DNA of 64,000 nt, from contig WBVU01000008.1 in the NCBI GenBank assembly GCA_009192285.1, positions 1,684,370 to 1,748,369 on the forward strand, written 5' to 3'. The notes under the pieces were generated by a model. The model was not told the origin of the DNA. It ran no database searches and saw nothing but the letters and a program-made list of their open reading frames with translations. Source of the DNA: Morchella semilibera. Taxonomy: Eukaryota; Ascomycota; Pezizomycetes; Pezizales; Morchellaceae. The position numbers were made by a program, and so were the translations under genes. Positions 1 to 64,000 of this stretch are shown here, in pieces; the first letter of the stretch is position 1; the number at the start of each line of letters is the position of its first letter.

Positions 1-89
1 CGCCCCGCGTCTCAGGCAAGACGCATCGTACCCGGGGACCAAGATAGGATTGTATGTGCGCCGATATCCAATTGTATTTCGGGTCAGTC

Positions 90-230
90 CCCTCTAAATA
101 GAGACTTTGCGCAAATGGAGCCAGCTCCATTTTCCGGTCACCTGCTTGATGCCGATCCCATAGCCTGCCAATCAGATAATTGAAGTATAGAGCTGGCTCC
201 ATTTGCGTAAAGTCACTAGTAATTTAGGGG
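90..230. repeat. Foldback MITE-like element upstream of the first gene
   Basis: Imperfect terminal inverted repeats of about 38 bases lie at roughly 90-128 and 190-230. Both read inward through CCCCT, an AAAT stretch, then GACTTTRCGCAAATGGAGCCAGCT. The best-matched core is 103-127 against 191-214. No protein is encoded in the 60-base centre. The element sits about 115 bases upstream of the first start codon, so it may lie in that gene's promoter. No target-site duplication is clear. Confidence 0.7.
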
Positions 231-345
231 CGTTGTTGGTTTCGAGGATAAAAGAGCATATATTCTCACCGCACTGGGAGGGCACGTAAACGGAGGAAAA
301 GATTCATCGAGGTAGCTAAGGACTGACTTTTCTGAAAGACTCAAA

Positions 346-1272
346 ATGACCAACGCCCACCTTCTCGGCCAACCTTTGCACCCCGACTCGGCTAAGCTCG
401 GCCGCCTCACCACCAACCGTCACCGCCCGCACGATGACTTCATAGACCCATTCCCTAGTCGCCCCAGCGACACCGAAATACAAAAGAGGAATCAAAATGA
501 CTTCTACGATACCCGCAAGTCCAGCAACCAATCCCGCTGGAATGTAAACTTTGGATTCCTTGCTAGACTGGGCTTATCCAAGTCCGGCACTGGCACTGCA
601 AAGCTATCGGCTCAGCGGACCACAACCCGGGAGCTCGAGAACTCGAAACAATGGTTCGAGGACGCGTGCCTGCAACCAAAGACGCGGAGATGGCTAGAGA
701 AGGCCGCAAAAGATAAATCTCACGTATATTTAATTGTCGGCTCTCACAGCGCTTGGGATGCCAAGGTGATCTCGGCGTGTGCGGGCGCTGGTGACTCAGG
801 TGGAGCGGCCGCGATGGCGTCGTGGGTGTCGTTGCCACTGCCCCACCCGGTGGGGTCACTGGTGACACTGCCGCACCTGATGGAATCACAGTTGACTGTG
901 AGCACGGGTAACGGATGGGGAGGGGGTGGCGACATGGGGTTTACGGCGGAGGGGGAGCAGGTATTTGCCGTGTTATATCGAGAGGTCCAGACCGGAAGAT
1001 TTTCCAAGAACGTTGACAAAATGGTACTCAAAGAAGTGGGTAACTGGGTATCTGTATGGGATTGGGGGTCGACGGTCACGGGCGGAGGGTATGCTATTTC
1101 CGCCGGCCTCAGCGTTCCTGTAGGTAGTAACCCGCAACTGCTACCGGTACTCCTACCGGAACCCCTACCGGAACCCCTACCAGAGGGGGCAGACCCCCAG
1201 GGACAAGTAATCGCGGTGAGGCTGGGGGAGAAGGAGGGGGAATTGGATACGAGGGAGGATCGATTAGTCTAG
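346..1272 (+). CDS. Uncharacterised fungal protein (LGRL / YLIVG / GEQVFAV motifs)
   Basis: A 308-residue single-exon frame starts at the first ATG after the upstream element. I recognise a layout recurrent in unnamed filamentous-fungal proteins: an early LGRL...DDF stretch (residues about 18-35), an N/S-rich linker, KTRRWLEKAAK followed by VYLIVG (about 105-125), and GEQVFAVLYREV (about 203-214). No function is known to me for this family. The region after residue 265 contains a proline repeat (LPEPLPEPLPE) and an acidic tail, probably disordered. There is no signal peptide or membrane segment. The middle is rich in Gly and Ala, which may mark local divergence. The start looks real because the LGRL block lies close to it, as I recall for the family. 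It is assigned as a gene on these motifs and on length alone. Confidence 0.6.
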   Translation: MTNAHLLGQPLHPDSAKLGRLTTNRHRPHDDFIDPFPSRPSDTEIQKRNQNDFYDTRKSSNQSRWNVNFGFLARLGLSKSGTGTAKLSAQRTTTRELENSKQWFEDACLQPKTRRWLEKAAKDKSHVYLIVGSHSAWDAKVISACAGAGDSGGAAAMASWVSLPLPHPVGSLVTLPHLMESQLTVSTGNGWGGGGDMGFTAEGEQVFAVLYREVQTGRFSKNVDKMVLKEVGNWVSVWDWGSTVTGGGYAISAGLSVPVGSNPQLLPVLLPEPLPEPLPEGADPQGQVIAVRLGEKEGELDTREDRLV

Positions 1273-2230
1273 AGTTGATGATAACAAGAGAGTATGGGAA
1301 GGGAGGGGTGGGAAATATCTATGTCGAGGGGGGGGATGTCGAGGGAAAGCGGGGGGTGGTAGGTTGATGGTCGGTAAAGTGGCTATTGGGGGGGAGACTG
1401 AAGATGGAGGGACTAGGGGTATGACGGGGTGAGGTAGAGCAAGTGGTGATGAGGAATACACCGGTACCTTTGAATTAAGAAATTAAATATTTGTTCCCCT
1501 AACAATTCTATGAATAGTTGCGGTCTGGCCTGACGTGAGTGAAACACCACGCCCCGTAATAATACTCCCCCGTGCCTACTCGCTATATTTTATGATTATG
1601 GACTGTCTCCGGAAAACCTGATACCAGATTACACATAACTCAGGATGAAGATGTTGCTGTCCGAGCCCTGGATCGCTGCACCTTGTACGGTTTCAATGTC
1701 GGTATTAGTACCACCGACCCCAGTCGTAAACATCTATCGGTCCAGTCCCTTCCTCAGGCAAGGCAACTATAAATATAACACTATACTTTCCGAAGAGGCA
1801 ATGCCCCCAATTATAAAGACCATGAGGTTGAAGTTGTGCTACGGTATCCCACTTCCTCCTGGAACGGAATATTCTAGCTGCTCACCTCAAGAGTTGTGGA
1901 GCGGTCCTAGGTTAGTTAGTAGATTAGTAATCAAACAAAATAAAAACTACCCTTATCTAATAGCTTGTCAGGCCAAATTGCAACGAGGCACTCAAATCCT
2001 TTCTGGTAATCGTGATATAAACAGCGCAATAAATGAAATAATGATACCAACTGTCATGCGTGCCAAAAACTACCGCCTGGATGTTCTGGGCGTTAGATTG
2101 ATCATGTTACCATAAAGGGTTTAAGTGCCGTGGATTGAAAACCGGCCTAACAAGCTATCAGATAAGCCAACAGAAAAGGAAGATTGGCAAATAAAAATAC
2201 CAGCACCTACTAGCTGAGTTGTAGTATGAA
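1273..2230. other. Intergenic, purine-rich then AT-rich
   Basis: The first 170 bases (about 1290-1440) are strongly G-rich on the plus strand, with several runs of four to eight G, so quadruplex formation is possible. A 156-codon open frame at 1645-2115 has no recognisable motif and no supporting splice or promoter context, so I do not call it a gene. Confidence 0.5.
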
Positions 2231-2233
2231 GTA

Positions 2234-2404
2234 CCGCAGAACCTCAGGAATAACGAATCGAACTGGACTGGAATATTAGACTTTGGATTGGTCAAATGCC
2301 TGTTGAGCCTCAATCTGACAAAGCCAAAGCGTAACTTTTAGCTGTCTTGACCAATAGGTAAGTGTTCCAGCCCAGTCCGATTCATTATTCCTGAGATTCT
2401 GCGG
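2234..2404. repeat. TA-flanked MITE (Tc1/mariner-like)
   Basis: Inverted repeats of about 42 bases (2234-2275 and 2363-2404) begin CCGCAGAAYCTCAGGAATAA and are bordered by TA on both sides, the duplication expected for Tc1/mariner-type insertion. A second short inverted pair, ATTGGTCA / TGACCAAT, lies inside at about 2286 and 2347. There is no coding capacity. Confidence 0.75.
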
Positions 2405-2631
2405 TAGGTATGGTATTTTCCATGCCACTAACAGAGGCCACTATCATGATATCAAAAGTACAACCATGCGAGCACATTAACTGCGTTTACCTGATAGTAT
2501 AGCTTGGTAGCAGAGGATCACCCCGCCCCCTAGTAATAGCAACTAGACGATCTCACGGGGGTGGGGTCAACCCTGGGATATGGTCAAAGTTGTGTTTGTA
2601 ATGATGATGCAACGGGCACTCAACACCAAAT

Positions 2632-2790
2632 TTTGATGCGAGCGCATCAGCAAGACTTCATTCGTCTCCTGATGTCTTCTGAGCCTCAGGAGACTCAACA
2701 AATATCTGGGGGTCTCAGGAGACTCTCAGGAGACCCGGGAGACTGTTGGGAGACTCCAGTCACAAGTTGAGTTTGCTGATGCGTGAACAG
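2632..2790. repeat. GGAGAC-rich repeat enclosed by an inverted repeat
   Basis: Six or so degenerate copies of CAGGAGACTC lie between about 2660 and 2760. They are bracketed by CGCATCAGCAA at 2642-2652 and its complement TTGCTGATGCG near 2772, forming a possible stem with the repeat array in the loop. I see no coding function. Confidence 0.45.
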
Positions 2791-3825
2791 GGCCATTTTT
2801 CTTTGCCGCTATTCTATCCCTAAAGAAATAATGGATGGATTATACTTTTGATTTGTCTTCTATCAGTTCCCTATCTTTAGTTTTAGATGATGAAAGCAAC
2901 TCCGAGTCATAGGTTTCCCAAGACGAATACTGTCGGGTGCGTCTTGCGCCTCTAGAAAGTGACAGGTCGCATTTGGCTCGTCTAAGCTCGTCTAATCCCG
3001 CCCTATCTCCAACATGTGATATGTAGGCGGGGAGTGGTATTCCGGATGACACTAAGCCCGATCGGGACTAGCTCTTGTCATACACGTCATTCTTGGCGCA
3101 GTTTCCAGGTCTTAAGCGCCCCCCGCCGCCTGCACCTCCACCTTCATCTCCGCCTCTATCTTCACCTCTATCCCTACTTCGAGTATCCTAATGCCCATAT
3201 ATACTCCTCATTCACGCCCAAACCGATGCCATGGACACACCCGTATCTACGCCATGGACACACCCATGCGGACCATCATGCTCAAGCAATCCCATGTTGC
3301 ACAAAGACTCTTTACAGATCTTCAGTCCGATAAGCGGAAATTAAATAGTGGTTCAGCATTAATTGTAACTAGGGAGAGTGTGTTAAGGGCGGAGAAACTA
3401 GAAATGAAGAAGTTCAGGCTAGGCCACCTCATAAGAAGATGCGATACCAAACTCCCTGTGTTAGCTCCACACAGTCGACCTTCTCAATACCTTCACAGAG
3501 TGTAGATAGTCCTCTATTTACTCCCTATATTCTTAGGCTCTGGTCGTAGATAATTATTGCAATTCATTTGATGTCCGTGGTTGGTTGCGATTCAAAGTTG
3601 ACCATACCCCGGGGTTAACCATATCTCCGTGAGCTCGTCTAACCAGACTATGTGCCTCGTGTTCCCCCGCAAACAAAACTGGATAGAATGCCCCCTCCCC
3701 CCCAAGTATTTGTAATGGTACAAACTAGTATTAAAATGTCTTCGTATTGTGCAAGAACCTTGATACTATACTAACTATTTAATCACCTTTTCCAACATGG
3801 TTAGCCAGTAATACCATTCATCAAG
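2791..3825. other. Intergenic with MITE-end fragments and low-complexity DNA
   Basis: A pyrimidine-rich low-complexity tract runs about 3130-3185. A 20-odd-base tandem duplication starting GCCATGGACACACCC lies at about 3227-3265. Two adjacent copies of GCTCGTCTAA sit near 2975, and a 45-base stretch near 3590-3645 matches one terminal repeat of the element at 20,996-21,234, so this is a fragment of that family. No gene is supported. Confidence 0.5.
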
Positions 3826-4809
3826 ATGGTATGTGGTTAGGGTTCTTAGCCAGTATTTCAAGGCGAAATTTTGCCATAGAGCGCACTATTGGGAACCCTG
3901 CCGTCAAGATGGGGGCTACATCAGCCTTAGAAACAGTACTCGGCTTACACCAGGCTAATGCTTCAAGAGGTAACCACAAACCGTTGTACACACATTGCCT
4001 CGGCCCGATCCTCTATACAGCTGCTTATCAATCATGGGTATCAATCATGGGTATGACCTTAATACAGATTCTTCATTCCAATTAGCGTCCCCTCTTCAAA
4101 TGGCATCCTTTCATAGTCATGGAAAGACAGTGTTAGTACTTCCATATACAGGTAACCTTATCAACCTCTAGGGCGGGCACTTCAACACCGCCCCTCAGGC
4201 TGCTTGTGCGGCGCCAGAGAGAGAGATTAACACTAGGGGGCATATGATCAGGGACAACCCATCAGCGCACAGGGAGCTCCTGGGTCTCCCTCTTAAACAC
4301 GGTGCAGACGCCAACTCAAGTGGTGGATATTACGGAACGCGTCTCTAGGCAGCTACAAATGCTGGCTATCCCGAAATGGTAGAAACACTACTTGCAAAGG
4401 GCGCTGTTTGCAACATCAGAGAGGGAAAGTTTATAACAGCTTTGCGTGCGGTAGTCACTGTCACCGAGTGCTGTTTCTACGAATGTAGTTAACATCATAT
4501 GAGGTGGATATACTCACAACCCTCATTCAAGATGGAGCCCATGTTAACACCGAGACTGATGGGCATGATACTGAAATTGAGTCCACCCTTCACTTATGCG
4601 GGCTGCCCCGCCGTAGTCTCGCGTGTGACCTGGCATGTAATGGAAGGGTGGCAGAGATGATTGAGATCCTCCTTGAGAACGGCGCCGAGGTTGACTATCG
4701 CGGTGACTCATGCCACAAAGAGTGTCAAGAGATGAACAATGAAGTCTATAGACCACTTGTTGGTCGCATCATGAAGGACTTGGTGGCCAGGCTACATAGA
4801 CGTGGGTAG
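3826..4809 (+). pseudogene. Decayed ankyrin-repeat gene
   Basis: Ankyrin-repeat remnants occur in order on the plus strand but in broken frames. Near 4088-4140 is LQMASFHSHGKTV. At about 4295-4430 is LLKHGADANSSGGYY, followed after a stop codon by AATNAGYPEMVETLLAKGA. At 4504-4809 is an open stretch with DILTTLIQDGAHVN and EMIEILLENGAEVDY. The helix-turn-helix spacing and the Gly-Ala-(Asp/Glu)-Val motif are diagnostic of ankyrin units. Stops and frame changes between units show that it is no longer one gene. A 14-base tandem duplication (TATCAATCATGGG) at about 4028-4055 lies within it. A hAT-type element is inserted 37 bases after the last open stretch. The parent protein may have been an NLR-like or plain ankyrin protein; the intact ankyrin gene at 21.7 kb is only a distant relative. 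Confidence 0.7.
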
Positions 4810-4846
4810 TGTTGACGGTGAGGGGGGTGGAGGGCGTAAGTCCTGG

Positions 4847-5267
4847 CAGTGATTCCAACGATTAAAACTGGTTGTATTCGGAGGTCATACCATACCGAAC
4901 TGAACTGAATTACATGTCCAACTGAACTGAACTGAACTGGACTGAATATTGGTTCTCTAAACCGGTTTAAGAGTTGTTTTGTTTGGTTTGTAGGTCCATA
5001 AATTAGATGTGTTTTCAGAGTCCTACTCTTGATTTATCAGGTGTAATTAAGCTTGCCTAAAAGTGGTGAAGGCGGGAAATATGTCCTCTATGTGATGGGT
5101 ACCTGCATGATAGAACTGTTTAGTAAACCGGTTTGAAGCAGTATTTGACTGTGATAAACCGTTTAAACCAAATTAGCTCAAAGACAGAAACTCAACCGAA
5201 ATATTAACTGAACCGGTTTACCAAAACCGGTTTGTTTGGTAGAATGGGTGAACCACTGGAAACCCTG
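4847..5267. mobile_element. Non-autonomous hAT-type element with 8-bp target duplication
   Basis: The element starts CAGTGATTCCAACGATT and ends with the complement of CAGGGTTTCCAGTGGTT, matching hAT-type termini. It is flanked by AGTCCTGG (4839-4846) and AGTCCCGG (5268-5275), an 8-base duplication with one mismatch, the size hAT transposases make. Subterminal DNA holds repeated AACTG and AAACCGGTTT motifs, typical of transposase-binding repeats. It is 421 bases long with no transposase. Confidence 0.75.
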
Positions 5268-7512
5268 AGTCCCGGTAATGGGCAGATAGAAGTGGGATAT
5301 TTCAATTATATGTCATAATTATAGTTGGGGCCTAGGGATGGGGAGGGGCGATCAGAGTTGGTGCTACTGAGGAACCATCTATCACGTTCAATACGACCCT
5401 GGGTAAATCAGTGGGTATGCGGCCCAAAAAACGTGGGGTTGGTGAAGTATATATGACGAATGTTAGTGTTTTTATTATGTCCTGTTCTTATCTACATTGA
5501 AATGTGCCCATATGACATGCATACTTACCAACTCGATAGAAGGCCTTCTGATGAGGTGTTCTTAGCTCTAATGTTAGCAAAAACACTGCTGTGCTTCGCA
5601 ATTAGCAAAACCTGTAAAAACTCCACCAGCTACTACGCCCCGCAATCGTATACCCGCTGTGCCCCCCCATACAAAATCCCGAGGTTAGTTCGCGTCACAC
5701 ACATACAAAGCGCTACCACGCTAGACGACTACAGACCCCCATACAGATTGATGGTACCCGCCCAAACTCCACCTGTAGCTACGCCCCAAACCCCCAACGT
5801 GTCCAAACCAACCTTGTTAGTACCAGGGGGGGACCTAGGCCGATCCGGGCGAAATACGGACTTTATGATCAACCATAGCGGTCGATATTTGGCCATGGAC
5901 CGGCCCGGCGCGCATGAAAGTCAGGGCCTGGGCCATCGCACATGAGGACCGGTCATAGAAGAAATAACATATGGGTTCTCTAATCGTATTAACCCAGCTT
6001 GAACTAGGCAAAACAGTGGATATTTAATGATTTCCGGTTCCAAGTTAACCTATATATTGTCCCCCTTTACAGGTCTAAAATATCACCCAAGCCAGCCTAT
6101 ATTGGGAGATCAGTGGGAGGAAACAGAAAGAATGTATGAATCTGAAAACGAAGAAAGGGTTCGGTCGGGTGGAGTTGAGAATTAGGTAGAGAAAGTGTCG
6201 TTTGGAGTTGCTTACCTGGTGAATGTTGAGGCCCGAAACAGCAGCGTTCTAGGTTGTCCAGTGTTGAAGAAGACAAGGGAGGTTTCTTTATGTATTTTCT
6301 ATTTTTATTTATTTACTGGGGAGGAAGACTACATCTTCTGGTACAGTTGGTACGCAGGAGTTGGCTGCCATAATCTACGGGTTTCATGCATGTATGAAGT
6401 ATAAATAGATATAAATACAAAAGTCAAAGTACGGCCCACCGTTGATATACCTGGGCCGGCCTGGCCCCGTACCTATCGGCCTATTAAAAGGCCTGGCTTA
6501 ATATCAGTAGGGTCCGGCCCATTCGACCACGGCCCCACCTGTGGAGCAAATAGTCCTGGGCGTTGGAAAGCTTGTGACAATCTTTTTAGATGATAGAAAA
6601 CGTGCCCACAATGACATTCTAGCTCTAACAGTAAATCCGGAAAATAAGTTATATCGGTTTCTAGTGGAGTGACTCTCAGGCTAAGGTGAGCGCCGCCTCT
6701 GCCATAGGCGCCGTATAATAATGGTTAAAGTTGGCCAGCCAGGGTTAGAACGATTTGATTGGTTGGCGACAAAGTGTTTGCAGCTCCATCTCAACTTTCC
6801 CTCCAGCAAAAGATCGGTTGGAACGCTGGGATCGAGCTAGAATAGGCTCGATTGGGTAACAAAATACCTTAGCTCTGGCTCCGGTTCCGCCTCTGGCCCA
6901 GTCTGACTACCATTAATGGCACCTTGGTAACGCCGCCCTGCCAGACCCGTTATACCCGACAGGGTCCTTGCTGGGGAGGGCAGTGCGCAGACGAGCATGC
7001 ATCGCATCAGGCTAGAGAGGGATATGTACATTGTACCTAAGGGAAGAAGGAACGAAACTGAAAGCGTGACACCAGGCGTGAGCTAAGAGTTTTATTACAC
7101 CTATCTGTCATCTTCTCATGATGATCTGTTTTTATCTTCCATAGGTCATATAGGTAAACGAAAAATCAAAACCTGTATCAATATTGGAGTAATCTTGTGG
7201 TCTCCATCATCTGTGCCCAAAGATATCAGTATCATCCTTTTTCTGCATCTTACTGAAAGTAGTATCGCTCCTCAGCCCCTCTCTTGAACCTAGAGGATAG
7301 CGGATCCGTCCCCTCTCCTAGAATAAAGGACAGTAGTATTTCCTTCCTCCTCGTTTTCCCGCCCCCCCCCCCCACTATCCCCCCACCCCAGACCACATGC
7401 TCTGGACACCTCGTCAACACTTACCAGTGGTCAACCTTGGTGACTAGGACGTCACTCAAACCAAGGTTGACGGCTGGGGTGAATAGTTCATGACTGGGCC
7501 TGTGTTGAATCT
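5268..7512. other. Intergenic, partly GGCC-rich
   Basis: No gene is supported. A 161-codon frame at 5460-5945 lacks recognisable motifs and is compositionally irregular. GGCC-rich DNA at about 6424-6574 ends GGGCGTTGGAAAGCTTG, resembling the ends of the hAT-type elements at 7.5 and 14.3 kb, and may be a remnant. A run of 13 C lies near 7364. A 12-base hairpin (GTCAACCTTGGT and complement) occupies 7430-7471. Confidence 0.5.
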
Positions 7513-7906
7513 CAAGGACGCCAATGGGCCACCCCCGGCTGGGAGATGGGGCCGGCCTGGCCCGGCCCATGCTATTCAAATCATGGCCTGGCCCAAGCTA
7601 GATAGCTCGGGTCAGGCCCGGGCCCCCACAAATGGGGGTGTGAATCACGATGCGGACTTGTGTTCTTGAGATTATCCTATATAGGATCGAGAATGCCATA
7701 ACTTAACATACCACCTATGGTAGGAAATATATAGATTTCGTTTACCTTGTCTCCTACAGTGAAAAGTGTCTATATATAAAGGAAGAACTACTAGGCTTGT
7801 ATGAACACCTTGAAGGCCCACAGGCCTACCCATTTAGCCCGGGCTAGATATTAGCCTCCGCATGGCCCGGCGGCCCATCTCAACCCACGGCCCATCTCTG
7901 TCCTTG
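7513..7906. mobile_element. GGCC-rich non-autonomous hAT-type element
   Basis: The left end CAAGGACGCCAATGGGCC (7513) matches the complement of the right end CAAGGACAGAGATGGGCC (ending 7906). The subterminal regions are packed with GGCC/GGGC motifs like those of the element at 14,320-14,655, while the centre is AT-rich. I find no convincing 8-base duplication, so this copy is probably older than the 14.3 kb one. Confidence 0.55.
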
Positions 7907-9066
7907 GTCAAAAGACGGATTGGTTTCTCCTGATAAGGATCTTACCAAGTAGTTGGGTGATCCAACATCGTTGGTAAGTTGTCCATCGCCAAGGCCCTTT
8001 TCGGGGATCGTGGTTTTTTAGGATATTTGCTGGATTTAGTATTACACAAGCATGTCTATCTAGTCCAAGAATTGCTAGACATCCGGTTAGCGGCCATACT
8101 GGAATCATTTTGTTTCTTCTAGGGGTCATATATCTATCTAGAGGGTCGCTTTTTTGAAGATTCTCGGTAAGGGAAGGGGGGGGTATTAATAAGAAAAACA
8201 TCAAACCAAGCGCGATGTCTTCACGGAGTTTACAGGGTGGAATACCCTGTTTTGGGGCTGGTAGAAGATTTGGGTGGGGGTTTGTGCCCCCCGAGTAGGT
8301 TTTGCATAGGGAACACGGTTACAGCTTGGAGGCTCCATGTCTAATAAAACTCTCCCTACGGTGCCCAGCTAGTGGAGGCGCATCGAACAAACATCCTCGA
8401 ACAGCATACAGACCGAGATCGACGATGAGTTTTCGGGGTACGATAGTCCGCGAAGTGATCGGAAGCAACCTTGTGGCTACGGAATCAGGACCTTGCATTG
8501 GAGAATGAGGAAATCAGAGTCATTGGTGTGGGGTGCTATGGCTGTGATCTTGGGGGGATGAAGCCCCAGATTGAAATGATCAAGGGGATCGACGTTGCAT
8601 TTCGACTCATGGAGAGCCATTCAGGTAAGAAACTGACACTTTGGCTCGTCGGCCCTAGGCCCCCGCCATAGCGAACTCCAGTGAACCGAATATTTGCTGT
8701 AACGAAGGGGCTTAAGAGTATGCTCTTTTTTCGCGGCCACGGTTCTGATCAAATTATTAGGGCTGGTACCCCGTACCCCCCCTGTCCCCATATAAATAAT
8801 TCTGCAGTAACTAATTTATGAGTTTACTAGTGATATACTAGTATAGGTAGGGGTAGACGACTAACGGACAAACTCCCCCTCGACCCATCATGAAGGTATG
8901 AAAATTCACTTTCCTGCCCGTAAATGCCTACCTATTACCATCAGTTCTGCTTCAATTTTGTCAAGGCTAGTTTGAGTATATAGTTTATAATAGTCGCTTT
9001 ATGTTAAAGCAAGTTCAGATTAGTTGTCCATTTACTAAAACCATATGGATGGAAAGCTCGTTATGT
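7907..9066. other. Intergenic, no gene seen
   Basis: Two overlapping open frames at 8302-8671 have no known motif. The rest is AT-rich or low in complexity. I see no RNA gene or clear regulatory site. Confidence 0.4.
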
Positions 9067-9067
9067 A

Positions 9068-9299
9068 CAGCCGCGTCCGCAAAGTTTTGGCACCCCAGTC
9101 TCGAAGCTCATGAGTTCAAATCGTGATATAAACAACCAGATAAGAGTGACTGCAAAGACAATTTATAGTTACATATCCCTATAGTGCCGTCTATCACAAC
9201 CCTTCTCAACCTTACCTTTCGAGGAAGAGGCCGAAATGTTTTGTTTGTTGTAATCGCAGGATCTTTTTACAGCGTGCCAAAACTGTACCCTCACTTATG
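9068..9299. repeat. TA-flanked MITE with AGTTTTGGCAC arms
   Basis: An 11-base core AGTTTTGGCAC (9084-9094) and its complement (about 9273-9285) lie 16 to 18 bases inside TA dinucleotides at 9066-9067 and 9300-9301. The outer bases pair only partly. Length and TA borders suit a degenerate Tc1/mariner-like element. No coding sequence. Confidence 0.5.
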
Positions 9300-10270
9300 T
9301 AAATTTCTGGAATAAACCCTAACCCTGTTATAAGCCCTCAAATTAATCCCGCTATACTGAGCAAACTGCTATACCGAACCGAATCCCCCAGATCACGCAC
9401 GTTCGGTATAGCAGAGGGGTGCTTTATATAGGCCCTCTCAGTCACCCTTGTGAAGGGAGTACGGAGGCGAAGCCCCATATAGGAGGGAGTGCCAGCGACC
9501 GTTAATAAGTACTTATTTAACCGCGAGAATTAAGAGGGTGCCAAAAGGCACTTTTATAATTTCCTGGATCCAGGCACCGGCCGCAGTAAATTCAGATTGT
9601 ATTAGGGGAATTCCTGACACCGTTCAGGATTCTATGTTCAAGCCACGCTGGACCCCAACCCTTAACACCAACGCTTGTTGAGAATTTGTGAGTTCGCGAT
9701 AGATATTGACCCTGAGCGGATCAGGCTATGCCCGTGCTCAATCGAGAGAATGCTCTGCCCTCTACCCTAGTCGTCTAGCCAGAAACGTAGTAAAAGGAAA
9801 GGCCTATTGCCGATCCCTACCAAGGCATATTCTACCCGTTTTCCTCTACCTATGTATGTACTCACTCTGCCAAAAACAAAATGCCATAGGAGACAGGATT
9901 CGATCATTCATGAGCAGCAGCAATTATTTCCACCGTAAATGTCAATACTATATAATACCAAGGCCCGCACTGTAGATCTTGGCACTTGACCCAAATGACA
10001 CTTAATTGGGGTTGATCGGCGGCATTTTAATTCTGGCACCATGAGTACATGGGATTAGGAATACCTGATCATACCAACCAAGTATGGCAGGTAGAGGATT
10101 ATCTTTTTTTCGCCGATCATTTTTTTCCGCAAACGACAGTGGCTCAAAAGGTCTAATGCTCAATATTGGGGACTCAATCGTATTTCTAAGGCTTGTGATT
10201 AAAAGTGACATATCACATGCAAACCTACATGCAGTGGTCTTCTAATCCCGCCTGAAATTAGGCACCCACC
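9300..10270. other. Intergenic with small hairpins
   Basis: A perfect 12-base stem GCTATACCGAAC / GTTCGGTATAGC spans 9368-9412 with a 21-base loop. CCCTAACCCT near 9310 is a short telomere-like match. The 20-base sequence TGGGATTAGGAATACCTG near 10,047 recurs in reverse near 14,078, so it is a dispersed repeat. No gene is supported. Confidence 0.5.
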
Positions 10271-10949
10271 ATGGGCGGGTATATAAGCACATGTTACCCC
10301 GCACATTCGCACTACCTTTACAACTACCCTACAAAGGTCGGAGCGCACTCTAACGGACCCTGACCCAAGCTTGACACTGAATCGAACACCGACACCGGAT
10401 CTGAATCCGAGCCTTGAAGAATCAAAGGACGACCCTTACTCCGATAAGATGATTGGGGAGGCTGCTAAGTCGGCGGGTTCTTCCCAGGCTATTGTTGAAG
10501 AGAATCAAAAACTCCGTGAGGAGAACGATCGACTGAAGCGTGACCCATTCGGAGGGATACCAACGAGGATGGTTACAGTTGGGTGTGCTCGGGTTAGTGA
10601 TTTGTTGAGGATGGATGAGGACGAGTTGGCTCGGTTTGACTCGGCTCTACGTGAATTTCTGGGATGGGTACTGTCCAGGTCCAAAGGAGTGGAAGATTTG
10701 TATAACGGGGAGTTTTCATCAAGGTTTCGAGGTATTTTACGGAGGTTTGATGTTACGTATGTGGACGGAATCGACGACAGGAGGCGGAATGATGATTTGA
10801 AAATCACGGGATTATCGGCTGAACAGAGGTTGAGCGCGTTGGTTAGTGATCGTCGGTTCTGGATATTTCAGGCGGTGCATGGGAATCACGAGACGACATT
10901 GGCAGCGGATACGATGGTGAAGTTGTGTGAATGGCGAAAATTATTCTGA
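10271..10949 (+). CDS. Coiled-coil paralogue family, member A (unknown function)
   Basis: Proposed exons are 10271-10278 (ATGGGCGG) and 10337-10949, giving about 206 residues; the intron 10279-10336 opens GTATAT and closes ACAAAG. The first ATG inside the long exon is only at 10448, which would give 167 residues, so the mini-exon is an inference, supported by a similar mini-exon in the neighbour at 15.8 kb. An acidic, Pro-rich N-terminus is followed by a short coiled coil (IVEENQKLREENDRLKRD) and a helical domain starting VTVGCARVSDLLRMDEDEL. The block FWIFQAVHGNH aligns with LWISRLLHGDD of the 17.7 kb gene. The product ends about 30 residues earlier than its paralogues, so the C-terminus may be truncated. 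I know no function for this family. The TATA-like TATATAA at 10280-10286 would fall within the intron under this model, or serve as the TATA box if translation starts at 10448. Confidence 0.6.
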
Positions 10950-11234
10950 GTTGAGTAGCCTGTTATTGAGCCCGCGCTAAATGGTACCTGAGTTTGACTA
11001 ATTTTTGCCTATAGTGAAGAGGCACGACTCATGTCGTAAGCGAGCACACGGCTATGAGTTAGCGCGCCTTGGCATCTTGGCGGCTGGGTTAGCACGTGGT
11101 TTTCTTGGCGCTAGTGTTTCCTTTCGTTTCGTTTCCTTTGTTTCTCTCTATGAATACAATCAATCATTCATTGGTTCGCGTTCATGACCAATAAATGCAC
11201 ACAAGCCCCCAGCGTGTAGGTACATCTTATGCGA
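10950..11234. other. Intergenic after member A
   Basis: No gene is seen. A possible GTACCT...CTAAT...TAG intron-like stretch lies at about 10985-11015, just past the stop codon, so an alternative 3' exon cannot be excluded, but no continuation of the paralogue domain is visible. Confidence 0.35.
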
Positions 11235-11236
11235 GC

Positions 11237-11374
11237 TGTTAAAAATAATGAGACGCAACCGGAAAATCCCTTACTAGTACCAACTAGGAAGAAGCCATAA
11301 ACAAAGTAAATAGTAATAATAAAGTGCTAGAAACTCGAGCCCTGTCTTCCTGGTGCGTCCCATTATTTTTGACA
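11237..11374. repeat. MITE with 29-base terminal inverted repeats
   Basis: The arms TTAAAAATAATGAGACGCAA (from 11239) and the complement of TCAAAAATAATGGGACGCAC (ending near 11373) match at about 24 of 29 positions and enclose about 80 AT-rich bases. There is no coding sequence. It abuts the larger foldback element beginning at 11,385. Confidence 0.65.
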
Positions 11375-11384
11375 AGCCGCAATA

Positions 11385-11748
11385 GAGAGTTTAAGCCAAA
11401 TAGAAAAAAGAAAATCGGCACAAAAAAGATCAGCGTGTACTAGCCGGATGTACTACGGGTGTAGTCTGGCGACGGTAAGAGCTGTTGCAACTACGGCCAG
11501 TGTCGCCAGACCCACCCCACAGCGGCAGCCCACACCCGTAGTACTACGGGGGTAGGGGAGGGTCTCCAGAGCTGCAGCTGCGGCCGTGGTAGCTGCGGCC
11601 GTGGTTCTGGAGACTTTCTCCTACCCCCGTAGTACCTACATAGCGCGCAGAGACCCTTGGCACAGCGTTTCCCTGATCACGACGCCGATCTTTTCTCTTG
11701 CCGATCTTTTTTTGTTGCAACAAGGGCTGGCAGCTGGCTTAAACACTC
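11385..11748. repeat. Large nested foldback MITE
   Basis: Outer ends GAGAGTTTAAGCCA and the complement GAGTGTTTAAGCCA are flanked by TA (11383-84 and 11749-50). Inside lie further inverted pairs: an AT-rich arm CGCTGATCTTTTTTGTGCCG (complement of about 11415-11434, matched near 11682-11700), hairpin one (TACTACGGGTGTAG plus GTCTGGCGAC, 11451-11543), and hairpin two with 29-base arms at 11541-11569 and 11607-11635 matching at 26 positions. The loop of hairpin two is a 15-base tandem duplication, AGCTGCGGCCGTGGT. No protein is encoded. Confidence 0.75.
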
Positions 11749-11814
11749 TAGTATATGATATATAGTAATTTTGATCTCATAATATGCACGCCAACTCTCC
11801 GAGCAATGGCGGTA

Positions 11815-11914
11815 GTCCCTTTACGAAAAAGACCCCATACCCTGATTGGTGCCTATCCCCCCATCAACCAATCACAAAGTAGGAAAGACTCTGGAGTCTT
11901 TTGCGCAAAGGGCC
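11815..11914. repeat. Short TA-flanked MITE
   Basis: A 100-base element has ends GTCCCTTTACGAAAAAGAC and the complement of GGCCCTTTGCGCAAAAGAC, bordered by TA at 11813-14 and 11915-16. The AGACTTTGCGC-like core recalls the element at 90-230. Confidence 0.6.
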
Positions 11915-12059
11915 TAATAAATCTGAATTGGAGGGAACGCAGTGGCTATTCCCTACCCGGTATACCTACCTACCTAGTATCGACTATACACCACCCCAGT
12001 CCCAATGAGAAAGGAATAAAAACAAAAAGGGGATGACTAACCCTTACTCTTACTCTCTG

Positions 12060-14319
12060 ACGGCACACGGAATTAATTCTGGCCATGAAATGTAACTCTA
12101 AAAGTTACCCTACACGCACACAACGTCTCTAGGAGGTGTTGTGCCTACTTCTAACACGAACCCCATCGCACAAAAGCGCAGTAGATATATAATAGCTATC
12201 TAACCAAGGAAACACTCAGCCTCACATCTCACACATCACCACCGTCAATCATGGGAGAGCCCTCCGCTAGTGTAAGTAATTGGCCAACCTCTGCGCGATC
12301 CCTTCCAAAATTTACGCGACAGGTCGGTGGTCTATTTTTCGAGGGTGGAGGTTGGTCAAAGTGATAATCATGATTGAAAAGGAGGACAAAGTCTGAATGG
12401 TTGGTCTCGAGATCGTAGAGGACCCGAGTGCTTGGAATCGTCGTATGTAACAGCAGTGTTGGGAAAATGAGAATGGAATGGTGGCGCTAAGGCTAAAGTA
12501 AACAATTAGTAGCTTAGATAATAGTTCATGTTAGCCACAACCGTCCTTTCTATAGTTGGGGACTAAAATGTTTTGGGAGCTGTACAGTCCTATAGACCTG
12601 AGCGACTCGCAAAAACTCTGGCGGGATATATCGGGATGTAAATTAAAAATACAAAGGGTAATACATCTCGTCTTTTCGGTCAGGAAGTGGGGTGTTTTCT
12701 GTTTTCTTCGCTCACCTAGTTTCTTAGCTTGTTGGTAGCTCTCACAATATTAGCTCCCCACCTGCGTCAACCTACACATGGGTGGGCGCTGTAGCTTTGT
12801 ACTGTATATTCTAGCGCATAGTGTACCCGATTATTGAATTGAATTTGGGATCCAGAAAGCACTATCATAGCGAAGCGCCAGAAGGCACCACGGTGTCGTG
12901 GAATTCAAACAGTCAATAAATCAACACCATGTAATAATGATTGGTTAACTCCTAATTCAGCTATAAATATCTCACTAAATCGGTAGTGGAGCATGCTAAT
13001 AAGTCCCACTTCATGCTTATAAAGATTCCTGATACTCTGCCCCGCAGCCTTGCCGCAAAAATTCAAACCGCCAAAGACGACTTATTCAGCCACCAGTCTC
13101 ATTATAAAGATATCAACATGATGTAGCACTTGGGACCTTTTAAGATGGCTATTGGGAGAGTTACGGGTGTATAAAGCAATAGGCGTGTTTGGCGGCGAAG
13201 GTTATAATGAAATAGGGAGTATTATTTTGTTTACGCCAGAACTGATTAACCTGTACAGCTGTGCCCATTACCCATGTACCCTCACCACTCCCTCGTCCCC
13301 CTTGTGCCTGCCAAAATATTATACCTCCTTGACCAAGACATGCATTTTTGCCAAAGGATTATACAATCTAACAAGATTGTGGATGGATTGATCCTTTGGC
13401 GGAGAGGGTAGCTTTCCCGATCTTTCAACCGAGTATTTAAAGGATGTATTACTTTGGGGAGTGGATATAGGGCTATGTTTCTTGGGTGTGGGTAGTCTAC
13501 TAACGGGCATGCAGTTCTCATATTAGAGAATAGGGAAAACAAATAATAGCTTTCACAGAAGAGATAGGTATGATGCCCGTAGCCTATGGGCCTAGGTTCT
13601 AAACATTTCTCACTTCCTTCTACGCGCTGGCACTACTCTCTTTAAAAATTTCCCACTCCCAGCAACCTGTCTCCCTGGCTCTCTATTCCCAGTTTTTAGT
13701 CAAGTATTACACTGTTTCGGGGCCCGCTAGTTCCTAGAGTAGCAACAGTTATTGAGTCTTGCGTAGAGCATGAAGGAAGGACCTATCCTGACATTCAATC
13801 AGAAACAGTTGTACACCTCTGGCTACTGCGACCCGCTTCATCATATGTGTCTGGGTGTTGACAACTGCTGACCTGGTGGGTCTGGGTACTGAGGAAAGTA
13901 TTAGAGCCTTTTAGCCACCGCCCGTAGAGAAGTCCAAATAGAAAGTCCCATGAGATGAGATGACCCAAGACCACTCTGCATGCAGGTTACATGCGATATG
14001 TCATGTTTAATTGCAAGAGTTAGAGATACGCCCGAAGCAAAATTTGAATTCCTAATATTAAGGATTGCGCTGTCAAGGTATTCCTAATCCCATACAGGCC
14101 AGGTTCCTAGCCCTCTAATGCATGCACAATGATGTTGGGTATCTTTATTTCTTGGGACTTTCCACTTGGATCTTTCCCCGGGCGGTGGCTAAGAGACTCC
14201 ATTTGAAATCCCCTGGGGTCCTCTACAACAAAATCAACACTTCCAGGTATCTACGAGTCATCTTCTTTCGAGAGAACCATGGAAGCCCTTCATTTCATTG
14301 TTTATTTAGTTCCCACAGG
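12060..14319. other. Long intergenic stretch with an orphan gene 5' end
   Basis: At 12185-12295 there is a promoter-like run (TATATAATAG, a CA/CT-rich leader) leading to ATG at 12251, six more codons and a strong donor GTAAGTAATTGG, but no convincing second exon follows. Short open frames at 12556, 13152 and 13319 show no known motif. I see no RNA gene. Confidence 0.45.
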
Positions 14320-14655
14320 CAGGGCTTCCAATGGGCCATGGCACTATTGGGCGGGCCGGGCTGGGCATCGATTTTGAAAGTTGGGCTGGGCCGGGCTTGT
14401 TCATTGGAGCCCGGGTTGGCCTAAATAAATATATTCGCCTTAGTAGGTTCTTTTTCCTCTCTTAAGAAAAAGCTTGGAACATCATAAAAGATTGATTCCA
14501 TCTCTTCGTCGATCAATTGTGCCAGATATATGGGCTTGTGGGCTTGCCCGGGCTTCTGTCTTTTGGGCTGGGCTAGGCTGGGCCGAGTGTTCCGTGGGTT
14601 GGGTTGAGCTGGGCGGAGACGGTTTTGCACCCAGGCTTGCCCATTGAAAGCCCTG
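14320..14655. mobile_element. Non-autonomous hAT-type element, perfect 8-bp duplication
   Basis: The element runs from CAGGGCTTCCAATGGGCC to GCCCATTGAAAGCCCTG. It is flanked by identical CCCACAGG at 14312-14319 and 14656-14663, an exact 8-base target duplication. Subterminal GGGCCGGGC-type motifs are repeated on both sides of an AT-rich centre. Length is 336 bases with no transposase, so movement would need an enzyme supplied elsewhere. The intact duplication suggests a fairly recent insertion. Confidence 0.88.
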
Positions 14656-14663
14656 CCCACAGG

Positions 14664-15782
14664 TATGTACCTTTCCGCCGGCCTTTGGGTGGGGACAATG
14701 ACGTATATGTTACATTAGAGCGAATACGGGTACATCTATTAGTTTTACAAGCTCCTCGATAATTACACCGAACCTAGGCAGACGTGAATAGTCAATTATA
14801 GAACATTCTATCTCAAATATTGCGGCGAGAGATTGAACCGGCACACGAGCAACAGCAGTGACCCCAACAAGGTTCAAAGACATCTACAGTCTCACATTGA
14901 TATCTATAGATATCTGTAGTCAAGAATTTCCCAATACATAATTTGCGTCTATGAGCCCAATATATTGGTTCTATGTATGCTATTAGTTCTCCCACTATAG
15001 TCGCCAAAACAAAATGATCACTCATGACCCTTTAGATATCCATAGTCCGGCGCCATACCTATACTCCTAGCAAAGGTAGGGACTAGACGGACCACAGGTA
15101 TATAGTCCAGCCAGTTCAGAGGCACTGCCAAGTCATATACAGATACCTGTGGTCCGGACCTGACAGTTGCGAACTAATTAGAATAATGTGGGGGTATAGC
15201 ATACTGCAGGTGGATGTGCACATATTGACCAGAATAGGAAGGGCGGGAGAGACAGGATCTCCTTTGTTACTGGTATATACGGAATACGGCCTTTATGTAC
15301 TAGTACGGTTATCATGTGTAAGTGGTTTCTGATAGAATAGGTTTGGTATAGACCACCGTTGGAGGTTAGTTTGGCGGGTCTCGCGCGCAAGATGCATAAA
15401 TGATTCAATAGGCGGAAATGGCGAGCTCATTATTTCACGGCAGGTCCGTGGTTCTTTGAGAGGGCGGCGGGATATTTCTTCATCCGGGGCGGTAGTGGCG
15501 TCGTATCCCAAATCCTTGGTCTCTTCTTTTAGGAGCCAAGGTTAATCAAATTCACAAGCTTCTGTATGGAGGGATTACAACCCCCCTCCCTACCCTACTT
15601 GAAAGAGGTATGGTGATACCAATGAATCGGCTATAGGTTGATAACTATATTCAGGGACGCTGGGAAGGCTGACGTCTCAATCCTTGATTCCTAATCATTA
15701 CAGGCCTTTTGTTTGGAAATCCGGTTTATGCACATTTGTTCGCTAGCTATAGTTTCACCGCGCAAAGGATGCAATGGCCTGC
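14664..15782. other. Intergenic with palindromes
   Basis: A perfect 16-base palindrome GATATCTATAGATATC lies at 14899-14914. A perfect 14-base inverted pair CGGACCACAGGTAT (15089-15102 and 15143-15156) forms a small foldback. Open frames here lack recognisable motifs. Confidence 0.5.
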
Positions 15783-16592
15783 CTAAACCTCTGAACCCAC
15801 TTCTATCTCCCTCTCCTGACCCTCGGCCTTCCCATTCCCCCCCGGCCCCTCAATCCCCCTCCACTCCAAATAGTCCATCAGCGTGATCCTATATAGTATC
15901 CTATCCACCCACCACGCGTTACTCCACTGCCTCTCCACGAGCGTATTCGCAGATTGTACCATCCCCCAGTAACACCGCTCTCCCGGGTCCAGCCCCGTGT
16001 CCCTGAATCTAGCGCCGGCTTCCCTCTCACTCATCTCGTAGTGGTGCGGCCGCACTCTTGCGGCCCCCGCCTCGCGGAATATATTTTCGAAAGCTTGCTT
16101 ATCGAGGTCATGTACAGAGAGCTCGAGCACGCGTTCATCTAACTTTGAGAGCGCATCCTCACCGAGAGCGCTAAGCTCGGCAGGCGTGTATATGCCGATA
16201 CGGGCACGGCGCTGCTTTTTTTGCGGAGGGGGGATAGCGGTTGTATACGTGGGAGATTGAAGGCGGAGATGCTCGATCTCGGCGCGGAGAGAGCTGAGCT
16301 CTTTGTGGGCTTTTGAGAGTTGAAGCCTGGCGTGCACGAGGTCTGACATGAGCCAGCGAATGTCCTCGGTGCTGCGGTCGGCCTCTTCGGTCATGCGGGC
16401 TATTTGTTCTTCAAGACGTTCATGTTGGACCGACATTGGAGAGTTAGAGTCGGTGCCTCGTACCCCTGGGAAGTCCTGAGAGTCTGAGGCTCCTTGAAGA
16501 GAGAGCGGGGGTAGTCAGTTAGGATTGTCTACAACAAATGACCACGGGAAAGGCGGGGAGGGGTTCTGATGACTAGGAGGCTTACCAGACAT
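15783..16592 (-). CDS. Coiled-coil paralogue family, member B (unknown function)
   Basis: Read on the minus strand, exon 1 is only ATGTCTG (16592-16586). An intron 16585-16493 with donor GTAAGC and acceptor TTCAAG follows, then exon 2 runs 16492-15783, giving 238 residues. The junction makes Met-Ser-Gly-Ala in frame with the long exon. Residues about 22-85 form a coiled coil (QIARMTEEADRS, ARLQLSKAHKELSSLRAEIE). A basic stretch KKQRRAR precedes the conserved domain, which begins IGIYTPAELSALGEDAL and ends WWVDRILYRITLMDYLEW. That end aligns with LWVREMLWNTVTAVITYIE in the 17.7 kb gene. No family name or function is known to me. The layout suggests an oligomerising helical protein, possibly nuclear given the basic patch, but that is inference. 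Confidence 0.75.
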
Positions 16593-17732
16593 TTCCTTAC
16601 AGGATATGGGTTACTGGGGATATTTTTGGGTTATATAATGAGAGTATCAAGAGTCGTAAGATAGTTTGGAAGGCGCCCTGTACTTTGGGTGGTGTAAGCG
16701 GTACTGAGGATGGGGGGTATTGGACCAGAGGTATGGTATAATAACTGTCATAGGTCATGATCACTCAACTTGACGCATAGAATGCCACCAGCGCCTCGTT
16801 ATAAACCTAACCCATTAAGATGCTTATCATGTAGCCGCCCCTAGGAGATTTCAAGATTTCAACTGCGTGCTATGAGGGACTGGAACTTGTTTCAATCAAA
16901 TCAGGGCATCTTACCCCACCCCCCTCCTCACGCGTGAGGGATATTCCCCCAGGGGGGGTTGTGCCTAGCCAATATATAGTAATGATATCCAGTCTGATGC
17001 GCTCATGCTTATGGTGGAGCTTCAGCGCTGAGGGATCCGGATCCATTCCAGCCACACTTGGCATTAATTAGCCAAGGAATTATAGATCTAGCCTTGCATT
17101 TGACTCCAGGAGAGAGGGCAAATCGCTAAATTAGACCTCCACTCCTTCTACCACTTGTAGAATCACCATCTTTTTTCATGGGAACCTTTTTATACTAATA
17201 TTCAGATACAAATATACCTTGTATAAAATCCTCAAGAATTTAGCAACAGCATTGGTGGTAAAAATAATTCATTTACCTTTCTTTTCTCACCAAAAACTGG
17301 GTAATGCCGATCAGTGGCAAGCAACATCTGGCTCCCCCAAATCAACGAAAATCCATATAATGCCAAGATACAAGGAGCAAAGTCTCTATTGAGGGCGACA
17401 GCAACGAACAATATTTGGTAGCGCGGGCGGGGATATCAACCTGCGATCAAACACCCTGCGCGCCAGATCAAAACGAACGATTGGTGGGAGAGACATAGGC
17501 TGACTGAGAAGCTCTTAGAATGACTAAACAATTACTGCACCTTATGACGTATGCAGAAGGCTGGGTCCAGATGGCTTGGTAAATACCCCCCCTCCCCTCG
17601 AATCACTCACCAATTGCTCTTTCCACTCTCCGCCATATATTCGATACGTCACCCATGAATACCCCGTAATTAGCTGCGTTAGCTCTATATTCCTCTTCAA
17701 GTTAGCTGTCTATAAATTTAACAGGTACCGAA
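16593..17732. other. Shared divergent promoter region of members B and C
   Basis: This 1.1 kb stretch separates the divergently transcribed members B (minus) and C (plus). It is AT-rich in the middle and has TATAAATTTAA at 17711-17721, about 20 bases before the member C start. I see no gene or RNA. Confidence 0.45.
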
Positions 17733-19172
17733 ATGTCAAAACAGACTCTCCACCCTAATAGCATCCGCGGCCCCCCCTCCTCCATCCCCACACGCAGTCT
17801 CGTCGTCCGAAACGGCAACAACATTATATACGTGTTTAATGGTCCCATTAGCAATCAGAACCAAGGAACCACCACCACCGCTGAGCAAGCAGAAGTCGAC
17901 AAAATCACTATCGAAAGCCTCACAACAGAAATCAAACACCTTCAGCACGAATGTCGCCGACTCACCCAGGAAGTCCGCTTCCTGCGCTCCCGGTCCGCCC
18001 TTGAAAAAGAGACTTACGATAGTGACGACATACAAAAGCTCCAGCACTGGTTCACCAATCTGAACCGGACCAGGCCGCCGCCGAACCTAAACAAGAGGGG
18101 GGGTGACGATGAAAAAGGCACTGACCCCCCCATCCGACGCTGGCACAATCCCAAGCTCAGGGTATTGAAGCCGTTGAAACGGGATCCTCCCGCGCTGCAG
18201 CCTGTAATAGGTAGCACGCAAGACTACGGAGAAAGTGGAAGCAGCCCCAAGACCTCCAATTTGGGCCATACCAAAAACCACGACGAAATGGGAGGCGGTG
18301 ATTTGAGCGGCGATTACCAGGAGCAGGTCTCCTCAATGATGACCCATATGCCAATGCTCATGCAGCAGGTGGAGTCAATGCCTGCGCTTGGGAAGCCCCC
18401 GCGGCTCGGGCGGCGGGGCTTCATCACGGAAGATTTACCGCCAATTGGCCTGGCATCTCCCAGTTCATCGGAGGAGGACTTGGGAAAATACCCAAAGCCC
18501 CGAGGGAAGGTGGTAACTGATGCTCGGAAGATCGGTACGGCGCATTTGGGGGGGGGTTCCTTAGAAGGCGGCTTGCCACCAATCCGAAAGTACACATCCG
18601 GCCCTGGTGCCTCAATGACCAACGAAACTCCGTCCAACATAGCTCAGGATGAGCAACAGACCCTCCGCTTTTCCGAGGCCATGAGACCTTCCCAGCGTGT
18701 AATGCTGCTGGGCCTCTGCACGAGCGCCGAGATCAGCGCGCTGAAGCCCGACACGCGCTCTACGCTCCTTCACCGCCTGTGCCGGGTCCTGTTAAACCGC
18801 ACGACAGAGAACACAATGTTGCCCGGTGAGTACCTCGGCGAAGGATTTGAGTGTAGTACTTTGGACGCATTCGAATATGCGGGTTTGGATATCAGCTCGC
18901 GGACAAGGGCATATACAACCTTTGAGCAGCCAGATGGCGGGACGAGGCTGATTGAGAAGGATGAGGATGCGGGCGCGCTGCTATGGATTTCCAGATTGCT
19001 ACACGGGGATGATCCGCAACTGGACCTTGTAGCGAGGACATGTGCGGTGGTGTGGGCAAATTGGGCGAGATCTAGGCTGGTAGGGAGACCGATGTCGAAA
19101 TTATGGGTGAGGGAAATGTTGTGGAATACTGTGACGGCGGTGATTACGTATATTGAGTGTTTGAGGGACTAG
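17733..19172 (+). CDS. Coiled-coil paralogue family, member C (unknown function)
   Basis: A single exon encodes 479 residues from an ATG. A coiled coil occupies about residues 48-90 (ITIESLTTEIKHLQHECRRL). Residues about 100-310 are polar, Pro/Gly/Ser-rich and probably disordered. A conserved helical domain fills about 318-479, beginning VMLLGLCTSAEISALKPDT and including LLWISRLLHGDD and LWVREMLWNTV. The domain shares position-specific matches with member A (WI..xxHG) and member B (TxAEISAL / TPAELSAL; the WV...L...T...Y.E end). It is about twice as long as its paralogues because of the linker. I recognise no catalytic motif, signal peptide or membrane segment. Confidence 0.8.
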   Translation: MSKQTLHPNSIRGPPSSIPTRSLVVRNGNNIIYVFNGPISNQNQGTTTTAEQAEVDKITIESLTTEIKHLQHECRRLTQEVRFLRSRSALEKETYDSDDIQKLQHWFTNLNRTRPPPNLNKRGGDDEKGTDPPIRRWHNPKLRVLKPLKRDPPALQPVIGSTQDYGESGSSPKTSNLGHTKNHDEMGGGDLSGDYQEQVSSMMTHMPMLMQQVESMPALGKPPRLGRRGFITEDLPPIGLASPSSSEEDLGKYPKPRGKVVTDARKIGTAHLGGGSLEGGLPPIRKYTSGPGASMTNETPSNIAQDEQQTLRFSEAMRPSQRVMLLGLCTSAEISALKPDTRSTLLHRLCRVLLNRTTENTMLPGEYLGEGFECSTLDAFEYAGLDISSRTRAYTTFEQPDGGTRLIEKDEDAGALLWISRLLHGDDPQLDLVARTCAVVWANWARSRLVGRPMSKLWVREMLWNTVTAVITYIECLRD

Positions 19173-19395
19173 TCTGGGGGCAGGCGGGGATGAGGGAGCC
19201 TGTGCTCCCGCTGTATGCTCGGCTCATGTGCATAGTAGGTAGTGTGGCCCTGCCTTGGGGACTGAAATGAAATATGTTCCTACATGTCAATAGTTGGACA
19301 CGAATAGAAATACTTATACCTGGAGCCAGATATGAAAGTGATTATCGTTGAGCGATCATATGCAGGGTTTTGAGGTGAAAGTACTTATAATAATT

Positions 19396-19832
19396 CAGTG
19401 TTTCCAACGGTCCTTTGGTTTAGCAGCTCAAACCGGTTCTCTAGAACCGTTTAAAAATCAGTTCAGTCCAGTTTTGGGCTTGGGGAAAACCGGTTTTGTA
19501 TGCAACTGGAACTGCTCATACAAATAACAAACACCCAGTAAAGAAGACCCTATCCTTTGGTGTAGAGCTCCTGTTAGACTAGTGTCAAGACCCCCGGAGT
19601 GTTCTGCAGTATACTTGCTGGAACGAAATGTATGGTCTCAACCCGAACATCCCCGGTTGCTCTCTGGCTCACCTTGGAGACCATACACTTCTTTTTCAGC
19701 AAGTATACCGGTTCCAATTCGGTCGGTTCAGTTGTGGGTCATTTTTATTCGGTTCAGTTCAGTCCAGTTTGGTTTAGCAGATCAGTTCAGTTTCGCTGAA
19801 ATCAAAACCGATTACAACCATTTGAAGCACTG
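19396..19832. repeat. Degenerate hAT-like repeat with internal foldback
   Basis: The left end CAGTGTTTCCAACGGTCC resembles hAT termini, and the right end is the complement of CAGTGCTTCAAATGGTT. Subterminal AAACCGGTT and CAGTTCAGT motifs match the element at 4847-5267, so the two belong to one family. A 32-base inverted pair (19609-19640 and 19676-19708, GTATACTTGCTG...TATGGTCTC) lies inside. No target duplication is preserved, so the outer limits are tentative. Confidence 0.5.
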
Positions 19833-20995
19833 GATCATCATACACCACGGGCTTTCATATGATCCATTTCTCTATCCGTCCGTGTAGATGTTAATTACCG
19901 CAGGCAGGCCGAGTGGTAGGTCAGTCGGCAACGAAAGACCACAGTCAAACTTTCTTGGAGGTTTTCTCAGTTTTACTTTCACCAAAGGACGGTGGGTAGG
20001 GTAGATCTGGCCAAGGCTAGCTAAGCTAGGATCCAGCATAGGGTCCTATCTCAAGCCCTCATATAGCCCATTTTTAACATTTCGCATGTAGTATCCGAAT
20101 CTTAGGTCATACAATGAATATTATTGATTGTTACGCGAAGGGTTCCAAAACCCCTTCAGCCGAACTGTATTCCGTGATTCATACCAGTCCGGTTCCTAGA
20201 ATCTCCTAATTGGTCAAACGCATAAGATTAACGATGGTTCTCGGAAAATATATGGCAAACCCATTGTTAATCCTTACAGACCAACCCAAAGGTATAACAC
20301 TCCAGATAAGAGTGTATGATGAACATGATCTTTTATCTGATATGCAAAAACAGAGTAACTCCAATAGATCAGGTTCCTTAATCGATCATCTATCCCACCG
20401 GAGGTTGACACCGGAAATACATGTCGCCAGTCCCGCACCAGACTGCAAGGGTAACTCGTCACCAGGGCAGGTGCAGGTGAGTACACCAAAAGTATACCGA
20501 ACTCCTATCTTCCTTTGTAAGGAACTACAAAGGTATCATGTCCGGCGAGAGACCATATAATAACATTGATTATCACGGCTCCGCATACTAGTTTCGGTCC
20601 TATTGGTTTGAGTTACACTGTTCGCTTCCGATGGGAAGGCTAGTCAACGGTTAACAAGGTTAGCGGAGGGGTTAGTGCAGTGTTTTATCAGGGCTATTAA
20701 CCCGTCTAATCTGTGGATCGATTGAATCAACAATTCTCGCAGCTCGGTTTCTGATCATTATATCTCACTCGGATAGATCGATCAGATATCTTATCAACGA
20801 TAGTTAGCAGTTGCAGTCCTTAGAATTCTAATGTACCATAAAGTTCGCAGGTTTACGCATGAGAAATATTTCCCAATGTCTGATATGTCCCGGAGGCACC
20901 AGGCACTAGCGAAATGTCTCTCATGCACTAGTGTGGCCTATGAAGGTAATGATCGACCGAAACAAAGTAGCAATGTGGAATTTCCAGGTATTCTA
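19833..20995. other. Intergenic, no gene supported
   Basis: Open frames at 20210-20560 and 20831-21100 have no recognisable domains; the latter runs into a transposon terminal repeat. A small hairpin, GAAGGGTT / AACCCCTTC, lies near 20,135-20,156. Confidence 0.4.
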
Positions 20996-21234
20996 GAGAC
21001 TAGACGCACTCCTGGGGGTATGGTTATCCTGGGGGTACGACTAACTCCTCATAAATTTGAAAACCAAGTTCAACAAAACAATGCTCTGGATGGGTGCTGA
21101 CAATTAAGAAACGCTCTCCATATTCTTACAAAAAGTACCATCTGTTCTTAAGAATTTCGTTTAATTCATTACTGAAATTGGGTGGTATTAGTCATACCCC
21201 CCGTTTAACCATACCCCCAGGAGCTCGTCTACTC
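20996..21234. repeat. TA-flanked MITE with about 45-base inverted repeats
   Basis: The left arm (20996-21044) and right arm (21187-21234) share CTCCTGGGGGTATGGTTA and the outer GAGACTAGACG / GAGTAGACGAG. The borders are TA (20994-95 and 21235-36). A partial copy of one arm occurs at about 3590-3645. Confidence 0.7.
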
Positions 21235-21268
21235 TACATCGTAATGCGGCGAACTATGGCGCGAGAAC

Positions 21269-21419
21269 CCAAGTCCCCTATTGTTGTCAACCCTCAGCAC
21301 ACCATCATTTTCAGGCGAAAGCCACAGCATGCCAGCACAGGCCCCAAAAGCGACGCTAAGACAGTTTGAGGATCTTTTCTTAAAAGTGTGCCTGGAGGTT
21401 GACAACCATAGGGGACACC
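21269..21419. repeat. Small element with 9-bp direct flanks
   Basis: Inverted arms of about 31 bases (GTCCCCTATTGTTGTCAACC from 21273, matched by the complement ending 21416) enclose about 80 bases. The whole is flanked by identical CGCGAGAAC at 21260-21268 and 21420-21428. A 9-base duplication points to a Mutator-like origin, or 8 bases to hAT. No coding sequence. Confidence 0.65.
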
Positions 21420-21684
21420 CGCGAGAACATGAATCACATGCAATTTATGCATGAGAGAGATTTCGCCCAGGCATAGGAGGTTGACTAATATTATATGACA
21501 AATCATTATTACCGAAGAGTGCGCATTTCGACTGACATCATATTTCTAATAATATATACGCATCTTGTTTTGCAAGCAGCCCCACCTATGGCTTGTACAA
21601 ATATGTAATCGCCATGGTAACCTTTCTTCAAAACATTCCATGTCCCTCCAGCTTTGTAAAACTCACGCAACGTAATTTCCCATT

Positions 21685-24267
21685 ATGTCCCTGGACACTG
21701 TCTTTCGAGTCTTGGGAGTGCCTAGCCTGACTACCATATCCAGGCTAGAAACTGCGTTCTGCGAGGAGTTTGGTGAAGAGGCTACAATCGACCCCAAGAA
21801 ATCAACACTATGCCCATCGTGTTTCGGCGACAATACCCAAGTAGCGCTGGTTCAGTTTACCAAGGAGCCACCGAAGCAGCTCAGCACGCTCAAAGCGGGC
21901 AATTCGTATGATATGGAACTGGATGACGGCGATATTAGTATTGACAAGGACTTCTATGGCCTGACACAACTGTATCCCACAAGTGGAGCTATAGTTGCAG
22001 AGTAAGTAGCCCTATGGGGGGGGGGGGGGCGTTTTGGTGCCGGTTCAACATGTATTTACCTACCATAATGTAGTGTGGTGGCAGTATGCGGGCTCAATGG
22101 CCATGCGTACGGATCCTGGCGGAGCAGGGGAAATCTACGCCGAATGTGGCTACGACATTTTTTCTCCCAGGATGTCCCAAGTTACAGAACCATGATTTAC
22201 GGATATAACTCGAGCCTCGCAGCGCATGCCATTCATACAACTCAGGATTACTCGAAGGGGTTTTTAGAGGAGTTGATGAAGGCTAGGCAGACCGAGCAAG
22301 TAGGTTTTTTGTCTATCACCATTTGCTAATATGTGTTTGACTGTTTGGTTTTGATGCGGAGTTTGTAGGAGAAAAAAAGACCTTTAGTATTTATTGGACA
22401 CAGCTTTGGAGGTGTAATCATCGTTCAGGTATGTATCTTGTCCCTGGACATGCCATTACCTCTTCAGAGACAATCATCTATATGTGTGTATATTAATCTT
22501 TTATACTCATGTCACCATACAGTCACTCGTACGTGCCAAAGAAAGCGACACGGGCAGCGACCAAAGCATGATCTTTCCCGCAACTCATGCCACAATTTTC
22601 TTCGGTACGCCTCACCGTGGCCTCGTGGTCGATGACATTCGCGCCTCACTCGAGGAAGGATCATCTCGCCATGCGCTTCTCGATTCTATCGAGAAAGGGG
22701 CAGCCCTTCTTGCATCAGAGCTTTCCCGTTTCATTGATTGTTGTAACGACATCAAGATTGTCAACTTTTATGAGACTCATCAGACAAGGAAGCTTGTACG
22801 GGTATGTATATCATATAGTAAACCTTTACCCCAAGAAGCCCTGGTTGAATTTTTGTGAAGGGATCCGACGGTAAATTATCGAGGTCTGGCGAGTTTTTCA
22901 CTGCCGTAGAGAGCGAGTCTTCGGTTCTAGAGCTTCCGCGGAAAATCGCAGAGTCATTACCAGTTGATGGTGACCACTCGGATATGGTCAAGTTCTCGGG
23001 CAGAAATACATCAAAGTCGTATACCAGTGTTCTCAAGCACCTGAGAAATGTTGCGACGACGGCCGGAGGTACCTAGCCAGCAATAGCCTTTTCTTTCTTT
23101 GGTCGTTATTGTATTAGCTAGCTAAGAGAATCCCGCAATAAAAAAGTTAGCAATCATTTTCACACGGCATATGCTGCTGTCCTTGGCCAAGATGCGGAAG
23201 CTTTAAGGCATATTCTTAAGAGTCGACCCGTGGCAGTGAATGAGAGACAGAAAGGAGGGACCACGACGCTCCTTCATCTCGCTATTGAAAATGGTGGAAA
23301 TATAGAGGTCATTACCACATTACTAGATTATCAGGTCTCCCCCGATTCCGTCAATCTCAATGGAATAACCCCGCTGTACCTGGCGGCTGGTAAAGGCTAC
23401 ACGGAGGTCGTTGAGATTCTAGCTAAGAACGGCGCTGATGTAGATACCGTCTGTGAAAAGATGACGCCACTCCACACCGCCGTCCTCGGCGGTCATAAGG
23501 ACGTTGTTTCAAAGTTATGTTCTTGTAACGCAGACATTGAAGCAGTTGTAAAGGACGAAGAGGGATACGCAGCTTTGCACCTTGCAGCTGGAGGTGGAAA
23601 TATCGAAATTGCCAGTGTGTTGCTGTCCAGAGGAGCGGAGATAGAAGCAAGAGGGAAAGACAAAGACACGCCTCTTCATTGTGCGGCCTGGAGTGGCCAT
23701 GTGGAAATGATCAAGCTGCTTATAGAGCACTCCGCGGACGTTATGGCAATCGGAGTAAACGGTGATACTGCGCTTCATTTTGCGACTTCCTCGGGCCAAG
23801 TAGCGGCGATGGAGACACTTATAAGAAGAGGGGCGGACATTCACGCAAAAAACATTCACGGCCATACAGTTCTCCATATCGCTGCCGGTGCTGGCATCAT
23901 AGAAGCGGTTGGGCTTCTTTTGCTCCGCGAAGCCGATTTGAAGTCGGTTGATAATCTCCAAAATACCCCATTGCACTTTGCTGCGCAAAATGGCTACGAC
24001 CAGGTTGTTGACCTCCTCCTGAAGCGAGACAGTAGTACCGTAAATGCGGTGGATAGTAACGGTTACACCGCTTTACACACAGCAGCCTGGGCTGGTCATT
24101 TGAGTGTAGTGGAGGTTCTGCTACGGTATAATGCAGACATGCAGGAGAGAGAATGGGTTCAGCAGTACCAGCCGCATCAACTTGCGCGTCTTGGCCATCA
24201 TAAGGAGGTAGAGACGTTCCTATTAAGGCAGAAGTCGAAACCCTCATCACCCGTGGAAAAAAGATGA
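21685..24267 (+). CDS. Alpha/beta-hydrolase with ankyrin repeats, NLR-like but without NACHT
   Basis: Six exons fit in phase: 21685-22001, 22074-22299, 22369-22428, 22523-22801, 22861-23068 and 23147-24267, giving 736 residues. The N-terminal third is a serine hydrolase of the SERAC1/PGAP1-like group that fungi often place in front of NACHT or repeat domains. Visible marks are VVAVCGLNGHAYGSW (about 106-120), the nucleophile elbow GHSFGG with Ser193, FFGTPHRG (about 227-234) and a likely catalytic His333 in PVDGDHSDMVKF. From residue about 366 ten to eleven ankyrin units follow (for example TPLHCAAWSGHVEMIKLL). In relatives the first motif often reads HGLNG or SGLDG; Cys here is unusual. Intron 1 contains a 12-G run. 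The expected NACHT NTPase between hydrolase and ankyrins is absent; exon 5 leads almost directly into the repeats. Probable role: cytosolic sensor or effector in incompatibility-type immunity, by family analogy only. Confidence 0.88.
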
Positions 24268-25020
24268 CTCACGGAAGATTACGCTCACCCCGGCCACCGC
24301 AATCTAGGATAAATTCTTCCATGAGCACGCCAACCAGACAGGATCAGGTGTGTGGCGGAGCTGGAGTTGTTGAAGCCAGTAATACTGACTAGAAGCGGGA
24401 AAGATGGGGAGTTGATCAGCAGACCCAGAATAGATCCCCCATACCACCTATATTGACTCATGGCAGCTTTATCTTTAGTAAAGAGAAACTGGGTTTGTGT
24501 TATATGTATATATCAAGATTTTATTTAAACTATGAGGGTACGCTCGTGTCTACGAAGTATCCCAATCACCAGTGAGCACACCAGGTTAGCCAGTATTAAG
24601 GGAGAGGTAGAGCACATGTTCTTTTGTTTTCTTTTCTTTTATTCATGGAGTTGGCGGTGGATGGGGTGGTGTTCTGGGCATAAAATAGTGCGATATTGTC
24701 ATAGTCGTGCACGTGAGGCTACATACAATCAGTGAATTAAGGAAGAAAGATATCGATCACCCGTACTAGAGGGCTTTAAAGCCCTCGCCAGTAGCCAACG
24801 TGCCTAGTTCTCAACTGTATATTCTCAAATTGACCTCAGCACCCATCAGTATGATTCTTAACGCGCGGAGCTCAGGCTTGCATACCTTCACGAGCGGATT
24901 GCAGGAGAGGGTTGTAGTCCAAGATTCAAAGCCAAGCTACGGGCCGTAGGATAGAAACGAAGAATTCACTAATGAATCAAGGAATTAGTTATATGGGCAT
25001 CAAATCATGGAGCCGTAATA
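24268..25020. other. Intergenic with one perfect palindrome
   Basis: GAGGGCTTTAAAGCCCTC at 24769-24786 is a perfect 18-base palindrome. No gene is seen. Confidence 0.45.
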
Positions 25021-25326
25021 TGGTGCGGTAAAAGTAACCTTACCAGTGGTGGTAAAAATAATACCAACATTTATTCCAAAATCGATAAAATCGCAGAACA
25101 CTTGGCCAAAAGACGCTATCTAATGGTAATATACGAATTCTATAGTCCACCGGTGGGAAACCTTCATATATGTTGGTACTAATGATGAGTGTAGTATAGC
25201 GCAGCATAAAGACTGGGTTCGGCGTTTCTATTGGCACAAGGACTGAAGTTTAGTGTTTATACCAGTTGCACTGGTAAATAAGTTACTACTGCCCGCGAAA
25301 TTACTCTCGACATTTTTAGCACTCCA
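25021..25326. repeat. TGGNGCGGTAAA MITE family, copy 1
   Basis: The left end TGGTGCGGTAAAAGTAACC follows a TA, and the right end is a degenerate complement of the family terminus (GACATTTTTAGCACTCCA). Internal DNA carries TACCACTGGTGGTAAA-like palindromic motifs and a stretch (ACAAGGACTGAARTTYAGTG) shared with copy 3. Confidence 0.6.
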
Positions 25327-25433
25327 TCTCAAATTAAGAATTCAGGTCCCCAGGAGTTATTTGGGAAATCATTATCTACAAAGTAGCAGAACCCCAAGAA
25401 ATACAAACCTAAAACCTCATATGATTACTGTTA

Positions 25434-25953
25434 TGGAGCGGTAAATGTGTCGAAAAACAACGCCACCAAGGGTGATAAGGTATTTACTATTGGTGATATA
25501 TGTACTGAACTCCTGTCCTTGTGCTGCGCTATACTTCACTAGTAGATTAATGCCAACACTTATGAATGTTTGTGGTAACTTATATTACGATCACCACTAG
25601 GGGTCAGGTACGAGGACCAATTATAGCATCATGAACCACAGAGGCAAACATTTGTTGTCGAACATTTGTTCATTAGCTAATATACTTGTCCGAGAAGCGA
25701 GAGCGGGGCTCCCGCCTCTTTATCACAAAGATCAATTAAGAAGTGATTAACAACCTGCCTACTATTTTACTTCAATGTTTCCCACCGGTAGACAATACAA
25801 TTTATATTGGCACTATATAGCGCCTTTCGGCCAAAAGGTCCGTGCCTTTCTTTCTTTAAAGTATAAATGTCGGTATTATATTATTTTTCACCACTGGTGG
25901 TAAATTAATTTACTACCGTTGGTAAGATTACTTTTGACACATTTACCGCGCCA
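25434..25953. repeat. TGGNGCGGTAAA MITE family, copy 2
   Basis: The ends TGGAGCGGTAAATGTGTC and the complement TGGCGCGGTAAATGTGTC differ at one base and are flanked by TA (25432-33 and 25954-55). The 520-base interior is AT-rich and contains the family's ACCACTGGTGGTAAA palindrome. No transposase frame is visible. The near-perfect termini make this the best-preserved copy. Confidence 0.75.
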
Positions 25954-27805
25954 TATGCTATTTTTAAGCTCGAAATTAGAAAGGTATTTCAACGGAATAT
26001 TTCGGCATTGAAAGGGCTATATTGTAAGCTTTCTCTTACTTTATTTGCAGCTTGCCCGAAACAACTATGAACAACGAGGACCAACTGGCCAGGCCATGGG
26101 GCTCACCCGGGGGGGGGGGGGGGCGTTGACATACCATGCCAATAGTGATATGATTTTTAACGCCAGGTCTTGGAATATAATACTTCCCCCACGCGTGCTG
26201 CATGCTACGTACGTACAGATGCATATGCATATATATGGATTATCTACCTCCGCGCCTGCACACCATCTGTGTGAATTCATACTAATATTCCCAACACAAT
26301 CCAGACTATACATTGTCCGCGTTGCCGCTTGCCCTAAGCCCTGCCGGTGGCGCGAGGTTGCTGATTAGTTTGACTGTATGTACTACCATGTGACTAAAGC
26401 GATGTTAAGATCAGTAACCCGTGCTGCCTGAGCACCAGCACTCAAACTTATCTCTATTTTTCGACGATCTTATGAATCTCGAATCCCTTATCTCAATAGG
26501 ATTTGTGAGGCCTGTCCCATTAAAGGCCCGAGATGAACTAATCAAGCTGCTAAAAACTATTACGGTGGGCCTGGGTAGGGCTCGTCAGTGGCATGAAGCA
26601 GGTAATGTTTACTATGTTGAGAATATAGACTTGTATCTCCTTCGATTGGAGCCGCAATCCGGTATATACACATTAAGTAAATGAAATATATAGGGATAGA
26701 AGCCTTTCTTATCCTATAGTAAGTCAAATAATCAAGTCCCCTCTCTCTAGTTCCATCATAAATAAATAAATAAAAGACCCTCCCATTTCAACACGCGAGT
26801 GATAATCTGTGATGCGAGTGATATATGGTGAAGCTGCTTTCCGATGATACCGCTCGAGCTCTAGTGCTGATGTAATGTAACTCCTGGACTTAGCGTTAGA
26901 CCTGCCGAGTAGATGGACCCATTAGCTATCTACAGAGGGAGATTTATTAACCCGCCGTCCGGGATCCTGGAAAACCACAGGAGAAACCCAAGCCTACACC
27001 TCCCTAGTATCGCACTCACGGATGATATCGTCAAATTCGCAGCCTGGACCGTGAGCGCACAGAGTTGGGTACATACGTTGCTCTTAACGACTCATAATAG
27101 CCATAGAGCCAGTCAACAAACAACTGTTAGCTGCTTGCTTAGGCTAGTATCAACCCAAAAAGGCAAGCTGCCAATTTTACAGTACCATTCGTGAGTGCGA
27201 TAATCTACCATGAGGAACTGAGAGGAAAAGCAGGCTAGATAATTTATGGCCGACGGCAATTGGATAAATCTTTAAGGGTCCGCTGTATTCTCCGATACGG
27301 TGCTCGCTGCCCTGTCGAGCAGGACTTCTGGAGCATAGCAGTAGCTGCTGGCGGGGTATAGCGGCTTCGGGTGCTCCACGGCCCAGTCGGTGGCGTTTAT
27401 GACCTGCCCGAAGCCGTTAATGATCGTTCGCTTTGTGAAACAAATCCGCCCATGAGTGACAGGGAGAGCATAATCCCCCTACCTATGAGCTACCTCTCCT
27501 GTTATAAGAGTGGGCATACGTTTCATACCCGTCCACTTAGCATATATGCTGTCTTGGATTGATAAACAACTGAAGACAAGTGGGAGGCTCAGGAGGCGGC
27601 TATATAACCCTACCACGCTAGGAAATCCATCGCAAATGTATTGCGAAATGTATACTAAAATGTGTCTTCTATACCAAACACTACGGCTGTGTGATGTTTG
27701 TTGATATGTAAAGTCCCTACCCAAAAGTTTTCGTGAAAGGGCCAATTACCACCCAAACTAGGTGGAACCAGGTCCCAAGTGTAGAACCACAACACAGTTA
27801 ATTAT
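25954..27805. other. Intergenic, gene-poor
   Basis: A run of 14 G lies near 26,109. A ten-base hairpin stem CGGCTTCGGG / CCCGAAGCCG spans 27362-27416. Small open frames at 26421 and 26913 show no known domain. Confidence 0.4.
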
Positions 27806-28046
27806 AGTGATGAACAGAGGTAAAATATTTTGACTCTTGGGAGAAGCCCTTTGCACATTTTTGCCGCTGGTAAAAAGAGGTCATTTTACCACCGGTGGCA
27901 GCTATTTTACCACCGGTGTGAAATTGTTGGTATTAATGATAATGCAGAATAAAGTCTGAAAGTCAGCATTTATACTGGAACAAGGACTGAAATTCAGTGC
28001 TTATACCACCGTTGGTCAAATTGCTTTTGACACATTTACCGCCCCA
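27806..28046. repeat. TGGNGCGGTAAA MITE family, copy 3
   Basis: The right end TTGACACATTTACCGCCCCA is followed by TA and matches copy 2 closely. The left end is degenerate, so its position is approximate. The interior holds two TTTACCACCGGTG motifs and the stretch shared with copy 1. Confidence 0.55.
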
Positions 28047-29277
28047 TAGGGCTTTACCGTTGAATGTATTCTAGTCCCGTTAGATGACCCCCCGATCAGT
28101 TGACTAGTGTATGGTATGGCCTAGTAGATCGTTATCAATACATGCGTCAGGCAAATGTACCTATAATTAAACACATCCTCCGTATAAAGGGATCACTAAA
28201 TGTGTAGTACACAGATATTCCAGGAATAAGAATACTATTATGTAGGAGAATTAGACGTGGGTTATTCTCTTGGGGCATCGCACACCTTACCAGCTAGGCC
28301 ATGAATTGGCATGGTAGTACTATGACCATAGTTGTTATCAAGTGAGGCTATGGTTGCTTTGAAGGTAGAATTTCGCCAAGTCCAAAACCTGGAGGGATGC
28401 AAAATACTGGAGGGATGCAAAATACTGTCTCTTAATAAATTCATGAAGTAGAAACCCAATCATTTTTTCTATTAACGACTCCCCCTCCCCAAAGACCTTT
28501 GTACGACCCTCCTGATTTCCTTCCGGCCCCATTGAGTGAATCGGAGGGTTTTGATACACCTTTATCTACCATCCTATCTCCGCCACTAGTATTGGTGAAA
28601 GGCATTGGTAAAGTCGCTAGTAAGTTAATGGTAAAGTTGTTTATAATGATACTGGTAGGTTAGGTCGTTGGTAAGCTGTTGGTGTATCCGTATCTTTAGT
28701 CGTCCCCACACTAGGTCACATCACGGGTGTAAGTTTTAGAGAAGATCGTAAATAAAATCACCCATTTTACTAAGCAGGGCCGCAAGGCCACTGAGAAAGT
28801 GATATAAAGGTTGTAAAGAAAGTTGTAGGGAAAGTCATCAGAAATGACACCATGTTCACTTGTTATCGGCCTTGGCAGTAAATATATACACCAAGGGATG
28901 AATAGTTTAACCTCGCTCCGCATGGGAAAAGCATTGATAATCCGTCAATTGATGCATTTCTTGGCGTCGCAGAGGAAGTGACCTTAAACGAGCGTCAACA
29001 TGTGGGCCGCCAGCGGTGTAGATAGAGATGGTAACTTGTATACGTTCGGGGTTAAGATGTCCGCCGGTGTCGACCGACTGAAACGTACAGATATATTGAC
29101 TCCCCAGAAACCAGTGAGAAGCTGCGCTGCGGGAAAATCAGCACCCAACCTGATGCGAAATCGACGCGGATTGGTCTAGTCGTGGAAGGAGGTGGTGCGT
29201 TTCGCGCCGAAGCTGGCATAGCAAATTGGCGGATATGGTCTTGTCCATCGCCCGAACGGGAATATGTTTGTGTATTT
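28047..29277. other. Intergenic, AT-rich
   Basis: Loose GGTAAAGT / TTGGTAA motifs at 28595-28685 may be worn pieces of the same repeat family. The 18-base direct repeat TGGAGGGATGCAAAATAC occurs in tandem near 28,389-28,425. No gene is supported. Confidence 0.35.
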
Positions 29278-29418
29278 GAGAGGTAATGGAAGCCATGCGC
29301 GCACACGGCTGCATACTGCCCCAGCGGTCGTATCAGGGCTCGGCGGGATCACTACCAGGGCGTTAGCATTTAGGAGGGTGGCCATAGGAGTACCGCTACC
29401 ATTGGTGAGGGAGAGAAA
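29278..29418 (-). pseudogene. Possible fragment of a molybdopterin biosynthesis (MoeA/gephyrin-like) gene
   Basis: On the minus strand the reading LTNGSGTPMATLLNANALVV followed by IPPSPDTTAGAVCSRVRAWL resembles the C-terminal (domain IV) segment of MoeA/gephyrin/CnxE proteins, where a Gly-Ser-Ser...AN-A/G-hydrophobic-L/I-P block precedes an AG..V turn. Neither the upstream MoeA domains nor MogA is visible nearby. If right, this is a relic or duplicated scrap of a housekeeping gene. The match is short and could be chance. Confidence 0.3.
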
Positions 29419-30116
29419 CCTAGTAAAAAAAGGGGTAGCGTAGCGGTAGTTATCTACAGTACAGCGAAGAGAGTCATGAAAATTATATTTATTGGCTGCG
29501 CTTGTGAAATATCTCGTGTTGAAATGCAAACTGTTATATAAGCCAAGGAGGTTTCGGGTATGCGTTAGTACTAGCGTTAGTACTAGCTAGCGAGCGGTTG
29601 TGGCTGAAGCTTATCTTGAATGACAAGCAGGGTAACAAAGCTTGTTTTATCAACAGCGGTACAGATCAGATGATCATGATATATATATATATAGTTACTT
29701 ACCCTGAGCTGATCCACTAAATTAAAATTATTTCAATTACAGGTCGATCGTTATTATATACAGGTATATATATAGTCTCGTGCCCATCCCCTATTTTGGT
29801 GTGGTTGGAGATGTAGTATTTTTTAGTCCACACTGGTACGGTATTGAACGTACGTTCATGTTCCATATGGTACTAGTACATATATTACTGCTAGCTGCTG
29901 TAATGTTTGAATTATCATAAGCTCTTGTTCACACGAGGTCCCAAATTAAATCACATGATGTATTCCTGCTTATTCTCTGGCAGTCAACCGCACGCATCAT
30001 GAATATATGTGTGAGAGAGGCTTTGCCACTGTCCCGTAAATCGGGGCGATCACTAGCGCGGCTTATATAATTATATACGGCTTGACATAAGGATGAGCGC
30101 AGCTCAAAAGGGACTA

Positions 30117-30206
30117 GACTCACTTATTGGGGGGGGGGGGCAGGCACGAGTAGCTGGTTGCAGCGCCGATTTCGAGCGCAATCCAGCATTCCCCCATAAG
30201 TGAGTC
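30117..30206. repeat. 90-base TA-flanked mini-foldback
   Basis: GACTCACTTATTGGGGG and the complement of CCCCCATAAGTGAGTC form the ends, with TA on both sides (30115-16 and 30207-08). The left arm runs into a 12-G tract. No coding potential. Confidence 0.65.
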
Positions 30207-31128
30207 TACCTGATCCAGAGATTAAAAGCCCTGGCTGGAGTCTTCGCACCTCACCTCGAGCCTATGATTAAAGATATATATGTACTAGGGTTGGTAGTGA
30301 ATGACTAGCTAGGAGGATCTCCATAGTGTGCCGCACCTCTAGCTATTAATAATCTTCGTGTGTAGTGGACATACTCCCTCCGCCGCTTTCAAGGCGGCCC
30401 TGAGTGCTCGCCACAAAACCTCGGCTCCCCGGAAAACCCTCTGAGCGGTTGTAAAACGTTCTAGCGAGTGATCTGCACTCAGCTTAGTCGTAGGCTGAAA
30501 AAGCAGTGTTTTTCCCTCGACAAACCAATCAAGATCCACTGTTTTTGTACGCTACTCATTTTTGACCATATATTTACCTTCCTTGATTAGGGCTCTTGCT
30601 GGTTAAGGTTAAAAGAGACGTAGGATAGCTGATTAAGGTACCACATTAATTTGTCTCAGCGGACACTCATATTGACGTTGAAGTTACTTGTTCTGGTCGT
30701 TTGTCTTGCCCCTTACTACCTCGACTGAATCACGTACGGGAGGGCCCACTACAAACGTTTAAATCACATTCTCGGGTCCCGGTTTAAGGATAATCAATGG
30801 AAGGAAAAAGGGGTAGTATTATCCATCGATCCGTTACCCCGTTGTAACAGCGGAAACCCCTGATATAGTATATCACATGGATGTAGCAATGAAAATGAAA
30901 TCATAGATGAATTTGGTCTCGAATCAATAATAAAGAGCGCGGAGGGAACGTAGGAAATAAACTAGAAAAGTAGAACTGCGCAATAAGAAGAGAACAACAA
31001 GGAGTGGGACAATACCGTAACAAATCCATAAAATCCAAAGCTTAAGGCTGACAAGAAAGACTAGAAAAAGAAAGAAAAAGAAAGAAGCGGAGGGGACAAA
31101 CAACAAATGCATAAACGTAAGGTAAAGG
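30207..31128. other. Intergenic downstream of the IRG-type gene
   Basis: This is mostly the 3' flank of the minus-strand gene that follows. A purine-rich AAAG tract at 31,060-31,090 lies shortly after its stop codon. No gene is seen. Confidence 0.4.
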
Positions 31129-32683
31129 CTAGTTAAAGGTATTCCGAGTCCCGGCTTTGGCTACTTGAGTGATGTCCCTCATGAGCTCTACTTCGTCGAT
31201 GATAGTCGATGGTTTTGAGCCCACTACTAGTGATCTGAGGGTCTCCTTGCACACGATATAAACCTTCTGTTGAGGAAGGCCAACTTGTTGCAAAAGAGAT
31301 TGGAAGTTCCTACGTGTATCAGAGACATACCTACCACAGGCTTCATTGTGCCGATTCCTTTTTCTCTCCTCACTGTTACCTTCGTCGTCGCTATCGCCGT
31401 CATCGTCCTCCATGAGATTTCTGATTTGTTGGTCCGATTTTGATCGTACAACGAACGACGGAATACCGAAGCGTTTGCAATGAAAAAGCAGCTCCACGTC
31501 TGTCTTGGTAAAGCGGTCGCCGGCCACAACCATAATGACATCAAATATGTACAGGCCTTGGTCGTTGAAATATTGCCAGTCGCGGATATTGACAGTGCCG
31601 GCTCCAGGTACGTCGTACCAGGCTAACCACTGTCTGGAAGGATTTGGGTCGACATATCGTTTGATTTCTGTAGTTGTTTCGCTGGTGCCGGTCCTGGCGG
31701 TGCCCATTTTGTTGGAATTTGAATTTTTGAGACCACGAAGCGCATTGATCATTGACGATTTTCCACATCCAGAACAGCCGGTGATAGCGACATGCAAGTA
31801 GCCTTCCTGATACCCAAGCTTCTGTCTCGTCAACCGAATTTCCTCGCCGGTAGGATATTTGACGGGCGGAATCCCTTCTTGCAGGTTTCTTTCGGCTTCT
31901 TCTCTTAAGAAGACCTCTTGCTCGACCCTTTGTCTTGCTTCCTCCTCGGTTTTTCTCGCCAGTTCCTCCATCTTCTTTCTTTCCTCTTCCATTCTTATCT
32001 GCTCCTGGAGCGCGCGGAGCTCCTCTTGAACTTTGTGAGCCTCCTCCAGCTTCCTCAACTCCTCTTCTGCCCTTCTCATCTCCTCTTCTTTCTCTGCTTC
32101 AGCTCTTCTCATCTCTCTCTCATGGTGCTCAGCCTGCAACCTCTCTTTTTCTTGCTGTGCTCTCAGCATCTCCTCTTGATGCTTCTCTGCCATAACCCTT
32201 TCCCTCTCCGCTTGTTCCCTTTGCTTTCTCATTTCCTCTTGGTATACTTTCAACTCATTGGCATGTTTCTCGGCCAGTACTCTTTCCTTTTCTTTCAATA
32301 TCCTTTCCCTCTCCTCCTGCGCTCTCTGCATATCCTGTTGGTGCTGCAACTCTCGAGCTCTATCCCTCTCCGCTTGCGCCCTCCGCTCCTCTTCCATCTG
32401 TTTATCTCGGAGTGCTTGTGCCCTCCGCTCCTGTTCTAACCGTTCGTTTTGCTCTCTTATTAGGCGCTTCTCATTCTCACGGTGTTCGGACGCAAGTCTT
32501 TCCCTTTCTGCCTCAAGCCGGCGCCTCTCATTTTCAGCTTCCTCAGCATGCCTTTGAGCCCTCGCCATATTCTCGTGAGCCTCTCGAAGTGCATGCTCAT
32601 GCTGTGCATATATAGTTAGCGGAGCAGATTCGGCAAGTGTAAGGTTTAGGATGGGTCGTTATTACAGATTGACCACCACCCAT
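31129..32683 (-). CDS. IRG-type (p47-like) GTPase with long coiled coil and probable N-myristoylation
   Basis: Exon 1 is 18 bases (32683-32666) encoding MGGGQS. A 64-base intron (32665-32602, GTAATA...CTAAC...CACAG) precedes exon 2 (32601-31129); total 496 residues. MGGGQS fits the MGxxxS myristoylation pattern, and mammalian IRG GTPases are also N-myristoylated. Residues about 7-265 form a highly charged Glu/Arg/Lys coiled coil. The G domain follows: P-loop GCSGCGKSS from Gly281, ETTTEIKRYVDP as switch region, DVPGAG (from about Asp336) and RSKSD as the specificity motif (about 395-399). These motifs, the RxxxT/ETT pattern and the G-domain spacing match immunity-related GTPases rather than septins or dynamins. 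An acidic insert (EDDDGDSDDEG) follows the RSKSD motif. The likely role is membrane-linked, self-assembling GTPase activity. The fungal function is not established. Confidence 0.85.
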
Positions 32684-34690
32684 GTTGTAAACGGGTTGTG
32701 ATAGATATAGTATTGAGAGGCAGATGTGGGGTTGGGAACTTCTTGTTCAAACTCGAGCCGTTCCTCAGAAACTACCAAGCAGTAATAGTCACGCTGGAGA
32801 TTGACGTCACATTAGTCCCCATACAACTTTAGCTAAAAAGAGGAGGAGGTAATTGTACTCACACCTCAGCGTAGAGATTGGAACAAACGGATAAGTAAGG
32901 TAAATGTAGCAATCCTGAGCTTTTGGATAGAAGAAGAGGTTGAATTGCGATGTTGGTATAAAGACTCTAGAGAAGGCCTCCTCGAGTCCACAATACCATG
33001 CCCTTTTAAAGACGAACCTCATAGTGCCTCTAGGATTAGGGACATATTCAGGCAACCATCACTGCAGCTGCCTAGTAGCAGCTAAGCTAGCCCGCGCCGC
33101 GGATCTTCAGTTTTCTCACAATGTGCGCCTTGTCATATTCCTTGATACCTACCGTATGTTAACACATCATCACATAGCATATAGAAACGGTCAAAGCCCC
33201 CCCCCCCCCCCCAAACCACACTCCCCGACCTTCTATAAAGATCATGATGCTTTGGACCGGCCATAAAAGTAAAACTCCATGTCTTCGACCTTGTACAGCC
33301 AATGAAAAATTGGTGACAGTTATATCATGCAAGGAGGCTAGACATAGCTGAAAGATCAGAGTTTTATCCGCCCAATGGACAGAAAGACCCAGTTCCCTCT
33401 GATCTACAAGAGAGAGATAACTTGGTTACTTTTTTGTTGGGGTAGAAGAGCCTCAAAGTTTGTGGGTTTTGAATGTCGTACATATTACACTCCAATGCAT
33501 ATGGCGGACACTACTAGAACGGGGTCGGTCTTGGCACAAGTGGCAAAGTTCTACGCGCAGATGAGTCCCCCCTTTAGGGAAGGTGCTAGACCGTGTGCAC
33601 CTATGGCGAGCATGTACCTGTGCCGAGCATCTTATCTGACCTCTAAGGATCTGCTACAATCGAGGGCCTTTATTATGCTCGCCACAGGTGCACGTCCCAA
33701 TACGGTAACAAGGTGTTATCTCTGTTGTGTGGCTAGCTGAAGGGTGCGCAGGGTGCCTGAATATTGATATAACATTTCGATCTCTCCGATCCACCGTAAG
33801 GTTACTGAGAAGCGGTTTACCACTACATACACTATGATAGGTGTACCTCCGCGCCTTGGCCGCTAGGGAACTATTTTAGTCCGCGCGGGGTTGAAAGCAA
33901 GCGACGGGTCTCAGTGACTATGCCACACCTTGAATAGAAAGTCCTACTCTAGGTTCTGCCAGTCTCAACAGTCCAAGCGATAGAGGAACGAAATTTATAT
34001 GGGAGATCTATTTTTTGATAAGAGAGATATTGAAATTTGTAAGTAGAGCCACCCTAAGCTTCCATTTGTGGGGGGTCAACAGTCTCTGTCCTAGTTAGCG
34101 CCGATCGATCCACTCTTCCAGGTCTAATATCGCACACTAGCCAGTAAGAGCCTGTCCCCACTCAGGCCGGCAATGTTAATGACCACAAGGCGGCTCCCTA
34201 TGGTGCCAGAGGCGGATTGACTCGCAGTGTTGCCTAGTATTTGGATTACTCTGCCTCCTTTGCTAGTGAAGCATCAGATCGAGTACATGTAGTTATCCCG
34301 CGATGGGCGGCTGTAGAACCAATCAATTTTTTTGGTGTGGTGGATGTGTGCCGCAGGAAGCCGCCAAAAATACGTAGGTACATACATGATGTATCTACTC
34401 TACATACGTACTATACTAGGAGTGAGTGGCCAACTTAAAACCATCTCCAGTAGACTCTATTTCCAGTTATGCCGCCCTGGGCCTCTACAGCTGTTGTTAT
34501 TGGGGGCCTACGGCCCCGCTCCAACTCCCCCAATTCCTCCATCCTTCCGCCCCCCACCTTAGTTCTGGCTAGCTGAATTAACTCCTACTTGGTGTTGATT
34601 TGGGTGCGTTGCCATGTTGGGTTAGGGTTTCTCACACCCGGCCAATCAGCTTTCGAGAAAGTAAAAAGTGGTAGCCTACTGTAGATAATA
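32684..34690. other. Intergenic with a G/C homopolymer and a foldback
   Basis: The first few hundred bases are the promoter side of the IRG-type gene. A 17-C run lies near 33,198. Inverted arms GTGCACCTATGGCGAGCAT (33595-33613) and its near-complement (33674-33692) form an imperfect 20-base foldback lying inside a 121-codon open frame at 33375-33740 that has no known motif. No gene is supported. Confidence 0.45.
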
Positions 34691-35078
34691 GAGTCTTTTA
34701 ACCACGGGTTGAACAAAAATTATTAATTCCCAAGACTATGCTGCATGCGTTTGCCCGCATAGGGGCTCACAAGTACTCTGGGAAGGAAATCATAGGTATC
34801 CCTTAGACGGTCGGTCAAGTTTGAAACGAGTGCACTAGCCATTTTTGGAATATATGATGGAATCAACTCTTGGAACAAGGATTGTGTAATCTTTGGTATC
34901 AGTGACAGATTATAATCCCCCAGAAAATACTCCTATCACGATGGCCACAAACGGCTAGTGCACTCGTTTCAAACTTGACCGATCGTCGAAGGGATAAGGA
35001 TTGAATATATCTCCATGCTTTAAGTTTTGGAAGTCTTGGGAATTAATAATTTTTTGTTCGTTGATGGCTAAAAGACCC
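34691..35078. repeat. Large nested foldback MITE, second example
   Basis: The outer arms (34691-34736 and 35030-35078) share GAACAAAAATTATTAATTCC and TCTTTTARCCA. The inner 50-base arms (34799-34848 and 34945-34994) share GTTTGAAACGAGTGCACTAG. The element is flanked by TA (34689-90 and 35079-80). Most of its 388 bases can fold into one interrupted hairpin with a loop at about 34849-34944. No protein is encoded. Confidence 0.8.
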
Positions 35079-35958
35079 TAATAGAAGATGTAATATGAAA
35101 CCAACTTCTGATAGCCGACTCTTGCGGCAGCCATCAACCAGCTGACCGTTTCCTCAACATTGTCATCGTCGCGACTCGAAACCCACGACAACCACCAGGG
35201 AATATCAGACCTTAAAAATGACTATATATTAAACCCGCTTTGTTGTTGTAACTATCGGCCGCCGTTATGTAGGTCGGCCTCAAACTTGGTTCCAACAACG
35301 CCGGGAAAATAGGTTTGCAGAGAAGGGTATGATATATTTGGAGGCCTAAAGTGGCTAGGATCAGGTGACAGAAATAAGGCGCGCACATTTACCACAACAT
35401 TATACGTCAGTCTCTATATCACCCTCCACATATTTGTAGACCTTGTTGACATGAAGAACAGCTGCGGCTGAAATATCTCCTATGTTAACGTGACTGATCC
35501 AGGCCCACAAAACTCCCTTTCAAATATGAGGCTGTAATGTCTCTGACACCAAGTAGAGTATTCCAAGAACGCTAGAACATGTTCTAGCCCTCAGTTTGGG
35601 TCGTGTTATGCTCGATGAGCTTGTGAACGTTTCCCTCCTCCCCCTCTACTTCTCCTTATTCCTCCCCGCCGGGGTCCATCTCAAACCTTAGAAGAAACAG
35701 CATTTGAGGAACTAGAGCGCTCCCGGATAACTTAGGTGCAGTCATCCACCCCCGGCCATCCCTGGCCACCCCTCCTCCGCGCCGGAGCTCACTCTCGCTT
35801 GGTACTTATATTACAGGACCAAGCAAAGTTCTGGCGGCAACATCAACATCGCCTTCACGCCCCTGACACCTAGCTCCCCCGCAGGCGGACACAGCACTTC
35901 AGAGCTATACCCAAACCTCCCACCGCAATACCACCCTCTACGCACCACAGATTCCCCA
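35079..35958. promoter_or_regulatory. Upstream region of the zinc-finger/ART-like gene, with palindrome
   Basis: A perfect 18-base palindrome GCTAGAACATGTTCTAGC lies at 35571-35588, about 370 bases before the start codon. It could bind a dimeric regulator, but no known fungal site is recognised. The rest is pyrimidine-rich near 35,640-35,780. Confidence 0.4.
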
Positions 35959-38900
35959 ATGAGCCGCCCCACCCCAACGCCGACAAAGTCCCGACACCGC
36001 CCTCGAGCCCGTAAAGGGCCTCGAGAGAGCCCAGTTCGTGTTGTCGAATCCTCTTCTCCACCTCCACATTGTCGAGTTTCTAGAACACCACACACGCGCC
36101 CCGAGCCCGTAGGGGCCCCGGCCACCAGTTCTACTATTGGCAGCGAGGGAGGCCTTTGGGAATGCCGCGTTTGCGACCGGAGTATGGGTGTCATGCTAAA
36201 AGGCGCCCATATTGAGAGCTATATGCACCGCAATAACCAAAGCCTCCAGATACAGACAGTGGGGGGAAGGAAGGGGAACATCCGGAATGATGGTACACTA
36301 AAACAGGAGCGGGAGGATGGGCAAGGAACGCTTGAAGAGGAGGGGAGGCAGATGCAGGGCCTGAGGGAGCAAAACCAGGAACACAGGCTCGAAGCGCTGC
36401 AGAAGCAAGAGAAACAGGGGCCCAAACAGCAGATGCTCGGGGAGTTTCAGACCCAAGAGAAACAAGAAGAGGAGCGGAGGAGAGTTAAAGGGCCCCGGAT
36501 GGAGACCGCGCAAACCCAGGAGCAGCATCCTACAAAAGCGAAGTATCAGGCACCGGCGAAGGACGTTACTCCTTGGGAATGCAGCATCTGCCAAATCACG
36601 ATGAAGACCCATCTCATGAGCTATCACATTGCCAGCGTCCAACATCATCGGAATGAGACACGTAGGAGAGAAGACGAGCTGCAGAAACAGGAGGAGCGGC
36701 GGATACAAGAGATTTATAAGCAGGGGGAGGAGATGAGAAGGGATGAACAAATTCAACGACTCGAGGAAGAGAAACGGCGAAAGCAGGAAGAGTTAGAAAA
36801 ACTAGAAGAATCTCAGCGGCTTGAGGAGCATGCAAGGCAAGAAAGGCAGCGGAAGGAGGAGGAGCTGAGAAGGGGAGATATGCAGAAGGAAGAGGAGAAG
36901 CTTAAAAATGGAGGGGACCTACAAAAGCAAGAGGCTGGGTGGTGGAAGGACGAACAACCACAGATTATATATTCGGCACATACGGGGAGATCCAAGGCTC
37001 TAGAGTCGCTGTCATGGCCGTCCGGACCAGAATACCCGTACTCGGCTCAAGAACAGCAGCACATAAATAGTCTTTCCGTTGCAGTTAATCAGTCCGGGGC
37101 CAATGATGGCTACACAGGCGGCGCCACTGGCCAAATGATAAACTTAACAAACCACGAAATCATACCTATTACCGCCAACGACAGCATAAAGGAGCAACGT
37201 GCGCCGCCAAAAGGGACCTGGCTTTGTGAGACCTGTAAGCGGGAGATGATGATAACTTCCAGGAACAGCCACCTGGCAGGCAGAAGTCATAGGGAAAAAC
37301 AGTTGAGGTTGGACTCCATAAATCGGGAAAAGGAAGACATAAAAAAGGAAGAAATAAAAAAGGAAGAAATAAAAAAGGAAACGCAACGCATCGCGGAAAC
37401 CAATAGGGCTGAAGAGGAAGTGTGGACGGAAAAAAGGAGATTGGATGAAGAGGGAGAGCGCCACAAGCAGCAAGAAACGCGCAAAGAGGAGAAACGTATC
37501 GCGGTTCGGGTAGAGACACAGACGTTTAAAGACTGGATTGCGGAACAGAAACGGATTGTATTAGAGAAACGGATTGGGAAACAGAAACGTCTTCCGGAAG
37601 AGACATGCCTTGCGGGAGAGGAACGCCTTGAGGAAGTAATAAGGATTGAGTTAGACAGACAGATCACGGAACAGAAACGGATTACGGAGAAGCGTATTAA
37701 AGAGGAGAGAAGATTAGAGGAGGAGAAACGGACCGCCGAGAGACGTACTGCTGAGGAGAGAAGATTAGAGGAAGAGAAACGGACCGCCGAGCGACGTATT
37801 GCTGAAGAGAAGCGTATTGCTGAGGAGAGACGTATCGTGGAGGAGAGACGGATTGCGGAGGAGAGACGTATTGCTGAGGAGAGACTTATTGCTGAGGAGA
37901 GACGTATTGCTGAGGAGAGACGTATTACTGAGGAGAGACGTATTGCTGAGGAGAGACGTATTGCTGAGGAGGAGAGACGTATTGCTGAGGAGAGACGTAT
38001 TGCTGAGGAGAGACGTATTGCTGAGGAGAGACGTATTGCTGAGGAGAGACGTATTGCTGAGGAGGAGAGACGTACTGCGGAAGGGATTGCAGAAGAGAAC
38101 CGCAGGGGAGGAGACAGACGTATTATAGAGGAGCTAAGACGAATTGCGGAAGAGGAGGATATTGAGAAACTGGGAGAAAAGCATTTACGGGGACCATCCT
38201 ACAATCCCGATAAGCAAGCGCAGTATCAGCACATCGGGGCAGCGGAGAATCAGTGCACGATTCCAGATTTTGCGGGTTCTGGTGATCCCGGGGACGAACA
38301 CCAACACAAACTGCGTCATCCATCATCTTCGACCATCGATCAGCAAAAGCACAGACAGACAGAAAATATGACAGAGTCCACAAGAAAGCCTACAGCGGGG
38401 CCTTTGCAGCTAAAGGAGGAGGGGCCTTGTAAGGTAGGTACTATCGTGGTACAATCTCCTCTGATAGAGCTCGCTACCGCGAGTTCGCTGGCAACAAAGG
38501 GTGATCTACGGGGTGAGGGTCAGCCGCAGGGAGGAACCCTAGAGTACTCGATGTCGCAGGTGGAGCAAGAGGGGGTCGGCCTGTCACCACCCAAAGTACT
38601 GGAAGTAAGTAAGCCAAGCAACAATGTACAGCGCCAGCATCCTACAAACCAGCGTGAGGAGAAGGGTTTTAGGGCAAAGATGTTTCAGTATCTCTTATCC
38701 CAAGGAGAACTACAACAGCAACCAGTTGAAGAGAATACGGTGAAGGTATGGACGATGGAAGAAATGTACCGGGAACATATGATGGGGCAGTATATGGTGC
38801 AGGAACAACCCCTTTTTGTCCAAGGTCCTGCAAGGTAAGAGTGACAGTAATCTCCTAATCTCGTACCATCACATGTTAACATCCCCCAGTTTACTCCCTG

Positions 38901-39403
38901 CGCCCGTCTCATGCGTGACGGATTTACCACCAATATTATATCGGGTCTATGATCATACCTCTGTCAGTATATACACCTCGGTCGGGTTCACAGCCGGAAA
39001 CCCGTACATGCCAAACAGGCCACCACAGTTTAAAGCTATGGTCAAACGTCACGCCAACTGGAGTAGTAGATCGGGGACACCATTCATCTCTGTCACAACT
39101 AGCCCGGATGCTGTGGGCTGGCATGTGGCGAAGAAAAGGGCTGAGGGACAAGACGGCAACGTTATGGTAGCTTTGATAGATACTGCTGCTCTGCTTGGCA
39201 TATGTGGAACTCGTATCTGGAAGATGCACGATGCAATGGATCACTTCGGCCTTGAGCCATATAAGTGTCAGCGCCGGGCATATGATAATGAGTATATCTG
39301 CGCCCTTCAAATACCGGCCAGAGCTATATTTGCCTGTTGCCAACCAGACTATTTCATGGATATCGCATTAATATTCCTGAAAAATCTCGATTTAAAGGGA
39401 TAA
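35959..39403 (+). CDS. Zinc-finger / ERRIAEE coiled-coil protein with DUF7587/ADP-ribosyltransferase-like C-terminus
   Basis: Exons 35959-38834 and 38890-39403 join in phase across a 55-base intron (GTAAGA...TTAAC...CCCAG), giving 1129 residues. Three U1/matrin-type C2H2 fingers lie at about 67-90 (CRVCDRSMGVMLKGAHIESY), 206-230 (CSICQITMKTHLMSYHIASV) and 421-445 (CETCKREMMITSRNSHLAGR). Long Glu/Arg/Lys coiled coils follow fingers two and three. The second contains about 16 near-identical six-residue ERRIAE units (residues about 611-709). The final 170 residues have LPPILYRVYDH, an HANWSSRSGTPFISVTT block, NVMVALIDT and a NEYICALQIPARAI end. This pattern recalls the fungal DUF7587 domain, and its Arg, Ser/Thr-rich and Glu positions recall ADP-ribosyltransferases; catalysis is an inference. 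Without the splice the last domain would be missed. Confidence 0.82.
37790..38090 (+). repeat. Coding minisatellite, 18-base unit (ERRIAE)
   Basis: About 16 tandem copies of GAGAGACGTATTGCTGAG and close variants run through this stretch without breaking the frame. Two places carry an extra GAG codon. The unit makes a continuous charged helix. Near-identical DNA, not only protein, suggests recent expansion and probable length variation between strains. Confidence 0.9.
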
Positions 39404-40499
39404 TCTTCGGCAGGTAGGCTGCGAGCAACCTGAAATTATGTGGATTTACTTTTTCAGCCAGTTGTTATGATTTCGACGTCCGTATTATTTTTGTTTTATT
39501 TTTCAAGCTTTACTCCTGTGCCTATCTTTTGTATCTAGAAAGTTTGTTTTCCATACCAAAGAGTAGAGAGTATAGCACCACCGCGTATAACACTCAGATA
39601 TTCTCAACTAGACGGTGCGTCGTGTACTCTAACTGCACCCCGATGGGGTGGGGACTGATCGGGTACATAGTAAGCAAGTGTCACGTAATATTTGGAAGGG
39701 GTTTTGAGAAATACCCTTCCCTCTGTGGAACAAGATACCAGTTTCGTGATAGGGTGCCACCCCTTCATAGCGGCCCCTTTGGCATGCAGAGATAGAAACA
39801 GAATGTTAGATAAAGGGAAAGAACCGACTCCTCGTGTGCACGGGAAGGAGCGATGACTTAGAAACAGCTATTGACCTCGAGCTCGATCAATACGTGGAGG
39901 GGGGACGAGTAGATGGTAACAAGAGACCTAACAGCCCTTTCCCGAATCAGAAGCTAGATAGAACATATTTAGGAGCGTGAGGGAAGTAAGTAATGTATAA
40001 TGGCCCTATAGTGAGGGTCCGTGCAAGGAGGGGGGGGTAAGGAGAAAGTGAGAGTTTCGAGGTTTTTTTTTTATATCCACATTGCATATATGACAAGATT
40101 GACGACTGAGGTTAGTACCTAAAGACCGCTTGGAAACACGTTATTCTCCATCCCTTAATCAGTGCACCTGTCGAGTAAAGAATTTTGATTATTTACCATT
40201 CATATCATTTATTATTCTACATAGTGGAGGATGGTAGTACCGCCCAAGTTAGGGTCGCCGTGATGGATACAGGTGCTCATAGGATAAGCGAGAGGTACTC
40301 GCCCGAAAAAAAAGACTGTTAGTGATCAATTTGATAGCCTTTATTCTTCTACGAGTAGAGCTATAGTCAGTTGGCCTAATTAATTGATCCAGCCAGATGA
40401 TAATAATAGTGATGCTGGGCCCCGCCAAAGTAATGGGTATGGAGATAGTAGCTCGGGGATAATTATAAAGGAGGATGTATATATGTATGCATATGCCTA
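39404..40499. other. Intergenic with a possible worn MITE
   Basis: About 39640-39775 holds imperfect arms CGATGGGGTGGGGAC and the complement of GTGCCACCCCTTCATAGCGG, plus an inner GGAAGGG / CCCTTCC hairpin (39694-39720). Ends are unclear. No gene is seen. Confidence 0.4.
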
Positions 40500-40672
40500 T
40501 CCCTTAAGCTGTCACCAAAGTGCTGACCATTTTTGTGGGGCCAAAAGTGTGGCTTTGCTAACGAATTCCTTCAATTATTGGATCTGCACCAATCTCTAAC
40601 CAATTGCTTGTCCGCAATTGCTGTGGCTTTTTGGCCCCCACAGAAAGGGTCAGCATATGACAGCTTAAGGGA
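40500..40672. repeat. TA-flanked MITE, TCCCTTAAGCTGTC family copy 1
   Basis: Terminal arms of about 50 bases (TCCCTTAAGCTGTC..., then GTGCTGACC and TGTGGGGGCCAAAA) mirror each other. TA lies on both sides (40498-99 and 40673-74). No coding sequence. Confidence 0.8.
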
Positions 40673-40784
40673 TAGCTAGTGGAGTACTCAACCCAATTGT
40701 TCGGGTGGGTGGAGGTGGGGAGGATGATGAGGATGACATGCAGAGCTAGTGGTGCGACGGAACGGCCCGTCGAAAGACGCACTA

Positions 40785-40952
40785 TTCCTTAGCCTGTCAG
40801 TAAAATGCTGACCCCCCAAGAAGAAGCAAATTTTGTATGGCTTTACTAACGTATAACAGATCCCATTGTCTCCCTTATCAAATAATAGATCTTTCATACT
40901 AATTTAATTCCTCTATTATAGGGGTCAGCATTGCATATTGACAGACTAAGGA
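40785..40952. repeat. TA-flanked MITE, TCCCTTAAGCTGTC family copy 2
   Basis: The ends TTCCTTAGCCTGTCAGTAAA and the complement TCCTTAGTCTGTCAATATGC lead into a shared ATGCTGACCCC, and TA borders are at 40783-84 and 40953-54. The terminal pattern matches copy 1, 113 bases away, but the interiors differ. Confidence 0.75.
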
Positions 40953-41643
40953 TAAGCTCAATACGTACCCTAGCCATGAGGACACATTCCGGGGCAGAGT
41001 GTACATACTCTCATGTGTCAATGCAAAACTGCATATATATGTCTTGCAGCCTAGCTCTACCAGCTACAACAGGAAGAAAAATCACTTTTAATTCCCTCTA
41101 TCGAGGTGTGGGTCAATATTTACCCTGACCTTAACTCTAACATCATGAAGTTTCTCTCTGGTCATGCAGCTGACAGTACTGATAGCCTCTGAGGCTTTGG
41201 GGACGTATGCCAGTAGACTATCAAGCCCTCAAGTGGGCTAGAGGGCCTGTTTTGTATATACTTCTCCCTTGGTACTACCGTTGCCCGAGCCCCCAGACCA
41301 TTAGGCGCCACATTAGACTACATGTTCAGCCTCTTGAAGTACGCTACAGTTTATAATTAAAGCTATTTACCACCGCCGAGAAGGACACAATGCTAGGTAG
41401 CATGTTCTTGTTTGGTGCTGTTACCTTCAAGGGTTTCATAACTCCCGTAACAGTACTGTTGACACTGCTGGAAGCCCATTAATATATAGATAAATACGTC
41501 GAGGCTAATCTGATTCTGTAGACATTTGTACTATGTACAACGATCCCCACCCCGGAATTAGAGGACTCGGAGGCCTAGGTTTAACTGTGTAAATTTATAT
41601 ATAACTTAATTAAAATAGCCCCCCACCGAAATAATACACAACA
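40953..41643. other. Intergenic, no gene seen
   Basis: This is the AT-rich 3' flank of the minus-strand acyltransferase-like locus. No repeat or RNA gene stands out. Confidence 0.35.
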
Positions 41644-42775
41644 TTACACATTCCCATTCCTCTCGCTCACACTCCGACCCCTATGCCCATCCTGAAATGT
41701 CCAAGCTCTCACCAAATATCTTCCCACCCCATCTTTCAAAGTGATGGCAAAAGGCTTATAATTGAATGACATCCCCTCACCCATTGGCACCATCGGCGAA
41801 GACCAGATCACCCTACCATTACCAGCCCCGACCAACGCAGCGCTCCAGCCCATACCATTAAAATCAAACCTTTGTTACAAAAGCAAGATCCCTCCACTCA
41901 CGCCCCGGGCCCCATGTGACTCTGCCCTTCGTACTCTCCCAGAATCGGGGAGCGTTACTGACCGCGTCTGGCTGGTCGTTTCGTAGGACTGCAAGACGTA
42001 TGGTCAGGGCAATTCGGGAAAGCTGTAAATGCTTGATGTGGGGGAAACTGATGATAATGTAGAAGCTGTTTTGCAAGTATGTTATTCCGGCAGGTGGTGG
42101 CGGGAGTAGGTCGCGATAATTGAAGCTGTAGCTAAGGCCAACCTGCCCTGGCTCGGAGTGGGCGTAGTTTTCCTGGCAATGGAGACCAAATTAGATTAAT
42201 GAGAGCGGTAAAGTACTCGAGAGTCTTACCTGGAGGAACCATGCTGTTAAAATATTATTCTTTGTCAACTTGATACCTACAGCTTCTTGCAGTGCTCCCG
42301 ACGAAACAGCTCCATCTATTTCCCTCTGAAATTCATCCCGCCAGCCTTCTATTACCTCCGAATTAAGGTGGATGTGGAGCTCTCTATTAGCCACCTGCTG
42401 TGATAGCTCTGACTGTGTGTCAAACCACACGGTATCACGTGCCTCTTGTGAAAGTACGGTAAATGGATGATAGAATTTGATATCAGTACTAATTCTCTCC
42501 GATAAGTGGTCATCTCCCTGGATAAGCGTTGACAGACGAGTCGTTATTGCCGGCGAAAGCGCTACTTCTGGTATCCTAATCCCGGTGACTAGGTCCCGAT
42601 ATGCTTTGATAGCCTCATAAAGAGCCTGGGCATCACATAACGCGTGAGTCACTCGGAAACCAAGGAGTGTTGCATCTCTCAGGGTAGTAACACGTATAAC
42701 GAAGATGCGCTCAGGCTCCGAGCTGTTCGGTAGCTCATTGCGATCCATCGAAGGACTAGTTACTTTTAGTTCCAT
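41644..42775 (-). pseudogene. BAHD-type acyltransferase, N-terminally incomplete and frameshifted
   Basis: Exon A (42775-42230) and exon B (from 42172) join in phase over a 57-base intron (GTAAGA...GCCAG). THALCDAQALYEAI contains the HxxxD catalytic motif (His44, Asp48 of this frame). LTKNNILTAWFLQ matches the family's central LTxNDxLTAW segment, and FDFNGMGWSAAL corresponds to the C-terminal DFGWG-like structural motif. The reading frame shifts by one base between AFVTK and FDFNG, at the CC pair 41869-41870. Only about 43 residues precede HxxxD, whereas relatives have well over 100, so the N-terminus is missing or lies in exons I cannot find. Trichothecene-3-O-acetyltransferase-like enzymes of this family transfer acyl groups from CoA to secondary metabolites. 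No pathway partners are nearby. The frameshift could also be a sequence error. Confidence 0.72.
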
Positions 42776-44300
42776 AATAATTTTTGATCCCTACAAGAGA
42801 TGGATTTGGCCCGTCCTTTGAACGGAATAAGGTCCCGGCACCTAGTCGATGTTAGGTTACATATTTGTGTATATACTAATGCCGTACGCGTTAGGTACTA
42901 GAGTATAATACTGTATATCCCAGGTGATTAGAAATACAGGCACCTATCAAGTACTAGTTATACAGATCCCATGCTTCCATAGTCCAATACAAGAGCTCAA
43001 CCTTGCAGGGTGTGGATATTAGAACCCTACTAGGCTAAGTATAATGCTCCCTCTTATCTTGATTGAGTATATAACGAGTTACATACCGTGTATATATCAG
43101 CTTCTAGCTAACTAGCCAATATTTGCCGGGCTTGAGAACTGAAGGCCTCCTTGAAGGAGAGAGCCGATCTCAATCACCATTCATCATTCGTACTATGCTA
43201 GCTTTGCCCTGTAAAAAACTGGAATTAATTCTTTGACAACTCGTAAATGCTTGCTCACATGTATACCTAACTGGGGGATCGTTTCGCGGGCGATGAACCT
43301 CTACTTCCTTGCTCTATGGGGCTAATCTTTTGGGATGGGGAGAAGGTCGCGCGCTCCGTGTCCGCAGAGCGGATATCCCTCCATCTATCTCTCTGATATG
43401 TAAACCTAATTTAACAAACGACAGGTAGAAAGCTGCTCGGATAGTAGTGCCTATCGCTATTGGATCTTTTCCCATCCCACCCGATACTAGGGGGATGGCC
43501 TTAGTTGAAGTCAAAATATGGTAGGTGCAGGTTTTATCGGTAAGTCTTGATACTCGGATCAACCCCAAAGTTCAAACCCCTCAAAGTCACATATCTATTT
43601 TCGTGGGTTGATCAAAAAAGCGTATTCATGATCATTTCCACCCGCCAAGAGCTATCAGGGTAGGAAGGGTTAGGGTTATATAGAGAACGATTTATTAAAC
43701 CCGATCATATCAGTCAGCAAGCTTTACGATAATCACAGGCCGTGTGGTTCTTGTATCATAATAGCTAGCGCTTCCCCCCATAGCTTTTGATAACAAAGAT
43801 AGGGTTAGTACCGTTTACAACAATCAAGGTCAAGGTTTGAAGTATATTGATAATCGGTGATCGCCAGCTGCAGTCTACTAAGACCAAAGACATACACTTA
43901 ACATCCTTCTAACGAAATCCTTAAAACGTATCTATGAAGTATGCTGAAGGATTGAGAATTAAACACACAAAACATAGTTGCATAATAGAGGCAGGTAGCG
44001 CCATTAATCGATCCTTTGTCACCAACTCCAGTTACCAATTAGGTCTTCGCCAGAGCTATTCCCAAAAGGGCCCGTACGTAATCATCCCTAAAGGGGTCAA
44101 TTGGAAATTGGAATGTGACATTATAATTGCTAACCTATGCCTCGCACTAGGTAAATTATAAACACACTACGCAGTCAGGGCAAAGGGTTAATCAGTAAGT
44201 AAAATGCGACCATAAACCAGTTATATGCTAAAATAACTATTAATTAACCGCCTCTAATCACTTCGTTTAAATTATCAGGGACGAGACTTCTAATCAATTA
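42776..44300. other. Intergenic, no gene supported
   Basis: Open frames at 43314-43568 (minus) and 43934-44161 (plus) have no recognisable motif. Short TTAGGG-like matches occur near 43,670. The missing 5' exons of the acyltransferase-like locus would be expected here, but I could not identify them. Confidence 0.35.
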
Positions 44301-44317
44301 TCCTTAATAAATACTGT

Positions 44318-44470
44318 CACGTGAACATCCCTAGGATCATCTATTATTACATAATATTAGATCAGAATGCGGACATCACGTGTGGAGGGTTGCCTTAATC
44401 ACTCATTATGGGATACTTTACACATCATGATCAATATGTTCCTCCTCGCTTACACAAAAACAATATAAAC
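44318..44470 (+). promoter_or_regulatory. Promoter of the DUF4238 gene: two CACGTG sites and TATA-like box
   Basis: CACGTG occurs at 44318-44323 and 44377-44382, within 200 bases of the start codon. Such sites are bound by Cbf1/bHLH-type factors in fungi. A TATAAA-like element (CAATATAAACA) near 44,463 lies about 35 bases before ATG. Function is inferred from motif and position only. Confidence 0.45.
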
Positions 44471-44497
44471 ACCCACAGAAAGGATTAGCTAGTAGCC

Positions 44498-47400
44498 ATG
44501 GGAAAAGGAAAGAGAAATCAGAATCGCTCAAATAAAAAGGCCAAACCTGCAAATACGCCAGCTACAGCGAACAGTACCACTACCAATATCGATATCAGCA
44601 ACTCTAGTTCAGCAGCCACGTCCAGTGAACAGAGAAGCGCCTCGACCCCTGGGACTAAGCCGGTCGGGACCGATCAAGAAGGCCTAAATCAAAAGCCGCA
44701 TAAAAGAACTCGGAAGTGTCACTTTGTTCCACAGTGGATATTAAGGAACTTTGCGCGACAGGAGGGGTGAGAAATGACCTATCTACATTTGTTGATCAGT
44801 GTGTCTATATTAACCTCTTCTATATAGACCCCAGGATCCCAAAAACCCTTCAGTCTACTATTTCGATATCCAGAAAAAAGAACTCACACGTTCCTTGACC
44901 AGGGATGTCTATTACAAGGATTACCTATTTTCAGCCCACCAGAACGAGGAAAAGCTCAGTCAACTCGAGAGCAGAGCAAGCAGGTCTTTCCAAGAGATAA
45001 TGGCGACGATAAATAATCGCGATAAAAAATCCCGGAAACGGATCGGTCCCAAAGGCAATCTTCGCGACGCAGAAGCGAAAGTATTTGGAGGATCTACGGA
45101 AGTTCTTGTTTGTCATGTATTATCACCAGGTCTCTGTAGGCCACACATTCTATGACGAAGATCACCCCGAGAACGACAGGATGCAATCATGGATCCAATC
45201 TTACCGTGAAAGATATAAGCTCAGTACTTCCCCGCAGGATACATGGCTCCATGTACTTAGTCACTACCTCCGAACGCCGCATAAGGAACTCATGGAGCAA
45301 GGGGGGAAGGTCGAGAGATTCATGACTAATGAGATTTTTAGCAGACTACGACCCGATATTTCTTCATCAGGGTCAAACATGATGCGTGATGCTTTGGCCG
45401 TATACAAATCTGTGAAAGCAGACCCCGAATTGGAGGAATGGAGGTCGCTGCCGTACTATGACAATATGCAAATGTTCCTAGTTATTTGGGAAGCCGCCCC
45501 CGATGAAGAATTTCTAATGTCAGATAACTCGTTCGGACTTTACGAAGGGCGAAACGAGGAAGTAGGCCCACTTCACAGGATCTATATCGTATCGCCAAAG
45601 ATCGCTTTAGTTCTTTGCCATCCAGGTCTTAAAGAAACCAGCCATCTGCCCGGATTCGTAAATTACGCCAACCCCTTCCAGCTGAGCACCGAACAGTGCA
45701 GCATGTCTATGCTCTTAAATGCGCCTCATCCTGCAGCGAACGTCAAGTACAAGCACAACAAACCACTCCCCTCATCGATGATCACCCTTTACGGGAATGC
45801 CGGTGCTGCACACCCCCACCCTGATGATGAGTTTGAGCTCCGGGTCTCAATACTCTCATCTAAAGACACGCATACAATCAATGCAATCATTCTCGGAAAT
45901 GCCAGGGATGACGGTAAGATTACATTTGGCTCGAAAGGTGCCGCTCTTCGCACCTTGAGGGAGTTTGAGACGAATCTCGAGTTTAATCGAAAGTGTAAAC
46001 CAAAGTTTGCACCATTGGTACAACAATTATCGGAGGAACTTGGTGCTCGATCAGATACCCACCCTATCCCACATCAGCCTGACCTCTCGGACACAATCCC
46101 GCTTCTTCAACTTCCTCCGCTGTCAGAGGAGCCCGGTACCTTTTGGGAAACATCACTTATGGTATATCATGTTTTGCACACGGGACAGGACCCCCAATGC
46201 ACTAGTTATAGATTGTGGGAACAGCTGCATACCGACAGCCTCGTAATAAACGCCAACACGAGTTCGAACGTCCATAAAGCGAGGCTAGTGTCTAAGATGG
46301 ATGACAGGTTTGCCTATGTCCTGTTCAAGTTCTGCTCCGGGGTCCTGGCGCGGCAGTTTGGGGAATCCCTCAATCCCCAACCATACTTGGAGCAACTAAT
46401 AATACGATTTTTGGATCATCTCCTCAAAAACAATAGACCAATCTTCGATATGATTGAAAAGAGCGCCGTTGAAATTCTTCGCAGATCCTGCCACCAGCCA
46501 ACCCTTGCATTGACGGCAAGGGTCAAGATAGAAATCAACGTAAGCTGGCCCCTTACCTACATGTAGCTCGACCCTACTGGCAGACTAATATATTTTTAGC
46601 CAGGGGATGATGACAGTATACCAGTCCCTACAGTTCCCCCAGCTCCCCCTAAAAATTCAGAATCTACGGCAAACCGAGCAGACGGTCTTGAGGCGCCTGC
46701 GGCAGCATATCTAGAGTGGTCATTTGGTCGAACGGAACACATTCGCCGCAACATGTCCCCGGAGGTGTTTGTCCCACCTTATCCATACACGGTAGGCTCT
46801 CCACAAGAGCTTCCGGATCTAGGTGGGGAATCACTTGCGGATACAGTCCCAAACAACCAGGACCCCGAACCAGCCGAGAACCCTGAGCATGGGTCCAATA
46901 CTAAAGATTCACTGCCGACCCAACAGGTTGACCATGATACGACTAATAACTTGTCTCCTGAAGAGGAAATAGATGAAGAAGAGGGCTCGACGCAGTGCCC
47001 GGATGTTGACCCAGGAGCCAGCTTCAACACGGAGCTTCAGGAAAATGTGGAACAGGAGTTTAACAGGTCAAGAACTTGGAAAGATCTTTGCTTAGATTCC
47101 AGCATAGGCGTGTGTGAAGAGCTTGGTGTCATACGTGAAGAGCTTGAACTCATACTCGTAAAGGCTTTGGCACTCACTGTTGTGTTGCCAGCGATATATT
47201 CTCTTTACGTGTTCGCCACGACAATTGTTCAAGCTGTGCAGCTAGCTTACCACTACCAACCTTCATCACTTAAACCTGGCGCACTGCCCGCTACCCAAAC
47301 CTCGAAACCCAGGAGAAGTACCCATTCACCAGACAGCTATTCAGCAACTACCATCATCATTTCTTACATAGTAATCTATCCCGCCACGATAATAGTGGTC

Positions 47401-47616
47401 CTATATGCTTTCTTTTCCTTGACACTAGTCGAGTTTTCTGCCTTGGTCATTTTCAACCTACTCAACGAAATTGATGGGGATTTCACAGCTACGTTTGCGG
47501 ACTGGTATGCACATGTATGGTCTGGAAAGCCGAAAGACCCCAAAGAGTCTCGCATGTTTTTAGAAGTCGAGGTTTTCTTTACTATATTTCTACTACTCCA
47601 GCTGGGATTTCTGTGA
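44498..47616 (+). CDS. DUF4238 protein with C-terminal membrane helices (one apparent frameshift)
   Basis: Exons are 44498-44766, 44828-46539 and 46600-47616, with in-phase introns of 61 and 60 bases; the product is about 1000 residues. After a polar N-terminus, HFVPQWILRNFA is the signature start of DUF4238. SVYYFDIQKKELT, EKLSQLESRAS, EDLRKFLFVMYY, DEEFLMSDNSFG and HRIYIVSPKIALVL follow in the order of that family. Near 45,063-45,068 the frame moves by one base, between PKGNLR and QKRKYLEDLRKF. No intron explains this, so it is either a recent mutation or a sequence error. The remaining 490-codon stretch is intact. Exon 3 adds an acidic linker and three to four hydrophobic segments (LALTVVLPAIYSLYVFATTI; IISYIVIYPATIIVVLYAFF; a final FFTIFLLLQLGFL), suggesting a membrane anchor. 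DUF4238 has no established biochemical role that I can cite. Confidence 0.75.
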
Positions 47617-48211
47617 TGGGAATATATTCTTCGGTACACCGCGGTAGTCTTGGAGCGATAGTTACCGAACAGTCGTAACTCATATGCTTGCTTCATTCTT
47701 TTCCTGTTTTGGCCCCTTATTTCCCGTCCATTTCTATTATCCATATCAATCTCAATATTTACATACCATGCTCCTACCTAGACCGTTTCGAGTGAACCCT
47801 ACTAAATAGCAACGATACAGTTTGCCACCAACTGTATCTTAATCTGGCTATCATTGACCCCTAGCTGTACACGTTAACGTTCCAACGATGCTCCCACGCA
47901 CATACCCTAACTTATAATTGCGAGGCTATATCAAAGAAAGGAGTATTTCTACTTATGGCGCAAGATCGGATGGAGAGGTACGTATACCGTACACCGGCGG
48001 GTCATTATCATCGTTGCGTATGCATACTTTAATTAAGACCCTAAATATATTTATTACACCTTATAGTTTGATTATTGAAATTAGAGAATTGGCATCGATT
48101 ATAATCCCAACAGACCAAGCACAGCTCTAGAGTCTAGAGGGAGAGTTGTGGTCAGGGTTAGGGTACGGAACGTTTCATGACTAGAAGATTCTACCCCCGT
48201 GTGAACCAATC
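47617..48211. other. Intergenic, no gene seen
   Basis: This is the 3' flank of the DUF4238 gene and an AT-rich stretch. A 70-codon frame at 47918 has no known motif. TTAGGG occurs once near 48,158. Confidence 0.35.
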
Positions 48212-48538
48212 ATGACATCAAATATTACTCTACTCGAGCTCTGGATTATTATCCCTTCCCTCCATACTTCACCAGCAGAAGTTATACTTGCCATTGCAGA
48301 CCACCTACCGTCACAAAGTGATATCATTCATTCCTCCTCCTCCGTCTCGCGCTACTTCCGTCGCAAGGTGATTTTACCGGATGCACAGTCCCGAACCTCC
48401 ATACCCGTTTCGAGACCAACTGGGCCCTTTCTCACAGACCTGGTGCTGCGTCTTGACCGCAATCACATTCGAAATGATTATGATCTCGACTTCTACTGTA
48501 TAGATACAAATAGCCCTATTTCTTTGGAGGCTGGATGA
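48212..48538 (+). pseudogene. F-box protein fragment
   Basis: SPAEVILAIADHLPSQSDII followed by HSSSSVSRYFRR matches the F-box pattern (L-P/S-x-E-hydrophobic...I..HL....DI......VSR.FR). F-box proteins recruit substrates to SCF ubiquitin ligases. Only 108 codons are open. Downstream DNA to about 49,400 has further open pieces in different frames but no clear leucine-rich or other substrate domain. The N-terminal context and spacing suggest the start is near-native. It may be a truncated gene, or one with introns I could not resolve. Confidence 0.45.
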
Positions 48539-51406
48539 GCACTCTACTAGTAACCTTGAAGGAATACGCTCCCTGAGTCTTGTCTTCCCTATGAGAGTGG
48601 CCCTGATTTTTGAGGATCCAATGTTCTCAAAGACCGTCGGAGGCTATTTTGCCAAGTGATCCTTTGGCTCGGTGCGGCCCACGATGCCGATGCACTTCGT
48701 GCCTCGCCCCAAAGAAAGCGCCTCGAGGTGATACGAGGTATACCCTTCCATGAGCCGAAGCACCTCAATACATGGTACCTCTCCCGACCCGAGTCGACTC
48801 GAGTCAGCTTAATTAAGTCGATATAATCTTCAAGCTGCCAGAGCAGAGATACTCGTGTACGTGTGTTATAGATCCTGGGTAATCGAACTAGATAAGAGCT
48901 AGGTATTGAGAACCCAGTACACTACCAAGACCTACCTCGAGGAGAGACAAATCAGATCTGACTAGAGGGAGGGGCAACTCCATACACTCTGTTTTCTTCA
49001 CCTCGATGTACACTGACCCTGTCACGAATAATGTTCTCATCAAATAACAACCCATACTTTCTGGAGAGTTTGATTGTGTCGGATGGTGTAGCTGCTTCTC
49101 TTGAAGGACTCACATTAATCCGACATCCGATAATCCATTATACAGAACTTGCTGGGAACAGAACGTGTATTCTCACAACTTTCAAAGCAGACTGAGGCGC
49201 TTGAAGATGTTCCGAGTAGAGAGAAAGCTAGGGTACAAGTTCGTTCGGTTTTTAGACCTCATCCGGAGGAGTGGTCGAGAGGATTCCGTGTATCAGGTGG
49301 ATGTGGAGGCTCCACTTCGGCTATGGGCGAAGATTGGACAGACCTCGAGGTTCGATCGAAGGAGATTGGTATATTTCATTGATTGGCTCCTATAGATATG
49401 CATTCTAACTGCTGAAGGTATTGAAGGTATTGACTGGTAGATTTCGTTTCTAGTACGAACTCTGTCACCATTGATTGCGATAGCTACATATTCAGAGAGG
49501 CTGTTTGAGAAAAGAGACTCGGGACGTGCTCACAGGATACACCCTAGAACTACCGTTACCGCCGTCCGTTACTGGAACTTGTATTGGAATTCTGATAGGT
49601 CACGTCCGTTTTACACACCTACCGACTCGATCAACGCGCACATGCCCCCTCGTCTTACCACTTTACTTCTGCTGCTCCTCCGGACCACCTGGCTTTTATT
49701 CCTTGCCATTTTCCTAGAAATATCACTCGCTCTTATAGCCTTGTCCGCCTCAAGAATAGTGACAATTGACATTAACCTCCTCGACCTATACGCTGTAGGT
49801 GATTTGGGGGCCCTTATATGTACCCATTATACAGACCCTATAGCTATACCGTGTCCTATCAATCATTTCTGACATACTATGTTATCAGGAGGTATATAAA
49901 CACCATAACTGCACATATCTCGCCGTCTTTGGAAGCCCAAATTAGCATTCACAGGGGATTAAGGGCTGCGTATATCAATGCGTAACTCTCTATTTTATTC
50001 GAAATATCATACCCCGATACCCCCATGACCTGGAACACCAGAGACACGTCCCGAGTCCGGGACTAAGACAGAAAATCAATCCCACTCATTGACAGACGCA
50101 CAAGTCGGCCGGTCTCGGGTCCAAAAGCTGAGTACCCACTCATGACTCTGAGCATAGCGACTCCACTGCCTTCCACAAGGCCCGAAACCTCAGGGCTCCC
50201 ATAATCATCGCTTTGAGCCCTAAGTCTTGCCCTCCACAAGGCGCCTGTATATCCGCACATCGAGATACCAGCAAACCCTAACCCTGATACAAAAACTGAT
50301 TTTTGTTTCATGACACCAATTGTGCGCAGCCTACATAAGCGGGTCCAAGTAGCACCAAACCTCAGGAATGTTACCTGTCATTTCCGGAGCAAGAATAACG
50401 AGCGAGCGTGGCGAAAATAGTAGCAAGCAAACCCAGTACGAAAAAACCCAGTCCTACCAAAAAACGCTCCAGGTTCAACCCCCTCCAGGACGCCAAATAC
50501 TCGCATATCCATCATGCATCGGCGCACGCACCAGAATCTACCCATATTGTGTGTGTAGCATCAGGCACCAAAAGGAGTCTACATGTCGATCACAGGCCTT
50601 GTTCATAAGGGGAGTCCTCGGGTAAATGGTGTCCAAAGATGTTTAATATATGAATCCCCTGTGTCGAGGTTATACTCTATATACCTGGTAGGTCAAGCTT
50701 TGGTGTATCTATGGGAATTTCTGTGTTCTGTGGTTGCGCCAATACATGTTTGATATTCGATACCTGCAATCTTTGGGTGGAAATTCCAGACTTCATATAT
50801 GTACGTCATCTTCTCCACAACCCCACGCCATAGAAAGCACCATACACACCCCCAAGCACACGTCCACACACCCGCCAATCCTTCCCACATCAAAGATATC
50901 CCTAAATTATAAAAATGATGCATCTACACCACTACCCCAACACCAGCGCCAGCGCCAGCACCAGCACAATACCTAACCCACAGCCCCGGCTACCCCCCCC
51001 CCCCCCCGCATCCCCGCTGCTACCCGTCCCATTCCACCCCTACCCCACACCCCCCACCAAGAACCTCCCCCCGAACAGCGCTGAATCACAGCCCATCACT
51101 CGCTCGTCAGCACGAACCGTTGATCGTCCCCACGACGTTATCAATGGACACGCAGAATCGATATACACCGCAGAGCGCACTTTCTCTTGAATTAATCTGG
51201 CTGCAGACATGGAGACCTATATATGAGGGTACGAAGCTTTTGGTCTAGATCTAGCGGGCTAACAGCTATGTCGAGGTAAAGGGATATAGAACGGCAACAA
51301 GGACGACATGGAAAAAAGTATGTAAAAAGAAATAAAAAAATAAAAGGTAGTTACCATACACATAAACAACCATTACCACCTCCCCCACTCCCCATACCCC
51401 TATAGT
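48539..51406. other. Intergenic, possible decayed F-box gene body and low-complexity DNA
   Basis: Overlapping frames at 49149-49395 may be remains of the F-box gene. A frame at 49471-49872 contains one hydrophobic segment (LLLLLRTTWLLFLAIFLEIS) but no other support. AAACCCTAACCC near 50,272 is telomere-like. A 15-C run lies near 50,995 amid Pro/Ala-rich low-complexity sequence. Confidence 0.4.
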
Positions 51407-52386
51407 CTACGCCTTCTCATACACCTTCCCCCTGGCCACACCCCCCCACCCCACCGGCGCCTCCATCGGGCTCTCCATCTCCGCAATCACCTCCTCCACC
51501 GGCCTCACCCTCTGCACGCCGCCGTCCGTGCCCATCTCGACAATCTGCCGTCCATCCGGCCCCAGCAAGCCCCCTCCTGCTCCTGCCGCCGCAGAATCCT
51601 TATCAGAGACCTGGTTCCTCCGGCCCCTGCACAGCCAGAATACCAGTCCACCGATGGCCAACGTCCCCGCGAGGCCTCCGACCGCAGCACCCACGATAGT
51701 CCCCGTACCCACACCCCCACCCCCACCCCCACTACTACTACCACCATTATTCGGGACCGCCGTCCCCGTCCCCGTCGCCGTCGAACTTGCCGTACTCGTA
51801 CCCGCCGCCGTCGTGCCCGTCACAGCGGTGGTGGTGGAGCTGGAAAAGGTTGTATTGTACTCGCACTCCCCCTGCCACCAGCTCTCCCACAGCGTCGCGT
51901 CATCCTTGGTGCACCCGCCCGCGCAGTCTGGCTGTCCCCACGAGCAGACGCAGTTGCGGGTGAGGTCGTTGACGCAGTGGGTGTTTTCCTTCTCGAAGCA
52001 CGACTGGGCGCATGTGGGGATGGCGGTTGTGTTTACGGCGGGGACGGACGGGCACTGGGTTGCGTACCAGGACTCGGCGGAGCTCCAGCAGGAGGCCTCG
52101 GCGCTGATTGCGCAGGAGAGGGGCGATGGAAGGGAGCAGAAGCAGGAGAGTGTTGGGGGATTGGTGGGGCACGAGAGGGCTCGCCAGCGACTGTGTGTGG
52201 TGTGTGCGTTAGTTTAGTTTTAGGACTAGGGGGAATGGAATCCTACGTGAGGCAAACACTCGCGCATATTGGAAATTCCGTAAAGTCCACCTCGAGTGCG
52301 GTTGTCTGTCTGGTGTAGAGGGTCTGATCTATCCCAGCAGCAGCAGCAGCAGCAGAGACTATCAGACTCAGACAGAAGGCCTTCAT
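51407..52386 (-). CDS. Secreted/membrane protein with two CFEM-like cysteine domains
   Basis: Exon 1 (52386-52247) and exon 2 (52190-51407) join across a 56-base intron (GTAGGA...CACAG) to give 307 residues. MKAFCLSLIVSAAAAAAG is a signal peptide whose Ala run comes from a (CAG)n tract. FPICASVCLTRWRALSC, LSCFCS and LSCAISAEASC form a CFEM-like cysteine pattern. A second set (IPTCAQSC, HCVNDLTRNCVCSWGQPDC, GGCTKDD, GEC) follows. CFEM domains occur in fungal wall, haem-uptake and adhesion proteins. A Thr/Ser/Gly-rich stalk leads to one transmembrane helix (TIVGAAVGGLAGTLAIGGLV) with a basic stop-transfer RGRR and a 70-residue cytoplasmic tail. That tail, instead of a GPI anchor, is unusual for a CFEM protein and could allow signalling; this is inference. 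Confidence 0.78.
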
Positions 52387-52397
52387 GATTGTAACGG

Positions 52398-52449
52398 TGG
52401 TGGTGGTTATAGTGATGGTGGTGATGATGGTGATGGTGATGGTGATATG
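52398..52449. repeat. ATGGTG/GGTGAT microsatellite
   Basis: A degenerate trinucleotide tract of GGT and GAT units lies just upstream of the CFEM-like gene start, in its presumed 5' leader. Confidence 0.7.
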
Positions 52450-53482
52450 GCAGAGGTGAAGATATCAGACGGGAAGATGACCACCACTCCCTCCCTCCGG
52501 ATCCTTCCTTCCTCTCTCTTCGCACCACCGTGACAGTGAGAGTGACTGGTACCCATTATGCATGTAAAGTTTGAATCATGCAGCCAAGAGCTGTTAAGGC
52601 AAGGGCCGTGTGTGGGTGTTATAACTGCACGTCGATTGTTGCACTTTTGATTATCGGCCTTGCCGTATATTATTTATACTGGGTAGAGTATGAATCTGTC
52701 TGTCCCTGCTGGGATGGATAGAGTACCCAACTAACCCCCACTACACCACCCGGATAGCATACAAACCGTAGGTAGAGAGGGCAGGGCACTCTACTGTAAA
52801 GTACAACGGAAAGCCTCGTCGACCGCCTCGTCAAAGACTTCCCGATTGAATGTCGCACGAGGGTTGCTCTGTGCGACATGAGCACAGTGAGTGACATACT
52901 GGCTGTGCGACCAATCGGGTGCAGGGACTATTCTCTTGTACTGGGGGGGGTAGACTCTTCTGGGAGTGCCTACATCCATACCCTCTCTCCTCATTGAGAA
53001 GTCTACCTACCCTGCTCTAGGTACAGTGCATACCCACATCTATACTAGCGGGGAGTGTGTTGTCTCTCTCTCTCTCAGGGGAATGTCTCTTCCCTCTCTC
53101 CCCCCCCAGAATAGACACTCGCTTGTATCCCCAACGTGTCATGTTACATGGTCCCCACACCTCGTATCTTCTTCTCTCTCTCTCTCTGATTAATAAAGTG
53201 AATTAGCCTCTACACCCCTCCCCCCCCTCCCCCCCTTTACATACATACATCATACAACAATAAAATATCCATCCCAGGGTGGATCCCTGACACCCCCCCC
53301 TCCCTCCCTCGTCTATCTTGACTTCAGCTCTTGCCAAGCTTAAATCAACCCCATGCCAGTGCACTCACTCCCTGAAACTAAAACGGGGGAGGGGATTTAC
53401 AGTAGAATCTCATCTCGTAAAATATAAAATAAATAAAAGAAATATAAAAGAATAAAAGAAATATCAAATATCCCCATCCCCA
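52450..53482. other. Intergenic between two minus-strand genes
   Basis: CT-rich tracts at about 53,070-53,190 and C-rich runs near 53,220-53,310 are present. No gene or RNA is seen. The last part is the 3' flank of the kelch gene that follows. Confidence 0.4.
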
Positions 53483-55529
53483 CTACCGGTTCGTCCCCAC
53501 GTCGCTTCCATCAAGCTCGTGGTGATACGTGCTCTCCCCATGCACCTCCGGGATCGCGCCATCAGGGAATCCCGGGGTCGTGTATGTGGGCGCTGGCGAC
53601 TTTGACCCGTAATGCGGTGGTGCCGTCGAGTACACAGAGTCCCTGTGGGGTGAGTACACCCCACCGTGAATGGCGGGATCGTATGGTCCAGCATCCCGCA
53701 CTTCTGTGGTCGGTAGAGGGGCAACTGCCGCCGCCGCCGCTGCTGCTGCTGCCTTCTTCTGCTTGCGCCGCCTGATGAGTAGGAAACCTCCGAGCAGGAG
53801 AACACCAGCTGCTACACCACCCACGCTTCCACCCACGATGGCCCCGATGGGAGTGCTCTTCTTATCGCTGCCGGATGAGTCCGAGCTGTCGTCTGCGGTG
53901 GTGTTTTGCGCGGCAAATATGTAGGGCGCTTCCCATGCGTTCTTGAGTCCGCTCACGTACGAGGCTTGAACGACTGCTCCTCCATTTACACTGTTTGAAA
54001 ATTAAAAGAGTTAGTCACGGCACATGATAAAAAAAAATGAGTGAGCAATAAATACCCTCCACCAATCTCCGCAGAGACAAACTCTGGAACCTGGTAGGCA
54101 GAGGTGTCGTCCAGGGCAAACTCCTCCGTGACATTCCCCGTGTTGAGGTCCACAATCTGGAAAAGGGTCAGGCAGGTTGTCGTCACGTATCCCGCGCTGA
54201 TGAGCATTCGGTGGTTGCCAATCAGGTTGCAGCTTGCGCTGCTGCGCGGGTACTCGATGTTTGGGCCCTTGGTCCACACAAACTGCGGAACGCTCAGAAC
54301 CCAGTAGTCGTCGATGAGTGGCAGAAAATCGTCGTCTTGCGGTCTTGTACCGCCATATACATGAATCTAAACCAGTCAACATCAATCCTAGAGCATAATT
54401 ATAAAGGTCACATACCTGGTGGGTGGAGCCATCGCTCGAGCTCGTGACTACTGCGCAGTTTCCGGCGCGGTCTGGAGGGGTCCTTCCGGTGGTGGGCTGG
54501 AGATACCATTTATCGTTTGCAATGTCGTACACATGGATCTCGTCCATCGCAATCTATTCATCCCCCTCCGTTAGAATTCTCTGCCTCATGTCTTTTATCT
54601 CAGGTATTGCAGCTTACTGGGGTGGCCAAATCCGATCGCTCAACTCCCCCAATCATGACCAACATCCCCCTCTCCCCTGCGGGAACGAAGCTTGCGGATG
54701 ACCAGAGCTTGGACGGCGCCTCATGCCTCGTAAAAACCCCGGTGGTAAAGTTGTAGGCAAACAGCTCGTTGGGATGGTATGTATCCGTCGTGGGCTGTGG
54801 GCCCGCCATATATGTCATCCCGAGCTCGGGAACATTTGCGACCGCTTTCGCCCCGCTCGGGAGCGAGTTCTCGGAGAGAGTCGATGGCCAGTCAATCACC
54901 GTCAAATCCCACGTATCGGGCGTAAAGGTCACCAAGTTTGTACCAATCGTTTGCACATTGAGTTTCTCGCGGTGCTGGCCTTGGAATGTCCTGAATTAAC
55001 ACGGCCGTATTAGTACTGCGCGACTCGATATTTCTTTTTTTTTTCTCTTTTTTTTTTTTGGTTTTTTGCAGCCTTACATCTTTGAGCCGTCTCCGGACAA
55101 GAAATAATCCTCAAATGCAAAGTTTGGCGATACCCTCCACTCAATTTCGTACGAGCTGGTCTTGAGCGCGGTGTTCAGCGGTACCGTACCGACGAGAATC
55201 TCAATCTCAAGCATGACATTGCTGCTATTGCTGATATCATTGATATTGGTGAAGAGATGGATGTTTTTGTCGGTAACGATGGCTACATACACCCTTTTTG
55301 TTAGTCTATATGATCCTCTCTTTTTTTTTTTTTTTTTTTACCAATTAGGGGGGTTATTATTATTATTATTATTACTTCTTGCACTGATATTCAGCTGGAG
55401 ATCCTCGCACCCGCGACTGTCCCTATAACGACCAGTCTGGTAGACTTCAAGGGTTGCAGACTGACTGGCGACAGTCTGGAAGAGCGTGCAAAGGCCTAGG
55501 GCCAAGGCGGCCGTGAATGTTGAAGCCAT
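53483..55529 (-). CDS. Kelch-repeat type I membrane protein
   Basis: Six exons fit in phase on the minus strand: 55529-55376, 55282-55078, 54990-54618, 54553-54416, 54366-54056 and 53990-53483, giving 562 residues. MASTFTAALALGLCTLFQTV is a signal peptide. Kelch-type blades follow (ELGMTYMAGPQP, MLVMIGGVERSD, IHVYDIANDKWY, IHVYGGTRPQDDDF, DDYWVLSVPQFVWTKG). A Ser/Asp-rich stretch precedes the transmembrane helix (AIVGGSVGGVAAGVLLLGGF) and the basic stop RRRKQKK. The cytoplasmic tail begins with nine alanines and is Pro/Tyr-rich. Intron 1 holds a TAA-type repeat and a poly-A tract. Such proteins are common in filamentous ascomycetes; the function is not settled. It lies head to head with the paralogue at 56.9 kb. 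Confidence 0.85.
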
Positions 55530-56888
55530 TTATTATTAGGATTGTTTGATGGTTTCCCCCGCTCGTATCCGCAGTTTAGAGTTGATGCTGGGGAAGATTT
55601 ATTTTACTGAGAGGGCGAAGATAAAGGTTGGTAGCAGAAGAACCCTAGCTTGCCACGGATAGACAAACCCTAGAGGGCCAAAGCTACTATAGCCTAGTGT
55701 GATTGGGTTGGGTTGAGGGGAGGGGGGGAGAAAGCAGTGTTTTACCTACCTCATGTATGCATAAATACCTACATGGTACAGGTGCGGCTGACATTTTTTG
55801 AAATTTTTATTAACTGCAAGTTCATGAACATGTCGCACCATTGACTGGCGCTACACATGGAGCGGAAACATTCGATCCGACGGTCCATCTACATGTTGTG
55901 ATAGTGGCAGTGTAATTCCTCGTCTCTGGCGGCAGCCACGAGATTTTTAATGTTGGGGGTAGATACACTTTACGTCTGCATACCTACCCTAGACCATACA
56001 CCTCGCCCAACCAGCAATTAGCAAGTGCAAGCAGGAGGCGTAAATGGTCCTGATATTTTATATTTTGTGATTCATCTGTGTAAGTATTTCCAAGGATTGC
56101 AACAGCGGGAAAGAAAGAGAGTCTTTAGGAGGAGAGGGGGCTGGTAGACCATTTCGGTCTGTCTTGGGGGTGGTACATTCTTGGTCAGGTTTAATTGTGA
56201 GTAACGTCCCGATACACATAGTGGTGTATTACCTTCTTCCCCGAATATCGGGTTTTCATATCAAGAAGTTTTTATACATGTTGATATGGCTCTTAGATAC
56301 ATGTATTATTATTATTATTACAGACATGACGTTTTTTTTTGTTCTGAAGCATTCCAGAAGCTCCATGATCCAGACTGCACTTTCAACGTCCAAGATCATC
56401 GACAACAACATGTGGTGGATAAATTCTCTCTGCCAACTAAATGGGTGAAAGCAAGGTTATGCGACTATTCTTATTATGGACCACAGTCAGGGTTCATGAA
56501 CTGAATTGAGGACTCTTTCACACACACCCTGCCCGGTTTCAAATGGAGTGTTACACAAAGGATAGGTAGATACTTGAGTTTACCCTACAGTAGCGTTGCA
56601 TGTCTTGAATGCCTGCATCGTGGGTGTCTCGATTCGAAGTACAGGTATTAACACAATATAACAGTTATCACGCTGTTGAGCGAAAACATCCCCCTTCTTA
56701 AGCCGTGACTGCCAAGATTATCATGGATCTCTCTCTCTCTCTCTATCTCTCTCACTCTCTCTCATCCCTCTTCTCTCTCTCTCTCTTCTCTGCTGCTCGA
56801 CTCTTCACGTACCGTCACCGATAATACATCCCCCTGTCAACAACCCCAAGTTATTGTAGTTGCTAACAGGCACTAATCTGACAATACA
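55530..56888. promoter_or_regulatory. Shared divergent promoter of the two kelch genes
   Basis: About 1.36 kb separates the two start codons. A CT microsatellite (about 56,730-56,790) and CT-rich DNA lie just upstream of the plus-strand gene, as in many fungal leaders. Short open frames at 56164-56504 have no motif. Confidence 0.5.
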
Positions 56889-58885
56889 ATGTTGGTGGCA
56901 ATGATGAAGACCGGTTTGATACTGTCGACCCTATCGTCCACTGCGCTTGCAACGGGTCAGATAGCCAAACGCCAGGTAACACCCACTGGCGATATTTGTC
57001 GCTTGTGGGATCATCGAAGTATATACCCATTTCAAACAGCCAATATTCTATATATATACATTTAAACATATTTCTTTGCTAACATAATTAATATAGGCGC
57101 GATGATTGATGATTGGATCTTCGTTGATTACGCTCTCGCAACATGGACTGATGATGCAGCATCCAACATGATGTACTACAGTCAGTATATCTCTCTGTTA
57201 TATTTCTTTTTGAGGTTTTTTGGTCGAATCAGTACTGCATGGCTCAATACCTCTCTGGAAATCCGTCGGTTATATCTGGCGGATAATGCAATCGATTCAG
57301 ACTGAAAAATATATTATAGTTGGTTTAGAGGAGTCGTCGCTAATCCTGCGCAGGCCTTCCCTTTGGTGTCAAGTTGGATGAAATATTCGACACTCAAAAC
57401 ATTGGCTCGGATAACCCAATTTACATCGAGATCGCGGAAAACCTAGAAGTCCCTATCACGACCAAAGGCGTGGTTTGGGCGGATAAAGACAAGGATGTCT
57501 ACAAGTAAGTGGTTGTGCGCTACAAGAAATAGCTTCCTCTGCTAACCAAATATAGATACGGAGGTGTGTACCCATTGCAGGCTTTTTGGGGCAACAATAC
57601 ATCATATGATCCCCGCGGCCCCGATATCTGGAAACTAGATACGACAACCTATAACTGGACCAAGCTACCCGCCGCAGCCGGTGATACAGTCTTCGGAACC
57701 AGGAACGCGGGTGTTGCCTACGTCCCCGAACTGGGCCTCGGATTTGCCGCAGGTGGTCATGAAAGCAACCAGACGGATGTAGCTTTTGGTTCTTGGCAAG
57801 ACGGACATGCGCAGCTCTTGAACTCGATGGTGACATATTCCATGGGAAACAACACTTGGAAGAATCAGACTACGCCGATGGACCCCTTCACTTTGAGTTC
57901 TCTGGTACATGTACCCATTGGTTCGCAGGGATTGCTTGTTTCTCTTGGTGGTTATGGTCTGCCTGGATCAGGATATTGGGACCCCAACGATTCTAGCCTG
58001 GTGTCGGTAAGTCGGTTTGGTTTACTCTCCCGAGCATAAGGAATAAAGACTAATCATTCTCCCTATTTTTCCTTGCGTGTAGAGAGATCTAGACACAATT
58101 GACATCTACGATGTCGAAAGACAAGCTTGGTCGACTCAGAGAACAACTGGGTCAACCCCGCGCAACAGACTCTCCTTCTGTACCGTAGTAGCAGTTGCCG
58201 CGGATCAATCGTCGTACAACCTGATTCTCCATGGTGGATCCTCTAACGAGGAGTACCTTAATTTCGCCGACACATATATTCTCTCGTTGCCATCTTTCCA
58301 ATGGATCAAGATAGATGACGGAGTGAAGGGCATGGAGCGCCAAGATCATACTTGCCATCTGTCGCAAAACAAAATGATTGTGATAGGGGGAAAAAACGTG
58401 GACCAGGAAAACCCAAAGGTCAATCCCCTTCCAAAGAACGGAAACTGCGAGCCGACCAGCTTTATCAACATCTTTGACGTAAACACCTTGAAGTGGGAGA
58501 CAAAATGGGACCCGGCTGCTAGAGCGCAGTTCAAGGTTCCAGCTCCTGTCGTGGAGGTGATTGGCGGAGAGTAAGCTTCATCCATGCATCCCTGATTGCC
58601 AAAGTGCCGCTAACAAAAATCGTCTGCTTTAGTGAGTTGGGATGTGCCGTTTCACGTGATCCAGAAGCTGGTTGGGAGTCGGCCCGTATACGGTCATTGT
58701 TCAGCAATTATACCGCCGCGTCTGATTGCGCTGAGCGCGCCTCGACGCCGAGGGTAACTTCCACCAGCACCAGCGCATCATCCACCTCTACTTCAGAAGC
58801 GGGCTCTGGCAGCATGATTACTCCACAGGATTCCATTTTTTATCTTGGACTTTTGTCCCTGGTTGCCTTTGTACCGTTCCTTTGA
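56889..58885 (+). CDS. Kelch-repeat protein with probable GPI anchor
   Basis: Six exons fit in phase: 56889-57018, 57097-57180, 57354-57504, 57556-58006, 58083-58570 and 58633-58885, giving 518 residues. MLVAMMKTGLILSTLSSTAL is a signal peptide. Mature sequence begins near QVTPTGDICRLWDHRSAMID. Kelch-type features include YKYGGVYPLQAFWGN, IWKLDTTTYNWTKLP, LLVSLGGYGLPG, IDIYDVERQAWSTQ, LILHGGSSNEEY and MIVIGGKNVD. Four or more N-glycosylation sites are visible (NNTS, YNWT, SNQT, NNTW). The C-terminus has a Ser/Thr-rich stalk, a small-residue omega region near GSGS, and a hydrophobic tail (FYLGLLSLVAFVPFL) with no basic cytoplasmic segment, the GPI-anchor pattern. This differs from its divergent neighbour, which keeps a transmembrane helix and tail. 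Both probably act at the cell surface; binding partners are unknown. Confidence 0.85.
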
Positions 58886-60012
58886 AACCCTTAGTTATTC
58901 CCCTTTGCCGTAGTTTATTTTTTCCTCCACCAACACATAATGCACCTGTATATACAAAGCCTGTTGTCGTGTTAGGATTCTTATGTCTTGGCAATAATCG
59001 GAACCATAATTATTATTGAATAAATAATTCCTCACCCTACTGCTCATGCTAGTCTTTATCTTAACTTCATAATGAAATTGAGGTTATGCGGGGAAACCTT
59101 GGGTCTGGATATCTCTTGCTGGTAAGATCGAACCAAAGATCTGCGTATGTAGCAGCAGATGCACGGTTATTTGAAAAAAAAAAAAATTCTATCCTAGACA
59201 GATTCTGCACACCCTCACAGCCATATATGTCATGCCGGATATCTTATATACAGATTTGCTTTAACAGCCCATGCGATACAAACTAGATTAGTACCAGAGT
59301 TAACTTGCATAGAACCAAAACAATGCGTGAAACCCCTTTATGTGTAACGGAAAATAGTACGGGTGCCACTAATGTCTCAGACCATCGCCAAGAACAATGA
59401 TGGTCCAACAGAACAATATCTTCACTTTTGGCTATGAAAACCTTATTTCAACTTCAACTTCGCTAGCAATAACCACAGGTAAGAGATCGACTATCCCTCA
59501 CCCTTGCCAGGAACCGAAACCCCACCACGACCTATTACAGAGAAGCTGTATCGTTTACATTCCTTACGCCCCCGCACACACACGAAAAACATTTAGAGTC
59601 TGATTGGCATGTGCATGTGGTGTACATAACTAAACTAGCTTTTGGGACACTTTTTACCTAACACATGTAGACGAGAGAGCGGAACTAACTGGGTGGTGTT
59701 GCCCTATTACTCACAATTTATCACTCGGTTCATAACCCTAACCCATACGGTACAGAGCTTCAGTATTGGTCTTAGCGTTGGATGCGAGCAACGTACTTCA
59801 AACAACAGAGCTGCATTATGTTCAGGAGAGTCAATTCAGCTTAGAAAAAAGAACAGATCACCATTCAAATTCCACTGCGTATTTCGAACAATCACCTACA
59901 GGTATCCCATGGCCAACCGACTATCAGAACAAGAGAAAGAAAAAAAGCAAGAAAAAAAAAACCCCTTACTTCCGACTTTTATACCCCTAATCTTCATCGT
60001 TGGAAGCGACTT
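58886..60012. other. Intergenic, no gene supported
   Basis: This is the 3' flank shared by two convergent genes. A 13-A run lies near 59,174, and CCCTAACCC occurs near 59,734. Open frames at 59397 and 59642 show no domain. Confidence 0.4.
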
Positions 60013-62481
60013 TTAAGCCCCAGATTTCCTGCTCTCTGCCGCCCGATGACTGGCGGTACCCTGATGCATTTCCCTCCACGCACTGTGGGTTTTTACATTG
60101 CATACCCTGCATCTCCATATCCCACTCGCATGCGCTTCCCTTTCTCGCTCCGAGATATTCTTCAGACAAATCTCACACCAATTCATATCCGGCTCCAACT
60201 TCACATCCACCTTCACGTCTCCGCCAACCTTCGTAAGCACCATTTCGCTAACCACGTTTTTAGTGATCTGCGGCGTATAGGCTAGCTCGTTCTTTTTATG
60301 TTTTTTGCCAGCTACATGTATCTGAAGATTATTAATCGCTAAGACCATGTTGCAAGGCTTGCAGTGAAATTGGCCCTGTTCCATCGGGGGAGTTGGGGGA
60401 GTCTTGATGTTGCCATGCGCACCTGGCCCCTCGACGGTAGCTTTGGTCGTATTGGCAATGTGTTTTTTCCCACTCAAATGAGTTTCTAGGTCCTTAGGAC
60501 CTAGTGTCATCCCACATGGAGTGCACCTGATCTTCCCCCCGCCCTCCGCTACGGTCTGTGGAGCACCTGCCTCCCTACTGTTCTTGGCAACCTGTTCCGC
60601 CTCTCTCACAGCCTCATTTGCCTTGTGCCTAAGGCCACTCAGGTGGCTCGGCCGGGCACCCATAACCATTGTCATATCACATATGTCACAGCGGAATGTT
60701 TCTTTCTCAACACCGGATACCATCTTGTTGGATGGACCTGGCTGGGCCGCCGCCTGCAACGGAGAATTGTTTGCTCGACTGCTTATCGGAACCATGACCG
60801 GGGGGTTAGGCTTCGAAACAGATTGTTGATTTGAATGGGCAGCATCCAAAGCTCTATGCCCGACCGTTGCTACATGAGCCTCTCGACTATCGGAATTGAC
60901 AATAATATGGCATAGCGAACAGTAGAACCTCTTTGTAGGAGAAAGAAGAGCGCGGGGAGCAATAGGAGGAACAGTGCCATTGAATTTTGCTTGAATCGCA
61001 CTTGCGTTGCTGGGTAATATTGCTTGGGCGGCTTTAGCTTTTCGAGCTGCCTGCTCTGCCTCGATAGTTTGTTGTTTTGTCCTATGCTTGATTCCAGCCA
61101 GGTGGCTTCCCCTGCTATCCATTTGCATCGTTATCCCGCAAAGCTCACAGTGGAAAAATGCAGTCACCTTTGGGGGGGCTGCAGTCTGTAGCTCCCCAGC
61201 TTGCGGCATGGAGGTTTTAACTATTCCACCTTTAGCCTCCACGCATCGGATGTGCTCTCTGCTAGCTAGATGGTCACTACGGGTACTGAAATGGAATTCA
61301 TCTTCGCAGTCTTTGCACTCGAAGGTTTGGTCGGAGTGGAATTTCCGCTCGCTCATAGGATACTCCGTATCACATAGATCACAGTAGAATGTTTCCACTT
61401 GGATATGCACAGGTGTTTGGTAAGTCTGGGAGAGGAGGGGTGGTTTTGGTTGGGTGTCGGTGACCTTCGGTATATAGTTCTGGTAAGAGGGCCCAGGATG
61501 TGCTAGTTTCTCCTGCCCCGGGTTGCTTACTGAAGCCTTCAGTGCCCCAGCTTTTTTTGGCTCCTCCAGTCCCCATGGGTCTTCAGCGAGTGGCCGGTAT
61601 ACTTTGTTATCTTGCGCTTCCCAGTCTTCGTCGTCGTCGCCGTCTTCCGGCTGATAGATGGTGCCCGTACCCAGGCTTTCACTACCCCCTCGGATGTCAT
61701 GAGGCACCCAATCGTCCTGAGCTTCTCCCTCTTCGTCGGGCCTATACACAGCGCTCTCCTCCAAGTATCGTTTACCCCCTTGACCCTTCCCTAGCCCCCA
61801 ATCTTCCTCTTCCATTCCTCCTAGGACCTCCTCGCCATCTTGAGGCTTGTACACTGCTCTCTGCTCAACAAACTCATCAGATGGTGGGATGTACTGGGGC
61901 TCCCCACTTTCCTTGAGCTTCATGACGTGCTTCTTCCCAGCGACATGTTCCGCCGTGTAGAAGATGTTGACTTCTTCATCGCACAGCTCACACTGCCAGG
62001 TCGGCATTCCCCCCCCTCCCCCTGCCTTCTTCCTTTGCCTCCGTGGACGTGGTGATTGCTTCGCTTTCGGAGGGTGCTCGCTCGCGATATGTTCGCTACG
62101 GGAGAAAACACTCATCCGCATCTCACAAATGTCGCAAGTCCACACCATGGTTGAAGGGTCCTGGCCAGGAATCTCCGGCCAGTCGTTAGGGATATTGATC
62201 GCCGAGTCGTCTACTTGCCCCTCCAACAACCGCCCTTGTTCCTGGCGATGTTTTGTGGCTGCAAGCCTTTTCTTTCCTTGGCCCATCTCCATGGCTGCAA
62301 TCCTGTCCCTTTCATCTTGCTCCTCTTTCGCGGTGGAGCCCCCGCCAGCAACCCAGACTTTCTCGAAGAGCTCCATGTGGTTTTGGGTATAGACGTCGCT
62401 TTGGCGTTCCATTTCGTTACCGTAGATTTCGCGATAGAGGTCAACAGCGTGTTCAACGTAGGATGTGGTTGCGGAAGACAT
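60013..62481 (-). CDS. Protein with an array of U1/matrin-type C2H2 zinc fingers
   Basis: A single exon encodes 822 residues from MSSATTSYVEHAVDLYREIY. Fingers begin at about residue 114 and run to the C-terminus: CDICEMRMSVFSRSEHIASE, CELCDEEVNIFYTAEHVAGK, CELCGITMQMDSRGSHLAGI, CSLCHIIVNSDSREAHVATV, CDICDMTMVMGARPSHLSGL, CTPCGMTLGPKDLETHLSGK and CKPCNMVLAINNLQIHVAGK. In addition there are two compound units (CDLC...FECKDCEDEFHFSTRSDH and WCEICLKNISERERE...CRVC). The C-x2-C-x11-H-x5-H spacing with SHLAGxxH is typical of U1-type and JAZ-like fingers, which bind double-stranded RNA or RNA-protein complexes. Acidic linkers with repeated YRPDEEG/YQPEDGDDDED-like segments lie between fingers two and three. 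The fingers match those of the gene at 36 kb. The role is probably RNA binding; targets are unknown. Confidence 0.85.
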   Translation of the reverse strand: MSSATTSYVEHAVDLYREIYGNEMERQSDVYTQNHMELFEKVWVAGGGSTAKEEQDERDRIAAMEMGQGKKRLAATKHRQEQGRLLEGQVDDSAINIPNDWPEIPGQDPSTMVWTCDICEMRMSVFSRSEHIASEHPPKAKQSPRPRRQRKKAGGGGGMPTWQCELCDEEVNIFYTAEHVAGKKHVMKLKESGEPQYIPPSDEFVEQRAVYKPQDGEEVLGGMEEEDWGLGKGQGGKRYLEESAVYRPDEEGEAQDDWVPHDIRGGSESLGTGTIYQPEDGDDDEDWEAQDNKVYRPLAEDPWGLEEPKKAGALKASVSNPGQEKLAHPGPSYQNYIPKVTDTQPKPPLLSQTYQTPVHIQVETFYCDLCDTEYPMSERKFHSDQTFECKDCEDEFHFSTRSDHLASREHIRCVEAKGGIVKTSMPQAGELQTAAPPKVTAFFHCELCGITMQMDSRGSHLAGIKHRTKQQTIEAEQAARKAKAAQAILPSNASAIQAKFNGTVPPIAPRALLSPTKRFYCSLCHIIVNSDSREAHVATVGHRALDAAHSNQQSVSKPNPPVMVPISSRANNSPLQAAAQPGPSNKMVSGVEKETFRCDICDMTMVMGARPSHLSGLRHKANEAVREAEQVAKNSREAGAPQTVAEGGGKIRCTPCGMTLGPKDLETHLSGKKHIANTTKATVEGPGAHGNIKTPPTPPMEQGQFHCKPCNMVLAINNLQIHVAGKKHKKNELAYTPQITKNVVSEMVLTKVGGDVKVDVKLEPDMNWCEICLKNISEREREAHASGIWRCRVCNVKTHSAWREMHQGTASHRAAESRKSGA

Positions 62482-63080
62482 GGTGGATGGATGATGTGGG
62501 GAGCTTAGGAGGTGGTGGTGGGGCTTAGGTGTGAATCTGAGAGCCCCCTTTGCGGATTTGGAGTTGTGAAAACTAGGGTTACTGGAAGTAGGGAAAGATT
62601 GAGGGGGAGAGGGCTACATAAACCACGTTAAGGCCTTCATCAGAAGCCGAGTTACGTAGATAGTTGGACGCCTTAAACCAATAGTGCGGATCACAAGATG
62701 TCGCCAAGATCTCGATTTGGTCATTAACAAAATAGTAGCCCGGACTAATTAGGCAACTATTAACCCCTATTTTGAAGTTGCTATTTATATCTATTTGTTT
62801 GTTCTGCTTTCTTGTGTGGGTTAGGTTTGCAGAAACTGTTTTGTCGCGCCAAGACACAGGTATAATATCGCGATCAACTCGCTTATTGGTTTCCGACCTC
62901 ATACTCGGTACTGTTTCCACTTTTGTTCCTATTTTTGGTGTTGTTTAACTCATCACTCAGGTACCAATCAAGTAACTATAAGGAAAGGACTCTGGAGAAA
63001 GCAACGACAGGAATGGGGAGGGTAATGCCTGATCTTGGCACCAATGGCTAAGGTTGCGCTTGACCCCAATATTACCAAAG
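62482..63080. other. Upstream region of the zinc-finger array gene
   Basis: A pyrimidine/purine-biased leader lies immediately upstream of the start. A 113-codon minus-strand frame at 62579-62920 has no recognisable motif. Confidence 0.35.
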
Positions 63081-63690
63081 TACATGTAGTACGTTCCACT
63101 ACCAAGATTCAATAATTATATAAGTAAGCCCCCTTATCAAACAAAAATCCCTTGACTCGAGGGCAGCCGGGAATTAATGTGTTTCACGTGGTGGGTTCAT
63201 ACACATACATGTAGTTACATGTACACACTCACCATTGCCTAGATGCATGTAGCGAATACTCTCTTTCCTGGGGAGGGGTGTTCGGGGGAGAGCTCCATGT
63301 ACTTACATGTACCTATGTATTCAGGGATGCCAGAAAGTGATGCAGCGACTCGATTTACCACTCACGATTTCAACCACGTGCGACCCAATTGTAGCCCTAT
63401 AGCTAATGAAGCAACAATATATCGTATACAGAGTAAACAGAGTATGAAGAGTTCATCAATCATATTTAAATAGAAGGGATCAGGGTGGTTGTGAATTTAC
63501 TAAGGCCTCACCCAATAGTGTAATCCCAAGCCATTGCATCACTTTTAGGGACCCCTGGGTACATGTATATAAGTACATGCATACATGTATGTAGTCTGTA
63601 GCTCGCATGGAGAATTACATGTAGTATGTAAACACGCGTATGTATGAGAATGTATTTGGCTATAAGTTAACATACATGTACCCTCAGGTG
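63081..63690. repeat. Cluster of ACATGTA / TACATGTA motifs
   Basis: About a dozen occurrences of ATGTA, TACAT or the palindrome TACATGTA are scattered over 600 bases (for example near 63,083, 63,208, 63,217, 63,312, 63,561, 63,580, 63,617 and 63,675). No clean unit length is visible. Function unknown. Confidence 0.5.
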
Positions 63691-64000
63691 TTTTTCATCC
63701 TATAGAAGTCTCAATAGTTATTATATCTCGATTGTATCCAGCTGTCTAGCGCGGAGTAGCTAGCGAAGAATACCATTTCATTTATAATTAATCGGAGAGC
63801 CTTGCTTCATGAATTAAATCCACTGCTTTATCCCCCCCCGGGCCCCCCGTGTCGATCTTTGCTGACCACCCTTATTTTGATTGTCACGTCGCGTCGGTTA
63901 ACCTCCTTCTTCTGCGAGGGCTTAGCTACATATAGTAGCTGCGATCTCCCAACTGCATCACAAGGTAGTCTTACTACCCTCTCCTTTGTTAGCCATACGG
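63691..64000. other. End of window, no gene seen
   Basis: This is intergenic DNA with a CCCCCCCCGGGCCCCCC stretch near 63,833. Any gene here would extend beyond the window. Confidence 0.35.

Follow-up and report, generated by a model that had tools for sequence, protein, structure and literature searches.

The locus described here raises the question of whether the zinc fingers, the long charged helices, and the DUF7587 domain that are encoded one after another in the genome of Morchella semilibera belong to a single protein, and what function such a protein might have. The window, i.e., the whole stretch of DNA that was analyzed (64,000 nucleotides, C22:1684370-1748369), is part of a genome of 56.8 Mb assembled in 23 contigs. 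The features discussed below are collected in Table 1, with positions counted from the first nucleotide of the window.

Table 1. Positions, strands, and properties of the finger–DUF7587 gene, its parts, and its neighbors in the window.
Feature	Position	Strand	Remarks
IRG-like GTPase (PF05049), open frame with a long charged N-terminal part	31129..32658	-	77.7 bits; divergent, upstream
Exon 1	35959..38834	+	958 codons and 2 bases; three fingers, charged helices, pre-intron conserved block
Finger 1, residues 69-90	36163..36228	+	C-x2-C-x11-H-x5-H; 9.6 bits; Cys pair absent in C1 copy
Finger 2, residues 208-229	36580..36645	+	17.4 bits; kept in C1 copy (17.0 bits)
First charged helix, ~residues 241-340	36679..36978	+	Charge pairs 35:8 and 24:4 per 60 residues
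Finger 3, residues 423-444	37225..37290	+	23.2 bits; absent from C1 alignment
Second charged helix, ~residues 561-740	37639..38178	+	E/R-rich; six-residue period over 601-740
18-base tandem repeat, 15.2 copies	37789..38064	+	Encodes RRIAEE-type units
Pre-intron conserved block, 32 residues (905-936)	38671..38766	+	66% identity to C1 copy; NG86 dN 0.23, dS 1.11
Intron	38835..38889	+	55 bases, GTAAGA...CCCCCAG, phase 2
Exon 2	38890..39403	+	Carries DUF7587
DUF7587 domain (PF24494)	38924..39337	+	80.7 bits, cut-off 27; profile positions 2-140 of 146
Arg of LYR	38942..38944	+	Candidate ART motif I residue; kept in both copies
Ser of FISVTT	39089..39091	+	Candidate ART motif II residue; kept in both copies
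Glu of DNEY (DDEY in C1 copy)	39290..39292	+	Candidate catalytic Glu; kept in both copies
Multi-finger open frame, nine fingers of the same type	60013..62613	-	20.6 kb downstream; one finger reaches zf-U1, 31.1 bits (cut-off 22)

The fingers and helices lie in an open frame that extends over positions 35731-38838, with its earliest ATG at 35959. A donor site at 38835 (GTAAGA) and an acceptor AG ending at 38889 delimit the intron, and 958 full codons, one split codon, and 170 codons of the second exon, with the two exons read separately, add up to 1129. The coordinates and this arithmetic agree with the product of 1129 residues that a sequence-only reading of the same DNA had proposed.

It is likely that the two exons make up one spliced gene, since a second copy of the gene, located on contig C1 (3994254-3996689), keeps the same intron phase. 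DUF7587 is matched twice in the genome, each time behind an exon with a finger and an E/R-rich helix. The C1 copy contains the equivalents of finger 2, the E/R-rich helix, and the pre-intron block, followed by an intron of 54 bases (compared to 55 in the window) and by DUF7587. This comparison is the main support for joining the exons, and it bears out the earlier proposal of one product. The second exons of the two copies are 65% identical, with dN of 0.22 and dS of 1.65 by NG86 (0.22 and 1.59 by YN00), a ratio that is only rough because dS is near saturation. The finger-2 block (44 codons) is 59% identical, with dN of 0.29 and dS of 3.8 by NG86, whereas YN00 returned no value for either this block or the pre-intron block. 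Over 571 aligned codons of exon 1, including the repeats, dN and dS are 0.48 and 2.22 by NG86, or 0.57 and 1.03 by YN00. In exon 2 dN is well below dS, and it is also the lower of the two values in the finger-2 block and in the pre-intron block. The front of the protein is less constant: in the C1 copy finger 3 was not found and finger 1 is without its Cys pair, leaving one clear finger, and the earliest in-frame Met falls after the lost finger 1, so the three-finger arrangement is not conserved.

The C1 copy also bears on the alternative of two separate genes, in which a finger/helix gene would end at the TAA in positions 38836-38838 and a short DUF7587 gene would start from the in-frame ATG at 38873, within the putative intron. 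While the window copy does provide such an ATG ahead of the DUF7587 domain, the C1 frame has no Met before it, an argument against DUF7587 being a gene of its own, and the pre-intron block, the splice sites, and the intron phase are all kept. The TAA at the donor says little, because a phase-2 intron starting with GTAA always creates this codon. We consider the two-gene arrangement decidedly improbable and treat the locus below as a single gene.

The pattern C-x2-C-x11-H-x5-H occurs three times in the protein, compared to a mean of 0.0001 in 20,000 shuffled sequences, of which two contained at least one occurrence and none contained three. A profile built solely from the nine fingers of the neighboring frame 60013-62613 matches all three fingers, with scores above the best value obtained over 1000 shuffled copies (4.6 bits). 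The presence of the three fingers is thus well supported; their description as U1-type in the sequence-only reading is linked to the U1 family only through this neighboring gene, which itself reaches zf-U1. In the finger–DUF7587 protein no match to the Pfam zf-U1 model was found up to E = 1, and the best Pfam finger matches, all below their cut-offs, are to Zf_2nd_IFT121 (14.9 bits) and, on finger 3, to zf_UBZ (14.0 bits, cut-off 25.6). The fingers resemble those of the U1-type/zf-met group (PF06220 and kin) in the C-x2-C...H-x5-H arrangement and in an aromatic residue placed mostly two positions before the first Cys, but differ from them in the 11 residues that separate Cys from His. Because of this finger type, binding of RNA or another nucleic acid may be expected; with finger 3 weakly matching the ubiquitin-binding zf_UBZ, however, such a function is not certain.

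In the second charged helix, unfavorable charge pairs are nearly absent from residues 601-700. The ratio of favorable to unfavorable i,i+3/i+4 pairs, counted from the sequence only, is 37:1 for residues 601-660 and 36:0 for residues 641-700, with neither Pro nor Gly present. Over residues 601-740 a period of six residues is strong (0.57-0.87), whereas the heptad period of 3.5 is weak (0.02-0.27); the 18-base tandem repeat encodes part of this stretch. Some heptad signal is seen in residues 561-620 (0.43 at period 3.5), and the signal in the first helix is mixed. With favorable charge pairs, no Pro or Gly, and a period of six rather than seven residues, the longest of the charged segments resembles a single α-helix more than a coiled coil, which the periodicity disfavors for residues 601-740. 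The two long charged segments noted earlier are borne out, while their assignment as coiled coils is doubtful.

The C-terminal domain belongs clearly to the DUF7587 family, as had been proposed, and its C1 counterpart scores 76.9 bits. The Pfam entry PF24494 gives no function for the family. Up to E = 10, the window domain matched no other Pfam family, nor did it have a match in NCBIfam or PHROGs; the additional Pfam matches of the C1 domain are weak and unrelated (FRP, E = 0.15; VQ, E = 0.21).

The sequence-only reading had further likened this domain to ADP-ribosyltransferases (ARTs) and had pointed to Arg, Ser/Thr, and Glu as the positions to look for. LYR, S-x-T, and D-x-E do occur in this order in both copies, with R, S, T, and E identical, although the pattern was set after both domains had been seen. 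The stretches LYR, FISVTT, and DNEY/DDEY follow the order of the motifs in ARTs of the R-S-E clade, as given in PMC7955679. Comparison with T4 ModA and ModB and six of their phage relatives reveals that the order LYR, S-x-T, x-x-E is shared, followed by an [IV]-P-x-x-x-I stretch. On the other hand, 49 residues separate R from S here and 26 in ModB, the position two residues before the Glu of motif III is occupied by Asp, and the profile comparison is not significant.

How rare the motif order is depends on the pattern used. A first, narrower pattern matched the window and C1 domains, three of 20,000 shuffles, none of 345 ORF segments, and none of the eight phage Mod rows, which it missed because its spacing had been set from the window. 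A widened pattern matched both copies and seven of the eight Mod rows; in the background it occurred in 18 of the 20,000 shuffles made from the window domain, in 84 of the 20,000 made from the C1 domain, and in two of the 345 ORF segments. This rarity is overstated, since the window sequence was already known when the pattern was drawn up, and the pattern was then widened once no Mod row had been matched. Segments holding LYRVYD and loci L003, L031, and L038 are excluded from the background used here and in the gapless scan described below.

Profile, block, and database comparisons count against the ART assignment. Alignment of DUF7587 with ModA/ModB by hhalign gave a probability of 0.4% over six aligned columns, with a query of two rows (Neff 1.27). 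In a gapless scan with three blocks, the window domain was equaled or outscored by 825 of the 2000 shuffles and by 148 of the 345 ORF segments; the corresponding numbers for the C1 domain are 36 of 2000 (shuffles of the window domain) and five of 345. Of two sequence searches of the PDB, one returned a single match (E = 0.56) to an unrelated zinc-finger protein and the other returned none. Both profile comparison and, for the window copy, gapless blocks thus failed to establish an ART. The power of these tests is low, because the alignment used as query consists of two rows and because even T4 ModB lacks a Pfam ART match, which also makes the absence of such a match in DUF7587 a weak test. We regard an ART-like fold of the R-S-E kind as plausible, mainly because of the order of the motifs and of the general look of the domain, which we take to resemble that of ARTs. 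Of the earlier description of the C terminus as ART-like, the R, S, and E-like positions are present as candidates, while the profile, block, and structure-database comparisons do not bear out an ART.

With these elements in place, we tentatively propose an enzyme acting inside the cell on nucleic acid or ribonucleoprotein (RNP), an assignment whose probability we place a little short of even. The single, intron-containing gene would yield an intracellular, perhaps nuclear, protein; its U1/zf-met-like C2H2 fingers would tether it on nucleic acid or RNP, the long E/R-rich single α-helix would serve as a stiff spacer, and the C-terminal DUF7587, probably with an R-S-E-kind ART-like fold, would use NAD to modify a target close by. 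A location within the cell, possibly in the nucleus, is favored because the N terminus is basic (eight Arg or Lys among the first 25 residues) and, by a hydropathy count, is devoid of a hydrophobic stretch. A further observation against this explanation is a 19-residue stretch in exon 2 with a mean hydropathy of 1.73. Such a value comes close to those that raise the suspicion of a membrane segment.

Quite possible as well, if clearly below an even chance, is that DUF7587 serves in binding or scaffolding, or has an ART fold that is catalytically dead, and that the protein is a structural adaptor that binds nucleic acid, RNP, or ubiquitin, with the helix bridging its partners. The lack of profile or PDB support for an ART is in keeping with such a role, as is motif III, which reads D-x-E rather than Q/E-x-E, and the weak zf_UBZ match of finger 3 would suit an adaptor for ubiquitin. 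Changed triads are also found in several human ART-like domains, according to PMC7955679. Against an adaptor stands the retention of R, S, T, and E by two copies that are 65% identical, and the ordered pattern, albeit written after the fact, is rare in shuffles.

The surroundings of the two copies bear on a further possible role. A PF05049 open frame adjoins the C1 copy upstream as well, oriented there in the same direction as the C1 gene, and the distance between the PF05049 and DUF7587 matches is 7124 bases in the window and 4775 bases on C1. With 16 PF05049 matches in 56.8 Mb, the neighbor in the window included, the chance of such an adjacency is ~0.004 per locus if the matches are independent. 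In a tree of 13 loci (midpoint root, two of ten inner branches starred) the two adjoining GTPases are not sisters but sit in different parts, which disfavors a recent segmental duplication as the source of the arrangement. An ancient duplication of the whole block could nevertheless explain the GTPases together with the multi-finger neighbors, a weaker relative of the multi-finger frame being present ~7 kb upstream of the C1 frame. Both blocks could be remnants of one such event, in which case the adjacencies on C22 and C1 would not count as two independent cases. A working partnership between the DUF7587 protein and the GTPase may exist.

If such a partnership exists, we can speculate that the ART-like end serves as a toxin against the cell itself and that the protein is an executioner of an immune-like or allorecognition response, partnered with the adjoining IRG-like GTPase. 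Besides the repeated adjacency and the separate positions of the two GTPases in the tree, this role would fit the location of the family, with seven of the 16 PF05049 matches lying within 100 kb of a contig end (binomial P ~1e-4), or five of 13 without the near-identical repeats of C10 and C22. Several results go the other way. Adjacency is not interaction, and one ancient duplication could have given both adjacencies. Of 13 PF05049 loci, each examined over 10 kb, 11 yielded no finger above 8 bits, the DUF7587 domain has no match among the PADLOC models, and HET has just two matches in the genome. We consider an executioner role unlikely. Neither exon has a Pfam match to HET, NACHT, or NB-ARC up to E = 1. 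Zn_clus, a family not known outside fungi, is matched 49 times in the genome, in line with a fungal origin.

A more specific variant of the proposed enzyme, in which an ART of the R-S-E type with U1-like fingers and a helical spacer would modify RNA or RNP in cell-autonomous fungal defence or RNA control, linked both genomically and functionally with the IRG-like GTPase, is improbable too. A secreted effector acting on another organism, one way to take the effector suggested by the sequence-only reading and a mode of action of some ARTs, is hardly credible for a protein of 1129 residues with zinc fingers and a basic N terminus in which the hydropathy count finds no hydrophobic stretch. Overall, what that reading observed in the DNA is confirmed, and its interpretation is partly supported.

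Its further statement, that it knew of no described protein with such a layout, is too strong for the general kind. In the animal CCCH-finger PARPs (PARP12, PARP13/ZAP, and TIPARP), RNA-binding zinc fingers precede a C-terminal ART domain. They offer the closest working analogy, although not one of membership: they contain CCCH fingers, WWE, and a catalytic domain of the PARP type, i.e., of another ART clade, whereas the M. semilibera protein has C2H2 U1-like fingers, an E/R-rich helix, and DUF7587, for which an ART fold is only a candidate. Mollusc proteins in which KH and RRM domains are joined to a C-terminal ART, reported in PMC8195603, share the combination of RNA-binding domains with an ART, but differ in the kind of these RNA-binding domains, in the presence of macro domains, and in an ART that is PARP-14-like. 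The literature searched contains no mention of "DUF7587" or "PF24494", and PMC9815663 has no whole-word occurrence of ADP-ribos (a form that misses longer words), PARP, zinc, GTPase, or IIGP. Relatives of the protein were confirmed neither among 4 and 50 pattern matches in viral contigs nor among 65 in one scan of prokaryote genomes, and none were found in plasmids or phages. The fungal sequences compared are those of the M. semilibera genome alone, a scope too narrow for a verdict on how new the layout is in this group.

Should DUF7587 be an ART, a family of fungal proteins would acquire a chemistry that can be tested, and the fingers at the front would suggest that it acts at nucleic acid or RNP. 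The GTPase neighbors of both copies provide a concrete candidate partner. An ART that modifies RNA or RNP and is linked with a GTPase, if true, would represent the fungal equivalent of the antiviral finger-PARPs, although assembled from other domains.

The genome-wide profile search gave 16 matches to PF05049 (IRG-like GTPase), seven of which lie less than 100 kb from a contig end. This number is above expectation, as computed for 7 of 16 matches with the near-identical repeats on C10 and C22 included; after the removal of these repeats, 5 of 13 matches are found within the same distance. Relatives of the nine-finger open frame of the window are present on C4, C5, C17, C21/C22, and C1, and all of them form one family, with several of the frames positioned in the proximity of a contig start.

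In three pairs of contigs, C9/C10, C12/C13, and C21/C22, some family matches recur at almost equal offsets, as if the assembly had included haplotypes or contig ends twice.

Positions of multi-finger family frames and of other open frames in the window
Feature	Sequence	Position	Strand	Remark
Multi-finger family frame	Window	60013-62613	-	
Multi-finger family frame	C4	13-15 kb and 44 kb		Near contig start
Multi-finger family frame	C17	111 kb		Near contig start
Multi-finger family frame	C21/C22	113 kb		Near contig start
DUF4238 frame	Window	45013-46566	+	36.2 bits, Pfam
Ankyrin-repeat open frame, 381 residues	Window	23122-24267	+	Ank_2, 272 bits

The DUF4238 frame is followed by a 338-residue open frame with no Pfam match up to E = 1.

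The C1 paralogue of the DUF7587 gene carries tandem repeats of the QMLQG type just upstream of its intron (about 4240-4480 of L003, the locus holding this copy), which the window copy lacks. Window segment 40788-40951 aligns in the opposite orientation with sequence close to the C1 copy (166 columns, 79.5% identity), and this match is perhaps a repeat element.
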